A DNA stretch of 64,000 nucleotides from positions 1 to 64,000 of the forward strand of contig NZ_JAGQCH010000003.1 in the NCBI RefSeq assembly GCF_024346055.1, in the 5' to 3' direction. Origin of the DNA: Cyanobium sp. Cruz CV13-4-11. GTDB taxonomy: Bacteria; Cyanobacteriota; Cyanobacteriia; PCC-6307; Cyanobiaceae. Each line of letters starts with the position of its first letter. Position 1 is the first letter of the stretch. Below are positions 1 to 64,000 of this stretch, piece after piece. The notes under the pieces are model-generated. The model saw only the letters and a program-made list of their open reading frames with translations, was not told where the DNA came from and did not search any database. A program made the translations under genes and the position numbers.

Positions 1-420
1 GCCGCCGCGGGCCTGGAGCCCTTGGGAGCGGAGGTATGTCTCGAACATCTCGAAGAGCTCTTCAATCACTCCCGCTTTACGCAGCCGCTCCCTAAAGAAG
101 GCGACTGTAGTTGCATCCGGAATGCTGTTCATCACACCAAGACCAACAAACTCCTCGAAGGAGCGCCTATCATTCACCTGGAATTCAAGCTCCTCATCGC
201 TAATATTAAAAAGCTGCTGGAGTACAAGCATCTTGAAAAGGATCAGCGGATCAATCCTCTTTCGCCCTGCGCTGCTCTTCCGCTCCAGTATGTAGCCTTG
301 ATCAAGAAGAGGACGAAATGATTCCCATGGGATCGACTCAGACAGTCGCTTCAGAACGGGCTTCTTCTCTTGGAGTTTTGAAACTCTTTGTTGCTCATCC
401 CAGAAACCTCGTTGGCCCAC
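1..420 (-). CDS. IS5-family transposase, N-terminal part (cut by window edge)
   Basis: Reading the minus strand from a GTG at 420 gives about 140 residues that match the N-terminus of cyanobacterial IS5-family (DUF772-type) transposases. Recognisable pieces are GFWDEQQRVSKLQEKKP, GRKRIDPLILFKMLVLQQL, and SFEEFVGLGVMN followed by IPDATTVAFFRERLRK. The DDE catalytic core would lie beyond the left edge. The reading frame is open upstream of the GTG into the interrupted gene, so a read-through chimera is possible, but the GTG fits the family's usual N-terminus. GC content is well below that of the surrounding chromosome. Confidence 0.85.
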   Translation of the reverse strand, partial: MGQRGFWDEQQRVSKLQEKKPVLKRLSESIPWESFRPLLDQGYILERKSSAGRKRIDPLILFKMLVLQQLFNISDEELEFQVNDRRSFEEFVGLGVMNSIPDATTVAFFRERLRKAGVIEELFEMFETYLRSQGLQARGG

Positions 421-445
421 TGTGGCAATCAGATCACACTTAGTA

Positions 446-473
446 ATTATAGCCGTGATTCCATCAGAATCAA
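446..473 (-). promoter_or_regulatory. Putative sigma-70-type promoter of the IS5 transposase
   Basis: On the minus strand TTGATT (473-468) is followed after 16 nt by a perfect TATAAT (451-446), about 26 nt upstream of the transposase GTG. The placement suggests the element carries its own promoter and that its end lies at or beyond 475-490. Confidence 0.5.
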
Positions 474-480
474 GTCCACT

Positions 481-774
481 TAGCAATTTTCGAGGTGCCC
501 TTAAGTGTGGCTCCGCTTGCAAGAGCATGGGCAGCTTCTCAGCAATGGATGGAATTGTCCCAACAACCCAAACAGCACCTACCCATATAGAACCTACCAA
601 TGAGACCAATAGGAGCGCGGTCAGCAAACCGTACCAGCCTGTCGGAGATTGTCGAAGCAGAGTTCCGACAACGCCGATGGCAGCACTTTCAACAAGAATT
701 AGGCCGCTACTCCAATCTCTTACTAGCTTCAGTGCCTCAAGATGGTTGGTTCCGTGTTGGTTGGACGAGTTCAT
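481..774 (-). pseudogene. Membrane protein of unknown function, truncated by the IS element
   Basis: Minus-strand ATG at 774 opens a frame of about 98 residues up to the inferred IS end. It has a polar N-terminus and then two hydrophobic stretches (around residues 21-41 and 48-76) compatible with membrane helices. The family is not recognised. The frame continues without a stop into the transposase, all 258 codons to the window edge being open. The start lies inside the inferred original 3' end of the upstream gene, which suggests a two-gene operon before the insertion. The C-terminal part is lost or beyond the element. Confidence 0.55.
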
Positions 775-800
775 CTGTCGAAGTTAGATACAGGGGGAAA

Positions 801-2369
801 TCATCTAGTGGCGGTCGCACCGTCAAGCCCAGTGGCTTGGCTGTGGATTCCCCGTTGGCGATGAAGGCAACGGGGCGGAACTCTAGGGAGACTCAGGGAA
901 AAAGGCTTGGGGTAAGTCTCCCGCAAGATTTCTATCTCGGCAAAATGTGTCAGGATTGAACTTAGTTCTTCTCGAACGCGCCTGTGGAGCAGAGTGGGGT
1001 CCTGTTGGAGATCTTTTAACATTCGAGTATGCGCCTCTTTGGTGAGTGAAAAAGTGTAGTCTTGAATACGATCTCCGTAAATCTCTCGGTACTTGGGTGT
1101 CAATTCCTCATGGTACTTGAGCATAATGGGAATCTTCACAGCATTAGCAGCGTCATTAACTTCCTTGTGAAATCTTTGAATCATTAATTCCCTAGGAAAC
1201 TGCGGATGCCCGCTGAGCTCAAAAAAGAAAGGCGATTCTGTGCCATCAACTTCCTGCCTCACTACAAAAATTCTGTTAGTGGACTCCTCAGAGCTGGCTT
1301 TCACCAGCCGTCTCCAGGGAATCGTAAAATGTGCTGGATGCTTCAAACTCTCTGACGAGAATGCTTCGAGTACCAGTGGCGAGTCATCTTCAGATCTCCC
1401 AAATCCGCCTATTGCTTCACCTAATATAGGCAAGGCTTGACCAACGAAAGTCGCTACAGCCTTGGTCGATATCTCTTTACCTAGTGACCCTTGATTGTCT
1501 GGATCTGCTGGCAAGAAGACAATACCTTCTTTTGCAATGTAAATAATACCCTCATTCTCAGTCATGTCGACTCGACCTCCATTGGTTGTCCACACCCAGC
1601 TTGATTCAACCAAATCGGATGATGCTATCTCGGATTCTGATAGGCGGTACTCTTTTAATGTGCTCATGGGAATGGAGTAGCTTTCATTGTATGGATAGAT
1701 CTTGTTTGCCGTTTTAGGCGCGTACGGATCGATTGGTCGGTCAATCGCTTTGCGCATGACGAATAGTGAACCAAGAAAGGCTGCATTCCCAGCTAGGACG
1801 GCTGCTAACAGAACAAAGAGATATTCAGGATCCTGACCGGCTGCGTTTAGGACGACAATGAAAGTGGCGAATCCCGTAACGATTCCGTACACCTTGGACA
1901 AGTTCAGGACGGTTGTTCTTGTCATCCGTTTGGCGCGTTCTCTATTGATCAGTTCTTCGCTCGTTAGAAGGGACGCCCAGGGGTATGGAAGGGTTGATGC
2001 ATCCAATGCCTTCACATCTATTTTCGATAGATGCATCGACCCTTTGAATACAAAGAAAAGCCCAATCAGCAATACGCTAAATCCCAAATTGCTCGCGAAC
2101 CGTAGCCATGAATTCGTCGCGAGTATAAAGATGAATCCGACAATGGTCGGTGTGAGCCCAATACTCAAGTAGTAACGAGCCGTTTCTTGCCGATTTAATG
2201 CCGATTCAAATGCACAATACCGTAGAGATATTGGTATTAGTCGGGCATCTAGGCCTGCCTTTGCGAACTCGTTAGGTAAACCGCTTTCAGGCTTGCCAAT
2301 AATCTGGGACTGCTTCGTTAGGTTGAAAGCGGCAGCGAGGTCTTCTAATGCCATCGGGATGTTTTCCAT
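801..2369 (-). CDS. Multi-pass membrane protein of unknown function, apparently frameshifted near its C-terminus
   Basis: A 522-residue frame with about four hydrophobic segments in the N-terminal half (roughly residues 72-90, 92-107, 155-175 and 180-205) and a long soluble C-terminal domain. No family is recognised. The last 30 or so residues (after SLSLPRV) are Arg/Pro-rich and unlike the rest. Dropping one base in the GGG run at 886-888 (+ strand) restores a frame continuing as EFRPVAFIANGE... with normal composition, which ends at 737 and overlaps the next gene's start at 774. The intact protein would then have about 543 residues. Low GC compared with the chromosome points to acquired DNA. 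It is either a recent pseudogene or a base-call error. Confidence 0.6.
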   Translation of the reverse strand: MENIPMALEDLAAAFNLTKQSQIIGKPESGLPNEFAKAGLDARLIPISLRYCAFESALNRQETARYYLSIGLTPTIVGFIFILATNSWLRFASNLGFSVLLIGLFFVFKGSMHLSKIDVKALDASTLPYPWASLLTSEELINRERAKRMTRTTVLNLSKVYGIVTGFATFIVVLNAAGQDPEYLFVLLAAVLAGNAAFLGSLFVMRKAIDRPIDPYAPKTANKIYPYNESYSIPMSTLKEYRLSESEIASSDLVESSWVWTTNGGRVDMTENEGIIYIAKEGIVFLPADPDNQGSLGKEISTKAVATFVGQALPILGEAIGGFGRSEDDSPLVLEAFSSESLKHPAHFTIPWRRLVKASSEESTNRIFVVRQEVDGTESPFFFELSGHPQFPRELMIQRFHKEVNDAANAVKIPIMLKYHEELTPKYREIYGDRIQDYTFSLTKEAHTRMLKDLQQDPTLLHRRVREELSSILTHFAEIEILRETYPKPFSLSLPRVPPRCLHRQRGIHSQATGLDGATATR

Positions 2370-2733
2370 TGCTACCGATAAGGGCTTGACTTCTTGTCGG
2401 CCAATATATCCGATACAGTCGAAAACGGAACGTTGGCATCAGCTCTGCTTATCTTTGTTCGATGGATCTTTGTTCTCATGGTTGTAGGTCATGAGTTTGG
2501 CTTGGAATCTCAAGGAATTCCCAAGTCAGCATGTGGGTGATTCGGCTTGCTTTCAAGAGGTGACTTTGAGCTGGCTGGATTGGCAAGACTCAGCGGACTT
2601 GTTGTTTGATTCATGGACCTGCTGACACTAAGCTGAGACTCTGCTTTTCATTGATTTTCAAAGACAGAAAAGCTGAAGGCTTGGAATCGCCTGGACGTTA
2701 TGGATACTGCCTGAATTCCTTGAGGTCTTCAGT
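2370..2733. other. Gene-free spacer, low GC
   Basis: About 360 nt between the start of the membrane-protein gene and the end of the thermonuclease pseudogene. I see no convincing reading frame, RNA gene or strong repeat. It probably contains the promoter of the 801-2369 gene, but no clear -35/-10 pair stands out. Confidence 0.5.
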
Positions 2734-3428
2734 TCATCTCAACGCCTCATAAGCCTCTCCGTCTCCATTTCCATCCAAATAGGTATGCCTCTCCCCCAGC
2801 AGCTGCTGAGCATGCTCCCACGAGCGCACGTTTCGGCAGAAGCACCGCCTTCCTGAGCTTAGCCTCGATCCACCATTGATGATCGTGAGGCTCACCACCC
2901 GCTGCGGTCTGGCTTCCGGCTGGCTCCGGTCTCTACTCTGGGCTGCCCTGAAATCCCATGGGCGCTTGATTCCCCCGGCAGACCTCCAGACACCGAGCCG
3001 GTAACGCTCAGCGAGTTTCTCCCGATCGAGACACGCCCACTCGTCGCATGGCTGCAGGTACTGGCGTTATGCGAAGGCGTGGCCTTGTTGGACCAGGGTC
3101 AGCCCTGCGTTGGCTCCGTTAGGTGCGAACACCTCAGCAACGGTCCGCCCGTAGCGGTCTCTGGTCTGCACCTTGAGGGTGACTGTGGAGCCGATTGGGA
3201 GAAGAGCCTGGAGTGCCTGCCTTGCCTGCTGACCGTGGGCGGCTGCGCCATCTCGGGGGCGTCGATGCAGGCCACTCGGATCGTGAGCTTCCGTCCGGCT
3301 TCCTCAACCCGCAGGGTGTCGCCATCACCGACCGAGATCACATTGGCCGCTGCCGCAGGGCCAGCCAGGAGCGGCCCTGAGGCGTACAGACCAGGGATTC
3401 GACTAAGGCTTGGCAGCTTTTGCCCCAT
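2734..3428 (-). pseudogene. Thermonuclease (SNase-like) with C-terminal Excalibur domain, inactivated
   Basis: The minus strand from ATG 3428 reads a signal-like N-terminus and then the staphylococcal-nuclease pattern: VGDGDTLRV, RVACIDAPEMAQ, then after a one-base frame slip at 3240-3243 GQQARQALQALLP, VQTRDRYGRTVAEV and GLTLVQQGHAFA. A TAA at 3069-3067 replaces the Tyr codon expected in the family (GHAFxYRQYL). The frame then continues as RQYLQPC, RLGVW and an Excalibur-like end, CRNVRSWEHAQQLLG ... LDGNGDGEAYEAL, to TGA at 2736-2734. The two lesions imply a decayed secreted nuclease. The pseudogene start overlaps the end of the small secreted gene upstream, suggesting a former operon. Confidence 0.8.
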
Positions 3429-3627
3429 CACACTTCGCGTTCTTCTTGACCGCTGAACCTTTGGTCGACCGGCAGAGGTACTGGGTGCTGCCGTCGCTTT
3501 TCTGTACCTTCTGCCAATAGAAGCCGCCGGGACTGGGCTTTCCTTCGGCAACCACCTTTGCATCGGCTGGCAGCGGAACCAGGGTGAGGGTGGCCAAAGC
3601 CGTCGCAGCCAGAACTGAGAAGCGCAT
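3403..3627 (-). CDS. Small secreted protein of unknown function
   Basis: 74 residues with a clear Sec signal peptide (MRFSVLAATALATLTLVPLPADA, cleavage after ADA). The mature part is short and polar with two cysteines that could pair (YLC and AKC) and a Lys/Ala-rich tail. No family can be named. It lies directly upstream of the thermonuclease pseudogene on the same strand and overlaps its start by 26 nt. Composition is closer to the host than that of the low-GC genes to the left. Confidence 0.6.
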   Translation of the reverse strand: MRFSVLAATALATLTLVPLPADAKVVAEGKPSPGGFYWQKVQKSDGSTQYLCRSTKGSAVKKNAKCDGAKAAKP

Positions 3628-3843
3628 CGTTCAGACGTTGTCTTGCGGCATTCTCGCTGACTTCACCGCTCAGGGGAACCCTGTAGGCAGTCACTCCATC
3701 ACCATGAACCCCTGCCTCTGGCACTTCGACGCCGACGGCGGACCCCACGAACGCATCGGCACAGTTTCCGGCGAGCACGTCCCGGTCTTCTTCCCTCGGA
3801 CTGACGAGAGGCACCTCCCTCAGCATGGTGGGCGCCCATAGGC

Positions 3844-4800
3844 GTGCATCTTTCCGAGGGCTTCATGGGTGGCCGACTGGGACTGGGCCTAATGTCAGTC
3901 AGTAACGGGCGCTTGGGCGTGGTTGAACCTGCCAAACCATTGTCTGGCCGCATCCCTCCTTGGCGCTGGAGTTTGTGGGGGCCATGGCCGCCAGGTGCAT
4001 CACAACGAAAGCCACCCCCGGCGGATGACGCGATCAGAGCCCGCGCTGAACAACTTGCTCAACGCCGCCCCTGGTGCACCGATGAGCAGAACTGGGTAGA
4101 TGCCAGCCTGGAGCTGAATAGTCCATTCCTCCTCCGGTGGCGGCCACGTCTTCTGCGCTGTTTAGGCGCGTCTGAGAAGACGTGCTGGGACTGGATGGAC
4201 CTTTCGCTAAGGCTCTCCATCCCGGTGACAATTTCGATCCTCGGCGTGGTTCTTCCTTGGTTGAATAACAAGCACCAAAATCAATTCGCCGAGAACAATA
4301 AGAAGGACTCAGTCCTCCGTGAATACATCAGGGATATGCAGGGGATACTCTTGAAAAAGGAGGTGGCTGAAGAAGTCACGGTCATTGGCTCTGAGGAGAA
4401 TAGCCTTGCTCGTGCTCTTGCAGTTACCGCCCTAGTCCAGTTAAGGGGTGAGAGGCAAGAACGGAGGGACTTGCTATTTCAATTCCTGAGAGAATCAAAT
4501 CTCCCGATCCTTGGAGGGAATGAAATGCATCAGGGAACCAACCTCAGCTTTGCCGACTTGAGGCAGACCAACCTTAAATCTACAGGCCTCAGAGGTACCG
4601 ACATCCGAAAGGCCGACCTCAGCGGGGCCTACCTCCATGAAGCCGACCTCAGAGGCGCCAACCTCAGTGGGGCTGACCTCAGCGGGGCTGACCTCTACGA
4701 GGTCAAATGGGACCAGAAAACAAAATGGCCTGACAAGTCAGCCTTCGAGGGCGCAAGGAATATCCCTCGCAAGCTGAAGAAACAGCTGGGCCTGGATTGA
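3844..4800 (+). CDS. Membrane-anchored pentapeptide-repeat protein
   Basis: The C-terminal third is a run of A(D/N)L-type pentapeptide repeats (LSFADLRQTNL ... ADLSGAYLHEADLRGANLSGADLSGADLYEV), which in this family folds as a right-handed quadrilateral beta helix. Before it come a hydrophobic segment around residues 120-138 (LSIPVTISILGVVLPWL), a charged helix and a short helical domain typical of cyanobacterial membrane-anchored pentapeptide proteins. The first 110 or so residues look like translated non-coding DNA. The real start may be near the KTCWDWMDLSL stretch (about 4183-4200), which resembles the usual N-terminus. The molecular function of such proteins is generally unknown. Confidence 0.7.
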   Translation: MHLSEGFMGGRLGLGLMSVSNGRLGVVEPAKPLSGRIPPWRWSLWGPWPPGASQRKPPPADDAIRARAEQLAQRRPWCTDEQNWVDASLELNSPFLLRWRPRLLRCLGASEKTCWDWMDLSLRLSIPVTISILGVVLPWLNNKHQNQFAENNKKDSVLREYIRDMQGILLKKEVAEEVTVIGSEENSLARALAVTALVQLRGERQERRDLLFQFLRESNLPILGGNEMHQGTNLSFADLRQTNLKSTGLRGTDIRKADLSGAYLHEADLRGANLSGADLSGADLYEVKWDQKTKWPDKSAFEGARNIPRKLKKQLGLD

Positions 4801-5516
4801 GCATCGGGTCCTTTTCTGCGACTCCCTTGGAGCATGGCGCCGATGTGACATGAATGGCGAGCTTGCCATCGGACCCGATCGAGCCAGCTGGGGACACCCT
4901 TGGCGAGCTTGGTCTTGAACTCGGGGCTATGGGTGCTGCGTTAGCTCATGGGTGGGCGTCCACCTATCAGGGGGGGCGCTTGACAGGACAACAATGAGTC
5001 TTGTCCAGACAAATCAGATCGCCAGTGCATGCCCTTGGACCATACCCAGGCCCACCATGATCTGCTTCTCAACGCTGCTTGCTTCAGGCAACTCTCCCCA
5101 TCCCTTCTCCATGGCGAAGAGCTTCCGACAGCCGATTGTTTCGACTTGGGCCTTGTAGCTATCTGGTTTCCCCGGTCAGGGGCACAGGCGTTCATGCAAC
5201 TGGGCCAGGGAGCGTGGCCCAAGGTGTGTCCCAAGCCTGCTCTCTGACGGCCCTAAACCCGCTGCGGTGACTGACTTCTGGAGTAGGGCTTACCTGGTTG
5301 AAGAACGTCTTGTTGGCCAGGGCGGACATCAGATCCCGCAGGGGGATGGGGAGCTCGGCAGGCAAGGGCAGGGGTGGTGGCGCCGGTGAAGCATGGCAGT
5401 GGACGCTTCAAGCTGGAAGCTCACACCAACCGGAACATCACCCCTCAGCGTTGAAGGCTTCTGGGCTGAAGGCATCAGATGAAAGATTCAGCCCTGGGAA
5501 ACTGGCGTTGTTCCTC
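4801..5516. other. Gene-free stretch with possible gene debris
   Basis: About 715 nt with no convincing intact gene. On the minus strand around 5195-5420 a frame of some 60 codons (PAELPIPLRDLMSALANKTF...) has plausible coding composition but no start codon and no recognisable family, so it may be a remnant. No RNA gene, terminator or clear repeat was found. It borders the accessory region and the conserved ycf46 side. Confidence 0.4.
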
Positions 5517-5705
5517 TCAGTTGCTGGAGATCACCTGACCCACCACCACGGCCGCCACGGCCGAGAACAGGGTGATGCCGAGCGCCGTCAGGGGGCTCTG
5601 GCCCTGGGCCACCGCCAGGGTGGTGATCACGCCGGCCCCGAGGCTGGCCACGGCGAGCTGGGAGGTGAGTTCGCTGCCGGTGCGGGGGCTGGGGCTCGGG
5701 GTCAC
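5517..5705 (-). CDS. Small membrane protein of unknown function
   Basis: 62 residues starting at a GTG (5705) preceded by GAAGAAG as a plausible ribosome-binding site. A polar N-terminus is followed by an Ala/Val-rich hydrophobic region with two likely helices (about 18-33 and 39-58). No family is recognised. It is the first gene of host-like composition beside the accessory stretch, downstream of ycf46 on the same strand after a 160-nt gap that may hold its own promoter. Confidence 0.5.
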   Translation of the reverse strand: MTPSPSPRTGSELTSQLAVASLGAGVITTLAVAQGQSPLTALGITLFSAVAAVVVGQVISSN

Positions 5706-5865
5706 GGCGGCTTCTTCACGATTGATCGTCAGACGCTACGGGCGATGAATCGTTCGTCACCACCGCCCCCTCCAAGCTGTTACCAGGCGTGGTTGTTCTT
5801 CATGAAGCCGTTACATCGGGCCGCTTCGATGCATTGAAAGTCTTCCACTTTCGTGCTGATTCGCC

Positions 5866-7356
5866 TCAGGAAGGCTGCCCGGCGCCTGAAGCCGGCCGGG
5901 CCCGGCCGCTGCTGGCCCAGCTGCGCAGGGCCTCCAGTTGCTCCCGGGCCGTGCGCGACAGGGGCACCACCTGGCTGGCGGCGGCAATCAGATCGGCTTC
6001 CCCCAGCTCGCGGCCCTCGCCAAAGGCCAGGTGCATGGCCTCGATCACGGTCTGCTCCAGTTCGGCGCCGGAGAAGTCGGCGGTGCGGTCCACCAGCACC
6101 TCCAGCGGAATCGTGTGGGCCGGCCGTCGCCGCCGCAGCTGCAGATCCAGGATCGCCCGGCGCTCTTCAGCGTCGGGCAGTTCCAGCAGGAAGATTTCGT
6201 CGAAGCGGCCCTTGCGCAGCAGTTCCGCCGGCAGCCGCTCCACCGCGTTGGCGGTGGCCACCACGAACACGGCGCTGCTCTTCTCCGCCATCCAGGTCAG
6301 CAGGCTGGCCAGCACCCGCTGGCTGGTGCCGCCGTCGCTGCGGCCGTCGCCGCCGCCGAAGCCCTTGTCGATCTCATCGATCCAGAGCACGCAGGGGGCC
6401 ATCGCCTCGGCCCGCTGGATCATCTCCCGCGTGCGCGCCTCGCTGGCCCCCACCAAGCCCGCGAACAGGCGCCCCACATCGAGCCGCAGCAGCGGCATGG
6501 CCCAGCTGTGGGCGATCGCCTTGGCGGTGAGCGACTTGCCCGTGCCCTGGGGCCCGATCAGCAGCACCCCCCGGGGCAGGGGCAGGCCGTAGCGCTGGGC
6601 CTCCTCGCTGAAGGCCCGGTGGCGTTGCTCCAGCCAGTGCTTGAGAGTCTCCAGGCCGCCGATGTCGGCGGGGGTGGCCTCGGTGGGGCAGTACTCCAGC
6701 AGTTCGCTGCGGGCGATGGCCTGGCGCTTCTCCTCCAGCACCTCGCTCAGGTCTTCGATCCCCAGCTGGCCCCGCTGGGCCAGGGCCCGGGCCGCCAGTT
6801 GACGCACCCGCTGCTCGCTCAGCCCGTGGCAGGCGGCCGTGAGCTGCTCCAGGACTCCCGGGGCCAGGGGCTGGCCGCTGGCCCCGGCGATCGCCCGCAG
6901 CAGCCGGCCGATCTCCCGCGCCTCTGGCAGGGGCAGGTCCAGCAGGGTGACGCTGTCCTCCAGTTCCCGCGGCATCTGCCATTCCGGGGCGCTGATCACC
7001 AGGGTGTGGGGCACCTGCCGCAGGCTCACGGCCAGGTTGCGCAGCCGGCGGCAGATCCCCGGATCGTCGGCATAGCGGTGGAAGTCCTTGAGCAGCAGGA
7101 TCGCCCCCTGCTCGGCGGGGAGCCCATCCAGGCCGCCCAGGGCCGCCATCGGCTGACGCACCGCCTGGCCCTGCAGGTTGGGGGCCCCGGTAAGGCCACC
7201 GATGAAGTCCCAGCGCAGCAGGGTGCGCCCCCCCAGGCGCTCGGCGGCCCGCTCCAGCAGCCCCTCCACCCGCTCCTCCTCCAGGCTGCGGATCCAGAGG
7301 ATCGGCGTGCGGGAGCGGATCAGAAGATCCAGCTGATCGCCCAGGTCGTGGACCAT
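5866..7356 (-). CDS. ycf46: AAA+ ATPase, Ycf46-like
   Basis: 496 residues, the usual size for Ycf46. Walker A is GPQGTGKS (268-275), Walker B is CVLWIDEIDK (322-331), a sensor-1 Asn lies in VATAN (about 370), and the arginine-finger region is RKGRFDE (381-387). The N-terminal half carries the Ycf46-type region that precedes a single AAA module. Cyanobacterial Ycf46 has been linked to inorganic carbon use and photosynthetic regulation, but its substrate is not known. It follows yceD by 3 nt in the conserved rpmH-rnpA-yidC-yceD-ycf46 order, so it is probably transcribed with them. Confidence 0.9.
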   Translation of the reverse strand: MVHDLGDQLDLLIRSRTPILWIRSLEEERVEGLLERAAERLGGRTLLRWDFIGGLTGAPNLQGQAVRQPMAALGGLDGLPAEQGAILLLKDFHRYADDPGICRRLRNLAVSLRQVPHTLVISAPEWQMPRELEDSVTLLDLPLPEAREIGRLLRAIAGASGQPLAPGVLEQLTAACHGLSEQRVRQLAARALAQRGQLGIEDLSEVLEEKRQAIARSELLEYCPTEATPADIGGLETLKHWLEQRHRAFSEEAQRYGLPLPRGVLLIGPQGTGKSLTAKAIAHSWAMPLLRLDVGRLFAGLVGASEARTREMIQRAEAMAPCVLWIDEIDKGFGGGDGRSDGGTSQRVLASLLTWMAEKSSAVFVVATANAVERLPAELLRKGRFDEIFLLELPDAEERRAILDLQLRRRRPAHTIPLEVLVDRTADFSGAELEQTVIEAMHLAFGEGRELGEADLIAAASQVVPLSRTAREQLEALRSWASSGRARPASGAGQPS

Positions 7357-7359
7357 GGC

Positions 7360-7851
7360 TCAGCGCAGGGAGCGAAGGGCCGCCCAGCGGGGGTCACCGC
7401 CCCCTTCGCCGCCGGCGTCGCCGCTGGGCCGCGGCGGCCCGGGGCAGTCGGCCCCGCAGCGGTTCACCAGGGGCAGCTGCAGGCTGAGCTGCTCGAACAG
7501 CCAGCGCTCCGGATCGAAGCTGTCGCCGGGATCGAGGCATTCCACCGGATCCTCGGCGGCGAACACCACCTCCTCCTCCTCGGGGCCGGCCACCTTGATC
7601 TCCAGGAGCTCGCGGGCCTGGGTCGCCAGGGCGTGGTTGTAGGTCTGCAGGCAACGGTCGCAGCAGAGGGTGATGATCGTTTCGGCCGTGCCCTCCACCT
7701 CGAGCACGGTGCCGTGATGGAGGGCGCGCATCTGGCCCCGCACCGGGGTGAGGCTGGCCAGACCGGCGATGGGTTGCTCGACCGTCCAGCTGCGGCCTTC
7801 GCTCAGCAGCCGCAGCTCCTGCAGGGGCAGCGGCTGCAGCCGGGGAATCAT
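7360..7851 (-). CDS. yceD: YceD/DUF177 family protein
   Basis: 163 residues. The family's conserved core is visible in [11 protein letters not shown] (a Cys pair in a CxxC motif) and in the acidic middle ([23 protein letters not shown]) followed by [11 protein letters not shown]. The end contains RCGADCPG, matching the typical C(x3)C close of DUF177. In other bacteria the gene usually precedes rpmF and is linked to ribosome or rRNA metabolism; here it sits after yidC with a 4-nt overlap. It acts in the cytoplasm; the precise role is unknown. Confidence 0.85.
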
Positions 7852-8987
7852 TTCTTGGCCTTGGGCTCGAAGGGCAGGCGGCCACCACCGTTGCCGCCGC
7901 CGGCCGTGGCCGTGGCCGGCGTCTGGGCGAGTTGCTTGTCGAGGATCGCCTGCAGGTTGTCGGGCAGGGCCTCACGGGTGAGCAGGAAGGTCTGGACCCC
8001 CTGGAACACGTTCGCCACCACCATGTAGAGCAGCACCCCGGCCGGCAGCGGGAAGAACAGGAACATCGCCGTGATCATCACCGGCGTGATCTTGTTGGCG
8101 GTGGCCTGCTGGGGGTTGGCGGGCATGCCCATGCCCGAGAGCAGCTGGGAGGCGAACAGGGAGGCGCCGAAGGCCCCCACCAGGATGGCGATGTCCCAGT
8201 TGATCGCCCCATCGGTGTAAAAGCCCACCTGGCCGAGGGCCTTGATGAACAGGAAGCCGCTGCGGGCGGCCAGCCCGGGGATGCGCGCCTCGACGGTGGC
8301 GTCGCCGGGGGCCAGGGCCGTGATTTTGCCTTGGTCATCCACCTGCACCACACCCTCGCCCTTGGTCACCACCCAGCTGGGGGTGAAGCTGTCGCCGTGC
8401 TCCACCGTGCCCAGCAGGGAGGCAAAGCTGGTGCCGTCCTTGCCGTGCAGGGCCACCTGGGTGCTGTCACCGACGCCGAGCTTGGTGCCCCCGTCGAGGC
8501 TGGCGATCACGGGAACGTGCTCGGTTTCGCTGATGAAGATGGAATGGCTGGCGCTGTTGAAGGGCTTGGTCTCCACGGCCGCGATCTCCTCGGCCGGCAG
8601 CACCTTCAGGTTGATCGGGTAGGGGACATCGGCGAACGGCGATCCCCTCAGAGTGGCGAACAGGGCGAACAGGATCGGCATCTGCACCAGCAGGGGCAGA
8701 CAGCCCGACAGGGGGCTGCCGAACTCCTTCATCAGGCCGCCCAGTTCCTCCTGCTGTTTCTGGGGGTTGTTGGCGTACTTGGCCTTGATCTCCGCCTGGC
8801 GCTGCTGCATCACCGGCTGGGCGATGCGCATGCGCCGGGCGCTGCGGATCGAGCCGGCGCTCAAGGGGAACAGGGCTAGGCGGATGACCACGGTGAGGGC
8901 CACGATCGCGAGCCCATAGCTGGGAACCAATCCGTAGAAGAAGTCGAGGATCGGGAGCAGCAGGTTGTCGGAGATGTAGCCGATCAC
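7848..8987 (-). CDS. yidC: Membrane protein insertase YidC/Alb3/Oxa1
   Basis: 379 residues of the YidC/Oxa1 family, which inserts proteins into plasma and thylakoid membranes. The N-terminal helix ([32 protein letters not shown]) is followed by the cytoplasmic coiled-coil hairpin ([21 protein letters not shown]) and the conserved [16 protein letters not shown] helix. A periplasmic insertion lies at about residues 120-250, and the C-terminal helices include [15 protein letters not shown] and the [16 protein letters not shown] segment. The insertion is longer than in E. coli-like Oxa1 cores but usual for cyanobacteria. It is encoded in the rpmH-rnpA cluster and its end overlaps the start of yceD. 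Confidence 0.95.
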
Positions 8988-9062
8988 GGCAAGGGTGCGC
9001 TGGGGTGGGGACTCTCGGCTGCCAGTGTGCCCGACCGGGGAGACCGGATGGGGGTCAGGTGG

Positions 9063-9527
9063 TCAGGCGCTTTCACGGGCCGGGGGGGCGAAGCCGGCGG
9101 GACCGGTGGCCCCGGGGGTGCGTGGGGCGGCCTTGCCGCGGCTCTCGCGGCGCTCCTCGATGTAGGTCTCGAGCTCGCGGAAGCGCGGCACCGCACGCAT
9201 TTCAAGCTTGGCGCCGTCGTTGAGGACGAGCACCATGTCGCCCCAGGCGCCGAAGCCCCGCGGCACGGAGCGCACCTCGCGGATCTGGCTATAGACCACC
9301 TGGGTGCGGTCGCGGCCGAGCCAACCACCGCTGACGCTGATGCGCCGGCTGGTGATGCGGAACCGCAGCCACAGGGCCCGCACGATGGCCCCCACGGCGA
9401 AGGGAATGCCGATCAGCGTGAGGCCGAACAGCAGGTTGATGACCAGGTCGCCCTTGGCGGGTCCTCCTTCATAGAAGACCGTTTCATTGATCTCAAGCTT
9501 GTTCTCCACCCTGTCCTCCGGGGTCAA
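9063..9527 (-). CDS. PH domain-containing membrane protein
   Basis: 154 residues with a hydrophobic stretch (DLVINLLFGLTLIGIPFAVGAIVRAL, about 27-52) followed by a bacterial PH (bPH_2) domain: RFRITSRRISVSGGWLGRDRTQVVYSQIREVRSV ... DMVLVLNDGAKLEMRAVP. The tail is Pro/Ala-rich. The same gene sits between rnpA and yidC in many picocyanobacteria. The given start overlaps rnpA by 35 nt; a GTG at 9509 would reduce the overlap. The function is unknown, perhaps linked to membrane protein biogenesis by context. Confidence 0.8.
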   Translation of the reverse strand: MTPEDRVENKLEINETVFYEGGPAKGDLVINLLFGLTLIGIPFAVGAIVRALWLRFRITSRRISVSGGWLGRDRTQVVYSQIREVRSVPRGFGAWGDMVLVLNDGAKLEMRAVPRFRELETYIEERRESRGKAAPRTPGATGPAGFAPPARESA

Positions 9528-9900
9528 GGAGCAATCCTGCCTGGCGCAGCAGATAGGTGAATTCTCCCAGAAGCTGAGCCTCGCCGCGTTCCAGGCAGCC
9601 GGGCTTGAGCGTGATCAGCAGCCAGAGGGGACTGGCCGGCGCCGGTGGGTGGCGCAGCAGCTGGTCGTGGAAGAGGCGCCGCAGCCGGTTACGGCGCACG
9701 GCGAGCTTGCTGACCTTGCCGCTGATCACAATGCCACAACGCCAGGGGCTGGCGACCGGAGGAGTGCCCGGAGGGAGCAGGGACTGGTCGGCGGCAAGGA
9801 TGCGCAGTACCAGGGCTGGACCCTGGAAACGGCGACCCTGGCGGTAGAGGCGATCAAACACCCGCCGGCCCCTGAGCCGGTGCTGCTGCGGCAGGGCCAC
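9493..9900 (-). CDS. rnpA: Ribonuclease P protein component
   Basis: 135 residues. The N-terminus (LPQQHRLRGRRVFDRLYRQGRR) and the RNR signature helix (SKLAVRRNRLRRLFHD) identify the protein subunit that binds RnpB RNA and matures tRNA 5' ends. Slightly longer than the bacterial norm because of a linker after LVLRILAADQ. It lies 18 nt after rpmH, the near-universal bacterial arrangement. Confidence 0.95.
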   Translation of the reverse strand: MALPQQHRLRGRRVFDRLYRQGRRFQGPALVLRILAADQSLLPPGTPPVASPWRCGIVISGKVSKLAVRRNRLRRLFHDQLLRHPPAPASPLWLLITLKPGCLERGEAQLLGEFTYLLRQAGLLLDPGGQGGEQA

Positions 9901-9918
9901 GGCCCTTCCCGGTCGGCC

Positions 9919-10056
9919 TCAGACCGCCAAGCGGGCCCGACCCCGGCGACGGCGGGTGCGGATCACGCGACGACCCGTGTGGGTGCGCATCCGCACCCGG
10001 AACCCCGAAACCCGCTTGCGCTTGCGGCTTGTCCCTTCCAGTGTGCGCTTCGTCAT
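9919..10056 (-). CDS. rpmH: 50S ribosomal protein L34
   Basis: 45 residues, reading [20 protein letters not shown] and ending in [11 protein letters not shown]. It is strongly basic with the L34 signature (KRxRxxGFRxRMRTxxGRxVxxxRRxxGR). The length is exactly typical. First gene of the rpmH-rnpA-PH-yidC-yceD-ycf46 run; its promoter must lie in the 28 nt before it or inside the upstream gene. Confidence 0.97.
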
Positions 10057-10084
10057 GCTGCTGCTTGCTCAGTGGATCACCCTA

Positions 10085-10723
10085 TCAGTTGGTGTTGTTG
10101 GGGACGATCTGGATCAGCCAGCTGCCCAGGTAGCCCGAAACCGGGATGTCGCCGGGGGCCTGGGCCAGGGCATTGAACTGATACATGCCGGCGTTGAACG
10201 GGTTGAACACGTTCATGTAGACCCCGATCGTGTCCTTGTCGGAGACAGGGGTTTCCGGGAAAATGTCGATGGATCTGCCATTGGCAGACACCTCGATCGT
10301 CGCAGGGATTGTTTCCAGGCAGCGGGTCCTCTTCAGCATCCCCCCTTCACTCATCCTGCAGAGCTTGACCTGCTTGGGATCGATCGTGGTGTCAAAGTGA
10401 CTGGGAATGCTGATGCTCAACTTGAGGATCGCCGTCTTGCGGTCCTTCGGCCGCAGCATCAGGTAATACTCCGCCCGCTGCATGCGGACAGTGTCGGTGG
10501 TGAAGAAGTAAAGCTTGCGGTAGTCCTTGTTGTTTTCCCAGCGGAATTCCATCAGCCCGGGCGTGCCCTGGGCGAGGGAAGGCGCGGTGGCGACAGGGGA
10601 GAGGCCGGTGGCGGTGGCCACGGCCAGCGCTCCGAGGCCGGCGGTGCCCAGACGGCCGATCAGGCTGAGGTGATGGGACCGCTCACGCGGAAAGGAGGGC
10701 ATGGCTGGAGGAAACGTGATCAT
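10085..10723 (-). CDS. DUF2808 family exported protein
   Basis: 212 residues. The N-terminus has a hydrophobic segment ending SLAQG, consistent with a signal peptide; MPSFPRER (about 8 residues in) is an alternative start. The body matches the cyanobacterial DUF2808 pattern: LMEFRWENNKDYRKLYFFTT, RAEYYLMLRPKDRKTAILKLSISIP, and a C-terminal YMNVFNPFNAGMYQFNALA. Members are predicted to be secreted or cell-surface proteins of unknown function. It follows aroH on the same strand after a 35-nt gap. Confidence 0.85.
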   Translation of the reverse strand: MITFPPAMPSFPRERSHHLSLIGRLGTAGLGALAVATATGLSPVATAPSLAQGTPGLMEFRWENNKDYRKLYFFTTDTVRMQRAEYYLMLRPKDRKTAILKLSISIPSHFDTTIDPKQVKLCRMSEGGMLKRTRCLETIPATIEVSANGRSIDIFPETPVSDKDTIGVYMNVFNPFNAGMYQFNALAQAPGDIPVSGYLGSWLIQIVPNNTN

Positions 10724-10758
10724 GAAAGTCTCAACACGCCCATGCGCCTGTCGGGTCT

Positions 10759-11175
10759 TCAGTGGTCGGAGGGGGAGCTGGCTGGGGCCGAAGGCTCACC
10801 GCGATCGGCCCGATCGGGCCTCAACCGGGCGGCGTCCCGCAGGTAGGGATGCACCACCTCCCGACCGGTGTCCATCCAGGCGTGGGCCAGCAGCCGGATG
10901 CAGCGGGGCAGGTCTCCGGCCACCGCCATCTGCTGGCAGTCCAGCAGGGCCACCCGGCCCCAGTCGGCACGGCGCCTGGCGATCGCGGCCGGGAAGCAGG
11001 CATCCAGGTCGGCGGTGACGGAGAACGTCACCGAGAGCAGCCGATCCCCCACCAGATCGTTGCGCTGCAGCAACTCCTCGATCAGTTCAGCCACGGCCTC
11101 CGCGATCGCGTCGCCGGTGTTGGCGCTGGCGGTGGTGGCTCCCCGCAGGGCCCTCAGCTCGAGACCAGGCTTCAT
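10759..11175 (-). CDS. aroH: Chorismate mutase, AroH class
   Basis: 138 residues of the trimeric AroH fold, converting chorismate to prephenate for Phe/Tyr synthesis. Visible motifs are LRALRGATTASANT near the start, LLSVTFSVTADLDACFPA, VALLDCQQMAVAGDLPRCIR, and the C-terminal HPYLRDAARLRPD, whose Arg residues close the active site. The Ser/Pro-rich last 20 residues are a short extension. Located 4 nt after sppA, so co-transcribed with it. Confidence 0.92.
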   Translation of the reverse strand: MKPGLELRALRGATTASANTGDAIAEAVAELIEELLQRNDLVGDRLLSVTFSVTADLDACFPAAIARRRADWGRVALLDCQQMAVAGDLPRCIRLLAHAWMDTGREVVHPYLRDAARLRPDRADRGEPSAPASSPSDH

Positions 11176-11179
11176 GACA

Positions 11180-11992
11180 TCAGGGGCGATGGAGCCAGAG
11201 GGGCTGGCCGTTCCAGGCCAGTTCCAGGCTCAGGGACTGGGACAGCTGCAGCAGCAGTGTGGCCCCCGGCAGCAGGCCGAGCAGCTTTCTGGGCGGTTTG
11301 CCGAAGGTGATGGCCCGGGTTTTCTCCGGATCCAACCCCGCCAGTTCCGCCGCCAGCCGGCGGGCACTCTCTTCGTCCCCCAGGACGTCCACCAGGCCCA
11401 GGGGCAGGGCCTGGGCGCCACTGAAGACCCGCCCGTCGGCGAAACCGCGCACCACCTCCTCCTCCAGCCCCCGCCCCGTGGCGACCGCGGCGACGAACTG
11501 GCCGTAGCTGGAATCGATCAGCTCCTGCAGCAGCTGGCGTTCGGCCTCTGAGAGGGCGCGGTCGGGCGAAAGGATGTCCTTGTAGAGGCCGCTCTTGACG
11601 GTTTCGAAGCGGATGCCGATCCGCTTCAGCAGCCGCGAGAGGTCGTTGCCCCGCAGGATCACACCGATCGAACCGGTGATGGTGCCGGGATTGGCGACGA
11701 TCTTCTCCGCCGCCACCCCCACGTAGACCCCGCCGGAGGCGGAGATGTTGCCGAAGCTGGCCACCACCCGGCAGCCCTTCTCCCGCAGGCGCAGCAGGGC
11801 CGCATGGATCTCCTGGCTGTCGCCCACGGTGCCGCCGGGGCTGTCGATGCGGAGCAGCAGCGCGGGGCACTCCCGTTGCTGCACCTGCTCGATGGCCTTC
11901 AGCACCCGGACGCGGGTGCCCCCGGCGATCGGCCCTTCGATGGCGATGCGCGCCAGGGTTCGTCGGGACTTGCGGCGCCAGGGCCAGGGCAT
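11180..11992 (-). CDS. sppA: Signal peptide peptidase SppA (short form)
   Basis: 270 residues from the ATG at 11992; longer upstream frames exist, but MPWPWRRKSRRTLARIAIEGPI is the family-like start. The serine/lysine dyad is visible: Ser in GNISASGGVYV and Lys in ETVKSGLYKDI. LLLRIDSPGGTVGDSQEI and NPGTITGSIGVI are typical. The protein belongs to the half-length S49 peptidases that act in membranes on cleaved signal peptides. It is divergent from the EamA gene across a 104-nt spacer that contains a terminator-like hairpin. Confidence 0.93.
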   Translation of the reverse strand: MPWPWRRKSRRTLARIAIEGPIAGGTRVRVLKAIEQVQQRECPALLLRIDSPGGTVGDSQEIHAALLRLREKGCRVVASFGNISASGGVYVGVAAEKIVANPGTITGSIGVILRGNDLSRLLKRIGIRFETVKSGLYKDILSPDRALSEAERQLLQELIDSSYGQFVAAVATGRGLEEEVVRGFADGRVFSGAQALPLGLVDVLGDEESARRLAAELAGLDPEKTRAITFGKPPRKLLGLLPGATLLLQLSQSLSLELAWNGQPLWLHRP

Positions 11993-12018
11993 TGTGGAGA
12001 TGCGCGGTGGCTGGATCT

Positions 12019-12042
12019 TAAAAAGAAGGCCTGGAGAGGCCT
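12019..12042 (-). terminator. Terminator-like hairpin in the sppA leader
   Basis: On the minus strand AGGCCT-CTCC-AGGCCT is followed by TCTTTTTAA, the form of a short rho-independent terminator. It lies only 27 nt before the sppA start. It could block antisense transcripts coming from the EamA side or attenuate sppA. The 6-bp stem is short, so the call is tentative. Confidence 0.4.
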
Positions 12043-12096
12043 GCCCCCGCGCCGCCCACCCCTCCACCTCCACCGACGCCCCAGGCCGCACTCCCC

Positions 12097-13059
12097 ATGC
12101 CCCGGACCCTGCGCTGGGTGTTGATGCTTCTGCCCTTCGCCCTGTGGGGCACAGCGATGGCGGCGATGAAGCCGCTGCTGCTGGGGGCCTCCCCGGCGAT
12201 GCTGGCCAGCCTGCGGCTGCTGCCCGCCGGGCTGGTGCTGCTGCTGGCGGCACGCCTGCTGGGGCGCTCCTGGCGCATCGATCCCGTGGATTGGCCCTGG
12301 CTGCTGCTGTTCGCCGCCGTCGACGGCAGCCTGTTCCAGGGCTTGCTGGCCCGGGGTCTCGGCCAGACCGGGGCAGGTCTCGGCTCGGTGCTGATCGATT
12401 CCCAGCCCCTGCTGGTGGCCCTGCTGGCCCGCACCCTGTTCGGCGAAGCGATCAATCCGGTGGGCTGGCTGGGCCTGTTGATCGGCCTGCTCGGCATCCT
12501 CTGCCTGGGACTGCCGGGGGAGGTGCTGCGTCACTGGTGGCTGCAGGGGCCTCCGGCCCTGCAGGGGCAGGCCTGGAGCCATGGCGAGGCCTGGATGCTG
12601 GCCGCGGCCGGGGCGATGGCGGTGGGCACGGTGCTCTGCCGCTACGCCACCCGTCGCAGCGACCCCGTCGCCATCACCGGCTGGCACATGCTCTTCGGCG
12701 GGGTGCCCCTGCTGCTGGTGGCCGGCGGCGAGTCCCTGCTGCGGCCTGAGGCTGTGGCCTTCTGGCCCCACTGGAACCTGGGTCAATGGGGCCTGATGGC
12801 CTATGCGGCCCTGCTCGGCAGCGCCCTGGCCTATGGCCTGTTCTTCTGGTTCGCCAGCAGCGGCGATCTCACCGGCTTCACCGCCCTCACCTTCCTGACG
12901 CCCGTGTTCGCGGTGCTCTGCGGCGTGCTGCTGCTGGAGGAACGGCTCGGTCCGCTGCAATGGCTGGGTGCCGTGCTCGCCCTGATCTCGGTGCTGCTGA
13001 TCAACCAGCGTGGCCGGCTGTGGCAGGCGGGGGGCAGACCGGAGCCGGTGGCGCCATGA
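12097..13059 (+). CDS. EamA/DMT-family transporter
   Basis: 320 residues, almost entirely hydrophobic, with ten predicted helices in two EamA repeats. The first (about 7-145) starts with LMLLPFALWGTAMAAMKPLL; the second (about 165-310) includes AITGWHMLFGG and ends FLTPVFAVLCGVLLLEERLGPLQWLGAVLALISVLLINQ, which is typical of DMT exporters. The substrate cannot be told from sequence. The gene overlaps the following glycosyltransferase by ATGA, so they are translationally linked. Confidence 0.88.
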   Translation: MPRTLRWVLMLLPFALWGTAMAAMKPLLLGASPAMLASLRLLPAGLVLLLAARLLGRSWRIDPVDWPWLLLFAAVDGSLFQGLLARGLGQTGAGLGSVLIDSQPLLVALLARTLFGEAINPVGWLGLLIGLLGILCLGLPGEVLRHWWLQGPPALQGQAWSHGEAWMLAAAGAMAVGTVLCRYATRRSDPVAITGWHMLFGGVPLLLVAGGESLLRPEAVAFWPHWNLGQWGLMAYAALLGSALAYGLFFWFASSGDLTGFTALTFLTPVFAVLCGVLLLEERLGPLQWLGAVLALISVLLINQRGRLWQAGGRPEPVAP

Positions 13060-14285
13060 GCCGCACGGTTCTCTTCGTTCACCAGAACTTTCCCGGCCAG
13101 TACCGGCACCTGGCGCCGGCCCTGCAGGCCCGCGGCGATCAGCTGGTGGCTATCGGCGGTCCCACCAGCCAGCCCCTGCCCGGCGTGCCGCTGCATCGCT
13201 ACGACCCGCTGCCGGCCGGTGGGGTGCCCCCCTGTCACCCCTGGACGGCTGATTTCCAGACCAAGGTGCTGCGGGCCGAGGCGGTGGCCCGCTGCCTGGA
13301 GTCCCTGCTGCAGGCAGGCCTGCGGCCCGATCTGGTCATCGGCCATCCCGGCTGGGGCGAGCTGCTGGTGGTGAAGGACCTGCTGCCGGACGTCCCGGTC
13401 CTGCACCAGGTGGAGTTCATCTACCAGCTGCAGGGGGCGGATGTGGGGTTCGACCCGGAGTTCGCCGATGCCGACTGGCGGCAACGGGCCCGGCTGCGCC
13501 TGCGGCGGGCCCCCCAGCTGCTGGCCCTCCAGGACCTCGACTGGGGGCTGGCCCCCACCCCCTGGCAGGCCAGCACCGTGCCGGCCCCCTATCGCCAGAG
13601 GCTGAGCGTGATCCACGAGGGCATCGACACCGCCGCCATCGCTCCGCAGGGGTCCGCCCGGCTGCAGTTGCAGCGGGCCGGTCTGAGCTTCGCCCCCGGC
13701 GACGAACTGGTGAGCTTCGTGGCCCGCAATCTGGAGCCCTACCGCGGCTTCCACACCTTCATGCGCATGCTGCCCCTGCTGCAGCGGCTGCGGCCCAGGG
13801 CCCAGGTGGTGATCGTGGGCGGGGAGGGGGTGAGCTACGGAGCCGCTCCCCCAGGCGGGGGCAGCTGGAAGGAGGCCATGCTCCGGGAGTTGGGCGATGA
13901 CCTCGATCGCCGGCGGGTCCACTTCGTCGGCCGCGTGCCGCACCCGGTGCTGCATGAGCTGTTCCGGGTCACCGCCTGCCACGTGTATCTCACCGTTCCC
14001 TTCGTGCTCAGCTGGAGCCTGCTGGAGGCGATGAGCTGTGGCGCCCTGGTGATCGGCTCGGCCACGGCCCCGGTGCAGGACGTGATCGTCGATGGCCATA
14101 ACGGCCTGCTGGTGGACTTCTTCGACCACCGGGCCCTGGCCCAGCGGCTGGCGGCGGTGCTGGCCGATCCATCGACCCATGGCGGGCTGCGGCGGGAGGC
14201 GCGCCGGACCGTGGTGGAGCGGTTCGATCTGGCCCGGGTCTGCCTGCCCCGCCAGCTCGAGCTTGTGGACAGGCTCATGGCCTGA
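13056..14285 (+). CDS. Glycosyltransferase family 4 protein
   Basis: 409 residues from the ATG overlapping the EamA stop. The N-terminal GT-B domain begins VLFVHQNFPGQYRHLAPAL. The C-terminal donor-binding domain has LVSFVARNLEPYRGFHTFMRMLPLLQRLRP, VVIVGGEG and the EAMSCGALVIGSATAPVQDVI helix that carries the EX7E-like element. Such enzymes build surface or storage polysaccharides; donor and acceptor are unknown. Its neighbours (EamA carrier, GT39 membrane transferase) suggest a role in envelope glycan assembly. Confidence 0.88.
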   Translation: MSRTVLFVHQNFPGQYRHLAPALQARGDQLVAIGGPTSQPLPGVPLHRYDPLPAGGVPPCHPWTADFQTKVLRAEAVARCLESLLQAGLRPDLVIGHPGWGELLVVKDLLPDVPVLHQVEFIYQLQGADVGFDPEFADADWRQRARLRLRRAPQLLALQDLDWGLAPTPWQASTVPAPYRQRLSVIHEGIDTAAIAPQGSARLQLQRAGLSFAPGDELVSFVARNLEPYRGFHTFMRMLPLLQRLRPRAQVVIVGGEGVSYGAAPPGGGSWKEAMLRELGDDLDRRRVHFVGRVPHPVLHELFRVTACHVYLTVPFVLSWSLLEAMSCGALVIGSATAPVQDVIVDGHNGLLVDFFDHRALAQRLAAVLADPSTHGGLRREARRTVVERFDLARVCLPRQLELVDRLMA

Positions 14286-14307
14286 CGGCCGTCACAGGCC
14301 CGGCAGA

Positions 14308-16194
14308 GTGGGGAGCGATAGGTTCCCTCCGATTCGCCCCGCCGGTTTGCCCGCCCTGCCCCGCCCCCAGCGCCGCCGGTTGCTGCTGATCACCCTGCTG
14401 CTGGGCTTGGTGCTCTACGCCTGGCAGCTGGGCAGCACGGGCCTGGTGGATGAAACGCCGCCGCTGTTCGCTGCTTCGGCGCGGGCGATGGCGGAGACGG
14501 GCGACTGGCTCATCCCCCGGGTCAACGGCCTGCCCCGCTACGACAAGCCACCGCTGGTGTACTGGCTGATGGGGCTCGTCTACGCCCTGCCGGGCCAGGA
14601 GCAGTGGAATCCCCTGGGCACCTGGGCCGCCCGGTTCCCCTCCGCCCTGGCCGCCATCGGCGTGATGCTGGCCCTGGCCGACACCCTGCTGCGCTGGCCC
14701 CAGCCACCCTTCGCCGCCCCTCTGTCGGTGCGCCCGGGCCTGACGGCCCTCACCGCCGCCCTGGCCTTCGGTCTCTCTCCCCTGGCCCTGGCCTGGGGCC
14801 GCACGGCCGTGAGTGATTCCCTGTTCAGCGGCTTGTTGGCCCTGGCGCTGCTGCTCTGCTGGCAGGCCTACGCCGACCCGGCGCGGCGCTGGTGGCTGCC
14901 GTGGCCCGTGCTGGGGCTGGCCGTGCTGACCAAGGGCCCGGTGGCGGTGGTGTTGCTGGGGATCACCCTGTTGCTGTTCGGCTGGCTGCAGGCCGACATC
15001 GGGGGGCTCTGGCGGCGGCTGCGGCCCCTGCGGGGCCTGGTGCTCACCGCCCTCGTGGCCCTGCCCTGGTATCTCCTGGCGCTCCACAGCGAAGGCCAAC
15101 CGTTCTGGGACAGCTTCTTTGGCTACCACAACCTGCAGCGCTTCACCGAGGTGGTGAACCGCCATCTGCAGCCGTGGTGGTTCTTCCTGCCGGTGATGCT
15201 GGTGGCCAGCCTGCCGGTGTCGCCGCTGTTGCTGGTGGGGCTGGCCCGGGCCATCGGCCCGCTGCGCCGCTCCTGGTGCCCCACCCTGCCGCAGCCGCCC
15301 GCCGCCTCCCTGGCCCGCTTCGCCGCCTGCTGGCTCCTGGCGGTGCTGCTGTTCTTCACCGCCGCCGCCACCAAGCTGCCGAGCTACTGGTTGCCCGCCA
15401 CGCCCGCCGCCGCCCTGCTGATCGCCCTGGCGGCCCAGGGGGGCTGGGCCGGCGGTGGCGGAGAGGCTGGCGGCCGCCCCTGGGAGCGCTGGGCCTGGGG
15501 CCTGAGCCTGCTGCTGGTGACAGGGCTTGGACTGGGGTTCCTGCTGGCCCGCCTGTGGCTGCCTCTGATCAACGATCCGGAGATGCCCACCCTGGCAACG
15601 GAGCTCCAGGGCAGCCCCCTGGTGCCCCTGGTGGCCGCCTGCTGGCTGCTGGCGGCCCTTCTGGGCTGGCTCTGCCGCCGCCGTCGCGCGCCCCTGCGAC
15701 TGCTGGCCCTGCAGCTGCCCCTGGTGCTGTTCGTCCCCACGGCCCTGCTGCCCCTGTGGAGCATCGGCGATCGCCTGCGGGGCGAGCCCGTGCGCCGCAT
15801 GGCGGCCGCCCTGCAGCGCGAGGGCCGTCCCGGGGAGCCCGTGGCGATGGTGGGTGTTCTCAAGCCGTCGCTGCACTACTACGGGCGGCGGGTGGTGATC
15901 TACGAGGGCATCGGTGTGGAGGGACCCATCAACCTGGCGGACCGGCTGCGCCGGGAGCGCCGGGTGGGCCAGCAGCCCAGCACGCCGGACGCCCAGCCCA
16001 CGGTGCTGGTCGTCATCGACCAGATCACGGCACGGGCCCTCTTCTGGCGCCACCTAGGGGCCCGCGAGATCACCAGTGCCGGGGTGTACCGGCTCTGGCG
16101 CCTCGACCGCCGACGGCTCGAGGCGTCGGTGGCGAACCTGCGGCGGAACGGCTTCACCCCTGATTGGCAGGCGCCCAGGCCGGAGCGTTACTGA
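14308..16194 (+). CDS. ArnT-like membrane glycosyltransferase (GT39)
   Basis: About 628 residues if started at GTG 14308; a TTG at 14347 is the other option. The first luminal loop carries the family's DE motif (GLVDETPPLFAASARAMAETGDW) and the RYDKPPLVYWLMG element. Some 11-12 hydrophobic helices follow and a soluble C-terminal domain ends the protein (HYYGRRVVIYEG). Enzymes of this type move a sugar from a polyprenyl carrier to protein or lipid at the periplasmic face. It overlaps the end of the convergent histidine kinase by 7 nt. Confidence 0.87.
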   Translation: MGSDRFPPIRPAGLPALPRPQRRRLLLITLLLGLVLYAWQLGSTGLVDETPPLFAASARAMAETGDWLIPRVNGLPRYDKPPLVYWLMGLVYALPGQEQWNPLGTWAARFPSALAAIGVMLALADTLLRWPQPPFAAPLSVRPGLTALTAALAFGLSPLALAWGRTAVSDSLFSGLLALALLLCWQAYADPARRWWLPWPVLGLAVLTKGPVAVVLLGITLLLFGWLQADIGGLWRRLRPLRGLVLTALVALPWYLLALHSEGQPFWDSFFGYHNLQRFTEVVNRHLQPWWFFLPVMLVASLPVSPLLLVGLARAIGPLRRSWCPTLPQPPAASLARFAACWLLAVLLFFTAAATKLPSYWLPATPAAALLIALAAQGGWAGGGGEAGGRPWERWAWGLSLLLVTGLGLGFLLARLWLPLINDPEMPTLATELQGSPLVPLVAACWLLAALLGWLCRRRRAPLRLLALQLPLVLFVPTALLPLWSIGDRLRGEPVRRMAAALQREGRPGEPVAMVGVLKPSLHYYGRRVVIYEGIGVEGPINLADRLRRERRVGQQPSTPDAQPTVLVVIDQITARALFWRHLGAREITSAGVYRLWRLDRRRLEASVANLRRNGFTPDWQAPRPERY

Positions 16195-17693
16195 GCCGCC
16201 GGCAGGTGGATGTGGAAGCGGCTCCCGACCGCGATCTCGCTCTCGACGTCGATCGAGCCCCCCATGGCCTCCACCAGCAGTTTCACCACCGACAGGCCCA
16301 GGCCCGAGCCCCGCTCATGCTCGATGGCATTGCGCCCGCGGTGGAAGCGATCGAACACCTTGGAAATGTCCTCGGGGGCAATGCCGATGCCCTGGTCCTG
16401 GACACTGATGCACAACTGGCCGGCCTCCTGGGACAGGTCGAGGCTGATCGGTCGGCCCGGAGGCGAGTACTTGTCGGCGTTCTCGATCAGGTTGAGCAGC
16501 ACCTGCTGCAGGCGGTCGGTTTCGGCCACCGCCTTGATCGGCCCATCGGCGGCCTCCTTGGGCAGGGTGAGGAGCAGGGGGCGGGACAGCTGGCTGCGGG
16601 CGAGGTCGCAGGCGGTGGTGAGCACCTCATCCACCGCCACCGGGGTCAGCACCATCTGCAACTGGCCGGGTTCGCTGCGGGAGAGGTCCAGCAGGTCGTT
16701 GAGCATGCGGGTGATGCGGTGGGTCTCGGCCTCGGTGGTGGCCAGGGCGCGCATCTGCTCGGGGTCCAGGTTCTGGCCGCGGCACTGCAGACGGCGCAGG
16801 TAGCCGCCGATGATCATCAGCGGGTTGCGCAACTCGTGGGAAACCAGCCCCACGAAAAGGCGCTGCTGACTCCAGGCCAGGGCCAGTCGATCCAGGAGCC
16901 CATTGAAGGACCCCGCCAGCTCTTCCACCTCCAGGGGGGCCCGACCCAGTTTGAGGTGGCTACTGGCCAGACTTTCGGAGGTGACGCCGGCCGCCAGGCG
17001 ATGAAGATCCTGCAGGGGCTGGAGGATGCGGCGCGTGAGGATGGAGATGGCGACGAGGGTGAGCCCCAGGCAAAGGATCCAGACCCCGAGCAGCGCCAGC
17101 AGGATGGTGTGCAGTGCCGCGATGTTGGGGCTGATGTCCTCCGCCACCCAGAGCTGACTGCCTTCAGCGGAGCGATGCAGGGGATGGCTGAGGTAGCTGT
17201 TGCCCGCCTCGTCTCTCACCAGGCGGTAGTCCGTGCCGATCAGCAGCGGGGTGATCGACGGCCCTGACCAGGAACCCTGGGGCGCCGCCATGGCTCGCTG
17301 GATGACGCCGGGGTTCGCCACGGGGTCCCCGGAGAACGGTCCGGGCAGCACCAGGGATCCGTCGTAGCGGTGCACCCAGAAGAAGCGCTCCCTGACGCTG
17401 AGGCGATCCAGCTCCTGGCGCAGTTGACTGGCGTTGACGGGGGATGGCTCGCGGCTGCTCCGATCAAGCCAGACCGTCAGGGAGCCCGCCGCCAGCCGCT
17501 GCCCCGACTGCTGCTGGCGCAGGAGACCCTGCTGGTTGATCAGCAGGGTGAAGGCGGAGGCGGCCGTGAACCCCAGGAACACCGACGTGAAGGCCGCCAG
17601 CCTGAGCTGGCCGAGCAGGCTGCCGAACAGGCGTCGTCGCCAGCCATGGGGAGGCGATCCAGCCTGGGGGGGAACGGGTGGCTGGGTCGTCAC
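16188..17693 (-). CDS. Sensor histidine kinase with periplasmic sensor and HAMP domain
   Basis: 501 residues: TM1 (about 30-52), a periplasmic region of about 150 residues without a recognised domain, TM2 (about 182-203), HAMP (through LQDLHRLAAGVTSES), HisKA with H-box LVSHELRNPLMIIGG, and HATPase_c with N-box NLIENADKYS and G-boxes DQGIGIAP and GSGLGLSVV. It would phosphorylate the receiver protein encoded just upstream (4-nt overlap). The architecture resembles cyanobacterial metal or stress sensors such as ManS, but the sensor region does not let me name the signal. Confidence 0.9.
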   Translation of the reverse strand: MTTQPPVPPQAGSPPHGWRRRLFGSLLGQLRLAAFTSVFLGFTAASAFTLLINQQGLLRQQQSGQRLAAGSLTVWLDRSSREPSPVNASQLRQELDRLSVRERFFWVHRYDGSLVLPGPFSGDPVANPGVIQRAMAAPQGSWSGPSITPLLIGTDYRLVRDEAGNSYLSHPLHRSAEGSQLWVAEDISPNIAALHTILLALLGVWILCLGLTLVAISILTRRILQPLQDLHRLAAGVTSESLASSHLKLGRAPLEVEELAGSFNGLLDRLALAWSQQRLFVGLVSHELRNPLMIIGGYLRRLQCRGQNLDPEQMRALATTEAETHRITRMLNDLLDLSRSEPGQLQMVLTPVAVDEVLTTACDLARSQLSRPLLLTLPKEAADGPIKAVAETDRLQQVLLNLIENADKYSPPGRPISLDLSQEAGQLCISVQDQGIGIAPEDISKVFDRFHRGRNAIEHERGSGLGLSVVKLLVEAMGGSIDVESEIAVGSRFHIHLPAAQ

Positions 17694-18169
17694 AGGGGGC
17701 CGTTCCCTGTCCTCTTGGGCAGGAGGCTCTGAAGCAGCTCGGGGAGACGGTCGAGCAGTTCGTGCTTGAGCACGTAGGCGTCGGCGCCGGCCTCCTGGGC
17801 CTGGCGGCGCCGTTCGGGGTCGTTCAAGGAGGTGAAGATCACCACCGGCACGGTGAAGCCGTGGGCGCGCAGATCACGCAGGCATTCGATGCCATCGCAA
17901 TCGGGCATCTGCACGTCCAGGAAGACGAGGTCGGTCCCCCCTTCCCCCAGCATCTCCTCAAGGGCCAGGCCGTTGGTGAGGGAGTGGACCTCGCAGCCGG
18001 AGTCCGCCAGCTCCTCGGCCACCATGGCCCGGATGTGGGGATCATCGTCAACGATCGAGACGGTGGGGCGTCCGGATGTGGGCCGTTCAGGGCAGGTCAT
18101 GACCTGGGTGGCGATGGGGACGATCGCCCGCTGTGCCGAACGTCCCTGAAGGGGACGGGGTGAGTTCAT
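17690..18169 (-). CDS. Single-domain response regulator (receiver only)
   Basis: 159 residues; ATG at 18100 (MTCPERPTSG) is a possible shorter start. The receiver domain is complete: acidic pair in VSIVDDDPHI, phosphoacceptor Asp in DLVFLDVQMPDCDG, Thr/Ser in VVIFTSLND and Lys in AYVLKHELLD. There is no output domain, so it probably signals by protein contact or passes phosphate on. It is encoded first in a two-gene operon with the histidine kinase. Confidence 0.88.
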   Translation of the reverse strand: MNSPRPLQGRSAQRAIVPIATQVMTCPERPTSGRPTVSIVDDDPHIRAMVAEELADSGCEVHSLTNGLALEEMLGEGGTDLVFLDVQMPDCDGIECLRDLRAHGFTVPVVIFTSLNDPERRRQAQEAGADAYVLKHELLDRLPELLQSLLPKRTGNGPL

Positions 18170-18245
18170 GGAGCCTGAAACCGTGCTTCATCTTGACGCG
18201 ATCTGAGCGAATCGGCAGGACTTAACAAGTGGCTGAAAAAGCTGA

Positions 18246-19427
18246 TCAGGCCGCCACCGGTTGGGGGCAGAGTTCCTGATAAAGCTTCTCCAGAGCGTCG
18301 ATGTTGCCGGTCAGGGTGTAACGCTCCAGGGCTCTGGTGCGGGCCCGCCGTCCCAGCTCCGCCGTCAGTACCGGTTGGTCCCGCAGCACCGGCAGCAGGG
18401 TGCGCAGCTGGGTGGTGACCCCCTGGGTGCTGATCACGATGCCCGCACCGCCCTCCAGCACCTCCCCATCGGCGCCGGCATCGGTGGCCACACAGGCGGT
18501 GCCGCAGGCCATGGCCTCCAGCAGGGCCAGGGAGAGCCCCTCCACGAGCGAAGGCAGCAGGAACACCTCGGCCAGCTGCAGCAGGGCCACCCGCCGGGCC
18601 CGGCTGGCCTCGTAGCCCCACCAGATCACATCGGCTTCCGTCCCGTTCTGCAGGGAGGAGCGCAGGGGGCCGTCCCCCACGATGACAAGAACGCAGCCCT
18701 GGGGACGCACCAGTCGCCAGGCCTTCAGCAGGGCCTCCACGTTCTTTTCGGTGGCCACCCGGCCCATGTAGAGGAACACGCGCCTACCGCCCACCTGCAG
18801 CCGCAGCTGGGCCAGTTCCGGTTCGCTGCCTGGGGCCGCCGGTGCCCAGGCGTCGGTGTCCACACCGTTCGGGATCACCGCCAGCCGCTCACGACGCACC
18901 CCCAGTCGCACCAGCACATCAGCCTGCAGCTCGGAGAACACGATCACCCGGTCGAACTTCGCCAGGGAGGGGGCGTAGAGCTGGTAGGTGAGCTGCTGGG
19001 TGCCCGCGGTGAGGTTGCGCAGACCGGCGTCGAAGGGGGGATGGAAGGTGGCCACCAACGGCAGCCCCAGCTGCTGGCAGAGGTCGGGCAGACGGAAATC
19101 GAGGGGGGAGAGGGTGAGGCTGGCGTGCACCAGATCGGGCCGCTGCCGCTCCAGGGACTCCCGCAACTCCCTCTGGGCGCCAGGGGAGGGGATCGTGTAC
19201 ACCTGCGACTTCACCAGGTAGGGCAGGGCCACCTCGGGGTTCTCATCCGGCCGCCCGAGCACGCTCAGCTCACTGGCCCCGGCTTCCGGCCGGCCCAGGG
19301 AGGGTGTGGGCGTGTCGAAGTGAATGAAGCTCACCGAGTGGCCGCGCTGCCGGAGGGCTTCGGTGGTGCTCAGGCCGTAGGTGACGTTGCCGCAGAACGG
19401 GGATTTCTTGCCCAACCAGGCAATGTG
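18246..19427 (-). CDS. Glycosyltransferase family 4 protein
   Basis: 393 residues from MHIAWLGKKSPFCGNVTYG; a start eight codons upstream (19451) is possible. N-terminal acceptor domain, then the donor domain with RVFLYMGRVATEKNVEALLKAW, VLVIVGDGPLRSSL and the catalytic-region helix LPSLVEGLSLALLEAMACGTACVATDAGADGEVL. This is the GT4 pattern close to diacylglycerol/sulfoquinovosyl or alpha-glycosyltransferases, but the substrate is not assigned. It lies 54 nt downstream of the MFS gene on the same strand. Confidence 0.87.
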   Translation of the reverse strand, partial: HIAWLGKKSPFCGNVTYGLSTTEALRQRGHSVSFIHFDTPTPSLGRPEAGASELSVLGRPDENPEVALPYLVKSQVYTIPSPGAQRELRESLERQRPDLVHASLTLSPLDFRLPDLCQQLGLPLVATFHPPFDAGLRNLTAGTQQLTYQLYAPSLAKFDRVIVFSELQADVLVRLGVRRERLAVIPNGVDTDAWAPAAPGSEPELAQLRLQVGGRRVFLYMGRVATEKNVEALLKAWRLVRPQGCVLVIVGDGPLRSSLQNGTEADVIWWGYEASRARRVALLQLAEVFLLPSLVEGLSLALLEAMACGTACVATDAGADGEVLEGGAGIVISTQGVTTQLRTLLPVLRDQPVLTAELGRRARTRALERYTLTGNIDALEKLYQELCPQPVAA

Positions 19428-19481
19428 CATCACCTGTATGGCATCACGCAACAGCGGAATTTAGCAGCGCCCGGCGAAGAC

Positions 19482-20822
19482 TCAACTGCTGCGCCAGGGG
19501 CGTTCACTCAGGGCGGCGATCGCGGCGATGGCCGCCAGCCCCCACAACACCGGCAGCAGCCCGTAGCGACTCACCACGGTGCCCGCCAGCACCAGGGGCA
19601 GGCTGAGGGCGATGTTGATCAGGTTGTTCTGCAGGCCGAACACCCTGCCGCGCTGGTTCTCCGGGGTGTCCTCCTGGATCGTGGTCTGGGCGGGGATCGC
19701 CAGCAGGGCGGCGCCCACCCCCAGCAGGCCGCAGAGCAGCAGGGTGAACACCAGGTTGCCGCGCAGCTGGCCCAGCAGCACCAGACACCAGGCGATGGTT
19801 CCGAGGCCCGCACTGGCCAGCAGGCGCCTGCTGAAGCGTTCGCCCAGCTGGGCCATGGCCAGGGCCCCCACGGCCAGTCCCAGTCCGCTCATGGCCAGCA
19901 GCACCCCGAAGCGGGTGGGCCCGAGCCCGCCGATCGCGGCCGCCAGGCTGATCGCCAGCACATACAGGGCGGCCAGCAGGCTGTAAAGCAGCACCAGCTG
20001 GATCATGGCGCTGCGCACCTTGGGCCGCTCCCGCAGCACCTGAACCCCTTCGCCGATCTCCTCCCAGACGGAGATGGAGCGGGGCTCCCGTGGCGGTTCA
20101 GAGATCTCGATGCCGGCGATGACCACGGCCGCGGCGCCGTAGCAGAGCGGCAACAGCACGAATTCTCCACCGGGGATGCCCACCTGGGCCAGCAGGGTGC
20201 GCAGCAGGCGCAGGATCGGGTCACCGAGGGCGAAACCGACGATGGTGGCGGCCATGCTGGTGGCCTGGTACACCGAGTTGGCGGCGAGCAGCTGGGGATA
20301 GCTCACCAGCAGCGGGATGGCCGCCTGCTCGGCCGGTGCGAAGAACTGGGTCAGCACCGACTCGAAGAACGTCATCGCCACCAGGGCCCAGTAGCCCCAG
20401 CTGAGCCCCAGCCACATCGGCCCCGGCAGCAGGCACAGGGGGGCCAGCATCACCAGGGCGGCACGCAGGCCATTGGAGGCCACCATCACGGTGCGCTTCG
20501 GCCAGCGGTCGGCCCAGACCCCTGCCACCGTCCCCAGCAGCATCGCCGGCACGGTGTTGGCCACGTAGATGCCGGTGGCCAGCAGGGTGATCATCTGGGC
20601 CCGGGTCTCGAAGCTCATCCGGAAGGCCGCGGCCGCCTCGGCGAGGGCCGCGTTGCTCTGCGGCGTGTCCGTCACCCAGTACTGGGCGATCAGGAACACC
20701 ATCAGCACGATGTAGAACTTGTCCGCCAGCTGGGAGAACACCTGGCCGATCCAAAGCCGCCGGAACCCCGGCAGCGCCAGGACTCCGGCCAGTCCCCGCT
20801 CGGTCTTGCCGCTCGGGCTCAT
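19482..20822 (-). CDS. MFS-family transporter
   Basis: 446 residues from the ATG at 20822, which overlaps the recO stop (ATGA). Twelve hydrophobic segments are apparent, starting LPGFRRLWIGQVFSQLADKFYIVLMVFLIAQYW. The MFS loop 2-3 signature is present as VAGVWADRWPKRTVMV, and the cytoplasmic repeat is QEDTPENQRGRVFGLQNNLINIALSLP. It resembles the MFS_3/enterobactin-exporter-like group; the substrate is unknown. The overlap with recO suggests they share a transcript. Confidence 0.87.
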   Translation of the reverse strand: MSPSGKTERGLAGVLALPGFRRLWIGQVFSQLADKFYIVLMVFLIAQYWVTDTPQSNAALAEAAAAFRMSFETRAQMITLLATGIYVANTVPAMLLGTVAGVWADRWPKRTVMVASNGLRAALVMLAPLCLLPGPMWLGLSWGYWALVAMTFFESVLTQFFAPAEQAAIPLLVSYPQLLAANSVYQATSMAATIVGFALGDPILRLLRTLLAQVGIPGGEFVLLPLCYGAAAVVIAGIEISEPPREPRSISVWEEIGEGVQVLRERPKVRSAMIQLVLLYSLLAALYVLAISLAAAIGGLGPTRFGVLLAMSGLGLAVGALAMAQLGERFSRRLLASAGLGTIAWCLVLLGQLRGNLVFTLLLCGLLGVGAALLAIPAQTTIQEDTPENQRGRVFGLQNNLINIALSLPLVLAGTVVSRYGLLPVLWGLAAIAAIAALSERPWRSS

Positions 20823-21625
20823 GCTGGCTCGGACGGTTGGGAGGGCATGGAGTCGCAGGCGGTCCGCAGCAGTCTGAAGGCTCGGGGTCTCTGACCGAGA
20901 TGCTCCCCGCACCAGGACTCCACCAGTTCCAGCAGGTGCAGCCACACCACCTCCGGCCCCATCAGCTGGCCGTCGCGGCGGCGAGGCGGGGCGGGACGCG
21001 TCAACCGCTGCAGCAGGGCCAGCTCGGAGGCGTTGAGCATCACCCGGGCACCGGGTATGGGCCCGATCGCCAGTCCCTCGCTGGGCAGCAGGCTGCAGCG
21101 CCAGGTCCAGTCGCCGATCGGTGGCACCAGCGCGGCGCCGCTGCGGACGCAGTGCTGCAGGGGCAGGGCGAAGCCCCCCAGGGCCAGCAGGTGGACGCTG
21201 CCCTGCACCGCCACCGCCAGGGCCTCCACCCGTTCGGCGCGCTCCGTCACCACCGCCTCCAGGCGCCCGAGCTGGAGCAGCAGGTCGGCGAGCACGCCTG
21301 GGGCAGGAGCATCCGTGGGCACGAGCTTCAGGCAGAGTTCGGCCAGGGCCTGGGCGGCGGCCAGGGTCTCCAGCCGCTGGGCCAGGCCGCTGTAGTTGCG
21401 CAGCACCCGCAGCTGGCGCACCCGCCGCAGGCCGCTGCCGCCCCCCACCTGAAGGAACAGGTGGGCCAGGGGCACCGCCGCCGCCAGGCTGCTTTTCGGC
21501 CGTCGTGCCCCCGGCACCGCCAGCCGAGTGAGGCCTTCGGCCTCGCTGAGCAGGGTGAGCAGCCGGTCGTGTTCCCCCAGGGGGCGACAGGTGAGCGCCA
21601 GGCCCTCGAGATGGCGTTCAGGCAC
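20819..21625 (-). CDS. recO: DNA repair protein RecO
   Basis: 268 residues. The N-terminal OB fold reads EGLALTCRPLGEHDRLLTLLSEAEGLTRLAVPGARRPKSSLAAAVPLAHLFLQV, the standard RecO opening, followed by the helical domain (AQALAELCLKLVP). RecO loads RecA onto SSB-coated single strands with RecR. The usual zinc cysteines of the C-terminal half are poorly preserved, as in other cyanobacterial RecO. Its start overlaps the deoC stop by 8 nt. Confidence 0.9.
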   Translation of the reverse strand: MPERHLEGLALTCRPLGEHDRLLTLLSEAEGLTRLAVPGARRPKSSLAAAVPLAHLFLQVGGGSGLRRVRQLRVLRNYSGLAQRLETLAAAQALAELCLKLVPTDAPAPGVLADLLLQLGRLEAVVTERAERVEALAVAVQGSVHLLALGGFALPLQHCVRSGAALVPPIGDWTWRCSLLPSEGLAIGPIPGARVMLNASELALLQRLTRPAPPRRRDGQLMGPEVVWLHLLELVESWCGEHLGQRPRAFRLLRTACDSMPSQPSEPA

Positions 21626-22295
21626 CGGCGCGCAGGGCCTGCATCAGGGCCACGCCCCGGCTCGTCCCCAGCCGGCTCGCCCCGGCGGCCACCAGGGCGA
21701 TCGCCTGCTCCAGATCGGTGATGCCGCCGGAGGCCTTCACCGCGGCGCGGCCCCTGGCCAGGGCCATCAGCTGGCCCACCTGGTCGGTCGTCACCGGAGC
21801 GCCGAAACCGCTGCCTGTCTTGAGGTAGCGCACACCGGCATCGATGCTGATCTCCACCAGCAGGGCCAGGGCCTCGGGGTCCAGCCGGCCCACCTCCAGG
21901 ATCACCTTCACCGGCAGGCCCAGATCGGTGATGGCCGCCAGGTCGTCGAGCACGGCGGTGCCGTCACCATCGGCGAGGCCGCCGAAATCCGGCACCACGT
22001 CCAGTTCGTCGGCACCGGCGGCGGCGGCCCACTCCGCCTCGGCCCGTTTGATCGCCGCGGGGATGGCTCCGAAGGGGAACCCCACCACGGCGATCAGTTT
22101 CACCGCCCCGTCGACCGGCAGCCGCTCGCGCGCCAGCGGCAGCCAGCGCGAGGCCAGGCAGACGCCGGCGAAGCCGAAGTGGCGAGCCTCATCGCAGCAG
22201 CGCAGGATCGCGTCCTGGCCCTGGTGCGGATCCAGGAGGGCGTGGTCGATCAGGGGGGCGAGATCGGGCCGTTCGACGTCCCGTTCAGCTGTCAC
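21618..22295 (-). CDS. deoC: Deoxyribose-phosphate aldolase
   Basis: 225 residues from a GTG at 22295, chosen because it starts just before the conserved PDLAPLIDHALLDP and overlaps the hpf stop by only 11 nt. The Schiff-base and proton-relay lysines are present in VKVILEVGRL, RYLKTGSGFG and AAVKASGGITDL. It cleaves 2-deoxyribose-5-phosphate to glyceraldehyde-3-phosphate and acetaldehyde. The run hpf-deoC-recO with overlapping ends matches the order in marine Synechococcus. Confidence 0.92.
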   Translation of the reverse strand: MTAERDVERPDLAPLIDHALLDPHQGQDAILRCCDEARHFGFAGVCLASRWLPLARERLPVDGAVKLIAVVGFPFGAIPAAIKRAEAEWAAAAGADELDVVPDFGGLADGDGTAVLDDLAAITDLGLPVKVILEVGRLDPEALALLVEISIDAGVRYLKTGSGFGAPVTTDQVGQLMALARGRAAVKASGGITDLEQAIALVAAGASRLGTSRGVALMQALRAGA

Positions 22296-22872
22296 GGGCC
22301 TGGATGACGCCGAATCCACCGTGGTTGCGTCGGTAGACCACCTGGATCTGGCCCGTGCCCGCATCGCGGAACATGTAGAAGTCGTGGTCGATCAGGTCCA
22401 GCTGATGCAGGGCCTCCTCCAGCTCCATCGCCGGCATGGCGAAGTACTTGCGGCGCACGCCGCGGTGGGGCACGGCGGGCTCAAGGCCATCGGTGAGTGA
22501 GTCTCCGGGGTTGGGCAGGCTGGCGGCTCCGGCCTCCTCGGCGGCGGCGGAACGGTGGACCGGACCCTGGGTGCGCTCCTGCAGACGGTCCTTGTAGCGG
22601 GTCAGCTGGCGGCTCAGCTTGGTGGCCACCATGTCGATGCTGGCGTAGAGGTTCTCGCTGCGTTCCTGGGCCCGGATCACCACGCCGTTGGCGAAAACGG
22701 TGACCTCGGCCGTCTGCTGCGGAACCCTGGGGTTGCGCTCCACCGACAGATGCACGTCGGCTTCCTTGACGAGGCCATCGAAGTGGCTGATGGCGCGGTT
22801 GAGCTTGGTTTCGGTGTACTCCTTGATGGCTGGTGTGACGTCGAGGTTGCGGCCGTGGATCAGCAGTTTCAT
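22285..22872 (-). CDS. hpf: Ribosome hibernation promoting factor, long form (LrtA)
   Basis: 195 residues. The N-terminal HPF/RaiA domain (MKLLIHGRNLDVTPAIKEYT ... YASIDMVATKLSRQLTRYKDR) is joined by a variable linker to the long-form C-terminal dimerisation domain (RRKYFAMPAMELEEALHQLDLIDHDFYMFRD ... YRRNHGGFGVI). The long form dimerises 70S ribosomes into inactive 100S particles in stationary or dark conditions; the cyanobacterial gene lrtA is known as light-repressed. It is divergent from lipB over 63 nt. Confidence 0.95.
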   Translation of the reverse strand: MKLLIHGRNLDVTPAIKEYTETKLNRAISHFDGLVKEADVHLSVERNPRVPQQTAEVTVFANGVVIRAQERSENLYASIDMVATKLSRQLTRYKDRLQERTQGPVHRSAAAEEAGAASLPNPGDSLTDGLEPAVPHRGVRRKYFAMPAMELEEALHQLDLIDHDFYMFRDAGTGQIQVVYRRNHGGFGVIQARDS

Positions 22873-22935
22873 TCGGGTGCGCGTCTCCAGAGGAATGCTG
22901 GCTCTGGGACATCCCCAGGCTAGGAACGCAGGTGC

Positions 22936-23616
22936 ATGGCCCCCAACACTCCCGCAATTCTTTTTGAAGCCCAGGGCCCGGTGCCGTTCCCGCTGGCCTG
23001 GGACTGGCAGCGCCGTCTGCAGCGCCGCCGGTTCGACGACCCCTCCGCCCCCGACGCCCTGCTGCTGCTGCAGCACACCCCCTGCTACACCCTGGGCCGG
23101 GGGGCCAGCCTGTCCCATCTCGGCTTCGACCCGGACCACCCGCCCCTGCCCCTCTACCGCATCGATCGGGGGGGGGAGGTCACCCACCACGGGCCCGGCC
23201 AGCTGGTGCTCTATCCGGTGCTCGACCTCCAGCGCCACGGCGGCGACCTGCACCTCTATTTGCGGGCCCTCGAGGACGTGGTGCTGGCCGTGCTCCAGGA
23301 GCTGGGGCTCGAGGGGCAGCGCATCGAGGGCCTCACCGGGGTGTGGCTCGAGGGCCGCAAGCTGGCGGCGATCGGCGTGGGGGCCCGACGCTGGATCAGC
23401 CAGCACGGCCTGGCCCTGAACGTGAACGGCTCCCTGGAGGGTTTCGGTGCGATCGTTCCCTGCGGTCTGGCCGGCCGGGCGGTGGGACGGCTGGTGGACT
23501 GGCGCCCCTGCCTCACCCCAGAGCAGGTGGCGCCGCTGCTGCTGGCGGCCTTCGCGCACCGCTTTGGCCTGACCCTGCGGCCGCCCGGGCCAGAGGAAGG
23601 ACTGGGAGAATCCTGA
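22936..23616 (+). CDS. lipB: Octanoyltransferase (lipoyl synthesis)
   Basis: 226 residues. LipB moves octanoate from ACP to lipoyl domains. Visible signatures are [32 protein letters not shown], the catalytic Lys in [11 protein letters not shown] and the catalytic Cys in [11 protein letters not shown] tract of nine G at 23168-23176 encodes part of RGGEV and is a potential slippage site, in frame here. It lies 27 nt before aas and near odhB, the lipoylated E2 subunit it could modify. Confidence 0.93.
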
Positions 23617-23643
23617 CCATCCGTTGCGCTGCGCCGGCTGCCC

Positions 23644-25572
23644 ATGAACGCCAGAGCCGAGATCCACTGGAGCGCCAGCGCCCAGGACCGCCGCGCCCTT
23701 CTCCGCCGCCGCGACTGGAGCTGGCTCCAGGGGCTCGAGGGCCTCTGGCCAGAACTGGAGCGTCTGTATGGCCCCCAGATGGCGCTGGACGCGCCCCATG
23801 GCCGCCACCCGGAAACGCTGCGGTTCGATGAGCTGCGCCAGGCGATCGACCGGGCCGCGGCGGCCTTCGCCGATCTGGGTGTGGCCTGTGGCGACGTGGT
23901 CGCCCTGTTCGCCGAAAACGGTCCCCGCTGGCTGGTGGCCGACCAGGGGCTGATGCGGGCCGGGGCCGCCGATGCCGTGCGCGGCAGCGCGGCGCCGGCC
24001 GAGGAGCTGCGCTACATCCTCGAGGACGCCGGCGCCGTGGGCCTGGTGCTGGAGTCGGCCGCCCTGCTGGAGCGACTGGCCCTCGATGGGCCGGCCCTGG
24101 AACGGTTGCGCTTCGTGCTGCTCCTGGAGGGGGAGGCCCCCACCAACCCGGTGGCCGTGCCCTGCCTCACCTGGGCGGCGTTCCTGGCCCGTGGCGCCTC
24201 CAGCCCCTTGCCGCCCTCCCCGACGGGGGGGCCTGGGCGGCTGGCCACCCTGCTCTACACCTCCGGCACCACGGGCCAGCCCAAGGGGGTGCCCCTCAGC
24301 CACGCCAACCTGCTGCACCAGCTGCGCACCCTCGGGGTGGCGGTGTCGCCGAGCCCAGGGGATCACGTGCTGTCGGTGCTGCCGATCTGGCATGCCTACG
24401 AGCGCACGGCCGAATACTTCCTGCTGAGCTGCGGCTGCCGCCAGACCTACACCACCCTCAAGCAGCTGCGGGCCGACCTGCAGAAGGTGCGCCCCCAGTA
24501 CCTGATCAGTGTGCCCCGGCTGTGGGAGGCCCTGCTCTCCGGTTTCGAGGACGCCCTGGCGGCCATGCCGGCCTCCCGCCAGCGCCTGCTAGGCAGGGCC
24601 CTGGCCGTCAGCCGGGCCTTCCACCGGCGCCAGCGGGTGGCCCTCGATCTCACCCTGCAGCAGGAATCGCCGGCCACCCGGCTGGTGGCTGCGGCGGGTG
24701 CCCTGCTGATCTGGCCGCTGCACGCCACGGCCGGGGCGCTGCTCTGGCCGAAGGTGCGCGGCCAGCTGATGGGGGGACGGCTGCGCACCGCCATCAGCGG
24801 CGGCGGGGCCCTGGCCATCCACGTTGACGGCTTCTTCGAGGCTGTCGGCATCGAGCTGCTGGTGGGCTACGGGCTCACCGAGACCAGCCCGGTGCTCGCC
24901 TGCCGGCGGCCCTGGAGCAACCGTCGCGGCAGCGCCGGGCTGCCCCTGCCGGACACCAGCCTGAAGGTGGTGGACCCGGCCAGCAGGACCCCCCTACCGG
25001 TGGGCGAGCGGGGGCTGGTGCTGGCGAAGGGTCCCCAGGTGATGGCGGGCTATCACAACAAGCCCGAGGCCACGGCCAAGGTGCTGGATGGGGAGGGTTG
25101 GTTCGACACTGGTGATCTGGGTCTGCTGCTGGCGGATGGAACCCTGGTGCTGACCGGCCGGGCCAAGGACACGATCGTGCTCAGCAGCGGCGAGAACATC
25201 GAGCCCGGCCCCCTGGAGGAGGCCCTGGTGGCCTCGCCGCTGGTGGAGCAGGTGATGCTGGTGGGCCAGGACCGCAAGCAGCTCGGGGCCCTGGTGGTGC
25301 CGAAGGCGGAGACCCTGGAGGCCTTTGCCGCCGCGGCGAACCTGCCGTACCCGGGTGCCGATCCGGCCCTGCTGCGGGCCCTCTGCCGCGAGTGCAACCG
25401 CCTGCTGGCGGCTCGCCCGGGATCCCGCCCGGATGAGCGCCTCGGCGCCGTGACGCTGGTGGAGCCCTTCAGCATCGATAACGGCCTGCTCACGCAGACC
25501 CTGAAGCAACGGCGGGATCGCATCGCCGAGCGGGACCGGGCCGCGATCGCGGCGCTCTACGGCGAGGCCTGA
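23644..25572 (+). CDS. aas: Long-chain fatty acid CoA ligase / acyl-ACP synthetase
   Basis: 642 residues of the AMP-binding superfamily. The P-loop is LLYTSGTTGQPKGVPLSHANL, the A5 motif is GYGLTETSPV, and the A7-A8 region reads WFDTGDLGLLLADGTLVLTGRAKDTIVLSSGENIEP. It has the length and order of cyanobacterial acyl-ACP synthetase, which activates and recycles free fatty acids from membranes. Whether CoA or ACP is the acceptor cannot be read from sequence; ACP is the known acceptor in cyanobacteria. Confidence 0.9.
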   Translation: MNARAEIHWSASAQDRRALLRRRDWSWLQGLEGLWPELERLYGPQMALDAPHGRHPETLRFDELRQAIDRAAAAFADLGVACGDVVALFAENGPRWLVADQGLMRAGAADAVRGSAAPAEELRYILEDAGAVGLVLESAALLERLALDGPALERLRFVLLLEGEAPTNPVAVPCLTWAAFLARGASSPLPPSPTGGPGRLATLLYTSGTTGQPKGVPLSHANLLHQLRTLGVAVSPSPGDHVLSVLPIWHAYERTAEYFLLSCGCRQTYTTLKQLRADLQKVRPQYLISVPRLWEALLSGFEDALAAMPASRQRLLGRALAVSRAFHRRQRVALDLTLQQESPATRLVAAAGALLIWPLHATAGALLWPKVRGQLMGGRLRTAISGGGALAIHVDGFFEAVGIELLVGYGLTETSPVLACRRPWSNRRGSAGLPLPDTSLKVVDPASRTPLPVGERGLVLAKGPQVMAGYHNKPEATAKVLDGEGWFDTGDLGLLLADGTLVLTGRAKDTIVLSSGENIEPGPLEEALVASPLVEQVMLVGQDRKQLGALVVPKAETLEAFAAAANLPYPGADPALLRALCRECNRLLAARPGSRPDERLGAVTLVEPFSIDNGLLTQTLKQRRDRIAERDRAAIAALYGEA

Positions 25573-25670
25573 GGCTGGACCGCCTCCCCCGCCCCGGTGG
25601 CCGCCAACACACCCCAAGGTTGACCGGACCGCCCGTGGCCTGACAGCCTGACCTCTGCACCACCATTCCC

Positions 25671-26114
25671 ATGGCCGACGGCAACAGCCTGAACATCAAG
25701 CGATCGATCACGGTGCGTGCCGTGGTGACGCCGCGCTGGAAGGAGGATGCCGAGCGGGAGCTCAGCAGTGCTCTCACCAATTTCGATCAGCAGCTGGCCC
25801 AGCTGGAGCAGGAGGGCCAACGGCTCGTCGACGAGATCCGCCGCCAGAGCGCCAACCCCCTGGATCCCCGGGTGCAGGAGCAGGTGGGCTCGGTGCAGCA
25901 GCAGGTGGCGGCCAAGCGGGCCGAGTTCGAGGAGCAGAAACGCCAGGTGCTGGAGCAGCAGCGCCAGGTGCGGGAACTGGAGATGGAGCAGGTGGTGGAG
26001 CAGGGGCAGATCGAGAGCTTCTGCGATGTCCAGGTGGGCGACAACCTGGTGCAGAAGCTGCAGGTGGCGGTGCTGGTGCGGGACGGCGTCATCGAGGCGA
26101 TCGAGGGGGGGTGA
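25671..26114 (+). CDS. YlqD family protein
   Basis: 147 residues. The N-terminal strand (LNIKRSITVRAVVTPRWKEDAERELSSAL) is followed by a long Gln/Glu-rich coiled coil (about 38-110) and a C-terminal beta segment (CDVQVGDNLVQKLQVAVLVRDGVIEAIEGG). This is the pattern of the YlqD family, which occurs in cyanobacteria and Firmicutes with unknown function. It is placed between aas and odhB, as in related genomes. Confidence 0.85.
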   Translation: MADGNSLNIKRSITVRAVVTPRWKEDAERELSSALTNFDQQLAQLEQEGQRLVDEIRRQSANPLDPRVQEQVGSVQQQVAAKRAEFEEQKRQVLEQQRQVRELEMEQVVEQGQIESFCDVQVGDNLVQKLQVAVLVRDGVIEAIEGG

Positions 26115-26127
26115 TCCTTCCGCCACC

Positions 26128-26133
26128 TAAAAT
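26128..26133 (+). promoter_or_regulatory. Possible -10 box of odhB-queA
   Basis: TAAAAT lies 28 nt upstream of the odhB start in an otherwise GC-rich spacer. No convincing -35 is visible at the right distance, so it is only a weak candidate. Confidence 0.25.
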
Positions 26134-26160
26134 CACCCCCATCACAGAGGCAGTCCCCCG

Positions 26161-27468
26161 TTGGCCACCCACGAAATCTTCATGCCGGCCCTCAGCTCCA
26201 CCATGACGGAGGGCAAGATCGTGGAGTGGCTCAAGAAGCCCGGTGAGCGCGTCGAGCGGGGCGAGTCGGTGCTGGTGGTCGAGTCCGACAAGGCGGACAT
26301 GGACGTGGAGGCTTTCCAGGAAGGTTTCCTGGCGGCCGTGCTGATGGAGGCGGGCAGCACCGCGCCGGTGGGTGAAACGATCGGTCTGATCGTGGAAACC
26401 GAAGCGGAGATCGCGGCGGCCAAGGCGGCGGCCCCCTCTCCAGCCGCGGCGGCCCCCGCCGCCCCTGCACCGGCGCCCGTGGCTCCACCGGCTCCTGTGC
26501 CGGCCCCGGTTGCAGCCCCGGTCCCGGTGGCGGTATCACCCCGCGCCGGCGACGGCCGTGTGGTGGCCACCCCCCGGGCCCGCAAGCTGGCCGCCCAGCT
26601 GGGGGTGGACCTGGCCGCCCTGCGCGGCAGCGGCCCCAACGGCCGGATCCAGGCAGAAGATGTGGAGCAGGCCACCGGCCAGCCCGTCAGCGTGGCCCGG
26701 GTGGCGGAGGGCACCGCCCCGGCCATGGCCGCCCCGGCCGGCAATGGCGCGGCGGCAGCCCCCGCCGCCCCCGCCGGGCAGTCCTTCGGCCGTGCCGGTG
26801 AGACGGTGGCCTTCAACACCCTGCAGCAGGCGGTCGTTCGCAACATGAACGCCAGCCTGGCGGTCCCCTGCTTCCACGTCGGCTACACGATCACCACCGA
26901 CCGGCTCGACGCCTTCTACAAGCAGGTGAAGGCCAAGGGGGTCACGATGACGGCCCTGCTGGCCAAGGCCGTGGGCATGACCCTGGCCCGCCACCCCCAG
27001 CTGAACGCGTCGGCCAGCGACGCGGGCATGGCCTACCCGGCCTCCGTCAACGTGGCGGTGGCGGTGGCCATGGATGACGGCGGCCTGATCACCCCGGTGC
27101 TGGCCTCCGCCGACCGCACCGACCTCTATTCGCTCTCGCGCAACTGGGCCGATCTGGTGGCCCGCTCCCGCTCCAAGCAGCTCAAGCCGGAGGAATACAC
27201 CACCGGCACCTTCACCCTCTCCAACCTGGGCATGTTCGGCGTCGATCGCTTCGACGCGATCCTGCCGCCCGGCACCGGCGCCATCCTGGCGGTGGCGGCG
27301 TCCCGGCCCGTGGTGGCGGCCCTCAAGGACGGTTCGATCGCCGTGCGGCGCCAGATGCAGGTCAACCTCACCGCCGATCACCGCGTCATCTACGGCACCC
27401 ATGCGGCGGCCTTCCTCAAGGATCTCGCCGACCTGATCGAGAACCGCCCCGAAAGACTGGCTCTCTGA
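26161..27468 (+). CDS. pdhC: Dihydrolipoamide acetyltransferase (E2 of pyruvate dehydrogenase)
   Basis: 435 residues starting at TTG, chosen because the frame opens with the family's [13 protein letters not shown]. The N-terminal lipoyl domain has the modified lysine in [12 protein letters not shown] long Ala/Pro swivel linker (about 80-130) leads to the peripheral E1/E3-binding domain ([35 protein letters not shown]) and the catalytic domain ending in [16 protein letters not shown], with the active-site His. It transfers acetyl groups to CoA. In the cluster lipB lies upstream, which fits lipoylation. Confidence 0.93.
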
Positions 27469-27472
27469 GGCG

Positions 27473-28621
27473 TTGCCCTTCCGCGTGGTCACCCCCGCCG
27501 TGCCGGATCCCGCTGACCTGCGCCTCTCCAGCTACGACTTCGTCCTGCCGCAGGAGCGGATCGCCCAGCGGCCGGTGGAGCCCCGCCACGCCGCACGGCT
27601 GCTGGTGGTGGATCCGGCGGGGGCCGGCCCTGCCCCCCACGCCCGCCACCTCAGCGCCTGGGATCTGCAGCACGAACTCAGGCCCGGCGATCTGCTGGTG
27701 GTGAACGACACCCGGGTGCTGCGGGCCCGGCTGGAGGCGCGGCGGCCCGGCGGCGGTGCGGTGGAGTTGCTGGTGCTCGAGCCCTGGCCGGCTGGGGCGG
27801 GGCAGTGGCTGTGCTTGGCGCGGCCCGCCAAGAAGCTGCGGCCCGGTGACTGCCTGGAGGTGGTGGCCGGCGGCCAGCCGCCCTTGACGGTTGCGGTGGT
27901 GGGCAGCGATCCCTCCACCGGCGGCCGCATCGTGCAGTTCCCGCCGGAATGTGCCGATGCGGCGGCCCTCGAGCCCCTACTGGTGCAGTACGGCGCCATC
28001 CCGCTGCCGCCCTACATCCACGAACACGACGCCAGCGACAACGAGCGCTACCAGACCCGCTACGCCGCCCGTCCCGGCGCCGTGGCTGCCCCCACCGCCG
28101 GCCTGCACCTCAGCGACGAGCTGCTCTCGGCGATCAGGGGGCATGGTGTCGGGGTGGCCACCACCACCCTGCACGTGGGCCTAGGGACGTTCCGGCCGAT
28201 CGAAACGGAAGACCTGAGCGCTCTGGAGCTCCACAGCGAATGGGTGGAAGTGAGCCCGGCGCTGGTGGAGGCGGTGGCGGCCTGCCGGGCGGGTGGCGGC
28301 CGCGTGATCGCCATCGGCACCACCTCGGTGCGCAGTCTGGAGGCCGTGGCCCAGCTGCATGGCGGTGAGCTCCGGCCCCACACCGGTCCGGTCAACCTGG
28401 TGATCCAGCCCGGCTACCGCTTTGCCGTGGTGCAGGGCCTGCTCACCAACTTCCACCTGCCGAAGAGCTCACTGCTGCTGCTGGTGAGTGTCCTGATCGG
28501 CCGCGAGCGTCTGCTGGCCCTCTACGCCGAGGCGATTGAGCGCCAGTACCGCTTCTTCTCCTACGGCGATGCCATGTGGATCGCGCCGGAGGCCGTGCTG
28601 CCAGGGGCCAGGCCGGCCTAA
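27473..28621 (+). CDS. queA: S-adenosylmethionine:tRNA ribosyltransferase-isomerase
   Basis: 382 residues from a TTG four nt after pdhC; GTG at 27485 is an alternative. QueA transfers and rearranges the ribose of SAM onto preQ1-tRNA in queuosine synthesis. Motifs: [19 protein letters not shown] at the start, [50 protein letters not shown] and the C-terminal [26 protein letters not shown]. Its stop lies next to the terminator shared with the convergent sodB. Confidence 0.95.
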
Positions 28622-28647
28622 AAAAAGCCCCCGGGGATCCCGGGGGC
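28620..28647 (-). terminator. Rho-independent terminator of sodB
   Basis: A perfect 9-bp stem (GCCCCCGGG/CCCGGGGGC, loop of three) is followed on the minus strand by seven T. It sits between the convergent ends of queA and sodB. Only the minus orientation has the T-run, so it serves sodB. Confidence 0.9.
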
Positions 28648-28668
28648 TGGTGCTTGGAGCCGAGGTGG

Positions 28669-29268
28669 TCAGGCGGCAACCAGATTCGCCGCCACGAAGT
28701 CCCAGTTGACCAGCTTGTCGAGGTAGGTGGTCATGTAGTCGGGACGGCGGTTCTGGTAGTCGAGGTAGTAGGCGTGCTCCCAGACGTCCATGGTGAGCAG
28801 GGCCTTCTGGCCATGGGCCAAGGGCAGATCGGCGTTGGCCGTCTTGGTGATCTTCAGGGTGCCGCCATCGAGCACCAGCCAGGCCCAGCCGCTGCCGAAC
28901 TGGGTGGCGCCGGCGGTCTTGAACTGCTCGCTGAAGGCTTCGAAGCTGCCGAAGTCGGCGGCGATCTTGTCGGCCAGAGCTCCGGTGGGGGCGCCGCCGC
29001 CACCGGGCATGATGCACTGCCAGTAGAAGCTGTGGTTCCAGACTTGGGCGGCGTTATTGAACACACCCGCCTTGGAGGCGTCACCGGCCACCGCCAGGAT
29101 CACCTCTTCCAGGCTCTTGCCGTCGAGGTCAGTCCCTTCGATCAGCTTGTTGAGGTTGGTGACGTAGGCGGCGTGGTGCTTGCCGTGGTGGAACTCGAGG
29201 GTCTGCCGGGAGATGTGAGGCTCGAGCGCGTCGAGGCCGTAGGGCAGTTCGGGCAGCTGGTGAGCCAT
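28669..29268 (-). CDS. sodB: Superoxide dismutase, iron type
   Basis: 199 residues. Metal ligands are in LEFHHGKHHAAYVTNL, AAQVWNHSFYW and MDVWEHAYYLDYQN. The AAQ preceding VWNHSFYW is typical of iron enzymes, whereas Mn forms have GGH. It removes superoxide in the cytoplasm, important in an oxygen-evolving cell. It appears to be a single gene with a strong terminator and a possible -10 (TACAAT) 25 nt before the start. Confidence 0.96.
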   Translation of the reverse strand: MAHQLPELPYGLDALEPHISRQTLEFHHGKHHAAYVTNLNKLIEGTDLDGKSLEEVILAVAGDASKAGVFNNAAQVWNHSFYWQCIMPGGGGAPTGALADKIAADFGSFEAFSEQFKTAGATQFGSGWAWLVLDGGTLKITKTANADLPLAHGQKALLTMDVWEHAYYLDYQNRRPDYMTTYLDKLVNWDFVAANLVAA

Positions 29269-29292
29269 GGGAGACGGTTGGGGTTACGCGGC

Positions 29293-29298
29293 ATTGTA
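29293..29298 (-). promoter_or_regulatory. Possible -10 box of sodB
   Basis: TACAAT on the minus strand, 25 nt before the sodB ATG. No good -35 is seen at 16-18 nt, so this may be a type-2 or activator-dependent promoter, or a chance match. Confidence 0.3.
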
Positions 29299-29338
29299 AC
29301 GATCGTCACCCGAATCCTGGCTGCCCGAGGGCCGTGCC

Positions 29339-29989
29339 TCAGCCCTTGATTTCCAGCAGCTCCACCTCGAACACCAGGGTGGCGTTGGGGGGGATCACGC
29401 CACCGGCGCCGCGCTCGCCGTAGGCCAGATCAGGGGGAATGACCAGCTTGCGCTTGCCGCCCACCTTCATCCCGGCCACGCCCTCGTCCCAGCCCCGGAT
29501 CACCCGGCCGGCGCCAAGGGGAAAGCTGAAGGGGCCGCGACCGTAGCTGCTGTCGAACTCCTTGCCGTTGGTGAGGGTGCCGCGGTAGTTGACCACCACG
29601 GTCTGGCCGCTCCTGGCCTCGGCGCCCTCGCCCAGGGCCAGGTCGGTGATGCGCAGGCCGCTGGGGGTGGTGCGCTCGGTGGGTGAGACAAGCTCTCCGC
29701 CCAGGGCCGAAGCGCCGCTGGAGGCCACTTCGGCGCTGGAGGAATCGGGAGCCATGGTGAACAGGGTGGGGTTGGGGACGTCGGGGTCGAGTTCGAGCGG
29801 GGCCGCGACAGCGGGGCTGGCCTCCGGTGCGGTGGGGGCAGGGCCGGAGCGGGCCAGGGCCTGCTGCACACCGGTGTCGGCGGGAGCCGGCGACGCCGCC
29901 TCCACCACCGAGGGGGAGACCAGCTGGCTCACGAAGGCCAGCATCAGACAGGCCACGCAGACGAACGAGCTGATCAGGATGTCGCGCAT
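29339..29989 (-). CDS. FKBP-type peptidyl-prolyl isomerase, exported or membrane-anchored
   Basis: 216 residues from [10 protein letters not shown] hydrophobic N-terminal segment (about 5-30) acts as signal peptide or anchor, followed by a long low-complexity Ala/Pro/Ser linker and one FKBP domain ([19 protein letters not shown] ... [28 protein letters not shown], ending [20 protein letters not shown]). The aromatic pocket residues (Y in VNYRG, F in FDSS, Y in LAYGERG) are kept. It would fold proteins in the periplasm or thylakoid lumen. Confidence 0.9.
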
Positions 29990-30026
29990 GCGGAAGGACC
30001 CGGATGGGGGGATTCTGCCAGTGCGA

Positions 30027-30368
30027 TCAGTCGCTGCTTTCGCCGTTGGCCTGCCGCTGGCGCAGGGCCTGCTCGAGTCGATCGATGCGGCCGCGCAGTT
30101 CATCCAGTTCCCGCTGGCGGGCCAGGCCCAGATCCTGCAGCAGCTGGTCGCGGTTGCGCTCCAGCTGGCGTTCCGCCTGCTGTTCCACCTCCGGCGTCTC
30201 GCCCCGCAGGGCGCGCATGACGTCCTCCACCAGGGCGGAGGCGTGGTTGGGGTCGAGGCGGCCGCTGCTCACCCATTCCTGGCTGACGTACTTGAGTCGG
30301 TCGGCCACCAGCGAGGTGGTGCCGAGGCCGCGCAGCAGCAGCATCTGCAGCAGATTGCCCTGGTCCAT
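30027..30368 (-). CDS. Conserved helical protein of unknown function
   Basis: 113 residues from [20 protein letters not shown]. The first half looks like a phasin- or PHA-granule-associated-type helical region ([34 protein letters not shown]); the second half is a coiled coil rich in Gln, Glu and Arg. I cannot name the family with certainty. The gene lies 37 nt upstream of the FKBP gene on the same strand and is divergent from lnt, starting 68 nt away. Confidence 0.65.
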
Positions 30369-30436
30369 GAAAGAGGTTTCCTTGGGGAAACGGCGTGACT
30401 CTTCTCTGACCTTGGCGCCTCCTGCGCCCGGCGACC

Positions 30437-31918
30437 ATGGGCAATGACCGGCGTGCCGGTTGGGTCGCCGCCGCAGCCGGTGGGTTGTTGGCGGGGGTGG
30501 CCCTGCCGCCGGTGGGCTGGCCGTGGCTGCTCTGGCCGGCGCTGGTGGTTCTCTGGTCCCTGACGGGGAGTCGCGGTGGCACCGCGCCGCCAAGGTTCTG
30601 GCGCGGCGGGTTGTGGGGGCTGGCGGCGGTGCTAGTGAGCCATCGCTGGCTGCTGTGGCTCCATCCCCTCGATTGGATCGGCGTTCCCGGCCCCCTGAGC
30701 CTGCCGATCTGCCTGGCGCTGTGGCTGGCCGTCGGCCTGGCCGCCGCTCTGCTGGTGGGGACCTGGACGGCGCTGGTGGGCCGGCTCGATCCGGCGCGGC
30801 CCAGCACGGCGCTGCTGGCGGCGACCGTGTGGGGGCTGGCCGAGGTGCTGCTGGCCAAGGGTCCCCTGTTCTGGCTGGGTCTGGGGGCCGCGGCGCTGCC
30901 GGGGGATCGGGCCCTGGCGGGACTGGCGGCCCTGGGGGGAGCCGGGCTGCTGGCCGCTGTTCAGCTGCTGATCAGCTGGGGCCTCTGGCGGACCCTGCTG
31001 GCCGTGCCCCCCCGCCGCAGCCGCTGGCTGTTGATCACGCTGCTGCTGGTGGCCGCCTGCCATCTGGCCGGTTTGGCCCTGCTCAGCCAGGCCGCAGCTC
31101 CCGGTGACAGGGCCGAGCGCTGGCTGGTGCTGCAGCCCGCCATCCCCACCCGCCAGAAATTCGAGGCCGATCAGCAGCGGCTACTGCTGCAGCGGCTGGC
31201 GCAAGCCCAGCGGCGGGCCGCCACGGCCCAACCGCCGCTGCAGGGGGTGCTGTTGCCCGAGGGCTCCCTGGCCCTCGGCCAGCCGTTGCCGGAGGCGGCG
31301 CCGGTGGAGGTGCTCAGCGGTGGCTTCCGCCGCGACGGCGTGGAGCTGCGCAGCAGCCTGCTGCGCTTTGCCCCCGGTGAGCGTCAGGCTGGCGGCTGGG
31401 TGGACAAGCACCGGGTCGTGCCCCTGGGCGAATGGGTGCCCCTGGCCGACCTGTGGCGCTGGAGCGGCCTCTCGGCGGTGGGGGGTGTGGAACCGGGTCC
31501 CGCCTCCCGGCTGCTGTCGCGGCCCGGGGGGACTGTGGCCGTGGCCATCTGTTATGAGCTTTCTGATGGGACGGCCCTGGCCGCCGCCACCCGCCAGGGG
31601 GCCCGCTGGCTGCTGGCCAGCGCCAACCTCGATCCCTATCCCGAGCAGTTGCAAGGTCAGTTCGCGGCCCTGGCCCAGCTGCGCGCGATCGAGACCGGCC
31701 GCTGGCTGGTCAGTTCCGCCAACACCGGGCCGAGCCTGCTGGTGGACGCCGCTGGACAGGTGTTGGAGCGACTGCCCGCCGGCCGTCCCGCCACCGGCCT
31801 GCTCACCGTGGAGCAGCGCGCCCAGCTCACCCCCTACGACCGCTGGGGTGAGGGCCCCCTGATCGGCCTCGCCCTGCTGGCGGCCGCCTGGCGCTGGATC
31901 AGCCGGGAGCCGGGCTGA
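30437..31918 (+). CDS. lnt: Apolipoprotein N-acyltransferase
   Basis: 493 residues. About six to seven N-terminal helices (up to about 210) are followed by a carbon-nitrogen hydrolase domain with the Glu-Lys-Cys triad in LLPEGSLAL, GWVDKHRVVPLGEWVPL and VAICYELSDG. It adds the third acyl chain to the N-terminal Cys of lipoproteins at the periplasmic face. The 3' end overlaps the convergent MscS gene by 20 nt. Confidence 0.92.
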   Translation: MGNDRRAGWVAAAAGGLLAGVALPPVGWPWLLWPALVVLWSLTGSRGGTAPPRFWRGGLWGLAAVLVSHRWLLWLHPLDWIGVPGPLSLPICLALWLAVGLAAALLVGTWTALVGRLDPARPSTALLAATVWGLAEVLLAKGPLFWLGLGAAALPGDRALAGLAALGGAGLLAAVQLLISWGLWRTLLAVPPRRSRWLLITLLLVAACHLAGLALLSQAAAPGDRAERWLVLQPAIPTRQKFEADQQRLLLQRLAQAQRRAATAQPPLQGVLLPEGSLALGQPLPEAAPVEVLSGGFRRDGVELRSSLLRFAPGERQAGGWVDKHRVVPLGEWVPLADLWRWSGLSAVGGVEPGPASRLLSRPGGTVAVAICYELSDGTALAAATRQGARWLLASANLDPYPEQLQGQFAALAQLRAIETGRWLVSSANTGPSLLVDAAGQVLERLPAGRPATGLLTVEQRAQLTPYDRWGEGPLIGLALLAAAWRWISREPG

Positions 31919-32981
31919 TCCGGGGCGGAGCCGGTTCCGGGGGAGCGGCGGCGAAGGCGATGCCCTGGTGCTGGAAGGCTTGCAGGAGGCCCAGGTTGAT
32001 GGCCTGCTGCAGATCGAGATACACCACGACGCTGCTGTCGGGGACGAAGAACACGAACTGGAATTCGAGCGCGCCGTCGGCGAAGCGGGTGAAGTGGCAC
32101 CGGTCGAAGCTGGCCGGTGGATGGGCCCGGACCACCTCTTCCACGAGCCCAGGGATGGCGGCGGCCTGCTCCGCCGGCAGCTGGTCGGACAGGCGCAGGG
32201 TGTGGGCCACCCGGCGCCGGGGCAGATCGCCGAAATTTCGGATCGTCTTCTGCAGCAGTTCCTCGTTGCCGATCACGATTCGCTCGCCGCCCAGGCTGCG
32301 GATGGAGGAGGAGCGGATCCCCACCCGCTCCACCGGCCCGAGGACATCGACAAAACCGATCAGATCGCCGATCTGGAAGGGTTTGTCGATGACGATCGTG
32401 AGGTAGTTGATGAAGTGGCTCAATGGCCCTCGCAGGGCCAGCCCCAGGCCGATGCCGGCCCCCGCCAGGGAGGCGTAGATGGCGCCGAGTGGTACCCCCT
32501 GCTTCTGCAGGAACACCAGGCTGCCCAGCCCCCAGACCAGGGCCCGGATCATCGGCGCCAGGGCCTGAAGGGTGCTGGTCTGCTCCTCCCGACCCAGGCG
32601 CTGCAGGGAGCGCTCCAGCAGCAGCAGCAGGCTGCGGTTGATCAGCCGCACCACCAGCACGACGGCCACCAGCAGGGCGGCGCCCTCCACCAGCCGATCG
32701 GGTCCAGGATCGATGCGCAGCACCTGCCAGCCGCGCACCAGCGAGCGCCAGCCCCAGACCACCATGGCCAGATAGCCGAGCGACGCCAGGCTGTTCAGCA
32801 GCAGGGGCGCGATCAGGCCATCGGGCAGGCTGCCGGGGCGGGGGCCGGCCCGCCGCAGCCAACGGTGCAGCAACCGCACCAGCAGCCACACGGCCAGCGA
32901 ACCCAGCACCACCCTGGCGAGGGCCATCAGCAGGGCGAATCCCGCGGTCTGCAGCGATGGGTTCAAGAGCGGGCCCGCCAA
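31899..32981 (-). CDS. MscS-family mechanosensitive ion channel
   Basis: 360 residues. Four or five hydrophobic segments end in the pore-lining helix region (ASLAGAGIGLGLALRGPLSHFINYLTIVIDKPFQIGDLIGF), which has the Gly/Ala packing typical of MscS TM3. A beta domain follows (VERVGIRSSSIRSLGGERIVIGNEELLQKTIRNFG) and an alpha/beta C-terminal domain. It would release solutes on hypo-osmotic shock. Confidence 0.88.
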   Translation of the reverse strand: MAGPLLNPSLQTAGFALLMALARVVLGSLAVWLLVRLLHRWLRRAGPRPGSLPDGLIAPLLLNSLASLGYLAMVVWGWRSLVRGWQVLRIDPGPDRLVEGAALLVAVVLVVRLINRSLLLLLERSLQRLGREEQTSTLQALAPMIRALVWGLGSLVFLQKQGVPLGAIYASLAGAGIGLGLALRGPLSHFINYLTIVIDKPFQIGDLIGFVDVLGPVERVGIRSSSIRSLGGERIVIGNEELLQKTIRNFGDLPRRRVAHTLRLSDQLPAEQAAAIPGLVEEVVRAHPPASFDRCHFTRFADGALEFQFVFFVPDSSVVVYLDLQQAINLGLLQAFQHQGIAFAAAPPEPAPPRISPAPG

Positions 32982-33120
32982 GGCAAGGGAGTGGATGGTG
33001 ATCGGGTGACAGCTGGATGGATGGTGGCTGCTGAAACCTCCGAGACCCTATTGGCCAGGGCTTTCCGTTCATGCTTCCATCCGCCGCGACAGGACCAGCT
33101 GCACCGCGGCAGGGCAAGTC

Positions 33121-33741
33121 TCAGCTGAGGACCGGCTGGGGGTCCTGGCTGGTGGAGCGGGGCACAAGGATCTTGCGCAGGGAGAGGCGCGCGGCCGCGT
33201 CGGCTTGCTCCAGGTCAGCAGCGATCGAGGGGCCCGCACCATCCCCCGCGTCGTCCTGGGGTTCGAGCAGATCCAGCACGGCCTGACGCACCCCGGAAAG
33301 GCGTCGCTCCAGCCTGAGGCGTGACTGTTGCTCCTGCTCCAGCTCCTGGGTCAGCACCCGGCACTGCCGGTCGGCGGCCTCCTGGCGCAGGCGATCCCGT
33401 TCACGCTCGGCCTCCTCCAGGGCCGCCTGTTCCTGTTCGGCGATGGCCAGTTGCTGGCGCACGGCCTCGTGGAAGCGCTCCACCTCCGCTTCGGCAAGGT
33501 GCCTGCCCTCCCGGGCCTCGGTCAGTTCGGCCTCGAGCCGTTCCCGCTCCCGACGGGCTTCCTCTTGCTGGGCGGCCACCTCATGGGCCCTGGCGGCGGC
33601 GTTGGCCTCCAGGTGGCGCCGGAAGCGCCGCTCCTGCTCCAGTTCCTCGCGCAGGGCGTCGACTTCGGCGGTGGTGACGGCGATCAGCGTCTGGGCCTGG
33701 GCCGAGAGGGCCTCGACCGCCTGGGTGAAGGAGGGGGACAT
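33121..33741 (-). CDS. Long coiled-coil protein of unknown function
   Basis: 206 residues, almost entirely one Glu/Arg/Gln-rich heptad-like coiled coil (about 20-150), starting MSPSFTQAVEALSAQAQTLI. The C-terminal part (VLDLLEPQDDAGDGAGPSIA ...) is loose and acidic. There is no signal peptide or enzymatic motif. It is separated from mscS and the pilin-like gene by 120-140-nt spacers. Its composition matches the chromosome. Confidence 0.65.
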   Translation of the reverse strand: MSPSFTQAVEALSAQAQTLIAVTTAEVDALREELEQERRFRRHLEANAAARAHEVAAQQEEARRERERLEAELTEAREGRHLAEAEVERFHEAVRQQLAIAEQEQAALEEAERERDRLRQEAADRQCRVLTQELEQEQQSRLRLERRLSGVRQAVLDLLEPQDDAGDGAGPSIAADLEQADAAARLSLRKILVPRSTSQDPQPVLS

Positions 33742-33864
33742 CGGCGTGCGCAGGGAAAGAACAGTGACAACGCTCTAAGTCTGCGAGGGGGGGCTTGTCG
33801 GTAGCGATCGGCTCCTCGCATGGGTGGCACCGTTGCTGCAGCCGCGTGGGCGGAGCCGTGGCCG

Positions 33865-34389
33865 TCATTCGTTGACGATTGAGGCCGTGACTTCGACTGA
33901 GCCGTCGCCGCATTGCACAATCCGGCCCGTGGGATTGGCCACCAGGCTGCCGAGCACGAGCTGGGGGTCCGCCGGGCGAATCTGGCCTGGCTGGACGTTC
34001 ATGCAGATGATCGTCGTGATCCTGGGATTCTGGGTGGGCGTCAGGAAGGCGGCTCCCACATAGGCATTGAGCTGGCCCACCTTGGGCGACTGGGCCGGGA
34101 TCACATAGCTGTAGGCCGCTTCGGTGGTGGTGCGAACGGCGTAGTTGAAGGTCGCCGGCAGGGTGATGCCGAAATCCTGCTGGATGGTCGAGACCGTGGC
34201 CCGGAAGGCGCCGTTCTTCTGGTAGTACGTGCGCTGGCCCTCCATCATCCGGGCCACGGCGTTGAGCGCCGCCTTCTGATCAGGACTCGCCTGCGTCTGC
34301 GCCTTGACCCCGGGGCAGGCTGCGGCGATGGCCACGACCAGGCTGGCTAGCAGCGTCGGGCGGGCGTGGCGGAAGAGGGGGGAGGTCAT
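33865..34389 (-). CDS. Type IV pilin-like (G/H-family-like) secreted protein with Sec-type signal
   Basis: 174 residues from MTSPLFRHARP. The mature part resembles the soluble domain of cyanobacterial pilin-like G/H proteins (ALNAVARMMEGQRTYYQKNGAF ... YSYVIPAQSPKVGQLNAYVGAAFLTPTQNP), with a Cys pair near the end (IICMN and VQCGDG). The N-terminus is a Sec-like signal (LLASLVVAIAAACPGVKAQ) and lacks the GFTLIE prepilin motif. The Cys in AAAC could be a weak lipobox. It would therefore be free or lipid-anchored outside the cell and not a fibre subunit. Confidence 0.7.
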   Translation of the reverse strand: MTSPLFRHARPTLLASLVVAIAAACPGVKAQTQASPDQKAALNAVARMMEGQRTYYQKNGAFRATVSTIQQDFGITLPATFNYAVRTTTEAAYSYVIPAQSPKVGQLNAYVGAAFLTPTQNPRITTIICMNVQPGQIRPADPQLVLGSLVANPTGRIVQCGDGSVEVTASIVNE

Positions 34390-34722
34390 GGGTGGGGGAG
34401 AGGAAATCCTGGAAGCTGGATGGAGGGGGGACGCAACAGCCGGGGAGTCTCCTCTTCCGGCGCGTTGGCCCTTGGCAGGCCAGCGCACCATGCTGGCTTG
34501 CCATGACCCTGGTGGACAGGGAACAGCCTGGTGTCTTCCCTGACAAGTTCCGGGAGGTACTTCTGCGCTGCTGCGACAGTCTTGCCGTCCTGCAGTCATC
34601 GGCGGCCGGAAGGCCGATCGATCAGCCAACGAGTGTGTCGAAGGTGATCGATGCGACCCTGGAGCGCTCAATGACGCCCCCACAATGCGGGTCGTGAGCC
34701 ATCCGCAGGGCCCAGCGAATCC
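34390..34722. other. Divergent promoter region of the pilin-like gene and the FGE-sulfatase operon
   Basis: About 330 nt with no gene. It holds two small inverted repeats: CCAGC-N7-GCTGG at 34480-34496 and CGGCC-GGAA-GGCCG at 34603-34616, either of which could form a hairpin in the FGE leader. No clear -35/-10 pair is recognised for either side. Confidence 0.45.
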
Positions 34723-35745
34723 GTGCTTGTGCATCGTCCTGAGGTCAGCTCTCTGGCGCTGGCCTTCCTGCTGATTCTGGCGATGGGGATGGGAGTCCTG
34801 CTGCTGGGGCCCGCCCCTGCCCTGGCGTCGGACAGCTGTCCGCCGTCGATGGCCCCCATCCCGGGCGGCAGCTACCGGATCGGTGCGGCGGGCCGCCTGC
34901 CGGAGGAGGCGGAAGCGAAGGCGCCGGTGCGGCTGCAGCCCTTTTGCATCGCCCGCACGGAGGTGACCAACCGCGCCTTCGTCGCCTTCGTGGCCGCCAC
35001 CGGCTACACGACCCAGGCGGAGCGGCCCCTGCCGCAGGAGCAGTTTCCGGATCTCTCCGCCGCCGAGCGCCGCCCCGGCTCGGTGGTGTTCCGGCCGCCC
35101 TCCCCCGGCGAGCCCCTGGGTGAGCTCAGCTGGTGGCAGTGGGTGCCGGGGGCCGACTGGCGCCACCCCGAGGGCCCCGGCAGTTCCATCGACGACCGGC
35201 TCGACCATCCGGTGGTGCAGGTGTCGCTGGCGGATGCGGAGGCCTACGCGGCCTGGGCCGGTGCCGCCCTGCCCAGCGAGGCCCAGTGGGAATTCGCCGC
35301 CAGGGGCGGACTGCGGGATCGGGCCTTCAGCTGGGGCGACCGCTGGCGAGCGGGCCTGGCCAACACCTGGCAGGGGGAGTTCCCCGTCAGCAACACCGCA
35401 GAGGATGGCTACCTCGGCACGGCTCCGGTGGGCAGCTTCCCCCCGAATGGCTACGGACTCCAGGACATGACCGGCAATGTCTGGGAGTGGACGGCGGACT
35501 GGTACCTCCCTGGCCACGAGCGCCTCGCCGGCCAGGACGATCCGCTGCTGGCCGACCGCATCGCCAGCAGCGATCCGCGGGAGCCCGGGGTGGCCAAGCA
35601 CGTCATCAAGGGGGGATCCTTCCTGTGCGCCCCCAACTTCTGCAGCCGCTACCGGCCCGCCGCCCGGGAGGCCGAAAGCCCCGACACCGGCACCTCCCAC
35701 ATCGGTTTCCGACTCGTTTCCCCTGCCCTGACGACCCATGCCTGA
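34723..35745 (+). CDS. Formylglycine-generating enzyme, exported
   Basis: 340 residues, from GTG 34723 (GTG 34729 also possible). A signal peptide (residues 10-36, ending APALA) precedes an FGE-sulfatase domain: IPGGSYRIGA, ARTEVTNRAFVAFV, WAGAALPSEAQWEFAARGG, YGLQDMTGNVWEWTADWY and KHVIKGGSFLCAPNFCSRYRPAAR. Cys302 and Cys307 match the copper-binding active-site pair of oxygen-dependent FGEs. It converts a sulfatase active-site Cys to formylglycine. Its stop overlaps the start of the sulfatase gene by 8 nt, so the substrate is almost certainly that protein. Confidence 0.92.
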   Translation: MLVHRPEVSSLALAFLLILAMGMGVLLLGPAPALASDSCPPSMAPIPGGSYRIGAAGRLPEEAEAKAPVRLQPFCIARTEVTNRAFVAFVAATGYTTQAERPLPQEQFPDLSAAERRPGSVVFRPPSPGEPLGELSWWQWVPGADWRHPEGPGSSIDDRLDHPVVQVSLADAEAYAAWAGAALPSEAQWEFAARGGLRDRAFSWGDRWRAGLANTWQGEFPVSNTAEDGYLGTAPVGSFPPNGYGLQDMTGNVWEWTADWYLPGHERLAGQDDPLLADRIASSDPREPGVAKHVIKGGSFLCAPNFCSRYRPAAREAESPDTGTSHIGFRLVSPALTTHA

Positions 35746-38302
35746 GCGTCCCCTGAGCAACCTCGGCATCACGTTCGGCCGCCTGCTGCGGCGGCTGGTG
35801 CCGGCGTGCCTCGCCGTGGCCCTGGTGGGCTGGTCGTTCAGCGCCGTGCCGGCCCTGGCCCAGAAGATCACCGGCACGCCCGGAGCCCCCAATGGCACCA
35901 CCACGATTCCCGGCAACCAGCTGCCGGCCCCGGCGCCCCCCTTCGGTGGTGTGATCAAGGACGGGGCGCTGCAGTCGAAGCCCTGGTGGGCGCCACGGAT
36001 CACGCCTCCGGCGAGCGCGCCGAACGTGCTGCTGATCATCACCGACGACGCCGGTTTCGGCGTACCCAGCACCTTCGGCGGCGTGATCCCCACCCCTGCG
36101 ATGGAGCGCGTGGCCAAGGCCGGGCTGCGGTACAACCGCATGTTCTCCACGGCGCTGTGCTCCCCCACCCGCGCCGCCCTGATCACCGGCCGCAACCACC
36201 ACTCGGCCGGCTTCGGGGTGATCTCGGAGCAGTCGACGGGCTTCCCCGGCTACAACAGCATCATTGAGCGCGACAAGGCCACGATCGGCCGCCTGCTCAA
36301 GGACAACGGCTACTCCACCGCCTGGTTCGGCAAGGACCACAACGTGCCCGCCTTCCAGGCCAGCCAGAGCGGCCCGTTCGACCAGTGGCCCACGGGGATG
36401 GGCTTCGAATACTTCTACGGCTTCGTGGGCGGCGACGCCAACCAGTGGCAGCCCAACCTGTTCCGCAACACCACCCAGATCTATCCCTTTGAGGGCAAGG
36501 AGCCCGGCACCTGGAACCTGGTGACAGAGATGGCCGATGACGCCATCGATTACATGGCGCGGATGCACCAGATCAACCCCAGCAAGCCGCTGTTCATCAA
36601 GTACGCCCCCGGAGCCACCCACGCGCCCCACCATCCCACCAAGGAGTGGGTGGACAGGATCCACGCGATGCATCTGTTCGATGACGGTTACGAGAAACTG
36701 AGGGAGCGCATCTTCGCCAACCAGAAGAAACTCGGCGTGATTCCCAAGGACGCCAAGCTCGACCCCTGGCCCGCCGATGTGATCACGCCCTGGGACAAAC
36801 TGAGCCCGGAGGCCCAGAAACTGTTCATCCGCCAGGTGGAGGTGTTCGCCGCCTACGCCGCCTACAGCGACTACGAAATCGGTCGGGTGATCCAGCAGTT
36901 CGATGACCTCGGCAAGCTCGACAACACGCTGATCATCTACATCAACGGCGACAACGGCACCAGCGCCGAAGGCGGCCCCCTGGGCACCCCCAACGAGGTG
37001 GCCTTCTTCAACGGCCTCAACAAGCTGCCGCTCGAGGTGCAGATGAAGTTCTACGACGTGTGGGGCACCGATCTCACCTACAACCACATGTCGGCGGGCT
37101 GGAGCTGGGCGTTCGACACCCCGTTCAGCTGGTTCAAGCAGAACGCCTCCCGTCTCGGTGGCGTCAACCAGAACATGGTGGTGGCGTGGCCGGCGCGCAT
37201 CAAGGACAGGGGCGGCCTGCGGGAGCAGTTCGTGCACGTCATCGACGTGGTGCCCACGATCCTGGAGGCGGCGGGGTTGCGGGCGCCCGAGGTGGTGGAT
37301 GGGATCCCCCAGAAACCGATCGAGGGTACGAGCTTCGTTTACACCTTCGATGGCAAGAATGCCAAGGCGCCCTCAAGGCACGAGCGCCAGTACTTCGAGA
37401 TGTTCGGCCAGTGGGCCCTCTACGACAAGGGCTGGCTGTTGAGCACCAAGGTGAACCGGGCCCCCTGGGACGCCTTCGGCCCTGCCAACCCGGATCCGCT
37501 CAACAACCAGACCCTGGAGCTCTACAACCTCAACACTGATTTCAGCCAGACCACCGACCTGGCGGCCCAGAACCCCGGCAAGTTGAAGGAGATGAAGGCG
37601 GCCTTCATCACCGAGGCCAACAAGTACCAGGTGTTCCCGCTCGATGCTTCGGTGGCGGCTCGGATTGTGGCCCCCCGGCCCAACATCACCGCCGGCCGCA
37701 GCGAATTCGTCTACACCCATCCGATGGTGGGGCTGCCCCAGGGCGCTTCGCCCATCCTGCTCAACACGTCCTACACCGTGACGGCTGACATCGAGGTGCC
37801 GGCCAGCGGCGCCGAGGGCATGCTGCTGACCTCCGGCGGCCGCTTCGGCGGCTACGGCTTCTACCTGAAGAACAGCAAGCCCGTGTGGGTCTGGAACATG
37901 GTGGATCTGGAGCGCCTCAAGTGGGAGGGAACCGCGCCGCTGACGCCCGGCAAACACAAGGTGGAGTTCGATTTTGTCTATGACGGCAAGGGGGCCGGCA
38001 CCCTGGCCTTCAACGACTTCAGCGGCGTTGGCCGCCCCGGCACCGGCACCCTCAAGGTGGACGGCAAGGTGGTGGCCACCAAGACCATGGCCAAAACCCT
38101 GCCGATGATCCTCCAGTGGGACGAGAGCTTTGATATCGGCTCAGACACCCTCACCGGCGTCAACGACGCCGACTACAAACCGCCGTTCCGCTTCACCGGC
38201 AACCTCGACAAGCTCACCATCAAGCTCGATCGGCCCAAGCTGTCGCCGGAAGAGATCAGGAGCCTGGAGGCCGCCATGCGCACCAAGGCGGCGAGTGAGT
38301 GA
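35738..38302 (+). CDS. Secreted type I (formylglycine) arylsulfatase
   Basis: 854 residues. A signal peptide (about 20-42, ending PALAQ) is followed by a sulfatase domain: metal-binding Asp103/Asp104 in LLIITDDAGFG and the maturation motif CSPTR at 141-145, whose Cys is oxidised by FGE. Further conserved parts are ALITGRNHHSAGF, GKDHNVPAF and INGDNGTSAEGGP. The last 250 residues form a beta-rich, concanavalin-like extension seen in large bacterial arylsulfatases. It likely removes sulfate from organic sulfate esters outside the cell; the substrate is unknown. Confidence 0.93.
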   Translation: MPERPLSNLGITFGRLLRRLVPACLAVALVGWSFSAVPALAQKITGTPGAPNGTTTIPGNQLPAPAPPFGGVIKDGALQSKPWWAPRITPPASAPNVLLIITDDAGFGVPSTFGGVIPTPAMERVAKAGLRYNRMFSTALCSPTRAALITGRNHHSAGFGVISEQSTGFPGYNSIIERDKATIGRLLKDNGYSTAWFGKDHNVPAFQASQSGPFDQWPTGMGFEYFYGFVGGDANQWQPNLFRNTTQIYPFEGKEPGTWNLVTEMADDAIDYMARMHQINPSKPLFIKYAPGATHAPHHPTKEWVDRIHAMHLFDDGYEKLRERIFANQKKLGVIPKDAKLDPWPADVITPWDKLSPEAQKLFIRQVEVFAAYAAYSDYEIGRVIQQFDDLGKLDNTLIIYINGDNGTSAEGGPLGTPNEVAFFNGLNKLPLEVQMKFYDVWGTDLTYNHMSAGWSWAFDTPFSWFKQNASRLGGVNQNMVVAWPARIKDRGGLREQFVHVIDVVPTILEAAGLRAPEVVDGIPQKPIEGTSFVYTFDGKNAKAPSRHERQYFEMFGQWALYDKGWLLSTKVNRAPWDAFGPANPDPLNNQTLELYNLNTDFSQTTDLAAQNPGKLKEMKAAFITEANKYQVFPLDASVAARIVAPRPNITAGRSEFVYTHPMVGLPQGASPILLNTSYTVTADIEVPASGAEGMLLTSGGRFGGYGFYLKNSKPVWVWNMVDLERLKWEGTAPLTPGKHKVEFDFVYDGKGAGTLAFNDFSGVGRPGTGTLKVDGKVVATKTMAKTLPMILQWDESFDIGSDTLTGVNDADYKPPFRFTGNLDKLTIKLDRPKLSPEEIRSLEAAMRTKAASE

Positions 38303-38329
38303 GGCGGGGTTCCACAACCTCAATGTGAT

Positions 38330-38704
38330 TCAGGGCGTGGCGGGACACAGCCGCCGCCATTCCCCCAGGGCCTCGCCGGCGGCGTAGTACTTGCGCAGGC
38401 CCATCGCTGCGGCATAGCGCTGCTTCTGCAATGAGCCGGCCCAGCTGGCTGCGGGGCAGGGCTGGGGAGCGGCTCCAGCCTTGGGAGGCTGTTCGGCCGC
38501 TTCTACCCCAAGCCGCAGCCGGAACAGGCCTTCCTGGCCGTACTGCTGGCGGAAGGCCTCCCGATCGATCGGCGCCAGGGAGCTGTTGCCTGGCTCCACG
38601 ATCCCCTGAGCCCGGCCCATGGATGGGGCGAGCAGCGCCAGGGCTGCGGCGAGGCCGCTGGCACAGGGTTGCCACCATCGGGGCCAGAGGGGTCGGGTGG
38701 CCAA
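38330..38704 (-). CDS. Small exported protein of unknown function
   Basis: About 124 residues if started at TTG 38704, which gives a signal peptide (WQPCASGLAAALALLAPSMGRAQG). The frame is open further, to an ATG at 38863, but that extension is Trp/Gly/Pro-rich and looks non-coding. The mature part (REAFRQQYGQEGLFRLRLGV ... QKQRYAAAMGLRKYYAAGEALGEWRRL) contains two cysteines and matches no family I know. It is convergent with the sulfatase gene, 27 nt apart. Confidence 0.5.
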   Translation of the reverse strand: MATRPLWPRWWQPCASGLAAALALLAPSMGRAQGIVEPGNSSLAPIDREAFRQQYGQEGLFRLRLGVEAAEQPPKAGAAPQPCPAASWAGSLQKQRYAAAMGLRKYYAAGEALGEWRRLCPATP

Positions 38705-39145
38705 GAGGCAACGGGCAGGGGGTTGACGGGCCGCCAGTACCGCCCAGATTCCGCCCACGCCCCATCCGCCAAGGGAACAGCCAGCAGGGGCCCATGGCAG
38801 GGCACGGAACCAACCTGGCCCTTCAGACCATCCCATCCGGGCTTTCTGGCTCGTCGTCATCACATCACAACGCCCATTCCTTCTGAGCGCAGTGTTTCAT
38901 CGCTCATCAGTCAATGACTGCTTGTCACTGACTGTTTCGCGCCTCACTCCGCTGCCCATCGATCGCAGGCTGGATGGCCCAACGCTTCAGCCCTACAGGC
39001 TGCTCACGCCATCGACCCGCCCCTCCATCACCACGCCGCCCCGCAGCTGGCCTTTCACTCCGACACGGCCTGGGCCCAGCAGCACCGCATCCGCGATGGC
39101 GAAGCGCACTGGTCGACAATTCTGGGAAGGACCTGAACCAAGCCG

Positions 39146-39994
39146 ATGGCCCTGATCAGCCGCCTGCTGCAACAGCGCCATGCCTTCTACCGAGGCCTTC
39201 TGGCCGTTCAGGTGTTGGCCCTGGTGGGCCTGCGCCTCCTGGAACAGGCACCACGGCTGGTCAGCGTGCTCTACCTCGTGATCTCCGGGGTGGGGGTCTT
39301 GCTGGATTCACCCCTGCTCCCGCACAACCGCCTCCCGCCAACGCCAACCGAATCGATGTCCCGTGCCCTCGAACGCCGCGTCCAGAAGGTGCTGCTGCGC
39401 CGGAAGCGGTTAGTCAACTACTGGATCCTGGCCCTGGGCATGGAACTGATCTGGCAGGCGGCCCTGGTGCTCAACCCCACCCTGGCCGTGCAGCTGAGCG
39501 TGATCCATCTGGTGACATGGCTCAGCCTGATGCTGATGGTGCTGTGGGGTCTGGTGAATGCCCTGGCCGAAGAACCGACCTTCACTGGCGACCTGCTGTT
39601 GGGGGCCACGGCCGGTTATCTGCTGGTTGGATTCACCGGCGGCATCGTGCTCAACTCCCTGCTGGTGCTCGACCCGGCGGCCTTCAACCTGCAGGACCAT
39701 GGGCACGCCCTGCCCGATGGCATCGGCCATGCGCTGGCCATGCTCGGGGCCGCTTTCGCCAGTCTCACCACCATCGGCAGCCCTGTGCTGAAGAACGGAA
39801 ACCTCACCAGCCTCACCGCCAGCGTGGGCATCACGATCGTGGGCCAGCTCTATCTGGCCATCCTGATCGCCGGTGTGCTGGGCAAGCCGAGGACGCTGGG
39901 CAAACCGGGCCAGCCAGCTGCCGCCCCTGAAGCCGAACACCGCCAGCTCAGCAGAGCCGCTGCGCCAATCAAACTACGTCGACCAAGGCGCTGA
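39146..39994 (+). CDS. Potassium-channel-like membrane protein with non-canonical pore signature
   Basis: 282 residues with about six hydrophobic segments (18-34, 38-55, 93-111, 115-141, 149-173, 226-246). Near the end a pore-helix-like segment (AMLGAAFASLTTIGSPVL) precedes a final helix with GQLYLAILIA, the pattern of Ion_trans_2 potassium channels. At the filter position TTIGYGD is replaced by T208-T-I-G-S-P-V. The loss of YGD suggests altered selectivity or a non-conducting relative. A charged loop at 60-92 separates the first two helices from the rest. It is 17 nt from the tolC-like gene and probably in the same operon. Confidence 0.65.
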   Translation: MALISRLLQQRHAFYRGLLAVQVLALVGLRLLEQAPRLVSVLYLVISGVGVLLDSPLLPHNRLPPTPTESMSRALERRVQKVLLRRKRLVNYWILALGMELIWQAALVLNPTLAVQLSVIHLVTWLSLMLMVLWGLVNALAEEPTFTGDLLLGATAGYLLVGFTGGIVLNSLLVLDPAAFNLQDHGHALPDGIGHALAMLGAAFASLTTIGSPVLKNGNLTSLTASVGITIVGQLYLAILIAGVLGKPRTLGKPGQPAAAPEAEHRQLSRAAAPIKLRRPRR

Positions 39995-40011
39995 TCACCA
40001 TCACCGTGGCA

Positions 40012-41802
40012 ATGCGCAACCGCGTCCTGGTCCTGTTGTGGCTCGGTCTCATCCCTGCCCAGCTGGCCCCGGCTGCGTTGGCTCGGCCCCCAGGCCAGCC
40101 CCAGAGCACCAAGCTGCTGGAGCGCAGCTGGCAAAAGCTGGATGCGCAACTGCGGGCGCTCGATCAGCTGCTCCCCAGTGAGCCCGAGCCCCCGGTGGGA
40201 AACGTGCTCAGCACTCCTGAGCTGCCCGCCAACCTGATCCGGGCCAACCAACCCGCCACCGGCCCGATCCAACCGGCCGACGCCGTGGCCGGTCCGCCCC
40301 TGGATCTGCCCTCCCCCCAGCAACTCCAGGCCGGCAGCGTCGCCAGCCTCAGCCTTGAACAGGCCCTGGCCATCGCCTTTGCCAACAGCGCCAGCCTGCA
40401 AGCCCAGCGGGAGCAGGTGGCCGCTGCCCTGGCCCGCTTCCAGGCCTCCATGGGCAGCTATTGGCCCACGATCAGCGCCTTTGCCAATGGTGGCTACGAG
40501 GGCAGCCGCAGCACCACCACCTCCAACAAACCCAACGACAACCTGGGCTTTGGCCCGCTGTTTGCACCCAATGGGCTGCTCACCCCCGGTCCCAATGGCA
40601 CATCCATTCCCACCGCCGGCCCCTTCTACGTGCCCAACGGCGGTTCCGTGGCAGCCACCTCAGGGGAATGGGGCCTGGAGGGCGGCCTGCAGCTCAATTA
40701 CGCCCTGCTGGATTTCGCCCGCACGCCCACGGTTCGCGCGGCTCGCGCCAGCTTGGAACAGCAGCGCAACACCTACGCCAACCAACTGCGCTCCCTGCAG
40801 CTGCAGGTGAGTGAGGCCTACTACTCCCTGCAGCAGGACGAGCAGCTGGTGCGTGTCTACGACGCCAACCTGCGCAACGACATGGTGATCCTGCAGGACA
40901 CCCTCGACCTCAAGCAGGCCGGCCTGGTGCCCAGGCTCGATGTGCTGCGGCGGCGCGCCATCCAGGCCGCCGATGAAGAAACCCTGATCCAGGCCCTGGC
41001 TGATCGGGCAGTGGCACGCCGGCAGCTGGCGGTGCTGCTCAACCTGCCGGCCAACGTGACCCCCACCCCCAGCGACCCGATCGTGGTGCAGCCCCGCTGG
41101 CCGCTCGATCTCGAAGCCAGCCTGCTGGCTGCCTACCGGGGCAATCCGGAGCTGGAGGCGATCCTGGCCACCCGCACGGCCCTGGCCCAGCAGAGCCAGG
41201 CCACTGCGGCAGGTCTGCTGCCGAAACTTTCCCTGTTTGCCAGCGGCGGCGGCAGCAGCTCCCAAACCAGCCTGAGCAATTTTGATCTTGGCGGCGGCGG
41301 CTGCTGCGGCTCCACCGCCCTGCCCCTCAGCACCACCAGCGGCTCGGACTGGTCGGTGGGTTTGACCTTCACCTGGCTGCTGTTTGACGCCGGCACCACG
41401 GCCGGCCAGGCCCGGGCGCTCACCAAGCAGGCGGAGGCCACCGCCCAGCAATTCGCCGCCAGCCGCAACGACATCCGCCTGAGAATCGAGCAGGCCTTCT
41501 TCAACCACGAAGCCAGCCTGGCCAAGCTCAGCTCGGCCCGCCGCGGCGTGGCGGCTGCCCTGGAGGCTTTCCGTGATGTGCGTCTGCGCTACGTAACCGG
41601 CCTCGACAGCGAGCTCAATCTCTCCAATACCCAAGACCGCCTGATCAACAGCCTGGTGCGGCGGATCAATGCCACGGTCAACGTGAACATCACCTATGCG
41701 AAGTTGCTGAAGGAACTGCTGCCGATGCCGCGCGATCCCAATCTGCCGATCCAGCCCCAACTGCAGCTGCAACTCAGCAGCAGCCCCGCCACCCAACCTT
41801 GA
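40012..41802 (+). CDS. TolC-family outer membrane efflux protein
   Basis: 596 residues from ATG 40012 (GTG 40006 possible). A signal peptide (LVLLWLGLIPAQLAPAALA) and a Pro-rich linker precede two OEP repeats. Repeat 1 includes SLEQALAIAFANSASLQAQREQ and SLQLQVSEAYYSLQQDEQLV; repeat 2 has DLEASLLAAYRGNPELEAI and RNDIRLRIEQAFFNHEASLAKL. The RYVTGLDSELNLSNTQDRLINSL end is typical. A Gly/Ser/Asn-rich insertion at about 165-220 is unusual. It forms the outer-membrane channel of tripartite exporters and is followed by two FUSC genes. Confidence 0.92.
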   Translation: MRNRVLVLLWLGLIPAQLAPAALARPPGQPQSTKLLERSWQKLDAQLRALDQLLPSEPEPPVGNVLSTPELPANLIRANQPATGPIQPADAVAGPPLDLPSPQQLQAGSVASLSLEQALAIAFANSASLQAQREQVAAALARFQASMGSYWPTISAFANGGYEGSRSTTTSNKPNDNLGFGPLFAPNGLLTPGPNGTSIPTAGPFYVPNGGSVAATSGEWGLEGGLQLNYALLDFARTPTVRAARASLEQQRNTYANQLRSLQLQVSEAYYSLQQDEQLVRVYDANLRNDMVILQDTLDLKQAGLVPRLDVLRRRAIQAADEETLIQALADRAVARRQLAVLLNLPANVTPTPSDPIVVQPRWPLDLEASLLAAYRGNPELEAILATRTALAQQSQATAAGLLPKLSLFASGGGSSSQTSLSNFDLGGGGCCGSTALPLSTTSGSDWSVGLTFTWLLFDAGTTAGQARALTKQAEATAQQFAASRNDIRLRIEQAFFNHEASLAKLSSARRGVAAALEAFRDVRLRYVTGLDSELNLSNTQDRLINSLVRRINATVNVNITYAKLLKELLPMPRDPNLPIQPQLQLQLSSSPATQP

Positions 41803-41816
41803 ACGGGCGACACCCC

Positions 41817-42842
41817 ATGGCTGCCGCCCGGCCCTCCCTGAGCCCTCTTTGGCGCAACAGTCTGCGCATCTGGCTGGCCAGCACCCTGACGATCGGGATC
41901 ATGTTCTGGTCAGGGCGCAACCAGCTGCTTCCCCTGGCTCTGGTGATGGCTGTGTTGTCCGTGAATGAGAATGACCTCACCCCCGCCCGCAGCATCGGCC
42001 AGCTGGTGGCCGGCGCCTTGATCGGCCTCCTCACGGCCATCGTGCTGCAAGAGATATCCACCAGCTGGGTCGTGCTGGGCTTGGCCATCCTGCTCACCGG
42101 CGTGCTGGTGCGCAGCCTGGGGCTGCTCAAAGGCCTGAGTACGGGGTATTTGAGCTGCTGGGCCGTGGAACTGATGCACCGCGGCAACCAGTTCAACTGG
42201 GCGACGATTTTTGAGCTGGCCTTCGCGGCAGTGGTGGGCATCTTGATGGCGCAGATCGCCACCTGGGCCCTCTGGCCGCGCCGCCCCCTGCAACAGCTCC
42301 CTGCCCTGGAAGCCCGGATCGCCAGCCAACTCGAGGCCCAGATCCTGGCCATGCAGCAGTGGCTAGATCGCGGCGGTGAGCCCCCAGCTGTCCTGCGCTC
42401 CCAGGATCTGCTGCCCAGCATTCAGCTTTTGCAACAGCTCCGCGACCAAAACCAGGGCCATCCCAGGCCCGCCCACACCCAACACCGGCTGTCGCGCTGG
42501 GCCCAGGCCGGCAGCATCTGGCGACAGGTGTTACGCCAGTGGCTGCTGCTGGAGCCCCTGTTACGGCAGCTGGACACGCCCCTGCCGGCAGGCAACCCCC
42601 AGCCCCTGCTCCGCAGCGCGCTCGCCAGCCTCGCCGGGACCTTGCAAACCAAGCCCACCGCCGCTCCAGCGCCAACCCTCTCGAGCCCAGCTCAAGATTG
42701 GCTGGAAGAAGCCGGGCATCTGGGCGCCCCCCAGCCCCTGCTGCTGGCCATCGGCCAGCAGTGCCATGTGTTGGAACAGCTCCTCCACAGCCGGGCACTG
42801 CTCAGCGCGGGCCTGACCCAGCTCTCGGCCCCGCAGGGATGA
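41817..42842 (+). CDS. FUSC-type inner membrane exporter subunit, half-size (1)
   Basis: 341 residues from ATG 41817 (a TTG at 41799 overlaps the tolC stop). The N-terminal 160 residues hold about five or six helices with FUSC/DUF2955 features (SLRIWLASTLTIGIMFWSG, ARSIGQLVAGALIGLLTAIVL), ending WALWPRRPLQQLPALEARI. A helical cytoplasmic domain follows. The canonical AaeB/FUSC exporters are about 650 residues with two such modules; here each module is on its own gene. Its stop overlaps the next FUSC gene by ATGA, suggesting a 1:1 complex. Confidence 0.75.
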   Translation: MAAARPSLSPLWRNSLRIWLASTLTIGIMFWSGRNQLLPLALVMAVLSVNENDLTPARSIGQLVAGALIGLLTAIVLQEISTSWVVLGLAILLTGVLVRSLGLLKGLSTGYLSCWAVELMHRGNQFNWATIFELAFAAVVGILMAQIATWALWPRRPLQQLPALEARIASQLEAQILAMQQWLDRGGEPPAVLRSQDLLPSIQLLQQLRDQNQGHPRPAHTQHRLSRWAQAGSIWRQVLRQWLLLEPLLRQLDTPLPAGNPQPLLRSALASLAGTLQTKPTAAPAPTLSSPAQDWLEEAGHLGAPQPLLLAIGQQCHVLEQLLHSRALLSAGLTQLSAPQG

Positions 42843-43897
42843 CCAGCCCAGCCCTGCGGGACACCCTGCGCCTCGCTGCCACTGTGACGGTGGTGAACGG
42901 CTTCGCCAATCTCACCGGAGTGCCCTTCGCGCTCTACGCCTCCCTCGCCGTGCTGAGCGTCACCGTGGGCAACTACGGCAACACCCTCGAACTCGGCCGT
43001 CAGCGCCTGGTTGGCACCGCCATTGGCGCCATGGTGGTGTTCTTCGGCTACCGGGCCTTGGGGCCGCTGCCGCTGGTGGTGGGCCTGCCACTGGCCCTGC
43101 TGCTGGCCCGGCTGATCGCCGGCTCGTTGCGGCTCACCGTGGGCTACGGGGTCTGCTGCTTTGTGGTGGTGATGGGCTGGCTGACGCATGACCAGCAGCT
43201 CGACAGCTGGATCCCCCTGCGCCTGTTATGGACCGCGTTCGGCATCCTGATGGCCCTGCTCAGCCTGCGTCTGTTCTGGCCGTCCAGAGCCCGGATCCAG
43301 CAGCGCGAGGGGCTGCTGCAGCTGCTGGTGGATCTGGGACACACCCTGTTGCAGGTGGTTCAGCACCCGCCCGAAGCGATCCAATCCCAGGCGCTACGCC
43401 GCCGCCAGCTGGGGCAGCAGATCCGTGGCCTGCGCACCAGCCTGCAGGGCCTGCGCGACCAACGCCAGGGTGCCCTGCTGGAACTGGGCACCCTGGCGAG
43501 CCAGCATCCAGTGGCACGGATGTGGGCGCTGCTGGACCAGGCCAGCGAGGCCCTGATCCTGGACCTCGACGAGCTGCGGCGCCAACCGAATGCCGACTGG
43601 CAGGGCTGGGGTCTCCAGGGCGACTACGACGCAGGCCTGGCTTTTGTGCAGGGTGTGGTCGAGCGTTTGCTGAGCTGGCGACAGCAACTGAGCGATTCAA
43701 CCCAACTACAGCCACCGCCGAGCCAGCCGCGTTCGACGCTGTCCTTGGAGGCCCTGCAGTCGCCCGAATCCAAGGCTGCCTACAGGCGGCTAAGCCCCGA
43801 GCAACTGCAACGGGTGGCCGCTCAGTTGATGGTGCTCAACCGCATGGATCACACCATGGAGAGCACCGAACGCCAATGGCGCGCCATTGTGGGCTGA
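42839..43897 (+). CDS. FUSC-type inner membrane exporter subunit, half-size (2)
   Basis: 352 residues from the ATG overlapping the previous stop. Hydrophobic N-terminal half (DTLRLAATVTVVNGFANLTGVPFALYASLAVLS ... QRLVGTAIGAMVVFFGYRALGPLPLVVGLPLALLLARL) and a helical, Gln/Leu-rich C-terminal half. It is similar in layout to the first FUSC protein but clearly diverged, so the pair is probably old. Together they would equal one full-length two-module FUSC exporter. It is convergent with the 68-residue membrane protein, with a 20-nt gap. Confidence 0.75.
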   Translation: MTSPALRDTLRLAATVTVVNGFANLTGVPFALYASLAVLSVTVGNYGNTLELGRQRLVGTAIGAMVVFFGYRALGPLPLVVGLPLALLLARLIAGSLRLTVGYGVCCFVVVMGWLTHDQQLDSWIPLRLLWTAFGILMALLSLRLFWPSRARIQQREGLLQLLVDLGHTLLQVVQHPPEAIQSQALRRRQLGQQIRGLRTSLQGLRDQRQGALLELGTLASQHPVARMWALLDQASEALILDLDELRRQPNADWQGWGLQGDYDAGLAFVQGVVERLLSWRQQLSDSTQLQPPPSQPRSTLSLEALQSPESKAAYRRLSPEQLQRVAAQLMVLNRMDHTMESTERQWRAIVG

Positions 43898-43917
43898 TAC
43901 CCGTGTGAGCTCAGGGT

Positions 43918-44124
43918 TCAGGCGTTTGGGCGCGACGACCACCAACGCTCGACGCGATAGAGTAGCATCACCAGCAGCACCACCAGCCAGAACCAAAGTT
44001 CCGGTGGGTTGGAGTTGAACAGGATCAGCAGCAGCACCACCTCGCTGACCAGCCAGGGAAATTCCTGGCGCAGCAAGGGATTGCGGATCCGGGGAAGGGA
44101 CGGCGACTTCACAGGGGATCTCAT
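43918..44124 (-). CDS. Small membrane protein linked to the HlyD gene
   Basis: 68 residues from MRSPVKSPSLPRIRNPLLRQEF. Two hydrophobic helices (about 24-36 and 41-56) are followed by a basic end. The ATG overlaps the hlyD stop (ATGA), so translation is coupled. The size recalls AaeX (DUF1656) of the aaeXAB system, but I cannot align its sequence to that family, so the link is by context only. Confidence 0.6.
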   Translation of the reverse strand: MRSPVKSPSLPRIRNPLLRQEFPWLVSEVVLLLILFNSNPPELWFWLVVLLVMLLYRVERWWSSRPNA

Positions 44125-45461
44125 GGAACGGTGTTGGGCTGGCGCAGGGAGGGCTGGTCCCAGCGCAGGTCGATCCAACGGGTGCGGAAGCCACCGGTGA
44201 GGGAGCGCAGGCCAGGAATCACATAGCTGATCGGCGAGCGCCACTCCACGTACGCATGGGTGGACACGGTGAGGCCGTCGCGGATCGGGAACACGCCACT
44301 CCCCCCCGAGAGGGTCCAGCGGTAGCCATCCACGCTGGAGAGATCGCGCTCCAGCTCGATTTCAGTGCGCATCACCGGACCGTTCTTCGTCAGCGCCTGG
44401 GCCAGTTGCGCGTTGCCGGTGGTGGTGGAGATGTCGTCTTCGGTGGCGGGCAGGGTGAGCACCTGCGTCACCTTGCCCACAATGCCGCCGAAGCGGCCGC
44501 GCTGGTTCCACTGCGGCACTACCTCCACGGGCAGCCCCAGGTGCAGCCGGCGGGCATCGGCGGGCGCGAAGTAGGACACCACCCGCAGCGGGCGGTCTTT
44601 GGCACTGGGTTGCTCAGGCCGACCGATCGTGCCCAGCCGCTGGCCGGTGCCCACGGTCTGGCCGGCGATCACCTGCAGGTCCAACATCGTGCCGTCCCGG
44701 TCGGCATGCACCTTGCCGTCGTAGGCGATCTTGGCTTCGGTCACCTGGATCTGACGCTTGAGATCGTCGATCTGATAACGACGCTGCAGGGCCTGGGTTT
44801 CGATATTGAGCTTCACCTGCTGATAGTTGGTCACCACGTTCTTCTCTTTGATCTTCACGTCATCGAGATTCACGCTGGTGCTGGTGAGCCCCTGCTCTGC
44901 CGACACCACCTCAGAAGACAGCGGGGCCACCACCTCGCGCTGGGCCAGCCAATCGAGGTTGCGCAATTTGCTGGAGTAGGTCGACTGCAGTTCGCCGTAG
45001 CGGCGGCGATCGTCGGACAACTTGGCCAGGGACGTCTCCAGGGCCCGCTTCTCGGTGAGCAGCCGCAGGGCATCGCGCTCATCGAGCTGGGCATTGTGCC
45101 GCTGCAGTTGGCGCAAGTTGCCGCGCTGCTGGTCGAGTTGGCGCTCCAGCACCGGCAGATACAGCTGCATCAGCACCTGGCCGCGCGCCACCGACTGTCC
45201 CTCCTTGACGAACACCTCCCGCACCTGGCCGCCTGCACGGGCGTTGAGGATGCCGGCGTTGTCGGGATAGATCAACACGCCCATGCCTTCCACCTCTGTG
45301 GGCACTGGCCAGAACAGGGCCCACAGAACCAGCACGCCACCCACCCCCGCCAGGCTCACACCCACCTGGCTGTGATCGCTCAGCCCGTGCCAACGCGACT
45401 GCAACCGCTGCAAGGGGCCGCGGGGCGAGGGCGCTGCAGCGGTGGGGGTGGCCTGAGTCAT
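44121..45461 (-). CDS. HlyD-family membrane fusion protein (NHLP-type features)
   Basis: 446 residues from MTQATPTAAAP. A single TM (GVSLAGVGGVLVLWALFWPVP) leads to a biotinyl/lipoyl-like barrel (GILNARAGGQVREVFVKEGQSVARGQVL), a long alpha hairpin (about 115-240), the second lipoyl half (DGTMLDLQVIAGQTVGTGQRL) and beta-barrel and membrane-proximal domains. The ending (GYRWTLSGGSGVFPIRDGLTVSTHAYVEWRSPISYVIPGL) resembles HlyD proteins of NHLP peptide-export systems. Here no ABC transporter is adjacent; the likely partners are the FUSC pair and TolC. Confidence 0.85.
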   Translation of the reverse strand: MTQATPTAAAPSPRGPLQRLQSRWHGLSDHSQVGVSLAGVGGVLVLWALFWPVPTEVEGMGVLIYPDNAGILNARAGGQVREVFVKEGQSVARGQVLMQLYLPVLERQLDQQRGNLRQLQRHNAQLDERDALRLLTEKRALETSLAKLSDDRRRYGELQSTYSSKLRNLDWLAQREVVAPLSSEVVSAEQGLTSTSVNLDDVKIKEKNVVTNYQQVKLNIETQALQRRYQIDDLKRQIQVTEAKIAYDGKVHADRDGTMLDLQVIAGQTVGTGQRLGTIGRPEQPSAKDRPLRVVSYFAPADARRLHLGLPVEVVPQWNQRGRFGGIVGKVTQVLTLPATEDDISTTTGNAQLAQALTKNGPVMRTEIELERDLSSVDGYRWTLSGGSGVFPIRDGLTVSTHAYVEWRSPISYVIPGLRSLTGGFRTRWIDLRWDQPSLRQPNTVP

Positions 45462-45858
45462 GGCGCTCAGCTTGCATGATGAAAAGGCACCTGTCAGCCC
45501 CCGCCTGCTGGGACAACCCAGGCCCAGCGGCTGCAGGAAAACGCTAATCCGGCCAACGCCGATCTGCAGCTCACCGGCCTGCGTAACCACGCCAGTGCCA
45601 GCGGCTCCGACCCCACAACCACACGATCCAAGCCCGGTGGCCCTCGTCGACGGGCTTTGTCGTGTCGGCCATGAGCAACAACACGGAGAGCTCCCAATGG
45701 AAAGGGTCCACCGGTCGAGGGGCCCCGATGGCCGCGGATGGGGGTGGAGCTGGTGATTGAGCGGGGCTCGACGGCCCCGAAGCGCTGAGAGGCGTACGAG
45801 CTGCTTTCCGACCGCCTATACGACCGCATAGAGAATCTCGCCATGGGAGAGACATCCC
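45462..45858. other. Gene-free stretch between hlyD and tRNA-Ala
   Basis: About 400 nt with no convincing reading frame in any direction and no RNA gene recognised. It must contain the hlyD promoter, but no clear consensus elements are visible. Short frames crossing the tRNA are artefacts. Confidence 0.45.
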
Positions 45859-45889
45859 AAAAATAAGAAGACCCCAGCAGGGCCGGGGT
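45859..45889 (-). terminator. Terminator after tRNA-Ala
   Basis: On the minus strand a stem ACCCC/GGGGT with a nine-base loop is followed by TCTTCTTATTTTT, about 10 nt after the tRNA 3' end. Confidence 0.7.
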
Positions 45890-45899
45890 TTTCAGGGGA

Positions 45900-45972
45900 T
45901 GGAGCCAAGCGGATTCGAACCGCTGACCCCCTGCATGCCATGCAGGTGCTCTACCAGCTGAGCTATGGCCCC
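45900..45972 (-). tRNA. tRNA-Ala (anticodon GGC)
   Basis: 73 nt on the minus strand, beginning GGGGCCATAGCTCAGCTGG with acceptor pairing to TGGCTCC and discriminator A. The anticodon loop is A-T-GGC-A-T between CCTGC and GCAGG; the T arm contains GGTTCGAATCC. CCA is not encoded. It reads GCC, the most used Ala codon in this GC-rich genome. Confidence 0.95.
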
Positions 45973-46035
45973 ATTGATGCACCGGCTAACCGATGCTTGT
46001 GGAGCTTACAACGTGGTGGTGCGGGCCCGATCCCT

Positions 46036-46650
46036 TCAGACCTGACGCCAGACCGCCACCAGGCGGCCCTGGACACTCACCTGGTCGGCGGGCAGAAGGA
46101 TCGGTGCGTAGGCCGGATTGGCGGCCTCCAGGCGCACCTGGGATCCCTGGCGGTGGAAATGCTTGAGGGTGGTGCCGCTGCCCGGCACCAGGGCGCTCAC
46201 GATCGTGCCCTCCCGCAGCCGGGAGGGGTCGGCCACCGGCTCCATCAGCACCACGTCGCCATCGGCGATGTGGGCCTCCACCATCGAGTCGCCGTTGACC
46301 GTGAGGGCGAACAGGCCGCGGGTGTCGAGCACCGGGGCCAGATCAAGGTGCTCCTGGACGTCATCGAAGGTTTCCACCAGCCCGCCGGCGGCCACGGCCC
46401 CGAGCACCGGGATGCCCAGCCGGCTCTCGCCGAGCAGCTGCAGGGTGCGGGCCTGGCCTTCCTGCCAGGTGATCCAGCCCTTCTGCTGCAGGTGGCGCAG
46501 GCGGCTCTGGATCGGCGCCGGCGAGCGCAGGCCCATGGCCTCCATCATCTGGCGGATCGACGGGCTGTGGCGGTGACTGCCGATGTAGTCGGCGAGCCAG
46601 GCATAGAGCTCACGTTGAGCCTTGGTGAGCTCCTGGGTGGTGGCGACCAC
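46036..46650 (-). CDS. lexA: LexA repressor
   Basis: 204 residues. N-terminal winged helix (SPSIRQMMEAMGLRSPAPIQSRLRHLQQKGWI) and a C-terminal S24 protease domain with the cleavage site Ala88-Gly89 in GAVAAGG, Ser122 in NGDSMVEAHI and Lys163 in GTTLKHFH. All self-cleavage residues are present, unlike in some cyanobacterial LexA proteins that have lost them, so an SOS-type role is plausible. A LexA-like box lies immediately before the start. Confidence 0.95.
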   Translation of the reverse strand: MVATTQELTKAQRELYAWLADYIGSHRHSPSIRQMMEAMGLRSPAPIQSRLRHLQQKGWITWQEGQARTLQLLGESRLGIPVLGAVAAGGLVETFDDVQEHLDLAPVLDTRGLFALTVNGDSMVEAHIADGDVVLMEPVADPSRLREGTIVSALVPGSGTTLKHFHRQGSQVRLEAANPAYAPILLPADQVSVQGRLVAVWRQV

Positions 46651-46654
46651 GGGC

Positions 46655-46668
46655 AGTACGGATGAACC
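46655..46668 (-). promoter_or_regulatory. LexA-binding (SOS) box before lexA
   Basis: AGTACGGATGAACC on the + strand fits the cyanobacterial SOS box RGTACNNNDGTWCB (as I recall it) with one mismatch. It lies 4 nt upstream of the lexA start codon, a position suited to autorepression. Confidence 0.55.
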
Positions 46669-46747
46669 AGTCCCTTTCTGCCATCCCGCGCGCGGTTTGT
46701 CCAGGGCCGGGCCTGCCGCCGCCGTCCGGAGCCTGCCGCAGCCGCCC

Positions 46748-47710
46748 TCAGCCGCCGGCGCCCCCCAGCAGGGTGGCGAGCAGGGCCTGCTGCACGTGCA
46801 GGCGGTTCTCCGCCTGGTCGAACACCCGGCTGGCGGCCCCCTCGATCACACCGGCGCTGATCTCCTCGCCCCGGTGGGCAGGCAGACAATGCAGCACGAT
46901 CGCCCGCGGATCGGCCTCGGCCAGCAGGTCCTCGTCGAGGCACCAGCCGGCGAAGGCCTGCTCCCGCTGGGCCTGCTCCTCCTCCTGCCCCATGGAGGCC
47001 CACACATCGGTGTAGAGCACATGGGCCCCCCGGGCCGTCGCCACCGGGTCCTGCAGCGCCGTGATCGAGCTGCGCCCGCCGGCGAGGGCCTGGGCTTGCG
47101 CCACCACCGCCGGGCTGGGGACGAAACCGTCCGGGCTGCCGATGCGCACGTCCATCCCCAGCAGGGCCCCGACGAGCATCAGCGAATGGGCCATGTTGTT
47201 GCCGTCGCCCACGTAGGCCAGGGTGAGGCCGTGCAGGTCGGTAAGGCCGTGGCCGAAGCGCTCCTGGATCGTCAGGGCGTCGGCCAGGGCCTGGCAGGGG
47301 TGCTCCAGGTCGGTGAGGGCGTTGATCACCGGGATCGAAGCCCAGTGGGCGTAGGCGGCCAGGTCGTCGTGGGCGAAGGTGCGGATCGCCAGGGCATCGC
47401 AGTAGCGGCTCAGCACCCGGGCGGTGTCGGCGATCGGCTCGCCCCGGCCCACCTGGGTGACGGCCGGGTTGAGGTCGATCGTCTGGCCGCCGAGCCTGGC
47501 CATGGCGACGATGAAGCTCACCCGGGTGCGGGTGGAGGCCTTGGAGAAGATCAGCCCCAGCACCCGCCCGGCCAGATCGATGCGTCGTTCGCCGCCCTTC
47601 AGCTGGCGGGCCAGCTCGAGCAGGGCGAAGGTCTGGGGGCCGTCGAGGTCGGCCGAGGAGAGCAGATCGCGGCCCTTGAGGGCGGCGAGCGGGGCTGAGG
47701 GGGACACCAT
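46748..47710 (-). CDS. argF: Ornithine carbamoyltransferase
   Basis: 320 residues. The carbamoyl-phosphate site is FSKASTRTRVSF; ornithine-side motifs are EHPCQALADALTI, the FVPSP loop and HCLPAHRGEEI. It makes citrulline from ornithine in arginine synthesis. The length is slightly above the family average because of a short N-terminal extension. The 98 nt to lexA hold no gene; the two are probably separate units. Confidence 0.94.
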   Translation of the reverse strand: MVSPSAPLAALKGRDLLSSADLDGPQTFALLELARQLKGGERRIDLAGRVLGLIFSKASTRTRVSFIVAMARLGGQTIDLNPAVTQVGRGEPIADTARVLSRYCDALAIRTFAHDDLAAYAHWASIPVINALTDLEHPCQALADALTIQERFGHGLTDLHGLTLAYVGDGNNMAHSLMLVGALLGMDVRIGSPDGFVPSPAVVAQAQALAGGRSSITALQDPVATARGAHVLYTDVWASMGQEEEQAQREQAFAGWCLDEDLLAEADPRAIVLHCLPAHRGEEISAGVIEGAASRVFDQAENRLHVQQALLATLLGGAGG

Positions 47711-47756
47711 GGCCCACGTCCCAAAGAACCCTTATGCGAGATCGACCCCCCCGACG

Positions 47757-49274
47757 TCAAGGGCAGGGGCGCAGGCCGTGGCGCGCGGGCTGCACCGGGC
47801 TGGTGCGGGGCAGCAGGATGAAGGGGGAGGACCGCCAGGCTCCGGGTGCTTCCCAGCAGGCCAGGTTGGGGTTGGCGGCACGAAGGACGGGCAGGTCGTC
47901 GAGGGCAAGCTGAAAGCCCAGGAAGGGTCGCTCAAGGGGTTCACCAGAGTCCCGCCAGCCGTCCGGCATCGGCCGCAGTTGGCCGGGCCGGAAGTAGAGG
48001 GGGCTGAGGGCGTCCAGCCGCCAGCCGTGGCTGCGGCAGCCCCCGTCGCAGATGCCACTGCGCTCGACGAAGGCGGCCATCAGCTTGTAGTTCTGCAGGG
48101 GGACCCGTTTATGGGCCAGCTCCCGCTGGCCCAGCTGCCACTGCAGCAGCAGCCAGACCGCCAGCAGGCTGGCCAGGGCGAGCCGCTGTCCATGGCCGAG
48201 TCGCCGGCTCAGCTCCCAGCCATTGCCAAAGAGGTAGGCCACGGCAGGGAGCAGCACGATGTAGTACCTGGCCTGGGACAGCGGCTTGATCAGGTCGATG
48301 GGCAGCATGAGCCCGAGGAAGACACCGATTGACAGCAGCAGGAAGCGGGCTTCCCCCAGGGCCGGGCTTGGCGCCGCCGGCGCCACGGAAGGGCGGTGGC
48401 GACGCACCACCGAGACGACGAACACCAGGGCGACGACCACCCCCAGGGCGATCAGCAGCAGCAACTCCTGCCCGGCCCGCCCCGGGGCCAGCAGCGGCAG
48501 GGTGCCGTTCGTGAATTCGGTGAAAGTACCGCTGATCGGCGTCACCTGGATCCAGTCCAGACGCTGCAGCTTGTTCGAGAACGAACTGGTCAGCAGATGG
48601 GCCACGGGCCACGCCAGCAGGGCCAGCAGCAGGGGCAGCACCTCCCTGCGCCGACGCGGGATCAGACCCTCGGCGCAGCCCAACCCCACCACCACCAGGA
48701 CGAACAGCAGGGAGAAGTAGTGGGTGAGGGAGAGGAGAAGGCAGGCACCGCTGAACAGCGCTCGGAGGGCCGGGTCGCTCCAGCGGGCCAGGGCACTGTT
48801 GCTGGAACCAGTCAGCCGTCGCTGCCGGAGTTCCAGGGCCGCCCCCAGCATCACCGCCGAAAGGGCCAGGGAGGTGGCGTAGCTGCGGGATTCCTGCGCA
48901 TAGAAGAGAAACGCTGGGCTCGTGCCCAGAAATGCCACGCTCACAAGCCGGCTTCCTGCTCCCCGTCCCGTCGTGAACAGGGCCGTTGCCACCAGGGCAA
49001 GGCCGGCCATCAGCAGGCTCAGGCTCCGGGTGGTCATTTCGCCGCTGCCACTCAGCCCGATCCAGAGCTTCAGCAAGATCTGGTATAGGGGCGGGTGGGT
49101 GTCGGGGATCAGCCAGTCCCGCAGCAGCACGCCCCAGTCGGCCCTGCTGGCGGACACCGACCAGAGCTCATCTGACCAGTAGGAAGAATTGCCGCCGAGA
49201 CCGTGACCGGCGGCCAGCACAAAAAAGAGGATCAGCAGCGCAATGAAGGCGAGCTGGATCCTCTGGTGATTCAT
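47757..49274 (-). CDS. GT39-like polytopic membrane glycosyltransferase
   Basis: 505 residues from MNHQRIQLAFIALLIL. About ten helices. The first loop has the acidic motif SSYWSDELWSVSASRADW and TDHPPL-like PDTHPPLYQILLKLW, characteristic of dolichyl/undecaprenyl-phosphate-dependent GT39/PMT transferases. The C-terminal 120 residues are soluble with four or more Cys (SGICDGGCRSHGW). It would glycosylate a lipid, polymer or protein at the outer face of the membrane. It lies 52 nt after ftsH on the same strand. Confidence 0.8.
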   Translation of the reverse strand: MNHQRIQLAFIALLILFFVLAAGHGLGGNSSYWSDELWSVSASRADWGVLLRDWLIPDTHPPLYQILLKLWIGLSGSGEMTTRSLSLLMAGLALVATALFTTGRGAGSRLVSVAFLGTSPAFLFYAQESRSYATSLALSAVMLGAALELRQRRLTGSSNSALARWSDPALRALFSGACLLLSLTHYFSLLFVLVVVGLGCAEGLIPRRRREVLPLLLALLAWPVAHLLTSSFSNKLQRLDWIQVTPISGTFTEFTNGTLPLLAPGRAGQELLLLIALGVVVALVFVVSVVRRHRPSVAPAAPSPALGEARFLLLSIGVFLGLMLPIDLIKPLSQARYYIVLLPAVAYLFGNGWELSRRLGHGQRLALASLLAVWLLLQWQLGQRELAHKRVPLQNYKLMAAFVERSGICDGGCRSHGWRLDALSPLYFRPGQLRPMPDGWRDSGEPLERPFLGFQLALDDLPVLRAANPNLACWEAPGAWRSSPFILLPRTSPVQPARHGLRPCP

Positions 49275-49326
49275 GGCTGGACGCACGGCTCGTCGGAGAC
49301 AGCCTGTCGGCCGGGTTGGTCCTGGG

Positions 49327-51222
49327 TCACACGGCGGCCGCCTCGAGCACCGGCGCATCGGGCAGGCGGCTGGAGGTCAGCAGCTCCTTCAGTTCATCTC
49401 CTTCGATCACCTCCTTCTCGAGGATCTTGTGGGAGATGGTCTCGAGCAGCTCGCGGTTGTGGTGCAGGATCGCCAGGGCCCGGTCATGGGCCCGGTCCAC
49501 CAGACCGCGCACCTCCTTGTCGATCTCCAGGGCGGTGGCGTCGCTCACAGCCCGGCGGGGGTTGGAGTTGCTGCCCAGGAAGCGGCTGCCGCCCTGCTTG
49601 TCGTAGGCGAGGGGGCCGAGGGTCTCGCTCATGCCGTAGGTGCCGATCATCTGCTCGGCGATGTCGGTAGCCCGCTGCAGATCATTGGCGGCGCCGGTGG
49701 TCACCTCACCGAAGACCACCTCCTCGGCGGAACGGCCGCCCAGCAGGGTGGCGATCTGGCCTTCGAGATCCTCCTTGGAATTCAGGAAGCGCTCCTCGGT
49801 GGGCAGCTGCAGGGTGTAGCCCAGGGCCGCCATGCCGCGGGGGACGATCGAGATCTTGGCCACCTTGCTGCCGCCGGGCATCAGGTGCCCCACGATGGCG
49901 TGGCCCACTTCGTGGTAAGCCACCACCTTCTTCTCATCGGGCTGCAGCACCCGGCTCTTCTTCTCGAGGCCCGCCACCACCCGTTCGATGGCTTCGTTGA
50001 GGTCGGCCTGCTCCACCGTGGTGCGGTAGACCCGGGCTGCCAGCAGGGCCGCTTCATTCACCAGGTTGGCCAGGTCGGCGCCGGCGAAACCGCTGGTGGC
50101 CTGGGCGATCTTGTCGAGATCCACGCCCTCGGCCAGCTTCACCTTCTTGCCGTAGATGTCGAGGATCATCTTGCGCCCGGAGAGGTCGGGGCGATCCACC
50201 AGCACCTGGCGGTCGAAACGGCCCGGACGCAGCAGGGCGGCATCAAGGGTTTCGGGCTGGTTGGTGGCCGCCAGCACGATCACCGGTTTGTCCTGGGCGG
50301 TGAAGCCGTCCATCTCGGTGAGCAGCTGGTTGAGGGTCTGCTCGCGCTCGTCGTTGCCGCCCACCACGCCCATGGAGCCCGAGCGGCTCTTGCCGATGGC
50401 GTCGAGTTCGTCGATGAAGATGATGCACGGCGCCTTCTTCTTGGCTTCTTCAAACAGATCGCGAACCCGGGCAGCGCCGGCCCCCACGAACAGCTCCACG
50501 AATTCGGAGCCGGAGATGATGAAGAAGGGCACGCTGGCTTCACCGGCCACGGCCTTGGAGAGCAGGGTCTTGCCGGTGCCCGGAGGGCCCACCAGCAGCA
50601 CGCCCTTGGGGATGCGGGCGCCGATGTCCATGTAGCGCTGGGGGGTCTTGAGGAAGTCGACGATCTCGGTGAGCTCGGTCTTGGCTTCGTCGACACCGGC
50701 CACATCGGCGAAGGTGACCCGGGACTCCTCATCGGGCACGTAGACCTTCGCCTTTGATTTGGTGAAGCTCAGGGCCCCCTGGGCGCCGCCGCCGCCCATG
50801 CCGCTGCGGCGGGCGAAGAACTGAAGCACCAGGATGAAGATCAGCGGCGGCACCACCCAGCTCAGGGCCGTGGTGATGAAGCTGGGGCGCTTCGGCGGTG
50901 CCGCGGCGAACTCGACACCGTGCTGCTCCAGCCGCTGGGGCAGCTCCATGTCGAAGATCGGTGTGGTGGAGAGCACCGTGGGGGCCCCCTCCTCAGGGGC
51001 CTTGGTGAGTTCGTAGCGAATCTGGTCCTGGGTGATGTAGGCCCGTTTGACGTTGTCGTCGTTCACCTGGTCGATGAACAGGGAATAGGGCACCCGGGGC
51101 ACCTGGGTGGCGGGATTGGGCAGGAAATTGCTGAACAGCAACAGCACGCCGAAACCGATCAGGAGCAGATTGACAATTCCGAACCGCCTTGTGGGGCGGT
51201 TGTCGTCCTGACGGATGGCCAT
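49327..51222 (-). CDS. ftsH: ATP-dependent zinc metalloprotease FtsH
   Basis: 631 residues from [17 protein letters not shown]1 ([16 protein letters not shown]), a periplasmic domain, TM2 ([21 protein letters not shown]), AAA domain with Walker [11 protein letters not shown], Walker [16 protein letters not shown] region RPGRFDRQV, and the zinc motif HEVGH with the third ligand in [11 protein letters not shown]-type context. Cyanobacterial FtsH complexes degrade damaged membrane proteins, including D1 of photosystem II; which paralog this is cannot be decided here. Confidence 0.96.
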
Positions 51223-51329
51223 GCTGCGCAAAACGGCGTATCGGTCCAAGCTAGGTCTGGTCGTCACCGGCCGTTCCGCCCCCCGGTCGGGAGAACCGAA
51301 CGCCCGCCCCTTCGGCCCCCCCCTCCCCC

Positions 51330-52034
51330 ATGTGCGGCCGCTACTCCCTGGCCACCCGCCTCGATCGGCTGCTGCCCCGGCTGAAGGGTCCGATGCCGCC
51401 GGGGCTGGAGGCCCACTACGCCCCCCGGCCCCAGGTGCGGCCGGGCGAGCCGGTGCTGCTGCAGCGCCAGGAACATGGACGCCTGGAGGTGGCCCTGGCC
51501 CTGTGGGGGCTGGTGCCGGACTGGTGCCCCGACCCGATGGCCCGCCGCCGGCCGATCAATGCCCGCAGCGAGACGGTGGGGGAGAAACCCTTCTTCCGGG
51601 GCGCCTGGCGCCACCGGCGCGCCCTGATCCCCGCCGATGGTTTCTACGAATGGCAAGCCAAGACGCTGGAAGGCCGGCCCTTCAAGCAGCCCTGGCTGTT
51701 CCGCCGCCGGGACCAGCGCCCCTTCTGGCTCGGCGGGCTCTGGGAGCGCTGGTTGGGGAGTGATGGGGGTGAACTCGAGACCTGCGTGGTGCTCACCACC
51801 GCCCCCAACGACCTGCTGGCCCGGGTCCACGACCGCATGCCGGTGGTGATCCCCGACGGGCTGGAGGAGGCCTGGCTGGCCTCCGCGGACGGACCGGAGC
51901 TGCGGGCCCTGGAACCCCTGATGGCCCCCTGGGATCCGGCGGCCTGGGAGGCGGTGAAGCTGGAGCCGAGCCCGGCGGCGACGGTGCAGCTGGATCTGCT
52001 CGGTCTGGCCCCGGACGCTCCCGCTGGCAGCTAG
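51330..52034 (+). CDS. YedK/HMCES family abasic-site protein
   Basis: 234 residues starting MCGRYSLATRLDRL; Cys2 is the residue that links to abasic sites after Met removal. Conserved blocks are WGLVPDWCPDP, RPINARSETV, RALIPADGFYEWQ and VHDRMPVVI with the catalytic His; Glu lies in DGFYEW. Such proteins shield abasic sites in single-stranded DNA by forming a crosslink. No LexA-like box is seen upstream. It is first of three genes in one direction. Confidence 0.92.
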   Translation: MCGRYSLATRLDRLLPRLKGPMPPGLEAHYAPRPQVRPGEPVLLQRQEHGRLEVALALWGLVPDWCPDPMARRRPINARSETVGEKPFFRGAWRHRRALIPADGFYEWQAKTLEGRPFKQPWLFRRRDQRPFWLGGLWERWLGSDGGELETCVVLTTAPNDLLARVHDRMPVVIPDGLEEAWLASADGPELRALEPLMAPWDPAAWEAVKLEPSPAATVQLDLLGLAPDAPAGS

Positions 52035-52060
52035 AGAGGACAGGCCCTGATGCCGGTCCC

Positions 52061-52315
52061 ATGAGCCTCGACCAGCTGGATGCCTTTCTGGCCCACGCCC
52101 GGGCCGATGCCGCCCTCGATCGCCGCCTCCACGACCCGGCCGACCCCCCTGATCTGGCGGCCTTCCTGGCCCTGGCCCGCGGCGCCGGTTTCGCTGTGGA
52201 CGAGGCGGATGTGATCGCCGCCCAGCAGCGGGCCGAGGCCAGCCTCAGTGATGAGGAGCTCCAGGCCCGTGCCGGCGCCGAGGCCAGACGGCTGCGCCAC
52301 TTCATTCCCGGCTGA
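52061..52315 (+). CDS. Nif11 domain protein
   Basis: 84 residues. The Nif11 pattern is recognisable in the first 50 residues (MSLDQLDAFLAHARADAAL ... LAAFLALARGAGFAVDEADV). There is no double-Gly leader cleavage site or Cys/Ser-rich core peptide, so it is more likely a stand-alone Nif11 protein than a RiPP precursor. It lies 26 nt after yedK and 4 nt before the DUF427 gene. Confidence 0.75.
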   Translation: MSLDQLDAFLAHARADAALDRRLHDPADPPDLAAFLALARGAGFAVDEADVIAAQQRAEASLSDEELQARAGAEARRLRHFIPG

Positions 52316-52319
52316 TCCC

Positions 52320-52802
52320 ATGGCCGAGCGCGTTGCCGCCTATCCCCGCCCCCCGGCGCTGCTGGTCTGCCGTCAGCACGTGCGGGTGGAGGCCATGGGG
52401 CGGGTGGTATGCGACAGCCACCGCAGCCTGCGGGTCCTCGAAACCTTCCACCCCCCGGTCTTCTATCTGTCTCCAGAGGATGTGGACCTGACCCTGCTGG
52501 AGCCCGCGGCCGGCTCCAGCTTCTGCGAATGGAAGGGCGTGGCCAGCTACTTCGATCTCGTGGCGCCTGGCGGGGATGGTTCCGAGCGGCGCCTGCGCCG
52601 GGCCCTCTGGTCCTACCCCTCTCCAACCCAGGCCTTTGCTCCCCTGGCCGGTTGGCTGGCCTGCTATCCGGCGTTGATGGACGGCTGCTGGGTGGATGGG
52701 GAGCTGGTGATCCCCCAGCCCGGCGGCTTCTATGGCGGCTGGATCACCAGTGCCGTCGAGGGGCCCTTCAAGGGGGATCCTCTGCACCCGGAGCTGCGCT
52801 GA
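52320..52802 (+). CDS. DUF427 family protein
   Basis: 160 residues from ATG 52320. The DUF427 fold signature is seen as RVVCDSHRSLRVLETFHPPVFYLSPEDVDLTLL, SFCEWKGVASYFDL and a C-terminal FYGGWITSAVEGPFKGDP. The function is unknown; Trp/Tyr-rich conserved positions suggest small-molecule binding. It overlaps the convergent ribD gene by 35 nt. Confidence 0.85.
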   Translation: MAERVAAYPRPPALLVCRQHVRVEAMGRVVCDSHRSLRVLETFHPPVFYLSPEDVDLTLLEPAAGSSFCEWKGVASYFDLVAPGGDGSERRLRRALWSYPSPTQAFAPLAGWLACYPALMDGCWVDGELVIPQPGGFYGGWITSAVEGPFKGDPLHPELR

Positions 52803-53898
52803 GCGCGTCCCCGTCCAAGCGCCCCTGCCAGAGGAGGTCCGGGCCCAGCCAGCGGAGCTCCAACCCCTGCAGGGCCCAGCGCCCGTCCAGGCGTTCCAGG
52901 CCCAGATCCCCCAGGGCCGTGCGGGCCGGAAGGCCGCCGAGGAGCTTGGGCGCGATCACCGCCGCCAGCTGCTGCACGCAGTCCTGGCGCACGGCCGCCG
53001 CCCCCAGCTCGGGGCCGCATTCCCACAGCACCTGGTTGCAACCCCGCCGGGCCAGGGCGAGGGCCAGGGCCCCCGGCTCGCAGATCTCCAGGGCAAGGCG
53101 CTCCACCCCCAGCCGATCGAACCGGTCGCGGCGATCCTGTGGCGCCTCTGGCCCATGGACCAGCAGCGTCGCCGCCGTCGCCGTATCCCAGAGTCGGGCC
53201 GCTGCCTGTAGATCCAGGCCGCGGCTGAGCACCACCCGCAGCGGTTCGGGTGTGCGCTGTCCCCGGCTGGTGAGCAGGGGGTCGTCGGCCCGCACTGTGC
53301 CGCCTCCCACGATCACCGCATCGCAGCGGGCCCGTAGGCGGTGCACCCATGCACGGGCGTCGGGCCCGCTGATCCACTGGCTGACACCGTTGGGCAGGGC
53401 CGTGCGGCCATCCAGGCTCATCGCCCACTTGAGGATCCCCAGGGGCCGGCCGGTGGCGATCCGGTGCAGAAAGGCCCGGTTGAGTTGGCGGGCCTCGGCT
53501 TCCATCACCCCTTCGATCACCTCCAGGCCCGCCGCCCGCAGCCGGGCGATGCCGCCGCCGGCCACCAGGGGGTTGGGGTCGGCCATGGCCAGCACCACCC
53601 GGGCGATGCCGGCGGCAAGCACCGCCTCGCTGCAGGGGGGTGTGCGGCCGTGGTGGCAGCAGGGCTCCAGGGTCACGATCAGGGTGCCGCCCCGGGCCCG
53701 CTCAGCGGCCTGGGCCAGGGCTCCCACCTCCGCATGGGCCCCTCCGGCGCGGGCATGGAAGCCCTCCCCCACCAGCTGGCCGTCGGCGTCGAGCACCACC
53801 GCGCCCACCAGGGGGTTGGGGCTGGTGCGCCCCTGGGCGAGGGCGGCCAGCTGCAGGGCCCTGGCCATCCATGGCTGCCAGGAGGGGGCCCCGCTCAC
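52768..53898 (-). CDS. ribD: Bifunctional riboflavin deaminase/reductase
   Basis: 376 residues from a GTG at 53898 overlapping the DUF3122 stop; an ATG at 53928 is also possible. N-terminal deaminase with zinc ligands in GGAHAEVGAL and EPCCHHGRTPPCSEAV. C-terminal reductase with LKWAMSLDGRTALPNGVSQWISG, DAVIVGGGTVRADDPLLT and WECGPELGAAAV. It catalyses the second and third steps of riboflavin synthesis. Confidence 0.94.
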   Translation of the reverse strand: MSGAPSWQPWMARALQLAALAQGRTSPNPLVGAVVLDADGQLVGEGFHARAGGAHAEVGALAQAAERARGGTLIVTLEPCCHHGRTPPCSEAVLAAGIARVVLAMADPNPLVAGGGIARLRAAGLEVIEGVMEAEARQLNRAFLHRIATGRPLGILKWAMSLDGRTALPNGVSQWISGPDARAWVHRLRARCDAVIVGGGTVRADDPLLTSRGQRTPEPLRVVLSRGLDLQAAARLWDTATAATLLVHGPEAPQDRRDRFDRLGVERLALEICEPGALALALARRGCNQVLWECGPELGAAAVRQDCVQQLAAVIAPKLLGGLPARTALGDLGLERLDGRWALQGLELRWLGPDLLWQGRLDGDALSAAPGAEDPP

Positions 53899-54413
53899 GC
53901 GGCCGGTGCGTCCAGCAGGCTGCGCCATTCCGCCACCACGTAGGGCGGCACCGCCAGCTCGCTGAACACCCGCGGCAACCGCAGTCGCAGGGGACGGTTC
54001 TGCTCCAGATCGGCCAGCAGCGGCGCCAGATCGAACTCGGCCGCTGCCGAACGGGTGTCTCCGGCCAGGGCGGCGCTGCTGAGGGTCACATCCTCAAGCG
54101 CCCAGAGCAAACGGCCGCTGCGTACCTCCAGGGCGGTGGGATGGTCGAGGCGCACCTTGCCGGGGTAGCCCACAATCCGCAGCCGCAGCGCCCCCCCCGG
54201 TGGCCCTTCCCGATAGGCCACCACCTGCCAGCTCTGGTCGTCGAGGTCGCGCAGGCTCTCCAGGCTGCGCACCACCGGCGTGCCGTTGCCATCCGGATGG
54301 GCATGCAGCTGGGCCAGGGCCGGCGCCGGCGCCACGGCCAGCATCAGCAGGGTGCCCAGCAGCAGAGCCAGGAGGCCCGCCATCCGTGGCCTGAACCGGC
54401 CGGCTTCGCTCAT
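53895..54413 (-). CDS. DUF3122 family exported protein
   Basis: 172 residues. Signal peptide (MAGLLALLLGTLLMLAVAPAPALA) then a beta-rich body with the DUF3122 features RSLESLRDLDDQSWQVVAYREG and RLRIVGYPGKVRLDHPTALEV. The family is cyanobacterial and of unknown role. The start overlaps the GH116 stop (ATGA) and the stop overlaps ribD, so the three genes form an operon. Confidence 0.82.
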   Translation of the reverse strand: MSEAGRFRPRMAGLLALLLGTLLMLAVAPAPALAQLHAHPDGNGTPVVRSLESLRDLDDQSWQVVAYREGPPGGALRLRIVGYPGKVRLDHPTALEVRSGRLLWALEDVTLSSAALAGDTRSAAAEFDLAPLLADLEQNRPLRLRLPRVFSELAVPPYVVAEWRSLLDAPAA

Positions 54414-56917
54414 GGCTGGCGCTCCGCCCCGGGGATCGGCTGCCAGCCGGTGTGGGTGGCCCAGAGGGCCCAGATCGCCATGGCCCGCAGGTAGTGGCAG
54501 GCGCGGAAGGTGCCGGCGGCGGTGATCGCTTCCGGTGTGCGGAACTGCAGGCCCCCCTCGTACACCTGGCCCACGACGGCGCCGGTGATGGCGAAGGCGG
54601 TGCCGCTCTGTCCCATCAGCCGGTAGTAGGCGGCCAGGCCGAAGTTGATGCCGGTCCAGACCTCCAGCGGATGGGTGCCGTTGGGATCGAGGGGGGTGCC
54701 ATCGCGGCGCAGGCCATTGGCCACCCCGAGGCGGCCCCCCTCGAAGGACTCGAAGCAGGCCTGGCGGATCGCTTGAAGGGCCGAGAGGGCCCGCTCGTCG
54801 GCCACCACCGGCGGCAGCCCCAGCAGGCGGGCGTAGAAGTCACCGCAGAGCTGGTCGGCCATCACCACCGGGGTGCCGCTGCCGGCATCGATCTTGTAAT
54901 ACTCGCCGTTCCAGAGCAGGGCATCGAAGTGGCTTCGGGACTGCTCCAGCCAGCCGCCGAACCGCCGTTGCTCCTCGGCGGTGTCCAGCCCCAGCTCCAG
55001 CTGCAGCTGCTGGCCGATGGCCAGGGCCGCCTCCAGGGCGGCGATCCAGAGGGCGCCGCAGTAGGCGCTCACCCCCTGCAGGGGCCAGTCGTCGAAGGTC
55101 TGGTCCGGGGCGCCGCCGTTGTCGGGCAGTCCGTCGTCGTTCACGTCGAACTGCTTCAGATAATCCAGGGCGGTCACCGCCGCCGGCCAGCAGTCCGCCA
55201 GGAAGGCGATGTCCAGGCCTCCGGGGGCCAGCTTGTAGGTGCGCCAGACCTGCAGCACGAAGTCGCTGGCCAGGTCCTTCCAGAGGTTGCAGTCCTGGTA
55301 AGCGGTGTAGTTGGTGGCGTCGAAGGGCCGTTCGTTGGGGGCGCCGAGGTCGTGGGGGGTGGCCCCCGCCACCTTGCGGGCCGCTTCCACCCGGCCCCGC
55401 CCCTGGGTGAAGTACCAGCCGATCGGCCGCGGCGTCGGATCGGCGGCGGGGATGGCGCGGGCGAAGCTGCGCAGCACCGCCTTGTCGAGCTCGGGCCAGA
55501 GCTGCAGCAGGGCGAAGGAGCCGTAGAGCCGAACGTCGAGGCTTTCGTACCAGGCGTAGTCGAGGCACTCGAGCACCCCGAAGCGCCCCACCGGATCATC
55601 GTTACTGGCGGCGGTCCAGAGACTGCCGCCACTGGCCAGGTCGTAGAGCTCGTTGAGCAGGGCCATCCGCAACGGCTCGGCCAGGTCGTGGCGTTGCACC
55701 ACGGGCGCCTGCCAGGCCTCGATCGCGGCCTGCCAGTCGCGCCAGTCGCGCAGGGCCTCGGCGGCGATGGCGGCGGCGTTGTCACCTTCGGCGGAGAAGA
55801 AGTCGGTGTAGCGGCGCAGGGCGCGGGTGCCGGTGGCGAAGGCCGTCACGGGCAGGTCCCAGCTGATCACCACCGGGATCTCGAGCGAGGCGCCCGGCTC
55901 CAGCTTGAAGCGCACCGCCAGGGCGGCGCTGAGGGGATCGTCGCCGCTGCTGCGGCGGTCGTTGTCGCTGTCGGGGATGGAACCGTCGCGGCTGAAGGGT
56001 TCCCAGAGTTCCGCCCCGTCACCGCTGGGATCCCAGCGGCTGCAGCGGAACACCTCCGCCCCCGGATGGTTCAGTGCCGTCTCATCGGGCACGGCCAGAC
56101 ACCACTGGCCCTCCCCTTCGGCCAGGGGTTGCGACCGTTCGCCTTCCAGCAGGAGCCCCTTCAGGCCGGCCGCGTCGACCCAGCGGTTGCGCTGCCCCTT
56201 GCCGCGGCCGATCGCCGGCACGTAGTTGTGCTCCGGGCTGCCGTCATCACGGAAGTGGACCTCCGCCGCCGGATCGGTGTTGGTGAACCAGCCCACGGTG
56301 TTGCGCCAGCTCAGCAGCAACGACAGCGCCAGCGGCTGGCTGGTGGGGTTGCTCAGGGTCCAGGCGAAGACGGCTACGGGGTAGCTGGTGCGCCGGTAGT
56401 CGCCCGGCAGGATCGGGCTGAAGGCCTCGCAGCGCACGTCGGCGCTGAACACCGAGGCGTAGTGGTGGGAGCTGACCGGGTAGCGCATCGCCACGGTGCC
56501 GCTCGGCTCCGCCGCTGTGGCGGCGGGATACCAGCTCCAGGCGGTGAGGGGCCGGCCACTCCCCGGACGGGAATCATCGGCCTCGGGCGCCGTGGCCAGG
56601 GCATGGGCCCGTGTGCCCCGGCCGTCGTGCTCGAACAGGGCGAACTGGCAGTCGGGCAGCACCCCGAACCAGTGCTCCCCTCCGTCGAGGTGCCAGAGGT
56701 TGAAGGCGCCGTCCAGACCCCGCCCCAGGCAACCGGCGCCGAAACCCCCCAGGGGCATGCCGTGGTTGGGGCCGTCGTCCAGGTTGCTGGCGTAGCGCAC
56801 CGTGTAGGGCTTGTCCCAGCCCTGGCCGAAGGGCCACGACCAGCTGGCCTCGGGGGGCTGCCAGGGGCTCCTGCCGCGCCGCAGGTTCTGGAGGGCGGAG
56901 AGGCCGAAGGGCGCCAT
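54410..56917 (-). CDS. GH116 glycosidase (GBA2-like beta-glucosidase)
   Basis: 835 residues. N-terminal beta domain starts at PLGGFGAGCLGRGLDGAFNLWHLDGGEH and the (alpha/alpha)6 catalytic domain contains the likely nucleophile Glu458 in YAWYESLDVRLYGSFAL and acid/base Asp609 in DQTFDDWPLQG, by analogy to TxGH116 and GBA2. No signal peptide is seen, so it acts in the cytoplasm. The family cleaves beta-glucosides such as glucosylceramide; the cyanobacterial substrate is unknown. Context (DUF3122, ribD) gives no hint. Confidence 0.9.
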   Translation of the reverse strand: MAPFGLSALQNLRRGRSPWQPPEASWSWPFGQGWDKPYTVRYASNLDDGPNHGMPLGGFGAGCLGRGLDGAFNLWHLDGGEHWFGVLPDCQFALFEHDGRGTRAHALATAPEADDSRPGSGRPLTAWSWYPAATAAEPSGTVAMRYPVSSHHYASVFSADVRCEAFSPILPGDYRRTSYPVAVFAWTLSNPTSQPLALSLLLSWRNTVGWFTNTDPAAEVHFRDDGSPEHNYVPAIGRGKGQRNRWVDAAGLKGLLLEGERSQPLAEGEGQWCLAVPDETALNHPGAEVFRCSRWDPSGDGAELWEPFSRDGSIPDSDNDRRSSGDDPLSAALAVRFKLEPGASLEIPVVISWDLPVTAFATGTRALRRYTDFFSAEGDNAAAIAAEALRDWRDWQAAIEAWQAPVVQRHDLAEPLRMALLNELYDLASGGSLWTAASNDDPVGRFGVLECLDYAWYESLDVRLYGSFALLQLWPELDKAVLRSFARAIPAADPTPRPIGWYFTQGRGRVEAARKVAGATPHDLGAPNERPFDATNYTAYQDCNLWKDLASDFVLQVWRTYKLAPGGLDIAFLADCWPAAVTALDYLKQFDVNDDGLPDNGGAPDQTFDDWPLQGVSAYCGALWIAALEAALAIGQQLQLELGLDTAEEQRRFGGWLEQSRSHFDALLWNGEYYKIDAGSGTPVVMADQLCGDFYARLLGLPPVVADERALSALQAIRQACFESFEGGRLGVANGLRRDGTPLDPNGTHPLEVWTGINFGLAAYYRLMGQSGTAFAITGAVVGQVYEGGLQFRTPEAITAAGTFRACHYLRAMAIWALWATHTGWQPIPGAERQP

Positions 56918-57012
56918 GGGGCCAGACGAAGTGGGCCCAGCTTGTCAGAACTGGCCCCTCAGCGAGGGCCCATCCATACCGCCATTACCCTGCCTGTAAT
57001 CGTCGGGGCGGC

Positions 57013-59142
57013 GTGAATTCTCTGGTGCGACTTTTCGGCGTGGGCATCTTGCCGCCGCAGCGCTCAAGGGCCTATCGGCCCGAGATCGATGGTCTGAGGG
57101 CCGTGGCCGTCATCGCGGTGCTGATCAACCACCTCGATCCCGACTGGCTGCCGGGTGGATTTCTCGGGGTGGACATCTTCTTTGTCATCTCGGGCTACGT
57201 GGTGACGTCCTCCCTGCTGGCCCGGCGGGACGGCAGCCGCTGGCAGTTCCTGCGCCGGTTCTATGGACGCCGCATCCGGCGCCTGATGCCGGCGCTGGTG
57301 GTGAACATCGCCGTCGTCTCGGCCCTGTTCTCGATGGTCGTTTCGCCGCTCGATGACTTCTTCGCGCCGGTGATGCGGACCGGCATCGCCGCCCTGTTCG
57401 GGGTCTCCAATCTCTACCTGCTGCGGCAGGGATCGAACTATTTCGCCACCGACAACCACTTCAACGCCTTCATGCACACCTGGTCGCTGGGTGTGGAGGA
57501 GCAGTTCTATCTCGTCTGGCCAGCGCTGCTGCTGCTCTGCGGTCTGGGGGTGGCCGGGGCCGGCGAGGGCGCCCTGCGGCGGCTCAAGATCGGCAGCCTG
57601 CTGGTGCTGGCCCTGTCCCTGGCGCTCTATCTGGGCCTGAGCCTGGGAGGCAACGCCGAGCGGGCCTTCTTCCTCACCACCGCCCGGTTCTGGGAACTGA
57701 CGGCGGGCTGCGGCGCCTACCTGCTGCATCGCGGCAGCGGCAGCGCCCGCGACCTGGGCCAGAGGCTGGCGCTGCCCCGCTGGCGCCAGCCCCTGGCCAC
57801 CGTGGCCCTGGTGGCGTTGCTGGCCCTGCTGCTGCTGCCGGAGGCCTGGCGGCTGGGCACCACCCTGGGCATCACGGCGCTGACCACGGTGCTGCTGCTG
57901 CTGCTCCGGCCCGCCGCGGGCATCGGGCGCTGGCTCTGCCACCCCGTCTGTCTGGCCATCGGCATGGTGTCCTACTCGCTCTATCTCTGGCACTGGCCGG
58001 TGATTGTGCTGGCCCGCTGGACCGTGGGGTTCAACGCCTTCACCCTGCTGCCTGTCCTGGTGCTGATCACCCTGTGCACGGCACTCTCCTACCGGCTGGA
58101 GTGCCTGTTCCGTTATGGCCACCCCGCCATCCCCAGTCTGGGTCGCCCCGGCATGGCCTACCCGGCCATGACCGTGCTGGTCGCGATCTTCAGTGTGGCT
58201 CTCCAAGGGCCCCTGCTGGGCCGGATCTTCCTAGGCGAACGCCGCCACGCCGTCGGCGGCACGGCCAACATGAAGCGCATCGGCGGCACGACCGTCGACA
58301 CGGTCCACTGCTTCCAGGAGCCCACCGATCCGGTGGCCAGCGGCGACGGGCCCGACCCCTGCCTGGCCCTGGGGCCGAAGGGTAAGGACCTCCCCACCCT
58401 CTTCTTTCTGGGCGACAGCCACACCCATGTGCTGATTCCCCTGGGGGAGAAGCTGCTGGCCAGCGGCCGCTTCAACGTGGCCTTCATGGCCCGGGGCGGC
58501 TGCCCGGTGCCCTTCTTCTCCCGCTGGGGGGAGGACGCCCCGGTGCCGTCCCGCTACCGCCGCTGCAGCGCCTACGCCGACAACGAGGAGCGCCGCGTGC
58601 TGGCCCGCCTGCGGCCTGGCGACCGGGTCCTGCTGGTGTCCAATCTGGCCGGTTACCTGGAGGGGGCCCGCAGGCCGGCTCGCCGCAGTGCCGAGGTCTC
58701 CTACGCCGCGGCGCTGCGCCGCTTCGATGCTGCGGTACGGCGCCGTGGTGGGGAATTGGTGGTGTTCGGCCCCCTGCCCAGCTTCCCCCAGGACAAGATC
58801 GGCGGTCCGCTCACCCTCTGCCAGGCGGAATGGTTCCGTCCCGCCTGGTCCCTGGGCCCCCAGTGCCGGCCGGTGCTGCGCCCCCGCACGCAGGAGCTGG
58901 CCGCGATCGGGCCCGCCCTGCGCCTGCAGGAGCGCACCATCCGCGACCTCGGCGCCACGCGCCTGTTCAGCCCCTTCGACAGCATCTGCCCGCCGACCCA
59001 GGCGGTCTGCTCCAGTGTCCGGGCCGGGACCCTGCTCTACAGCGACGAGACCCACCTCACCAACGCGGGCGCCCTGCTGCTCTATCCCCGCCTGATGGCC
59101 TTCCTGGAGGCTCAGCCGGGCGTGGCGCCGCCACCGAGCTGA
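57013..59142 (+). CDS. Acyltransferase-3/SGNH fusion protein (OafA-type)
   Basis: 709 residues from GTG 57013. An N-terminal Acyl_transf_3 domain with about ten helices (YRPEIDGLRAVAVIAVLINHLDPDWLPGGFLGVDIFFVISGY, catalytic His in INHLDP, and WSLGVEEQFYLVWP) is joined to a periplasmic SGNH domain (block I FLGDSHTHVL, block V DETHLTNAG). Such proteins O-acetylate lipopolysaccharide or exopolysaccharide. The stop codon overlaps a tandem 15-nt repeat and the end of the convergent gene. Confidence 0.92.
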   Translation: MNSLVRLFGVGILPPQRSRAYRPEIDGLRAVAVIAVLINHLDPDWLPGGFLGVDIFFVISGYVVTSSLLARRDGSRWQFLRRFYGRRIRRLMPALVVNIAVVSALFSMVVSPLDDFFAPVMRTGIAALFGVSNLYLLRQGSNYFATDNHFNAFMHTWSLGVEEQFYLVWPALLLLCGLGVAGAGEGALRRLKIGSLLVLALSLALYLGLSLGGNAERAFFLTTARFWELTAGCGAYLLHRGSGSARDLGQRLALPRWRQPLATVALVALLALLLLPEAWRLGTTLGITALTTVLLLLLRPAAGIGRWLCHPVCLAIGMVSYSLYLWHWPVIVLARWTVGFNAFTLLPVLVLITLCTALSYRLECLFRYGHPAIPSLGRPGMAYPAMTVLVAIFSVALQGPLLGRIFLGERRHAVGGTANMKRIGGTTVDTVHCFQEPTDPVASGDGPDPCLALGPKGKDLPTLFFLGDSHTHVLIPLGEKLLASGRFNVAFMARGGCPVPFFSRWGEDAPVPSRYRRCSAYADNEERRVLARLRPGDRVLLVSNLAGYLEGARRPARRSAEVSYAAALRRFDAAVRRRGGELVVFGPLPSFPQDKIGGPLTLCQAEWFRPAWSLGPQCRPVLRPRTQELAAIGPALRLQERTIRDLGATRLFSPFDSICPPTQAVCSSVRAGTLLYSDETHLTNAGALLLYPRLMAFLEAQPGVAPPPS

Positions 59143-59390
59143 TCACTGCCCAGCTGATCACTGCCCAGTTCCTGCTCGATCAGGGCATCGAGGGTCACGG
59201 CGCTGCGCACCAGGGATTGGTAGCGCTGCACCACGCGCCGGTTTCGCTCCAGCCAGCTTCCGGCATCCCCGCCGCCCGCCAGGGGATGGCCGCCCGGGCC
59301 GGACCGGTCGTCATCGAGCAGCTCAAGGTCACTCTGGTGGGCCAGCAGGGCCACCACCAGGGTGTGGATCCGCTGGCGTCGATCGCTCAT
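59112..59390 (-). CDS. Small protein of unknown function (picocyanobacterial)
   Basis: 92 residues: MSDRRQRIHTLVVALLAHQSDLELLDDD at the start, a charged middle, and a helical segment (NRRVVQRYQSLVRSAVTLDALIEQEL). The end, GSDQLGSDQLGGG, is encoded by the tandem 15-nt repeat. It overlaps the acyltransferase 3' end by 31 nt and faces cobL, whose called start overlaps its own by 2 nt. No family name can be given. Confidence 0.6.
   Translation of the reverse strand: MSDRRQRIHTLVVALLAHQSDLELLDDDRSGPGGHPLAGGGDAGSWLERNRRVVQRYQSLVRSAVTLDALIEQELGSDQLGSDQLGGGATPG
59137..59166. repeat. Tandem 15-nt repeat, two copies
   Basis: AGCTGATCACTGCCC occurs twice in a row. It spans the stop codon of the acyltransferase gene and encodes the GSDQL repeat at the end of the opposite-strand 92-residue protein. 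It looks like a recent slippage duplication. Confidence 0.9.
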
Positions 59391-60720
59391 GGGCAGGGGG
59401 TGGGGCCGGCACGTCCGGGAGCATCATGGCCAGACGTGGCGCGGGGCAAGGCTGGAGGGTTCGCTGCTGGAGGTGCTGGGCACCGATGCCGCCGGCCTGG
59501 CGGGTCTTTCTCGCCACTGGCAGGACCGGCTCCGTCGGGCCGATCTGGTGGCGGCGCCCCGGCGGCTGCTGGCGGAACTCGAGGACTGGCGCGGCGACGC
59601 CCCCGCACCCGACCTGCTGGCCAGCGACCGGCCCGCAGAGCTGTTGCCGCAGCTGGAGCGGGCCCTCGCCGCCGGCCACCGTGTGGTGCTGCTCGCCAGC
59701 GGCGACCCCCTCTGGTTCGGCATCGGCCGGCTGCTGCTCCAGCACTTTCCCGCCGAACGCCTCCGCTTCCATCCGGCCCCCACCTCCCTGCAGCTGGCCT
59801 TCGCCCGCCTGGGCCGCCCCTGGCAGGACGCCGCCTGGATCAGCCTGCATGGCCGCGATCCCGAGCCCCTGGCGGCCCGGCTGCAGCAGCGCCCCGCCGC
59901 CCTGGTGGTGCTGACCGATCCGGCCCGGGGGGGGGCAGCCGAGGTGCGGGGCATCCTGCGGGCTTCGGGGCTGGAGGCCGCTTACCAGGTCTGGCTGGGG
60001 GAGCGCCTTGGCCATCCGGCGGAGCGTCTGCAGCGGCTGGGGCCCGCGGATCCCCTGCCGCCGGATCTCGATCCCCTGCACCTGGTGCTGCTGATCGCCG
60101 TTGAGCCTGCCGTGCCCGCGCCGCAGGCCCTGCCCCTGTTCGGTATCCCCGATGGTCTCTGGCTGCAACATGCCGACCAGCCAGGCCTGATGACCAAACG
60201 GGAAGTGCGTATCCAGCTGCTGGCCGATCTGGAGCTGCCCGAGACGGGCGTGCTGTGGGACATCGGCGCCGGGGTGGGATCGGTGGGGCTGGAGGCGCTG
60301 CGGTTGCGCCCTGGGCTGGAGCTGTGGGCCGTGGAGCGCCGGGCCGGGGCCGCGGCCCTGATTGGCGCCAACGGGACCCGGCTGGGGGTGCGACCCGCGG
60401 CGGTGCTGGAAGCGGAAGCCCCGGCGGCCCTGGCGCAGCTGCCCGATCCTGATCGGGTGCTGATCGGTGGTGGCGGCCGGGACCGCCGCGAGGTGTTGCA
60501 GGCGGTGCTGGGCCGGCTGCGGTCCGGCGGGGTGGTGGTGCTGCCCCTGGCCACGGTCGAAGCCTTGGCCCAGCTCAGGCCCCAGCTGGAGCAGGCCGGC
60601 CTGGGGGTGGCCGTCACCCAGATTCAGGCCTGGCGTGGCGCTCCCCTGGCGGAGGGCACCCGCCTGGCTCCCCTCAATCCCGTGCTGGTGCTGAAGGGGA
60701 CGCGCCCGGCAGCGGTTTGA
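59389..60720 (+). CDS. cobL: Precorrin-6Y methyltransferase/decarboxylase (CbiE-CbiT fusion)
   Basis: 443 residues from ATG 59389; the conserved part begins LLEVLGTDAAGLAGLS, so the exact start is uncertain. N-terminal CbiE tetrapyrrole methylase (HRVVLLASGDPLWFGIG, APTSLQLAFARLG), C-terminal CbiT with SAM site LWDIGAGVGSVGLEALR and VLIGGGGRDRREVL. It methylates C5 and C15 and decarboxylates in cobalamin synthesis. A nine-G tract at 59937-59945 is in frame. It overlaps the end of the DUF192 gene by 47 nt. Confidence 0.92.
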   Translation: MGRGWGRHVREHHGQTWRGARLEGSLLEVLGTDAAGLAGLSRHWQDRLRRADLVAAPRRLLAELEDWRGDAPAPDLLASDRPAELLPQLERALAAGHRVVLLASGDPLWFGIGRLLLQHFPAERLRFHPAPTSLQLAFARLGRPWQDAAWISLHGRDPEPLAARLQQRPAALVVLTDPARGGAAEVRGILRASGLEAAYQVWLGERLGHPAERLQRLGPADPLPPDLDPLHLVLLIAVEPAVPAPQALPLFGIPDGLWLQHADQPGLMTKREVRIQLLADLELPETGVLWDIGAGVGSVGLEALRLRPGLELWAVERRAGAAALIGANGTRLGVRPAAVLEAEAPAALAQLPDPDRVLIGGGGRDRREVLQAVLGRLRSGGVVVLPLATVEALAQLRPQLEQAGLGVAVTQIQAWRGAPLAEGTRLAPLNPVLVLKGTRPAAV

Positions 60721-61183
60721 TCCGCACCTGGGTGCCCACGCTGATGCCGAGTACGGCGGCCTGTCCGGCCGCCAGTTCCAGCACCCCGTCCACCGCCGTG
60801 TCAGGGCCGTAGCTGCGGCAGGGCAGGTTCATGCAGGGGGGCACAGCCTTTTCCAGGGCGACCACGCGACCGTCGCGGATGAACAGCATGTCGAGGGGTT
60901 CCGGGGTTCGGTGCATCCAGAACCGGGCCACCTCCGGAGGGGCGTAGGGGAACCACATGCCGCGCCGCTGGGGCAGGGGCGGCCGCAGCTGCAGCCCCAT
61001 GGCGTACTGCCGCTCGCCCCGGGGCACTTCCAGCTGGATGCAGCGGGGCGGCGCCGGCCCCTCCAGACACCACTGGGCGGTGATCGGCAGAAACTGGGGC
61101 GGGCTCTCGGTCAGGCCCGGTCCGCAGCCCACCAGCAGGACCACGCCGGCCAGGGCCCAACGCCGGAGCATCGAGCGGCTCAT
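60674..61183 (-). CDS. DUF192 family lipoprotein
   Basis: 169 residues. Lipobox-like signal (RRWALAGVVLLVGCGPG, Cys20) then a DUF192 domain (CIQLEVPRGERQYAMGLQLRPPLPQRRGMWFPY, RFWMHRTPEPLDMLFI, AVDGVLELAAGQAAVLGI). Likely anchored outside the plasma membrane. The family function is unknown. It overlaps the regulator gene upstream by ATGA. Confidence 0.85.
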   Translation of the reverse strand: MSRSMLRRWALAGVVLLVGCGPGLTESPPQFLPITAQWCLEGPAPPRCIQLEVPRGERQYAMGLQLRPPLPQRRGMWFPYAPPEVARFWMHRTPEPLDMLFIRDGRVVALEKAVPPCMNLPCRSYGPDTAVDGVLELAAGQAAVLGISVGTQVRIKPLPGASPSAPARD

Positions 61184-61860
61184 GGCAGGGGCCCCGTGGG
61201 GGGGCGAGCCTCACTGAGGCAGTAGCCACGGCCGCGGACGGTGTGGATCAGCCGGGCTTCACCCTCCTGTTCCAGCTTCTGGCGCAGGTAGCGCACGTAC
61301 ACCTCGATCACGTTGCTGGAGCCCCCGCCCTCGTCGGCCCAGATGGCTTCCAGGATGCTCTCCCGGCTCACCACCGACTCCCGGTGGCGCAGAAGCAGCA
61401 GCAGCAGCTGATACTCCCGGGCCGTCAGGCTGAGCTGGCGCTGCCCGCGCCATCCCTGGCGGACCATGGGGTCGATCCGCAGATCCGCCAGCTTCAGCAG
61501 GGCGGACACCGGTGTGGGGGCCTGCCGCTGGGCCAGGGCCAGGTGAAGCCGTAACCGGGTGAGCAGATCGCTGGTGCCGAGGCTGGGCAGCCAGAAATCA
61601 TCGGCGCCCCATTCCAGGCAATGGCTGCGGCTCTCCACGCTGTCGCTGGTGATGCCCAGCAGCAGGGGGCGGGCCCCCAGCCTGCGGCGCAGCACCGGGA
61701 TCCGCTGCTCCCATCCAGGCGACAGGATCACCGCTGCGGGGATGTCCTCCACGGACTCGTGAAGCAGGGGTCGGTAGCCGGAGACCTCCAGCCGCGGGGC
61801 GAGGCCGGCGGCCTCCGCTCCCACCAGCAGCACCGCGGTCGGCGGCGGGGGGGCGGTCAC
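61180..61860 (-). CDS. OmpR-type transcription factor with degenerate receiver domain
   Basis: 226 residues. The C-terminal winged helix is intact ([33 protein letters not shown] and [30 protein letters not shown]). The receiver fold is recognisable, but the acidic pair is replaced by GAE in LLVGAEAAG, the phosphoacceptor Asp is absent (ILSPGWE, 45-51) and the KP pair is replaced by DFWLPS. It therefore cannot be phosphorylated in the normal way. It is encoded between nadK and the DUF192 gene with 4-nt overlaps on both sides. Confidence 0.88.
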
Positions 61861-62783
61861 AGCGGGGCGTCGGCGTGGTTGCCGGAGGGTTTGGCCACGT
61901 GCGGCAGGCCCCAGCCCAGCTTGTTGCGCAGCACCTGGAAGAACTCGTGGTCCGCCAGCCGCACGAAGCGCACCGGATGCTCGCTGCGCCGGACCAGCAC
62001 CCGGTCCTCGGGCCAGACGTAACAGCCGGCGCTGCCATCCACCACCATCATCAAACGCTCGGGGGTGGCGGGAAACACCGTCACAGGCTCCTGGTCGCTG
62101 AAGACCAGGGCCCGGGAGGCGAGCGAGTGGGCGGCGATCGGCGTCAGCTGCAGCACCGGACAGTCGGGGGTGATCACCGGACCGCCAGCACTCAGGGCAT
62201 AGGCCGTGGAGCCGGTGGGGGACGAGAGGATGACCCCGTCGGCGGCGATGTCAACGGGGGCATGGCGGCCGATGGCGATTTCGAAGTGGCACATGCTGGT
62301 GAGCGGCTCCCGGTGCAGGGCCATCTCGTTGAGACACAGCACCTCCCAGCGGCGCTGCTCGCCGCGCATCACGCTCACCACGAGCATGGAGCGCTCCTCG
62401 ACGGTCCACTCCCCCGCCACCACCTGGGCCAGGGCCTTGTCCAGATCCTTCAGGTAGGCCTCGGCCAGAAAGCCCAGATGGCCGGTGTTGATCGTCAGGA
62501 TCGGCACGCCGATCGGGGCGGTCTGGCGGGCGGCGGAGAGCACGGTGCCGTCTCCCCCCAGTACCACCGCCAGGGCCATCTCCGCATCGAAACTGGCGGG
62601 GACGCAGGCGGCGTAGCCCCGGGAGCGCAGGTGCTGGTCGGGATTGGCGAAACCCACCACGCCGCCGGAACTGCTCACCCGTGCCACCTCAAGCCCCGCT
62701 GCCTTCAGCCGGTTCTCGATCAGGTCGGCGGTGCTGATCGCCAGATCCTTGCCGTCGTTGACGATCAGTCCGACCCGGGGCAC
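61857..62783 (-). CDS. nadK: NAD kinase
   Basis: 308 residues. GGDGT at 76-80 ([14 protein letters not shown]) and the NE motif in [11 protein letters not shown], followed by [20 protein letters not shown], identify the ATP-NAD kinase family that makes NADP. Cyanobacteria usually have two nadK genes; the longer N-terminus and this context do not tell which type it is. First gene of a three-gene overlapping operon with the degenerate regulator. Confidence 0.94.
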
Positions 62784-62824
62784 CGATCGCGGGCATGGGA
62801 GCCCATCAAGTTTATGGGTGGAGA

Positions 62825-63832
62825 TCAGAACTGCTCCAGGAAGCGCAGATCGCTGCTGAACAGTCTGCGGATGTCATCGATCCCGTGGCGCACCATGCAG
62901 AACCGCTCCACCCCCAGACCGGCGGCGAAGCCGCTCCAGCGCTCTGGGTCGAGGCCCAGGCCCGCCAGCACCGCCGGATCCACCATGCCGCAGCCCATCA
63001 CCTCCAGCCAGCGGCCCCGCCACTGCACATCCACCTCGGCGGAGGGCTCGGTGAAGGGGAAGTAACTGGCCCGGAAGCGAACGGGCAGATCGCCGAAGAA
63101 CTGCTGCAGGAAGGTGGTGACGGTGCCGCGCAGGTGGCTGAAATCCAGGCCTTCGTCGAGGGCGAGCACCTCCACCTGGTGGAACACCGGTGAATGGGTG
63201 GCATCCACCGCATCGCGGCGGTACACCCGGCCCGGCGCAATCACCCGCACCGGCGGCGGATTGGCCTCCAGGTGGCGGATCTGGACGGGGGAGGTGTGGG
63301 TACGCAGCAGCCGGTCGCCCCCGAGATAGAAGGTGTCCTGCATGTCCCGGGCCGGGTGGTGCTCCGGGATGTTGAGGGCGGTGAAGTTGTAGTGGTCGGT
63401 CTCGATCTCCGGCCCCTCCGAGACCCGGTAGCCGAGGCCGGCGAAGATGTCGACGATCTCCTCGATCGTGCTCTGCAGCGGATGGCGGTGGCCCGGCGGC
63501 ACGTAGCTGCAGCCCGCCGTCACATCGATCCGCTCCCGTTCCAGCCGCTCCGCCATGGCGGCGCTGCGGACGGCCTCGAGCCTGGCGCCCAGCAGCTCCT
63601 GCACCTGGTCCTTGAGGAGGTTGGCCCGCTGGCCCACCAGGGGGCGCTCGTCGCCGGGCAGCCGGCCCATGGCACCGAGCACCCCGGAGAGCCGTCCCTT
63701 CTTGCCCAGCAGGCCCACCCGCAGCTCCTCCAGGGCCGCGGCATTGCTGGCGCTGGCGATGGCGGCGGCGGCCTCCGCTTCCAGGTGCTCCAGCTGGTCG
63801 GTGAGCTGTTGCAGGCTGACGGTGGCGCTCAC
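62825..63832 (-). CDS. pheS: Phenylalanyl-tRNA synthetase alpha subunit
   Basis: 335 residues from a GTG at 63832 ([21 protein letters not shown]). The N-terminal coiled coil binds tRNA. Class II motif 2 lies in [26 protein letters not shown] and motif 3 in [18 protein letters not shown]. It is divergent from surE, 74 nt apart, as in Synechococcus. Confidence 0.95.
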
Positions 63833-63906
63833 GGGACAGATCGGGGGGAGGAAGCGACTGTAGGCAGCTGCGTCTAGCTTTCCGGCAGTCCCCGCGGTCG
63901 AGGCCG

Positions 63907-64000
63907 ATGGCACCGCTCCGGATCCTGATCAGCAACGACGACGGGGTCTTCGCCGATGGTATCCAGGCCCTGGCCGCTGAGGCGGCCTCTCGCGGCCACG
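63907..64000 (+). CDS. surE: 5'/3'-nucleotidase SurE, N-terminal part (cut by window edge)
   Basis: 31 codons at the right edge, [20 protein letters not shown]..., showing the SurE metal-binding NDDG motif at 10-13. It continues beyond the window. SurE hydrolyses nucleoside monophosphates and is a stationary-phase survival protein. Confidence 0.9.

Follow-up and report, generated by a model that had tools for sequence, protein, structure and literature searches.

Picocyanobacteria carry a gene for a channel-like protein without the YGD of the potassium-channel filter that, in 10 of the 74 loci compared, overlaps a canonical GYGD channel gene; this gene pair is the main new finding of our analysis. 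As judged by sequence comparison, the no-YGD genes arose once; their products are a subfamily of the potassium-channel superfamily with six helices and a pore loop, and may represent a kind of channel subunit so far undescribed in bacteria. One member lies in the window, the 64,000-nucleotide stretch of the Cyanobium sp. Cruz CV13-4-11 genome analyzed here, where a sequence-only reading had pointed to a potassium-channel-like protein with a changed filter. The overlapping pair, and the ClC-family gene that takes the same slot in other relatives, go beyond that reading.

No part of a potassium channel is more conserved than the filter, and a clade that keeps the fold and replaces the outer filter shows other uses of this fold. 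The clade also offers many natural sequences for probing which filter residues matter, and it flags genes that are missed by a search for the filter motif or by the Pfam Ion_trans_2 model.

The window gene and its filter

The window gene extends over 39146-39994 (+), from an ATG at 39146 to a TGA at 39992-39994, in an intact frame, and encodes a protein of 282 aa with six predicted membrane helices and a pore helix, in which the stretch GAAFASLTTIGSPVLKNGNLTSLTASVGITIVGQLYLAILIAGVLGK occurs. The filter, residues 208-214 (39767-39787, +), reads T208-T209-I210-G211-S212-P213-V214, where paralogues have TTxGYGD; TTIGSPV is what the ORF encodes, as the earlier reading had it, and YGD is likewise absent from all 91 members of the clade. 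In the AF2 model, the pore helix assigned by DSSP comprises residues 196-207 (39731-39766, +), with Gly and Ala at the cuff positions 201 and 202, and the S6 helix comprises residues 220-245 (39803-39880, +), including G233 and the clade-conserved Q234 (39845-39847).

We compared residue columns, in the numbering of the window protein, between the 91 no-YGD sequences and 57 GYGD paralogues, all non-redundant. The clade retains the inner filter half, with T208 in 91/91, T209 in 80/91 (Ser in 9) and Val, Ile or Leu at position 210 in 81/91. The filter glycine G211 is present in 84/91 and replaced in the other seven (Ser 4, Asn 2, Asp 1). Position 212 is Ser in 44, Thr in 35, Asn in 10 and Ala and Gly in one member each, and never Tyr or Phe, as against Tyr in 35, Phe in 21 and Pro in one of the paralogues. 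Position 214 is Val in 72/91 and never Asp, the residue found there in 54/57 GYGD paralogues. The earlier reading had proposed checking whether the SP of the window filter is conserved. It is not: position 213 is variable, with Pro in just 18/91, and the clade-wide pattern is T-T-[VIL]-G-[S/T/N], without Tyr or Phe and without Asp. Filter variants among the no-YGD members of a 70-member family alignment include GSPV, GSAV, GTQV and NNSV, among others, and the ABC-linked subgroup shows filter drift (NNSV, SNTV).

The differences extend beyond the filter itself. The aromatic cuff, Tyr201 and Phe/Tyr202 in 57/57 GYGD paralogues each, is absent from the clade, which has mainly Ala, Gly or Thr at the first position and Ala at the second. 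Gln234 in S6 is found in 90/91 clade members, with a gap in the remaining one, and the GYGD paralogues have Pro there in 38/57. The profile of the GYGD partners aligns to Kv1.2 without gaps across the filter and S6 (HMMER alignment), and position 234, transferred through this alignment, is the residue following the S6 glycine, which work on Kv1.5 reportedly places in the cavity lining. L207, T208, G233 and Q234 are constant across clade subgroups with differing neighbours. The two classes share near full-length homology, an N-terminal RH..Y motif, GA..GYL in S5 and a Gly and a Tyr in S6; the paralogues differ from the clade by their own G-[YF]-G-[DG] filter (with one PGD exception), their cuff and their frequent Pro234. 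On these alignments, the clade has dismantled both the outer filter half (Y-G-D) and its bracing aromatic cuff, and has retained the inner T-T-V/I/L-G and S6.

The earlier reading had described the pore helix, TTIG and the helix after it as closely following Ion_trans_2 channels. This resemblance did not extend to the Pfam model: the window protein had no match to PF07885 even at E ≤ 1, and 2 of 28 clade members matched at this threshold, with a best E of 0.022, below the curated cut-off; the TxG[YF]G signature is absent, as position 212 is Tyr or Phe in 0/91 members. The link to channels stood when traced through the GYGD paralogues. In phmmer searches of PDB sequences, the window protein matched nothing at E ≤ 10, and the clade profile gave just two unrelated matches (E 1.8 and 2.6) against the PDB. 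Since there was no direct PDB sequence match, the profile of the GYGD partners was used as a bridge to known structures. By hhalign, the clade and the GYGD partners align with a probability of 99.7 and an E of 7e-26 over 225 columns, and a 28-member no-YGD profile (A1) matches, with an E of 1.3e-30, a GYGD paralogue from the window genome that is itself above the PF07885 cut-off. The GYGD paralogues in general exceed this cut-off and match Kv/K2P structures. The partner profile matched 204 PDB sequences at E ≤ 0.01, and the 60 listed were potassium channels by name, or Lmo2059, known as the KvLm channel. Through these paralogues, the profile comparisons place the window protein in common ancestry with canonical channels. 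MnhB-like and YitT-like matches in Pfam and NCBIfam scored under their cut-offs and were set aside.

The AF2 monomer model (pLDDT 85.8, pTM 0.82) has helices at residues 2-27, 29-33, 37-52, 73-109, 111-141 and 148-175, followed by the pore helix and S6, so that the order S5 (148-175), pore helix (196-207), filter loop and S6 (220-245) is present in the predicted fold, with helix 111-141 as the candidate for S4. The additional N-terminal helices agree with the extra N-terminal part noticed earlier. At its other end, the protein stops 37 residues past S6 (S6 end at 245 of 282), and the cyclic-nucleotide-binding domain of CNG channels gave no Pfam match at E ≤ 1 in it. Among the 50 Foldseek matches listed, 48 were K+, HCN or CNG channels, with weak E-values (best 0.096), and the other two were unrelated helical proteins (ZnT1 and gp41-5). 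VIA aligned the pore to Kir6.2 (Z 9.3, rmsd 2.3, 96 residues), a score to be read with caution for helical proteins, and one VIA match was an unnamed transmembrane protein. A control model of a GYGD partner (pLDDT 88.1) fared only a little better, with a best Foldseek E of 0.014; no Foldseek match reached 0.001 for either model, and we relied on the consistency of the matches and on this control. Channel ancestry and a predicted pore-loop fold, both proposed in the sequence-only reading, are thus supported by hhalign to the GYGD paralogues, the AF2 model, Foldseek and the Kir6.2 alignment.

In a search of 99 genomes (the window's own and relatives), intact 282-aa orthologues with 79-94% identity were found in four genomes besides the window's, and the orthologue of a further genome (G016; L006/L075) is internally deleted. 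Across ten pairs drawn from five close orthologues, whole-gene dN/dS was 0.18-0.56 and dN over residues 191-250 was 0.016-0.048; dN/dS ratios over short segments were noisy, some exceeding 1. The deleted copy is what could speak for a sequencing error, an isolated mutation or a pseudogene in the window. With the 91-member clade, the four further intact orthologues and dN/dS below 1, this explanation is ruled out for practical purposes and the change is not one isolated mutation.

Tree and taxonomic spread of the clade

Matches were obtained in 45 of the 99 genomes, and the 70-member family alignment made from these genomes contains two classes, one with a canonical GYGD-type filter and one without YGD. 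The window genome carries both, with two genes lacking YGD (L001, L031) and two having it (L032, L033). In a bacterial and archaeal genome collection, 123 related loci were confirmed with profile A1, and the best 80 of them were retained. Record titles of these best 80 name Cyanobium, Synechococcus, Vulcanococcus, Aphanothece, Microcystis elabens and uncultured cyanobacteria; one is from Prochlorococcus, and its copy is of the GYGD class. A further record (L133, CALPNT020000048.1), titled as a Bifidobacterium breve MAG, holds a no-YGD/ABC/RelA locus of cyanobacterial type and is probably mislabelled.

For the tree, matches among L171-L220 with less than 55 bits, less than 190 aa or an internal stop were excluded, leaving 209 collected sequences; profile coverage was adequate in 202 of them, and dropping near-duplicates (>96%) reduced these to 148. 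All 91 no-YGD sequences among these 148, some of them partial (L165, for example, ends within the filter), formed one clade with no GYGD member inside; L061, with the filter GLGYGD, was counted in the GYGD class. Support for the clade was 0.985 in FastTree and 0.953 with the filter columns masked, and the UFBoot value in IQ-TREE was 99 on the filter-masked alignment. The subgroup of the window, with 20 tips, was also a clade in IQ-TREE (UFBoot 100).

Within the family to which the window belongs, 167 of 392 genomes had a match to profile A1 at 1e-6; whole no-YGD genes scored at least about 177 bits in these genomes and GYGD paralogues at most about 114 bits. In a 386-genome sample of the phylum, matches of no-YGD strength all fell in this family, and phyla other than Cyanobacteriota were covered by the pattern scan of the bacterial and archaeal collection alone. 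In these searches, the clade has so far been seen only in the window's cyanobacterial family. Viral contigs gave 195 pattern matches, with no relative among them.

Neighbouring genes

In the window, the channel-like gene lies beside genes of an exporter locus. It is followed by a gene for a TolC-like outer-membrane efflux protein (OEP; 40006-41802, +; PF02321, E 4.7e-56), which starts either at a GTG at 40006, 11 nt past the channel-like stop, or at an ATG at 40012, 17 nt past it; the spacing of 17 nt given earlier is correct for the latter. Next come a FUSC/ArAE-like membrane protein a (41799-42842, +), assigned from synteny and a weak ArAE_1 match under the cut-off (E 0.015), and a FUSC-like membrane protein b (42836-43897, +; PF13515, E 1.8e-9). 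On the opposite strand are a small membrane protein of the exporter locus (43918-44244, −), with no Pfam family above cut-off and a position beside HlyD that is conserved in orthologous loci, and an HlyD-family membrane-fusion protein (44121-45590, −; PF13437, E 6.4e-7, and synteny).

TolC directly follows the channel-like gene in 16 of the 19 orthologous loci of the window's subgroup, which bears out the place in an exporter locus suggested by the sequence-only reading. The exceptions are L105, L106 and L107, where the next ORF is on the opposite strand and common to all three; the 3' flank is short in L106 (~0.7 kb) and L107 (~1 kb). A further FUSC-type gene stands upstream of the channel-like gene in 13/19 orthologous loci. 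In the window, this upstream gene is lost; its 3' remnant is at 39088-39136 (+), within a stretch of 71 nt (39088-39158) with 98.6% identity to L091. Where most relatives have this extra gene, the window has a formylglycine-generating-enzyme-like gene and a sulfatase gene (34723-38302); in L092, from Cyanobium Cruz-8D1, the sulfatase was matched as a fragment only. In G016, the exporter locus is reduced (L075, 895-3632), with the channel gene internally deleted, TolC residues 1-93 only and an HlyD fragment.

The window locus, with its OEP, FUSC_2/ArAE-like and HlyD genes, resembles FUSC/ArAE (fusaric-acid/aromatic-acid) exporters with TolC and HlyD. FUSC systems are not known to contain a channel-like gene; window-type loci differ from them by having one, and 13 of the 19 relatives' loci by the FUSC-type gene upstream as well. 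Among the papers listed by a literature search on FUSC and TolC in cyanobacteria, none gave a link to a channel.

Neighbour counts across the clade were based on 74 no-YGD loci whose 3' flank reached 700 nt or more; six of 80 no-YGD loci fell short of this and were left out. A canonical GYGD channel gene follows immediately 3' on the same strand in ten of these loci, with stop/start overlaps of the form TAATG in L122, L162, L166 and L167, ATGA in L129, TGATG in L156, L158 and L168, and, read by eye from the junction sequence, GTGA in L119 and L127. The second ORF of L122, for example, reads TTVGYGD. A ClC-family gene is next in 15/74 loci (L128, L131, L136-L139, L142, L143, L145, L147, L150-L152, L154 and L169), in the slot that the GYGD channel takes elsewhere; the two are never both next, and in L169 a GYGD gene lies 3.7 kb further on. 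The window gene and 64 of the 74 loci have no adjoining GYGD gene.

The ten coupled GYGD genes form one clade in the tree (UFBoot 99), nested among other GYGD paralogues, and the no-YGD members of the coupled pairs fall in two tree groups. This nesting suggests that the pair does not stem from the duplication behind the no-YGD clade, and that the coupled GYGD genes came beside the no-YGD gene after the clade had arisen. In the 392 genomes, the ten best partner-profile matches all lie, by coordinates, no more than 36 nt from a no-YGD gene (nine by a check of the DNA), a coupling that is partly circular, as most of the sequences behind the profile came from such pairs; the next-ranking, weaker partner-like genes include lone ones (G125, G362). 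A canonical Ion_trans_2 gene is present in 73/73 no-YGD genomes checked, which were chosen from the 392-genome match list by matches of about 170 bits or more, yet also in 11/14 control genomes, and this co-occurrence was rejected as evidence for a partner.

Other subgroups are found beside coxB and CtaA/UbiA genes, beside the gene for valyl-tRNA synthetase, behind a double ABC ATPase next to RelA/SpoT, or in a slot after a short-chain dehydrogenase; neighbourhoods are diverse between subgroups and recurrent within them. The second no-YGD gene of the window genome (L076, 7216-8031) and its orthologue (L077, 7564-8334) lie between genes for cytochrome-oxidase subunit II and UbiA/CtaA.

Possible roles of the protein

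K+ selectivity is likely lost in the window protein, because YGD and the aromatic cuff are both gone. The reading that we favour, tentatively and as something just short of probable, is a pore subunit with a half filter and low K+ selectivity, acting alone or mixed with GYGD subunits. The window protein would assemble as a tetramer and contribute a two-site half filter like those of the NaK (TVGDG) and CNG (TIGET) channels, through which cations would pass with little preference for K+; the pore could be a homotetramer or, in the relatives whose genes overlap, a mixture with GYGD subunits. In the window, it might work alongside the TolC/FUSC/HlyD exporter, perhaps as a charge or osmotic shunt, the weakest step of this proposal and a guess. 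We favour this reading since T-T-V/I/L-G is kept and what lies above it is lost, in a way that resembles the two-site filters of NaK and CNG channels. The many transport-gene neighbours (TolC/FUSC, ClC and GYGD genes) were counted in its favour, as were the single clade, the constrained filter pattern, the near full-length homology, the predicted fold and the dN/dS values.

Several observations count against this half-filter subunit. The filters given in PMC5052707, TVGDGNFS for NaK and TIGETPPP for CNG channels, resemble that of the clade in keeping an inner T-[VI]-G without Tyr, but they have an acidic residue after the Gly (Asp in NaK, Glu in CNG), where the clade has Ser, Thr or Asn in 89/91. 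The replacement of the filter Gly in seven members also weighs against it. NaK and CNG channels keep the aromatic cuff, which is absent here. Among cyanobacterial 6TM K+ channels, SynK of Synechocystis has been characterised and can be compared with the GYGD paralogues, which are 6TM Ion_trans_2 channels; a change of its filter Tyr to Ala (GAGD) resulted in no current (PMC2853561), which counts against conduction. The missing Ion_trans_2 match, the weak Foldseek E-values, the three loci out of 19 in which TolC is not next, and the subgroups beside non-transport genes (valyl-tRNA synthetase, short-chain dehydrogenase, RelA/SpoT) count against it as well.

One rival, possible yet somewhat unlikely, is an obligate modulatory or "silent" subunit that does not conduct alone and joins GYGD subunits, whose conductance, selectivity or gating it sets; the partner in the window genome would be a GYGD paralogue encoded elsewhere. 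The overlapping same-strand pairs, the single nested clade of the ten partners and, with its partial circularity, the proximity of the ten best partner-profile matches argue for it. Against it, 64/74 loci and the window have no adjoining GYGD gene; the slot is taken by ClC in 15, the coupled no-YGD members fall in two tree groups and not one, lone partner-like genes exist, and the Ion_trans_2 co-occurrence says little. An unlikely rival is a non-conducting membrane protein, in which a re-used channel fold would give neighbouring systems a structural or sensing subunit, these systems being the TolC/FUSC exporter in the window and ABC, ClC and cytochrome-oxidase systems elsewhere. It would fit neighbourhoods that are diverse yet recurrent within subgroups, the ABC-linked filter drift, which suggests weak demand on the filter there, and the joint reduction of the channel, TolC and HlyD genes in G016, but the constancy of L207, T208, G233 and Q234 across subgroups is not obviously required by a purely structural role. 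A channel that is still K+-selective despite an unusual filter has a precedent in TbIRK (GGYVG), which lacks the signature and retains a K+/Na+ selectivity >7 (PMC5429665); this counts against simply assuming lost selectivity. With YGD and the cuff residues gone throughout the clade, we consider such a channel very improbable here.

On a further reading, picocyanobacteria might form heteromeric channel-like complexes in which a GYGD subunit is joined by a filter-stripped paralogue that determines selectivity or gating, and in some lineages the stripped subunit might have become detached and been rewired to ClC, an ABC transporter, cytochrome oxidase or, in the window, the TolC/FUSC exporter; we regard this scenario as possible, though somewhat unlikely. 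If true, the heteromer reading would give bacteria an equivalent of the silent subunits known from animal channels, and with the overlapping pair it is simple to test whether bacteria, as animals do, tune channels by non-conducting or non-selective subunits. KvS subunits keep a GYG filter, and the clade has no YGD. The likeness is one of idea: animal KvS silent subunits are reported to be inactive alone and to modify a conducting partner (PMC12743448, PMC12113274).

In the open-access papers searched, neither such a clade nor a silent or degenerate-filter channel subunit from bacteria was described. A bacterial pore-loop protein with a departed filter is NaKTs of Tsukamurella paurometabola, which PMC5052707 describes as a non-selective, Ca2+-activated 2TM channel with the filter LPMGNGPLSP, its authors having found no other channel with such a filter. 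The window clade, by contrast, has many members with one common pattern. Departures also occur on the GYGD side of the family: the GYGD-class paralogues L170, L206 and L214 read TTVGFGG, with Gly replacing the filter Asp, and the distant paralogue L068 reads ASLGPGD, with Pro at the position of the filter Tyr.
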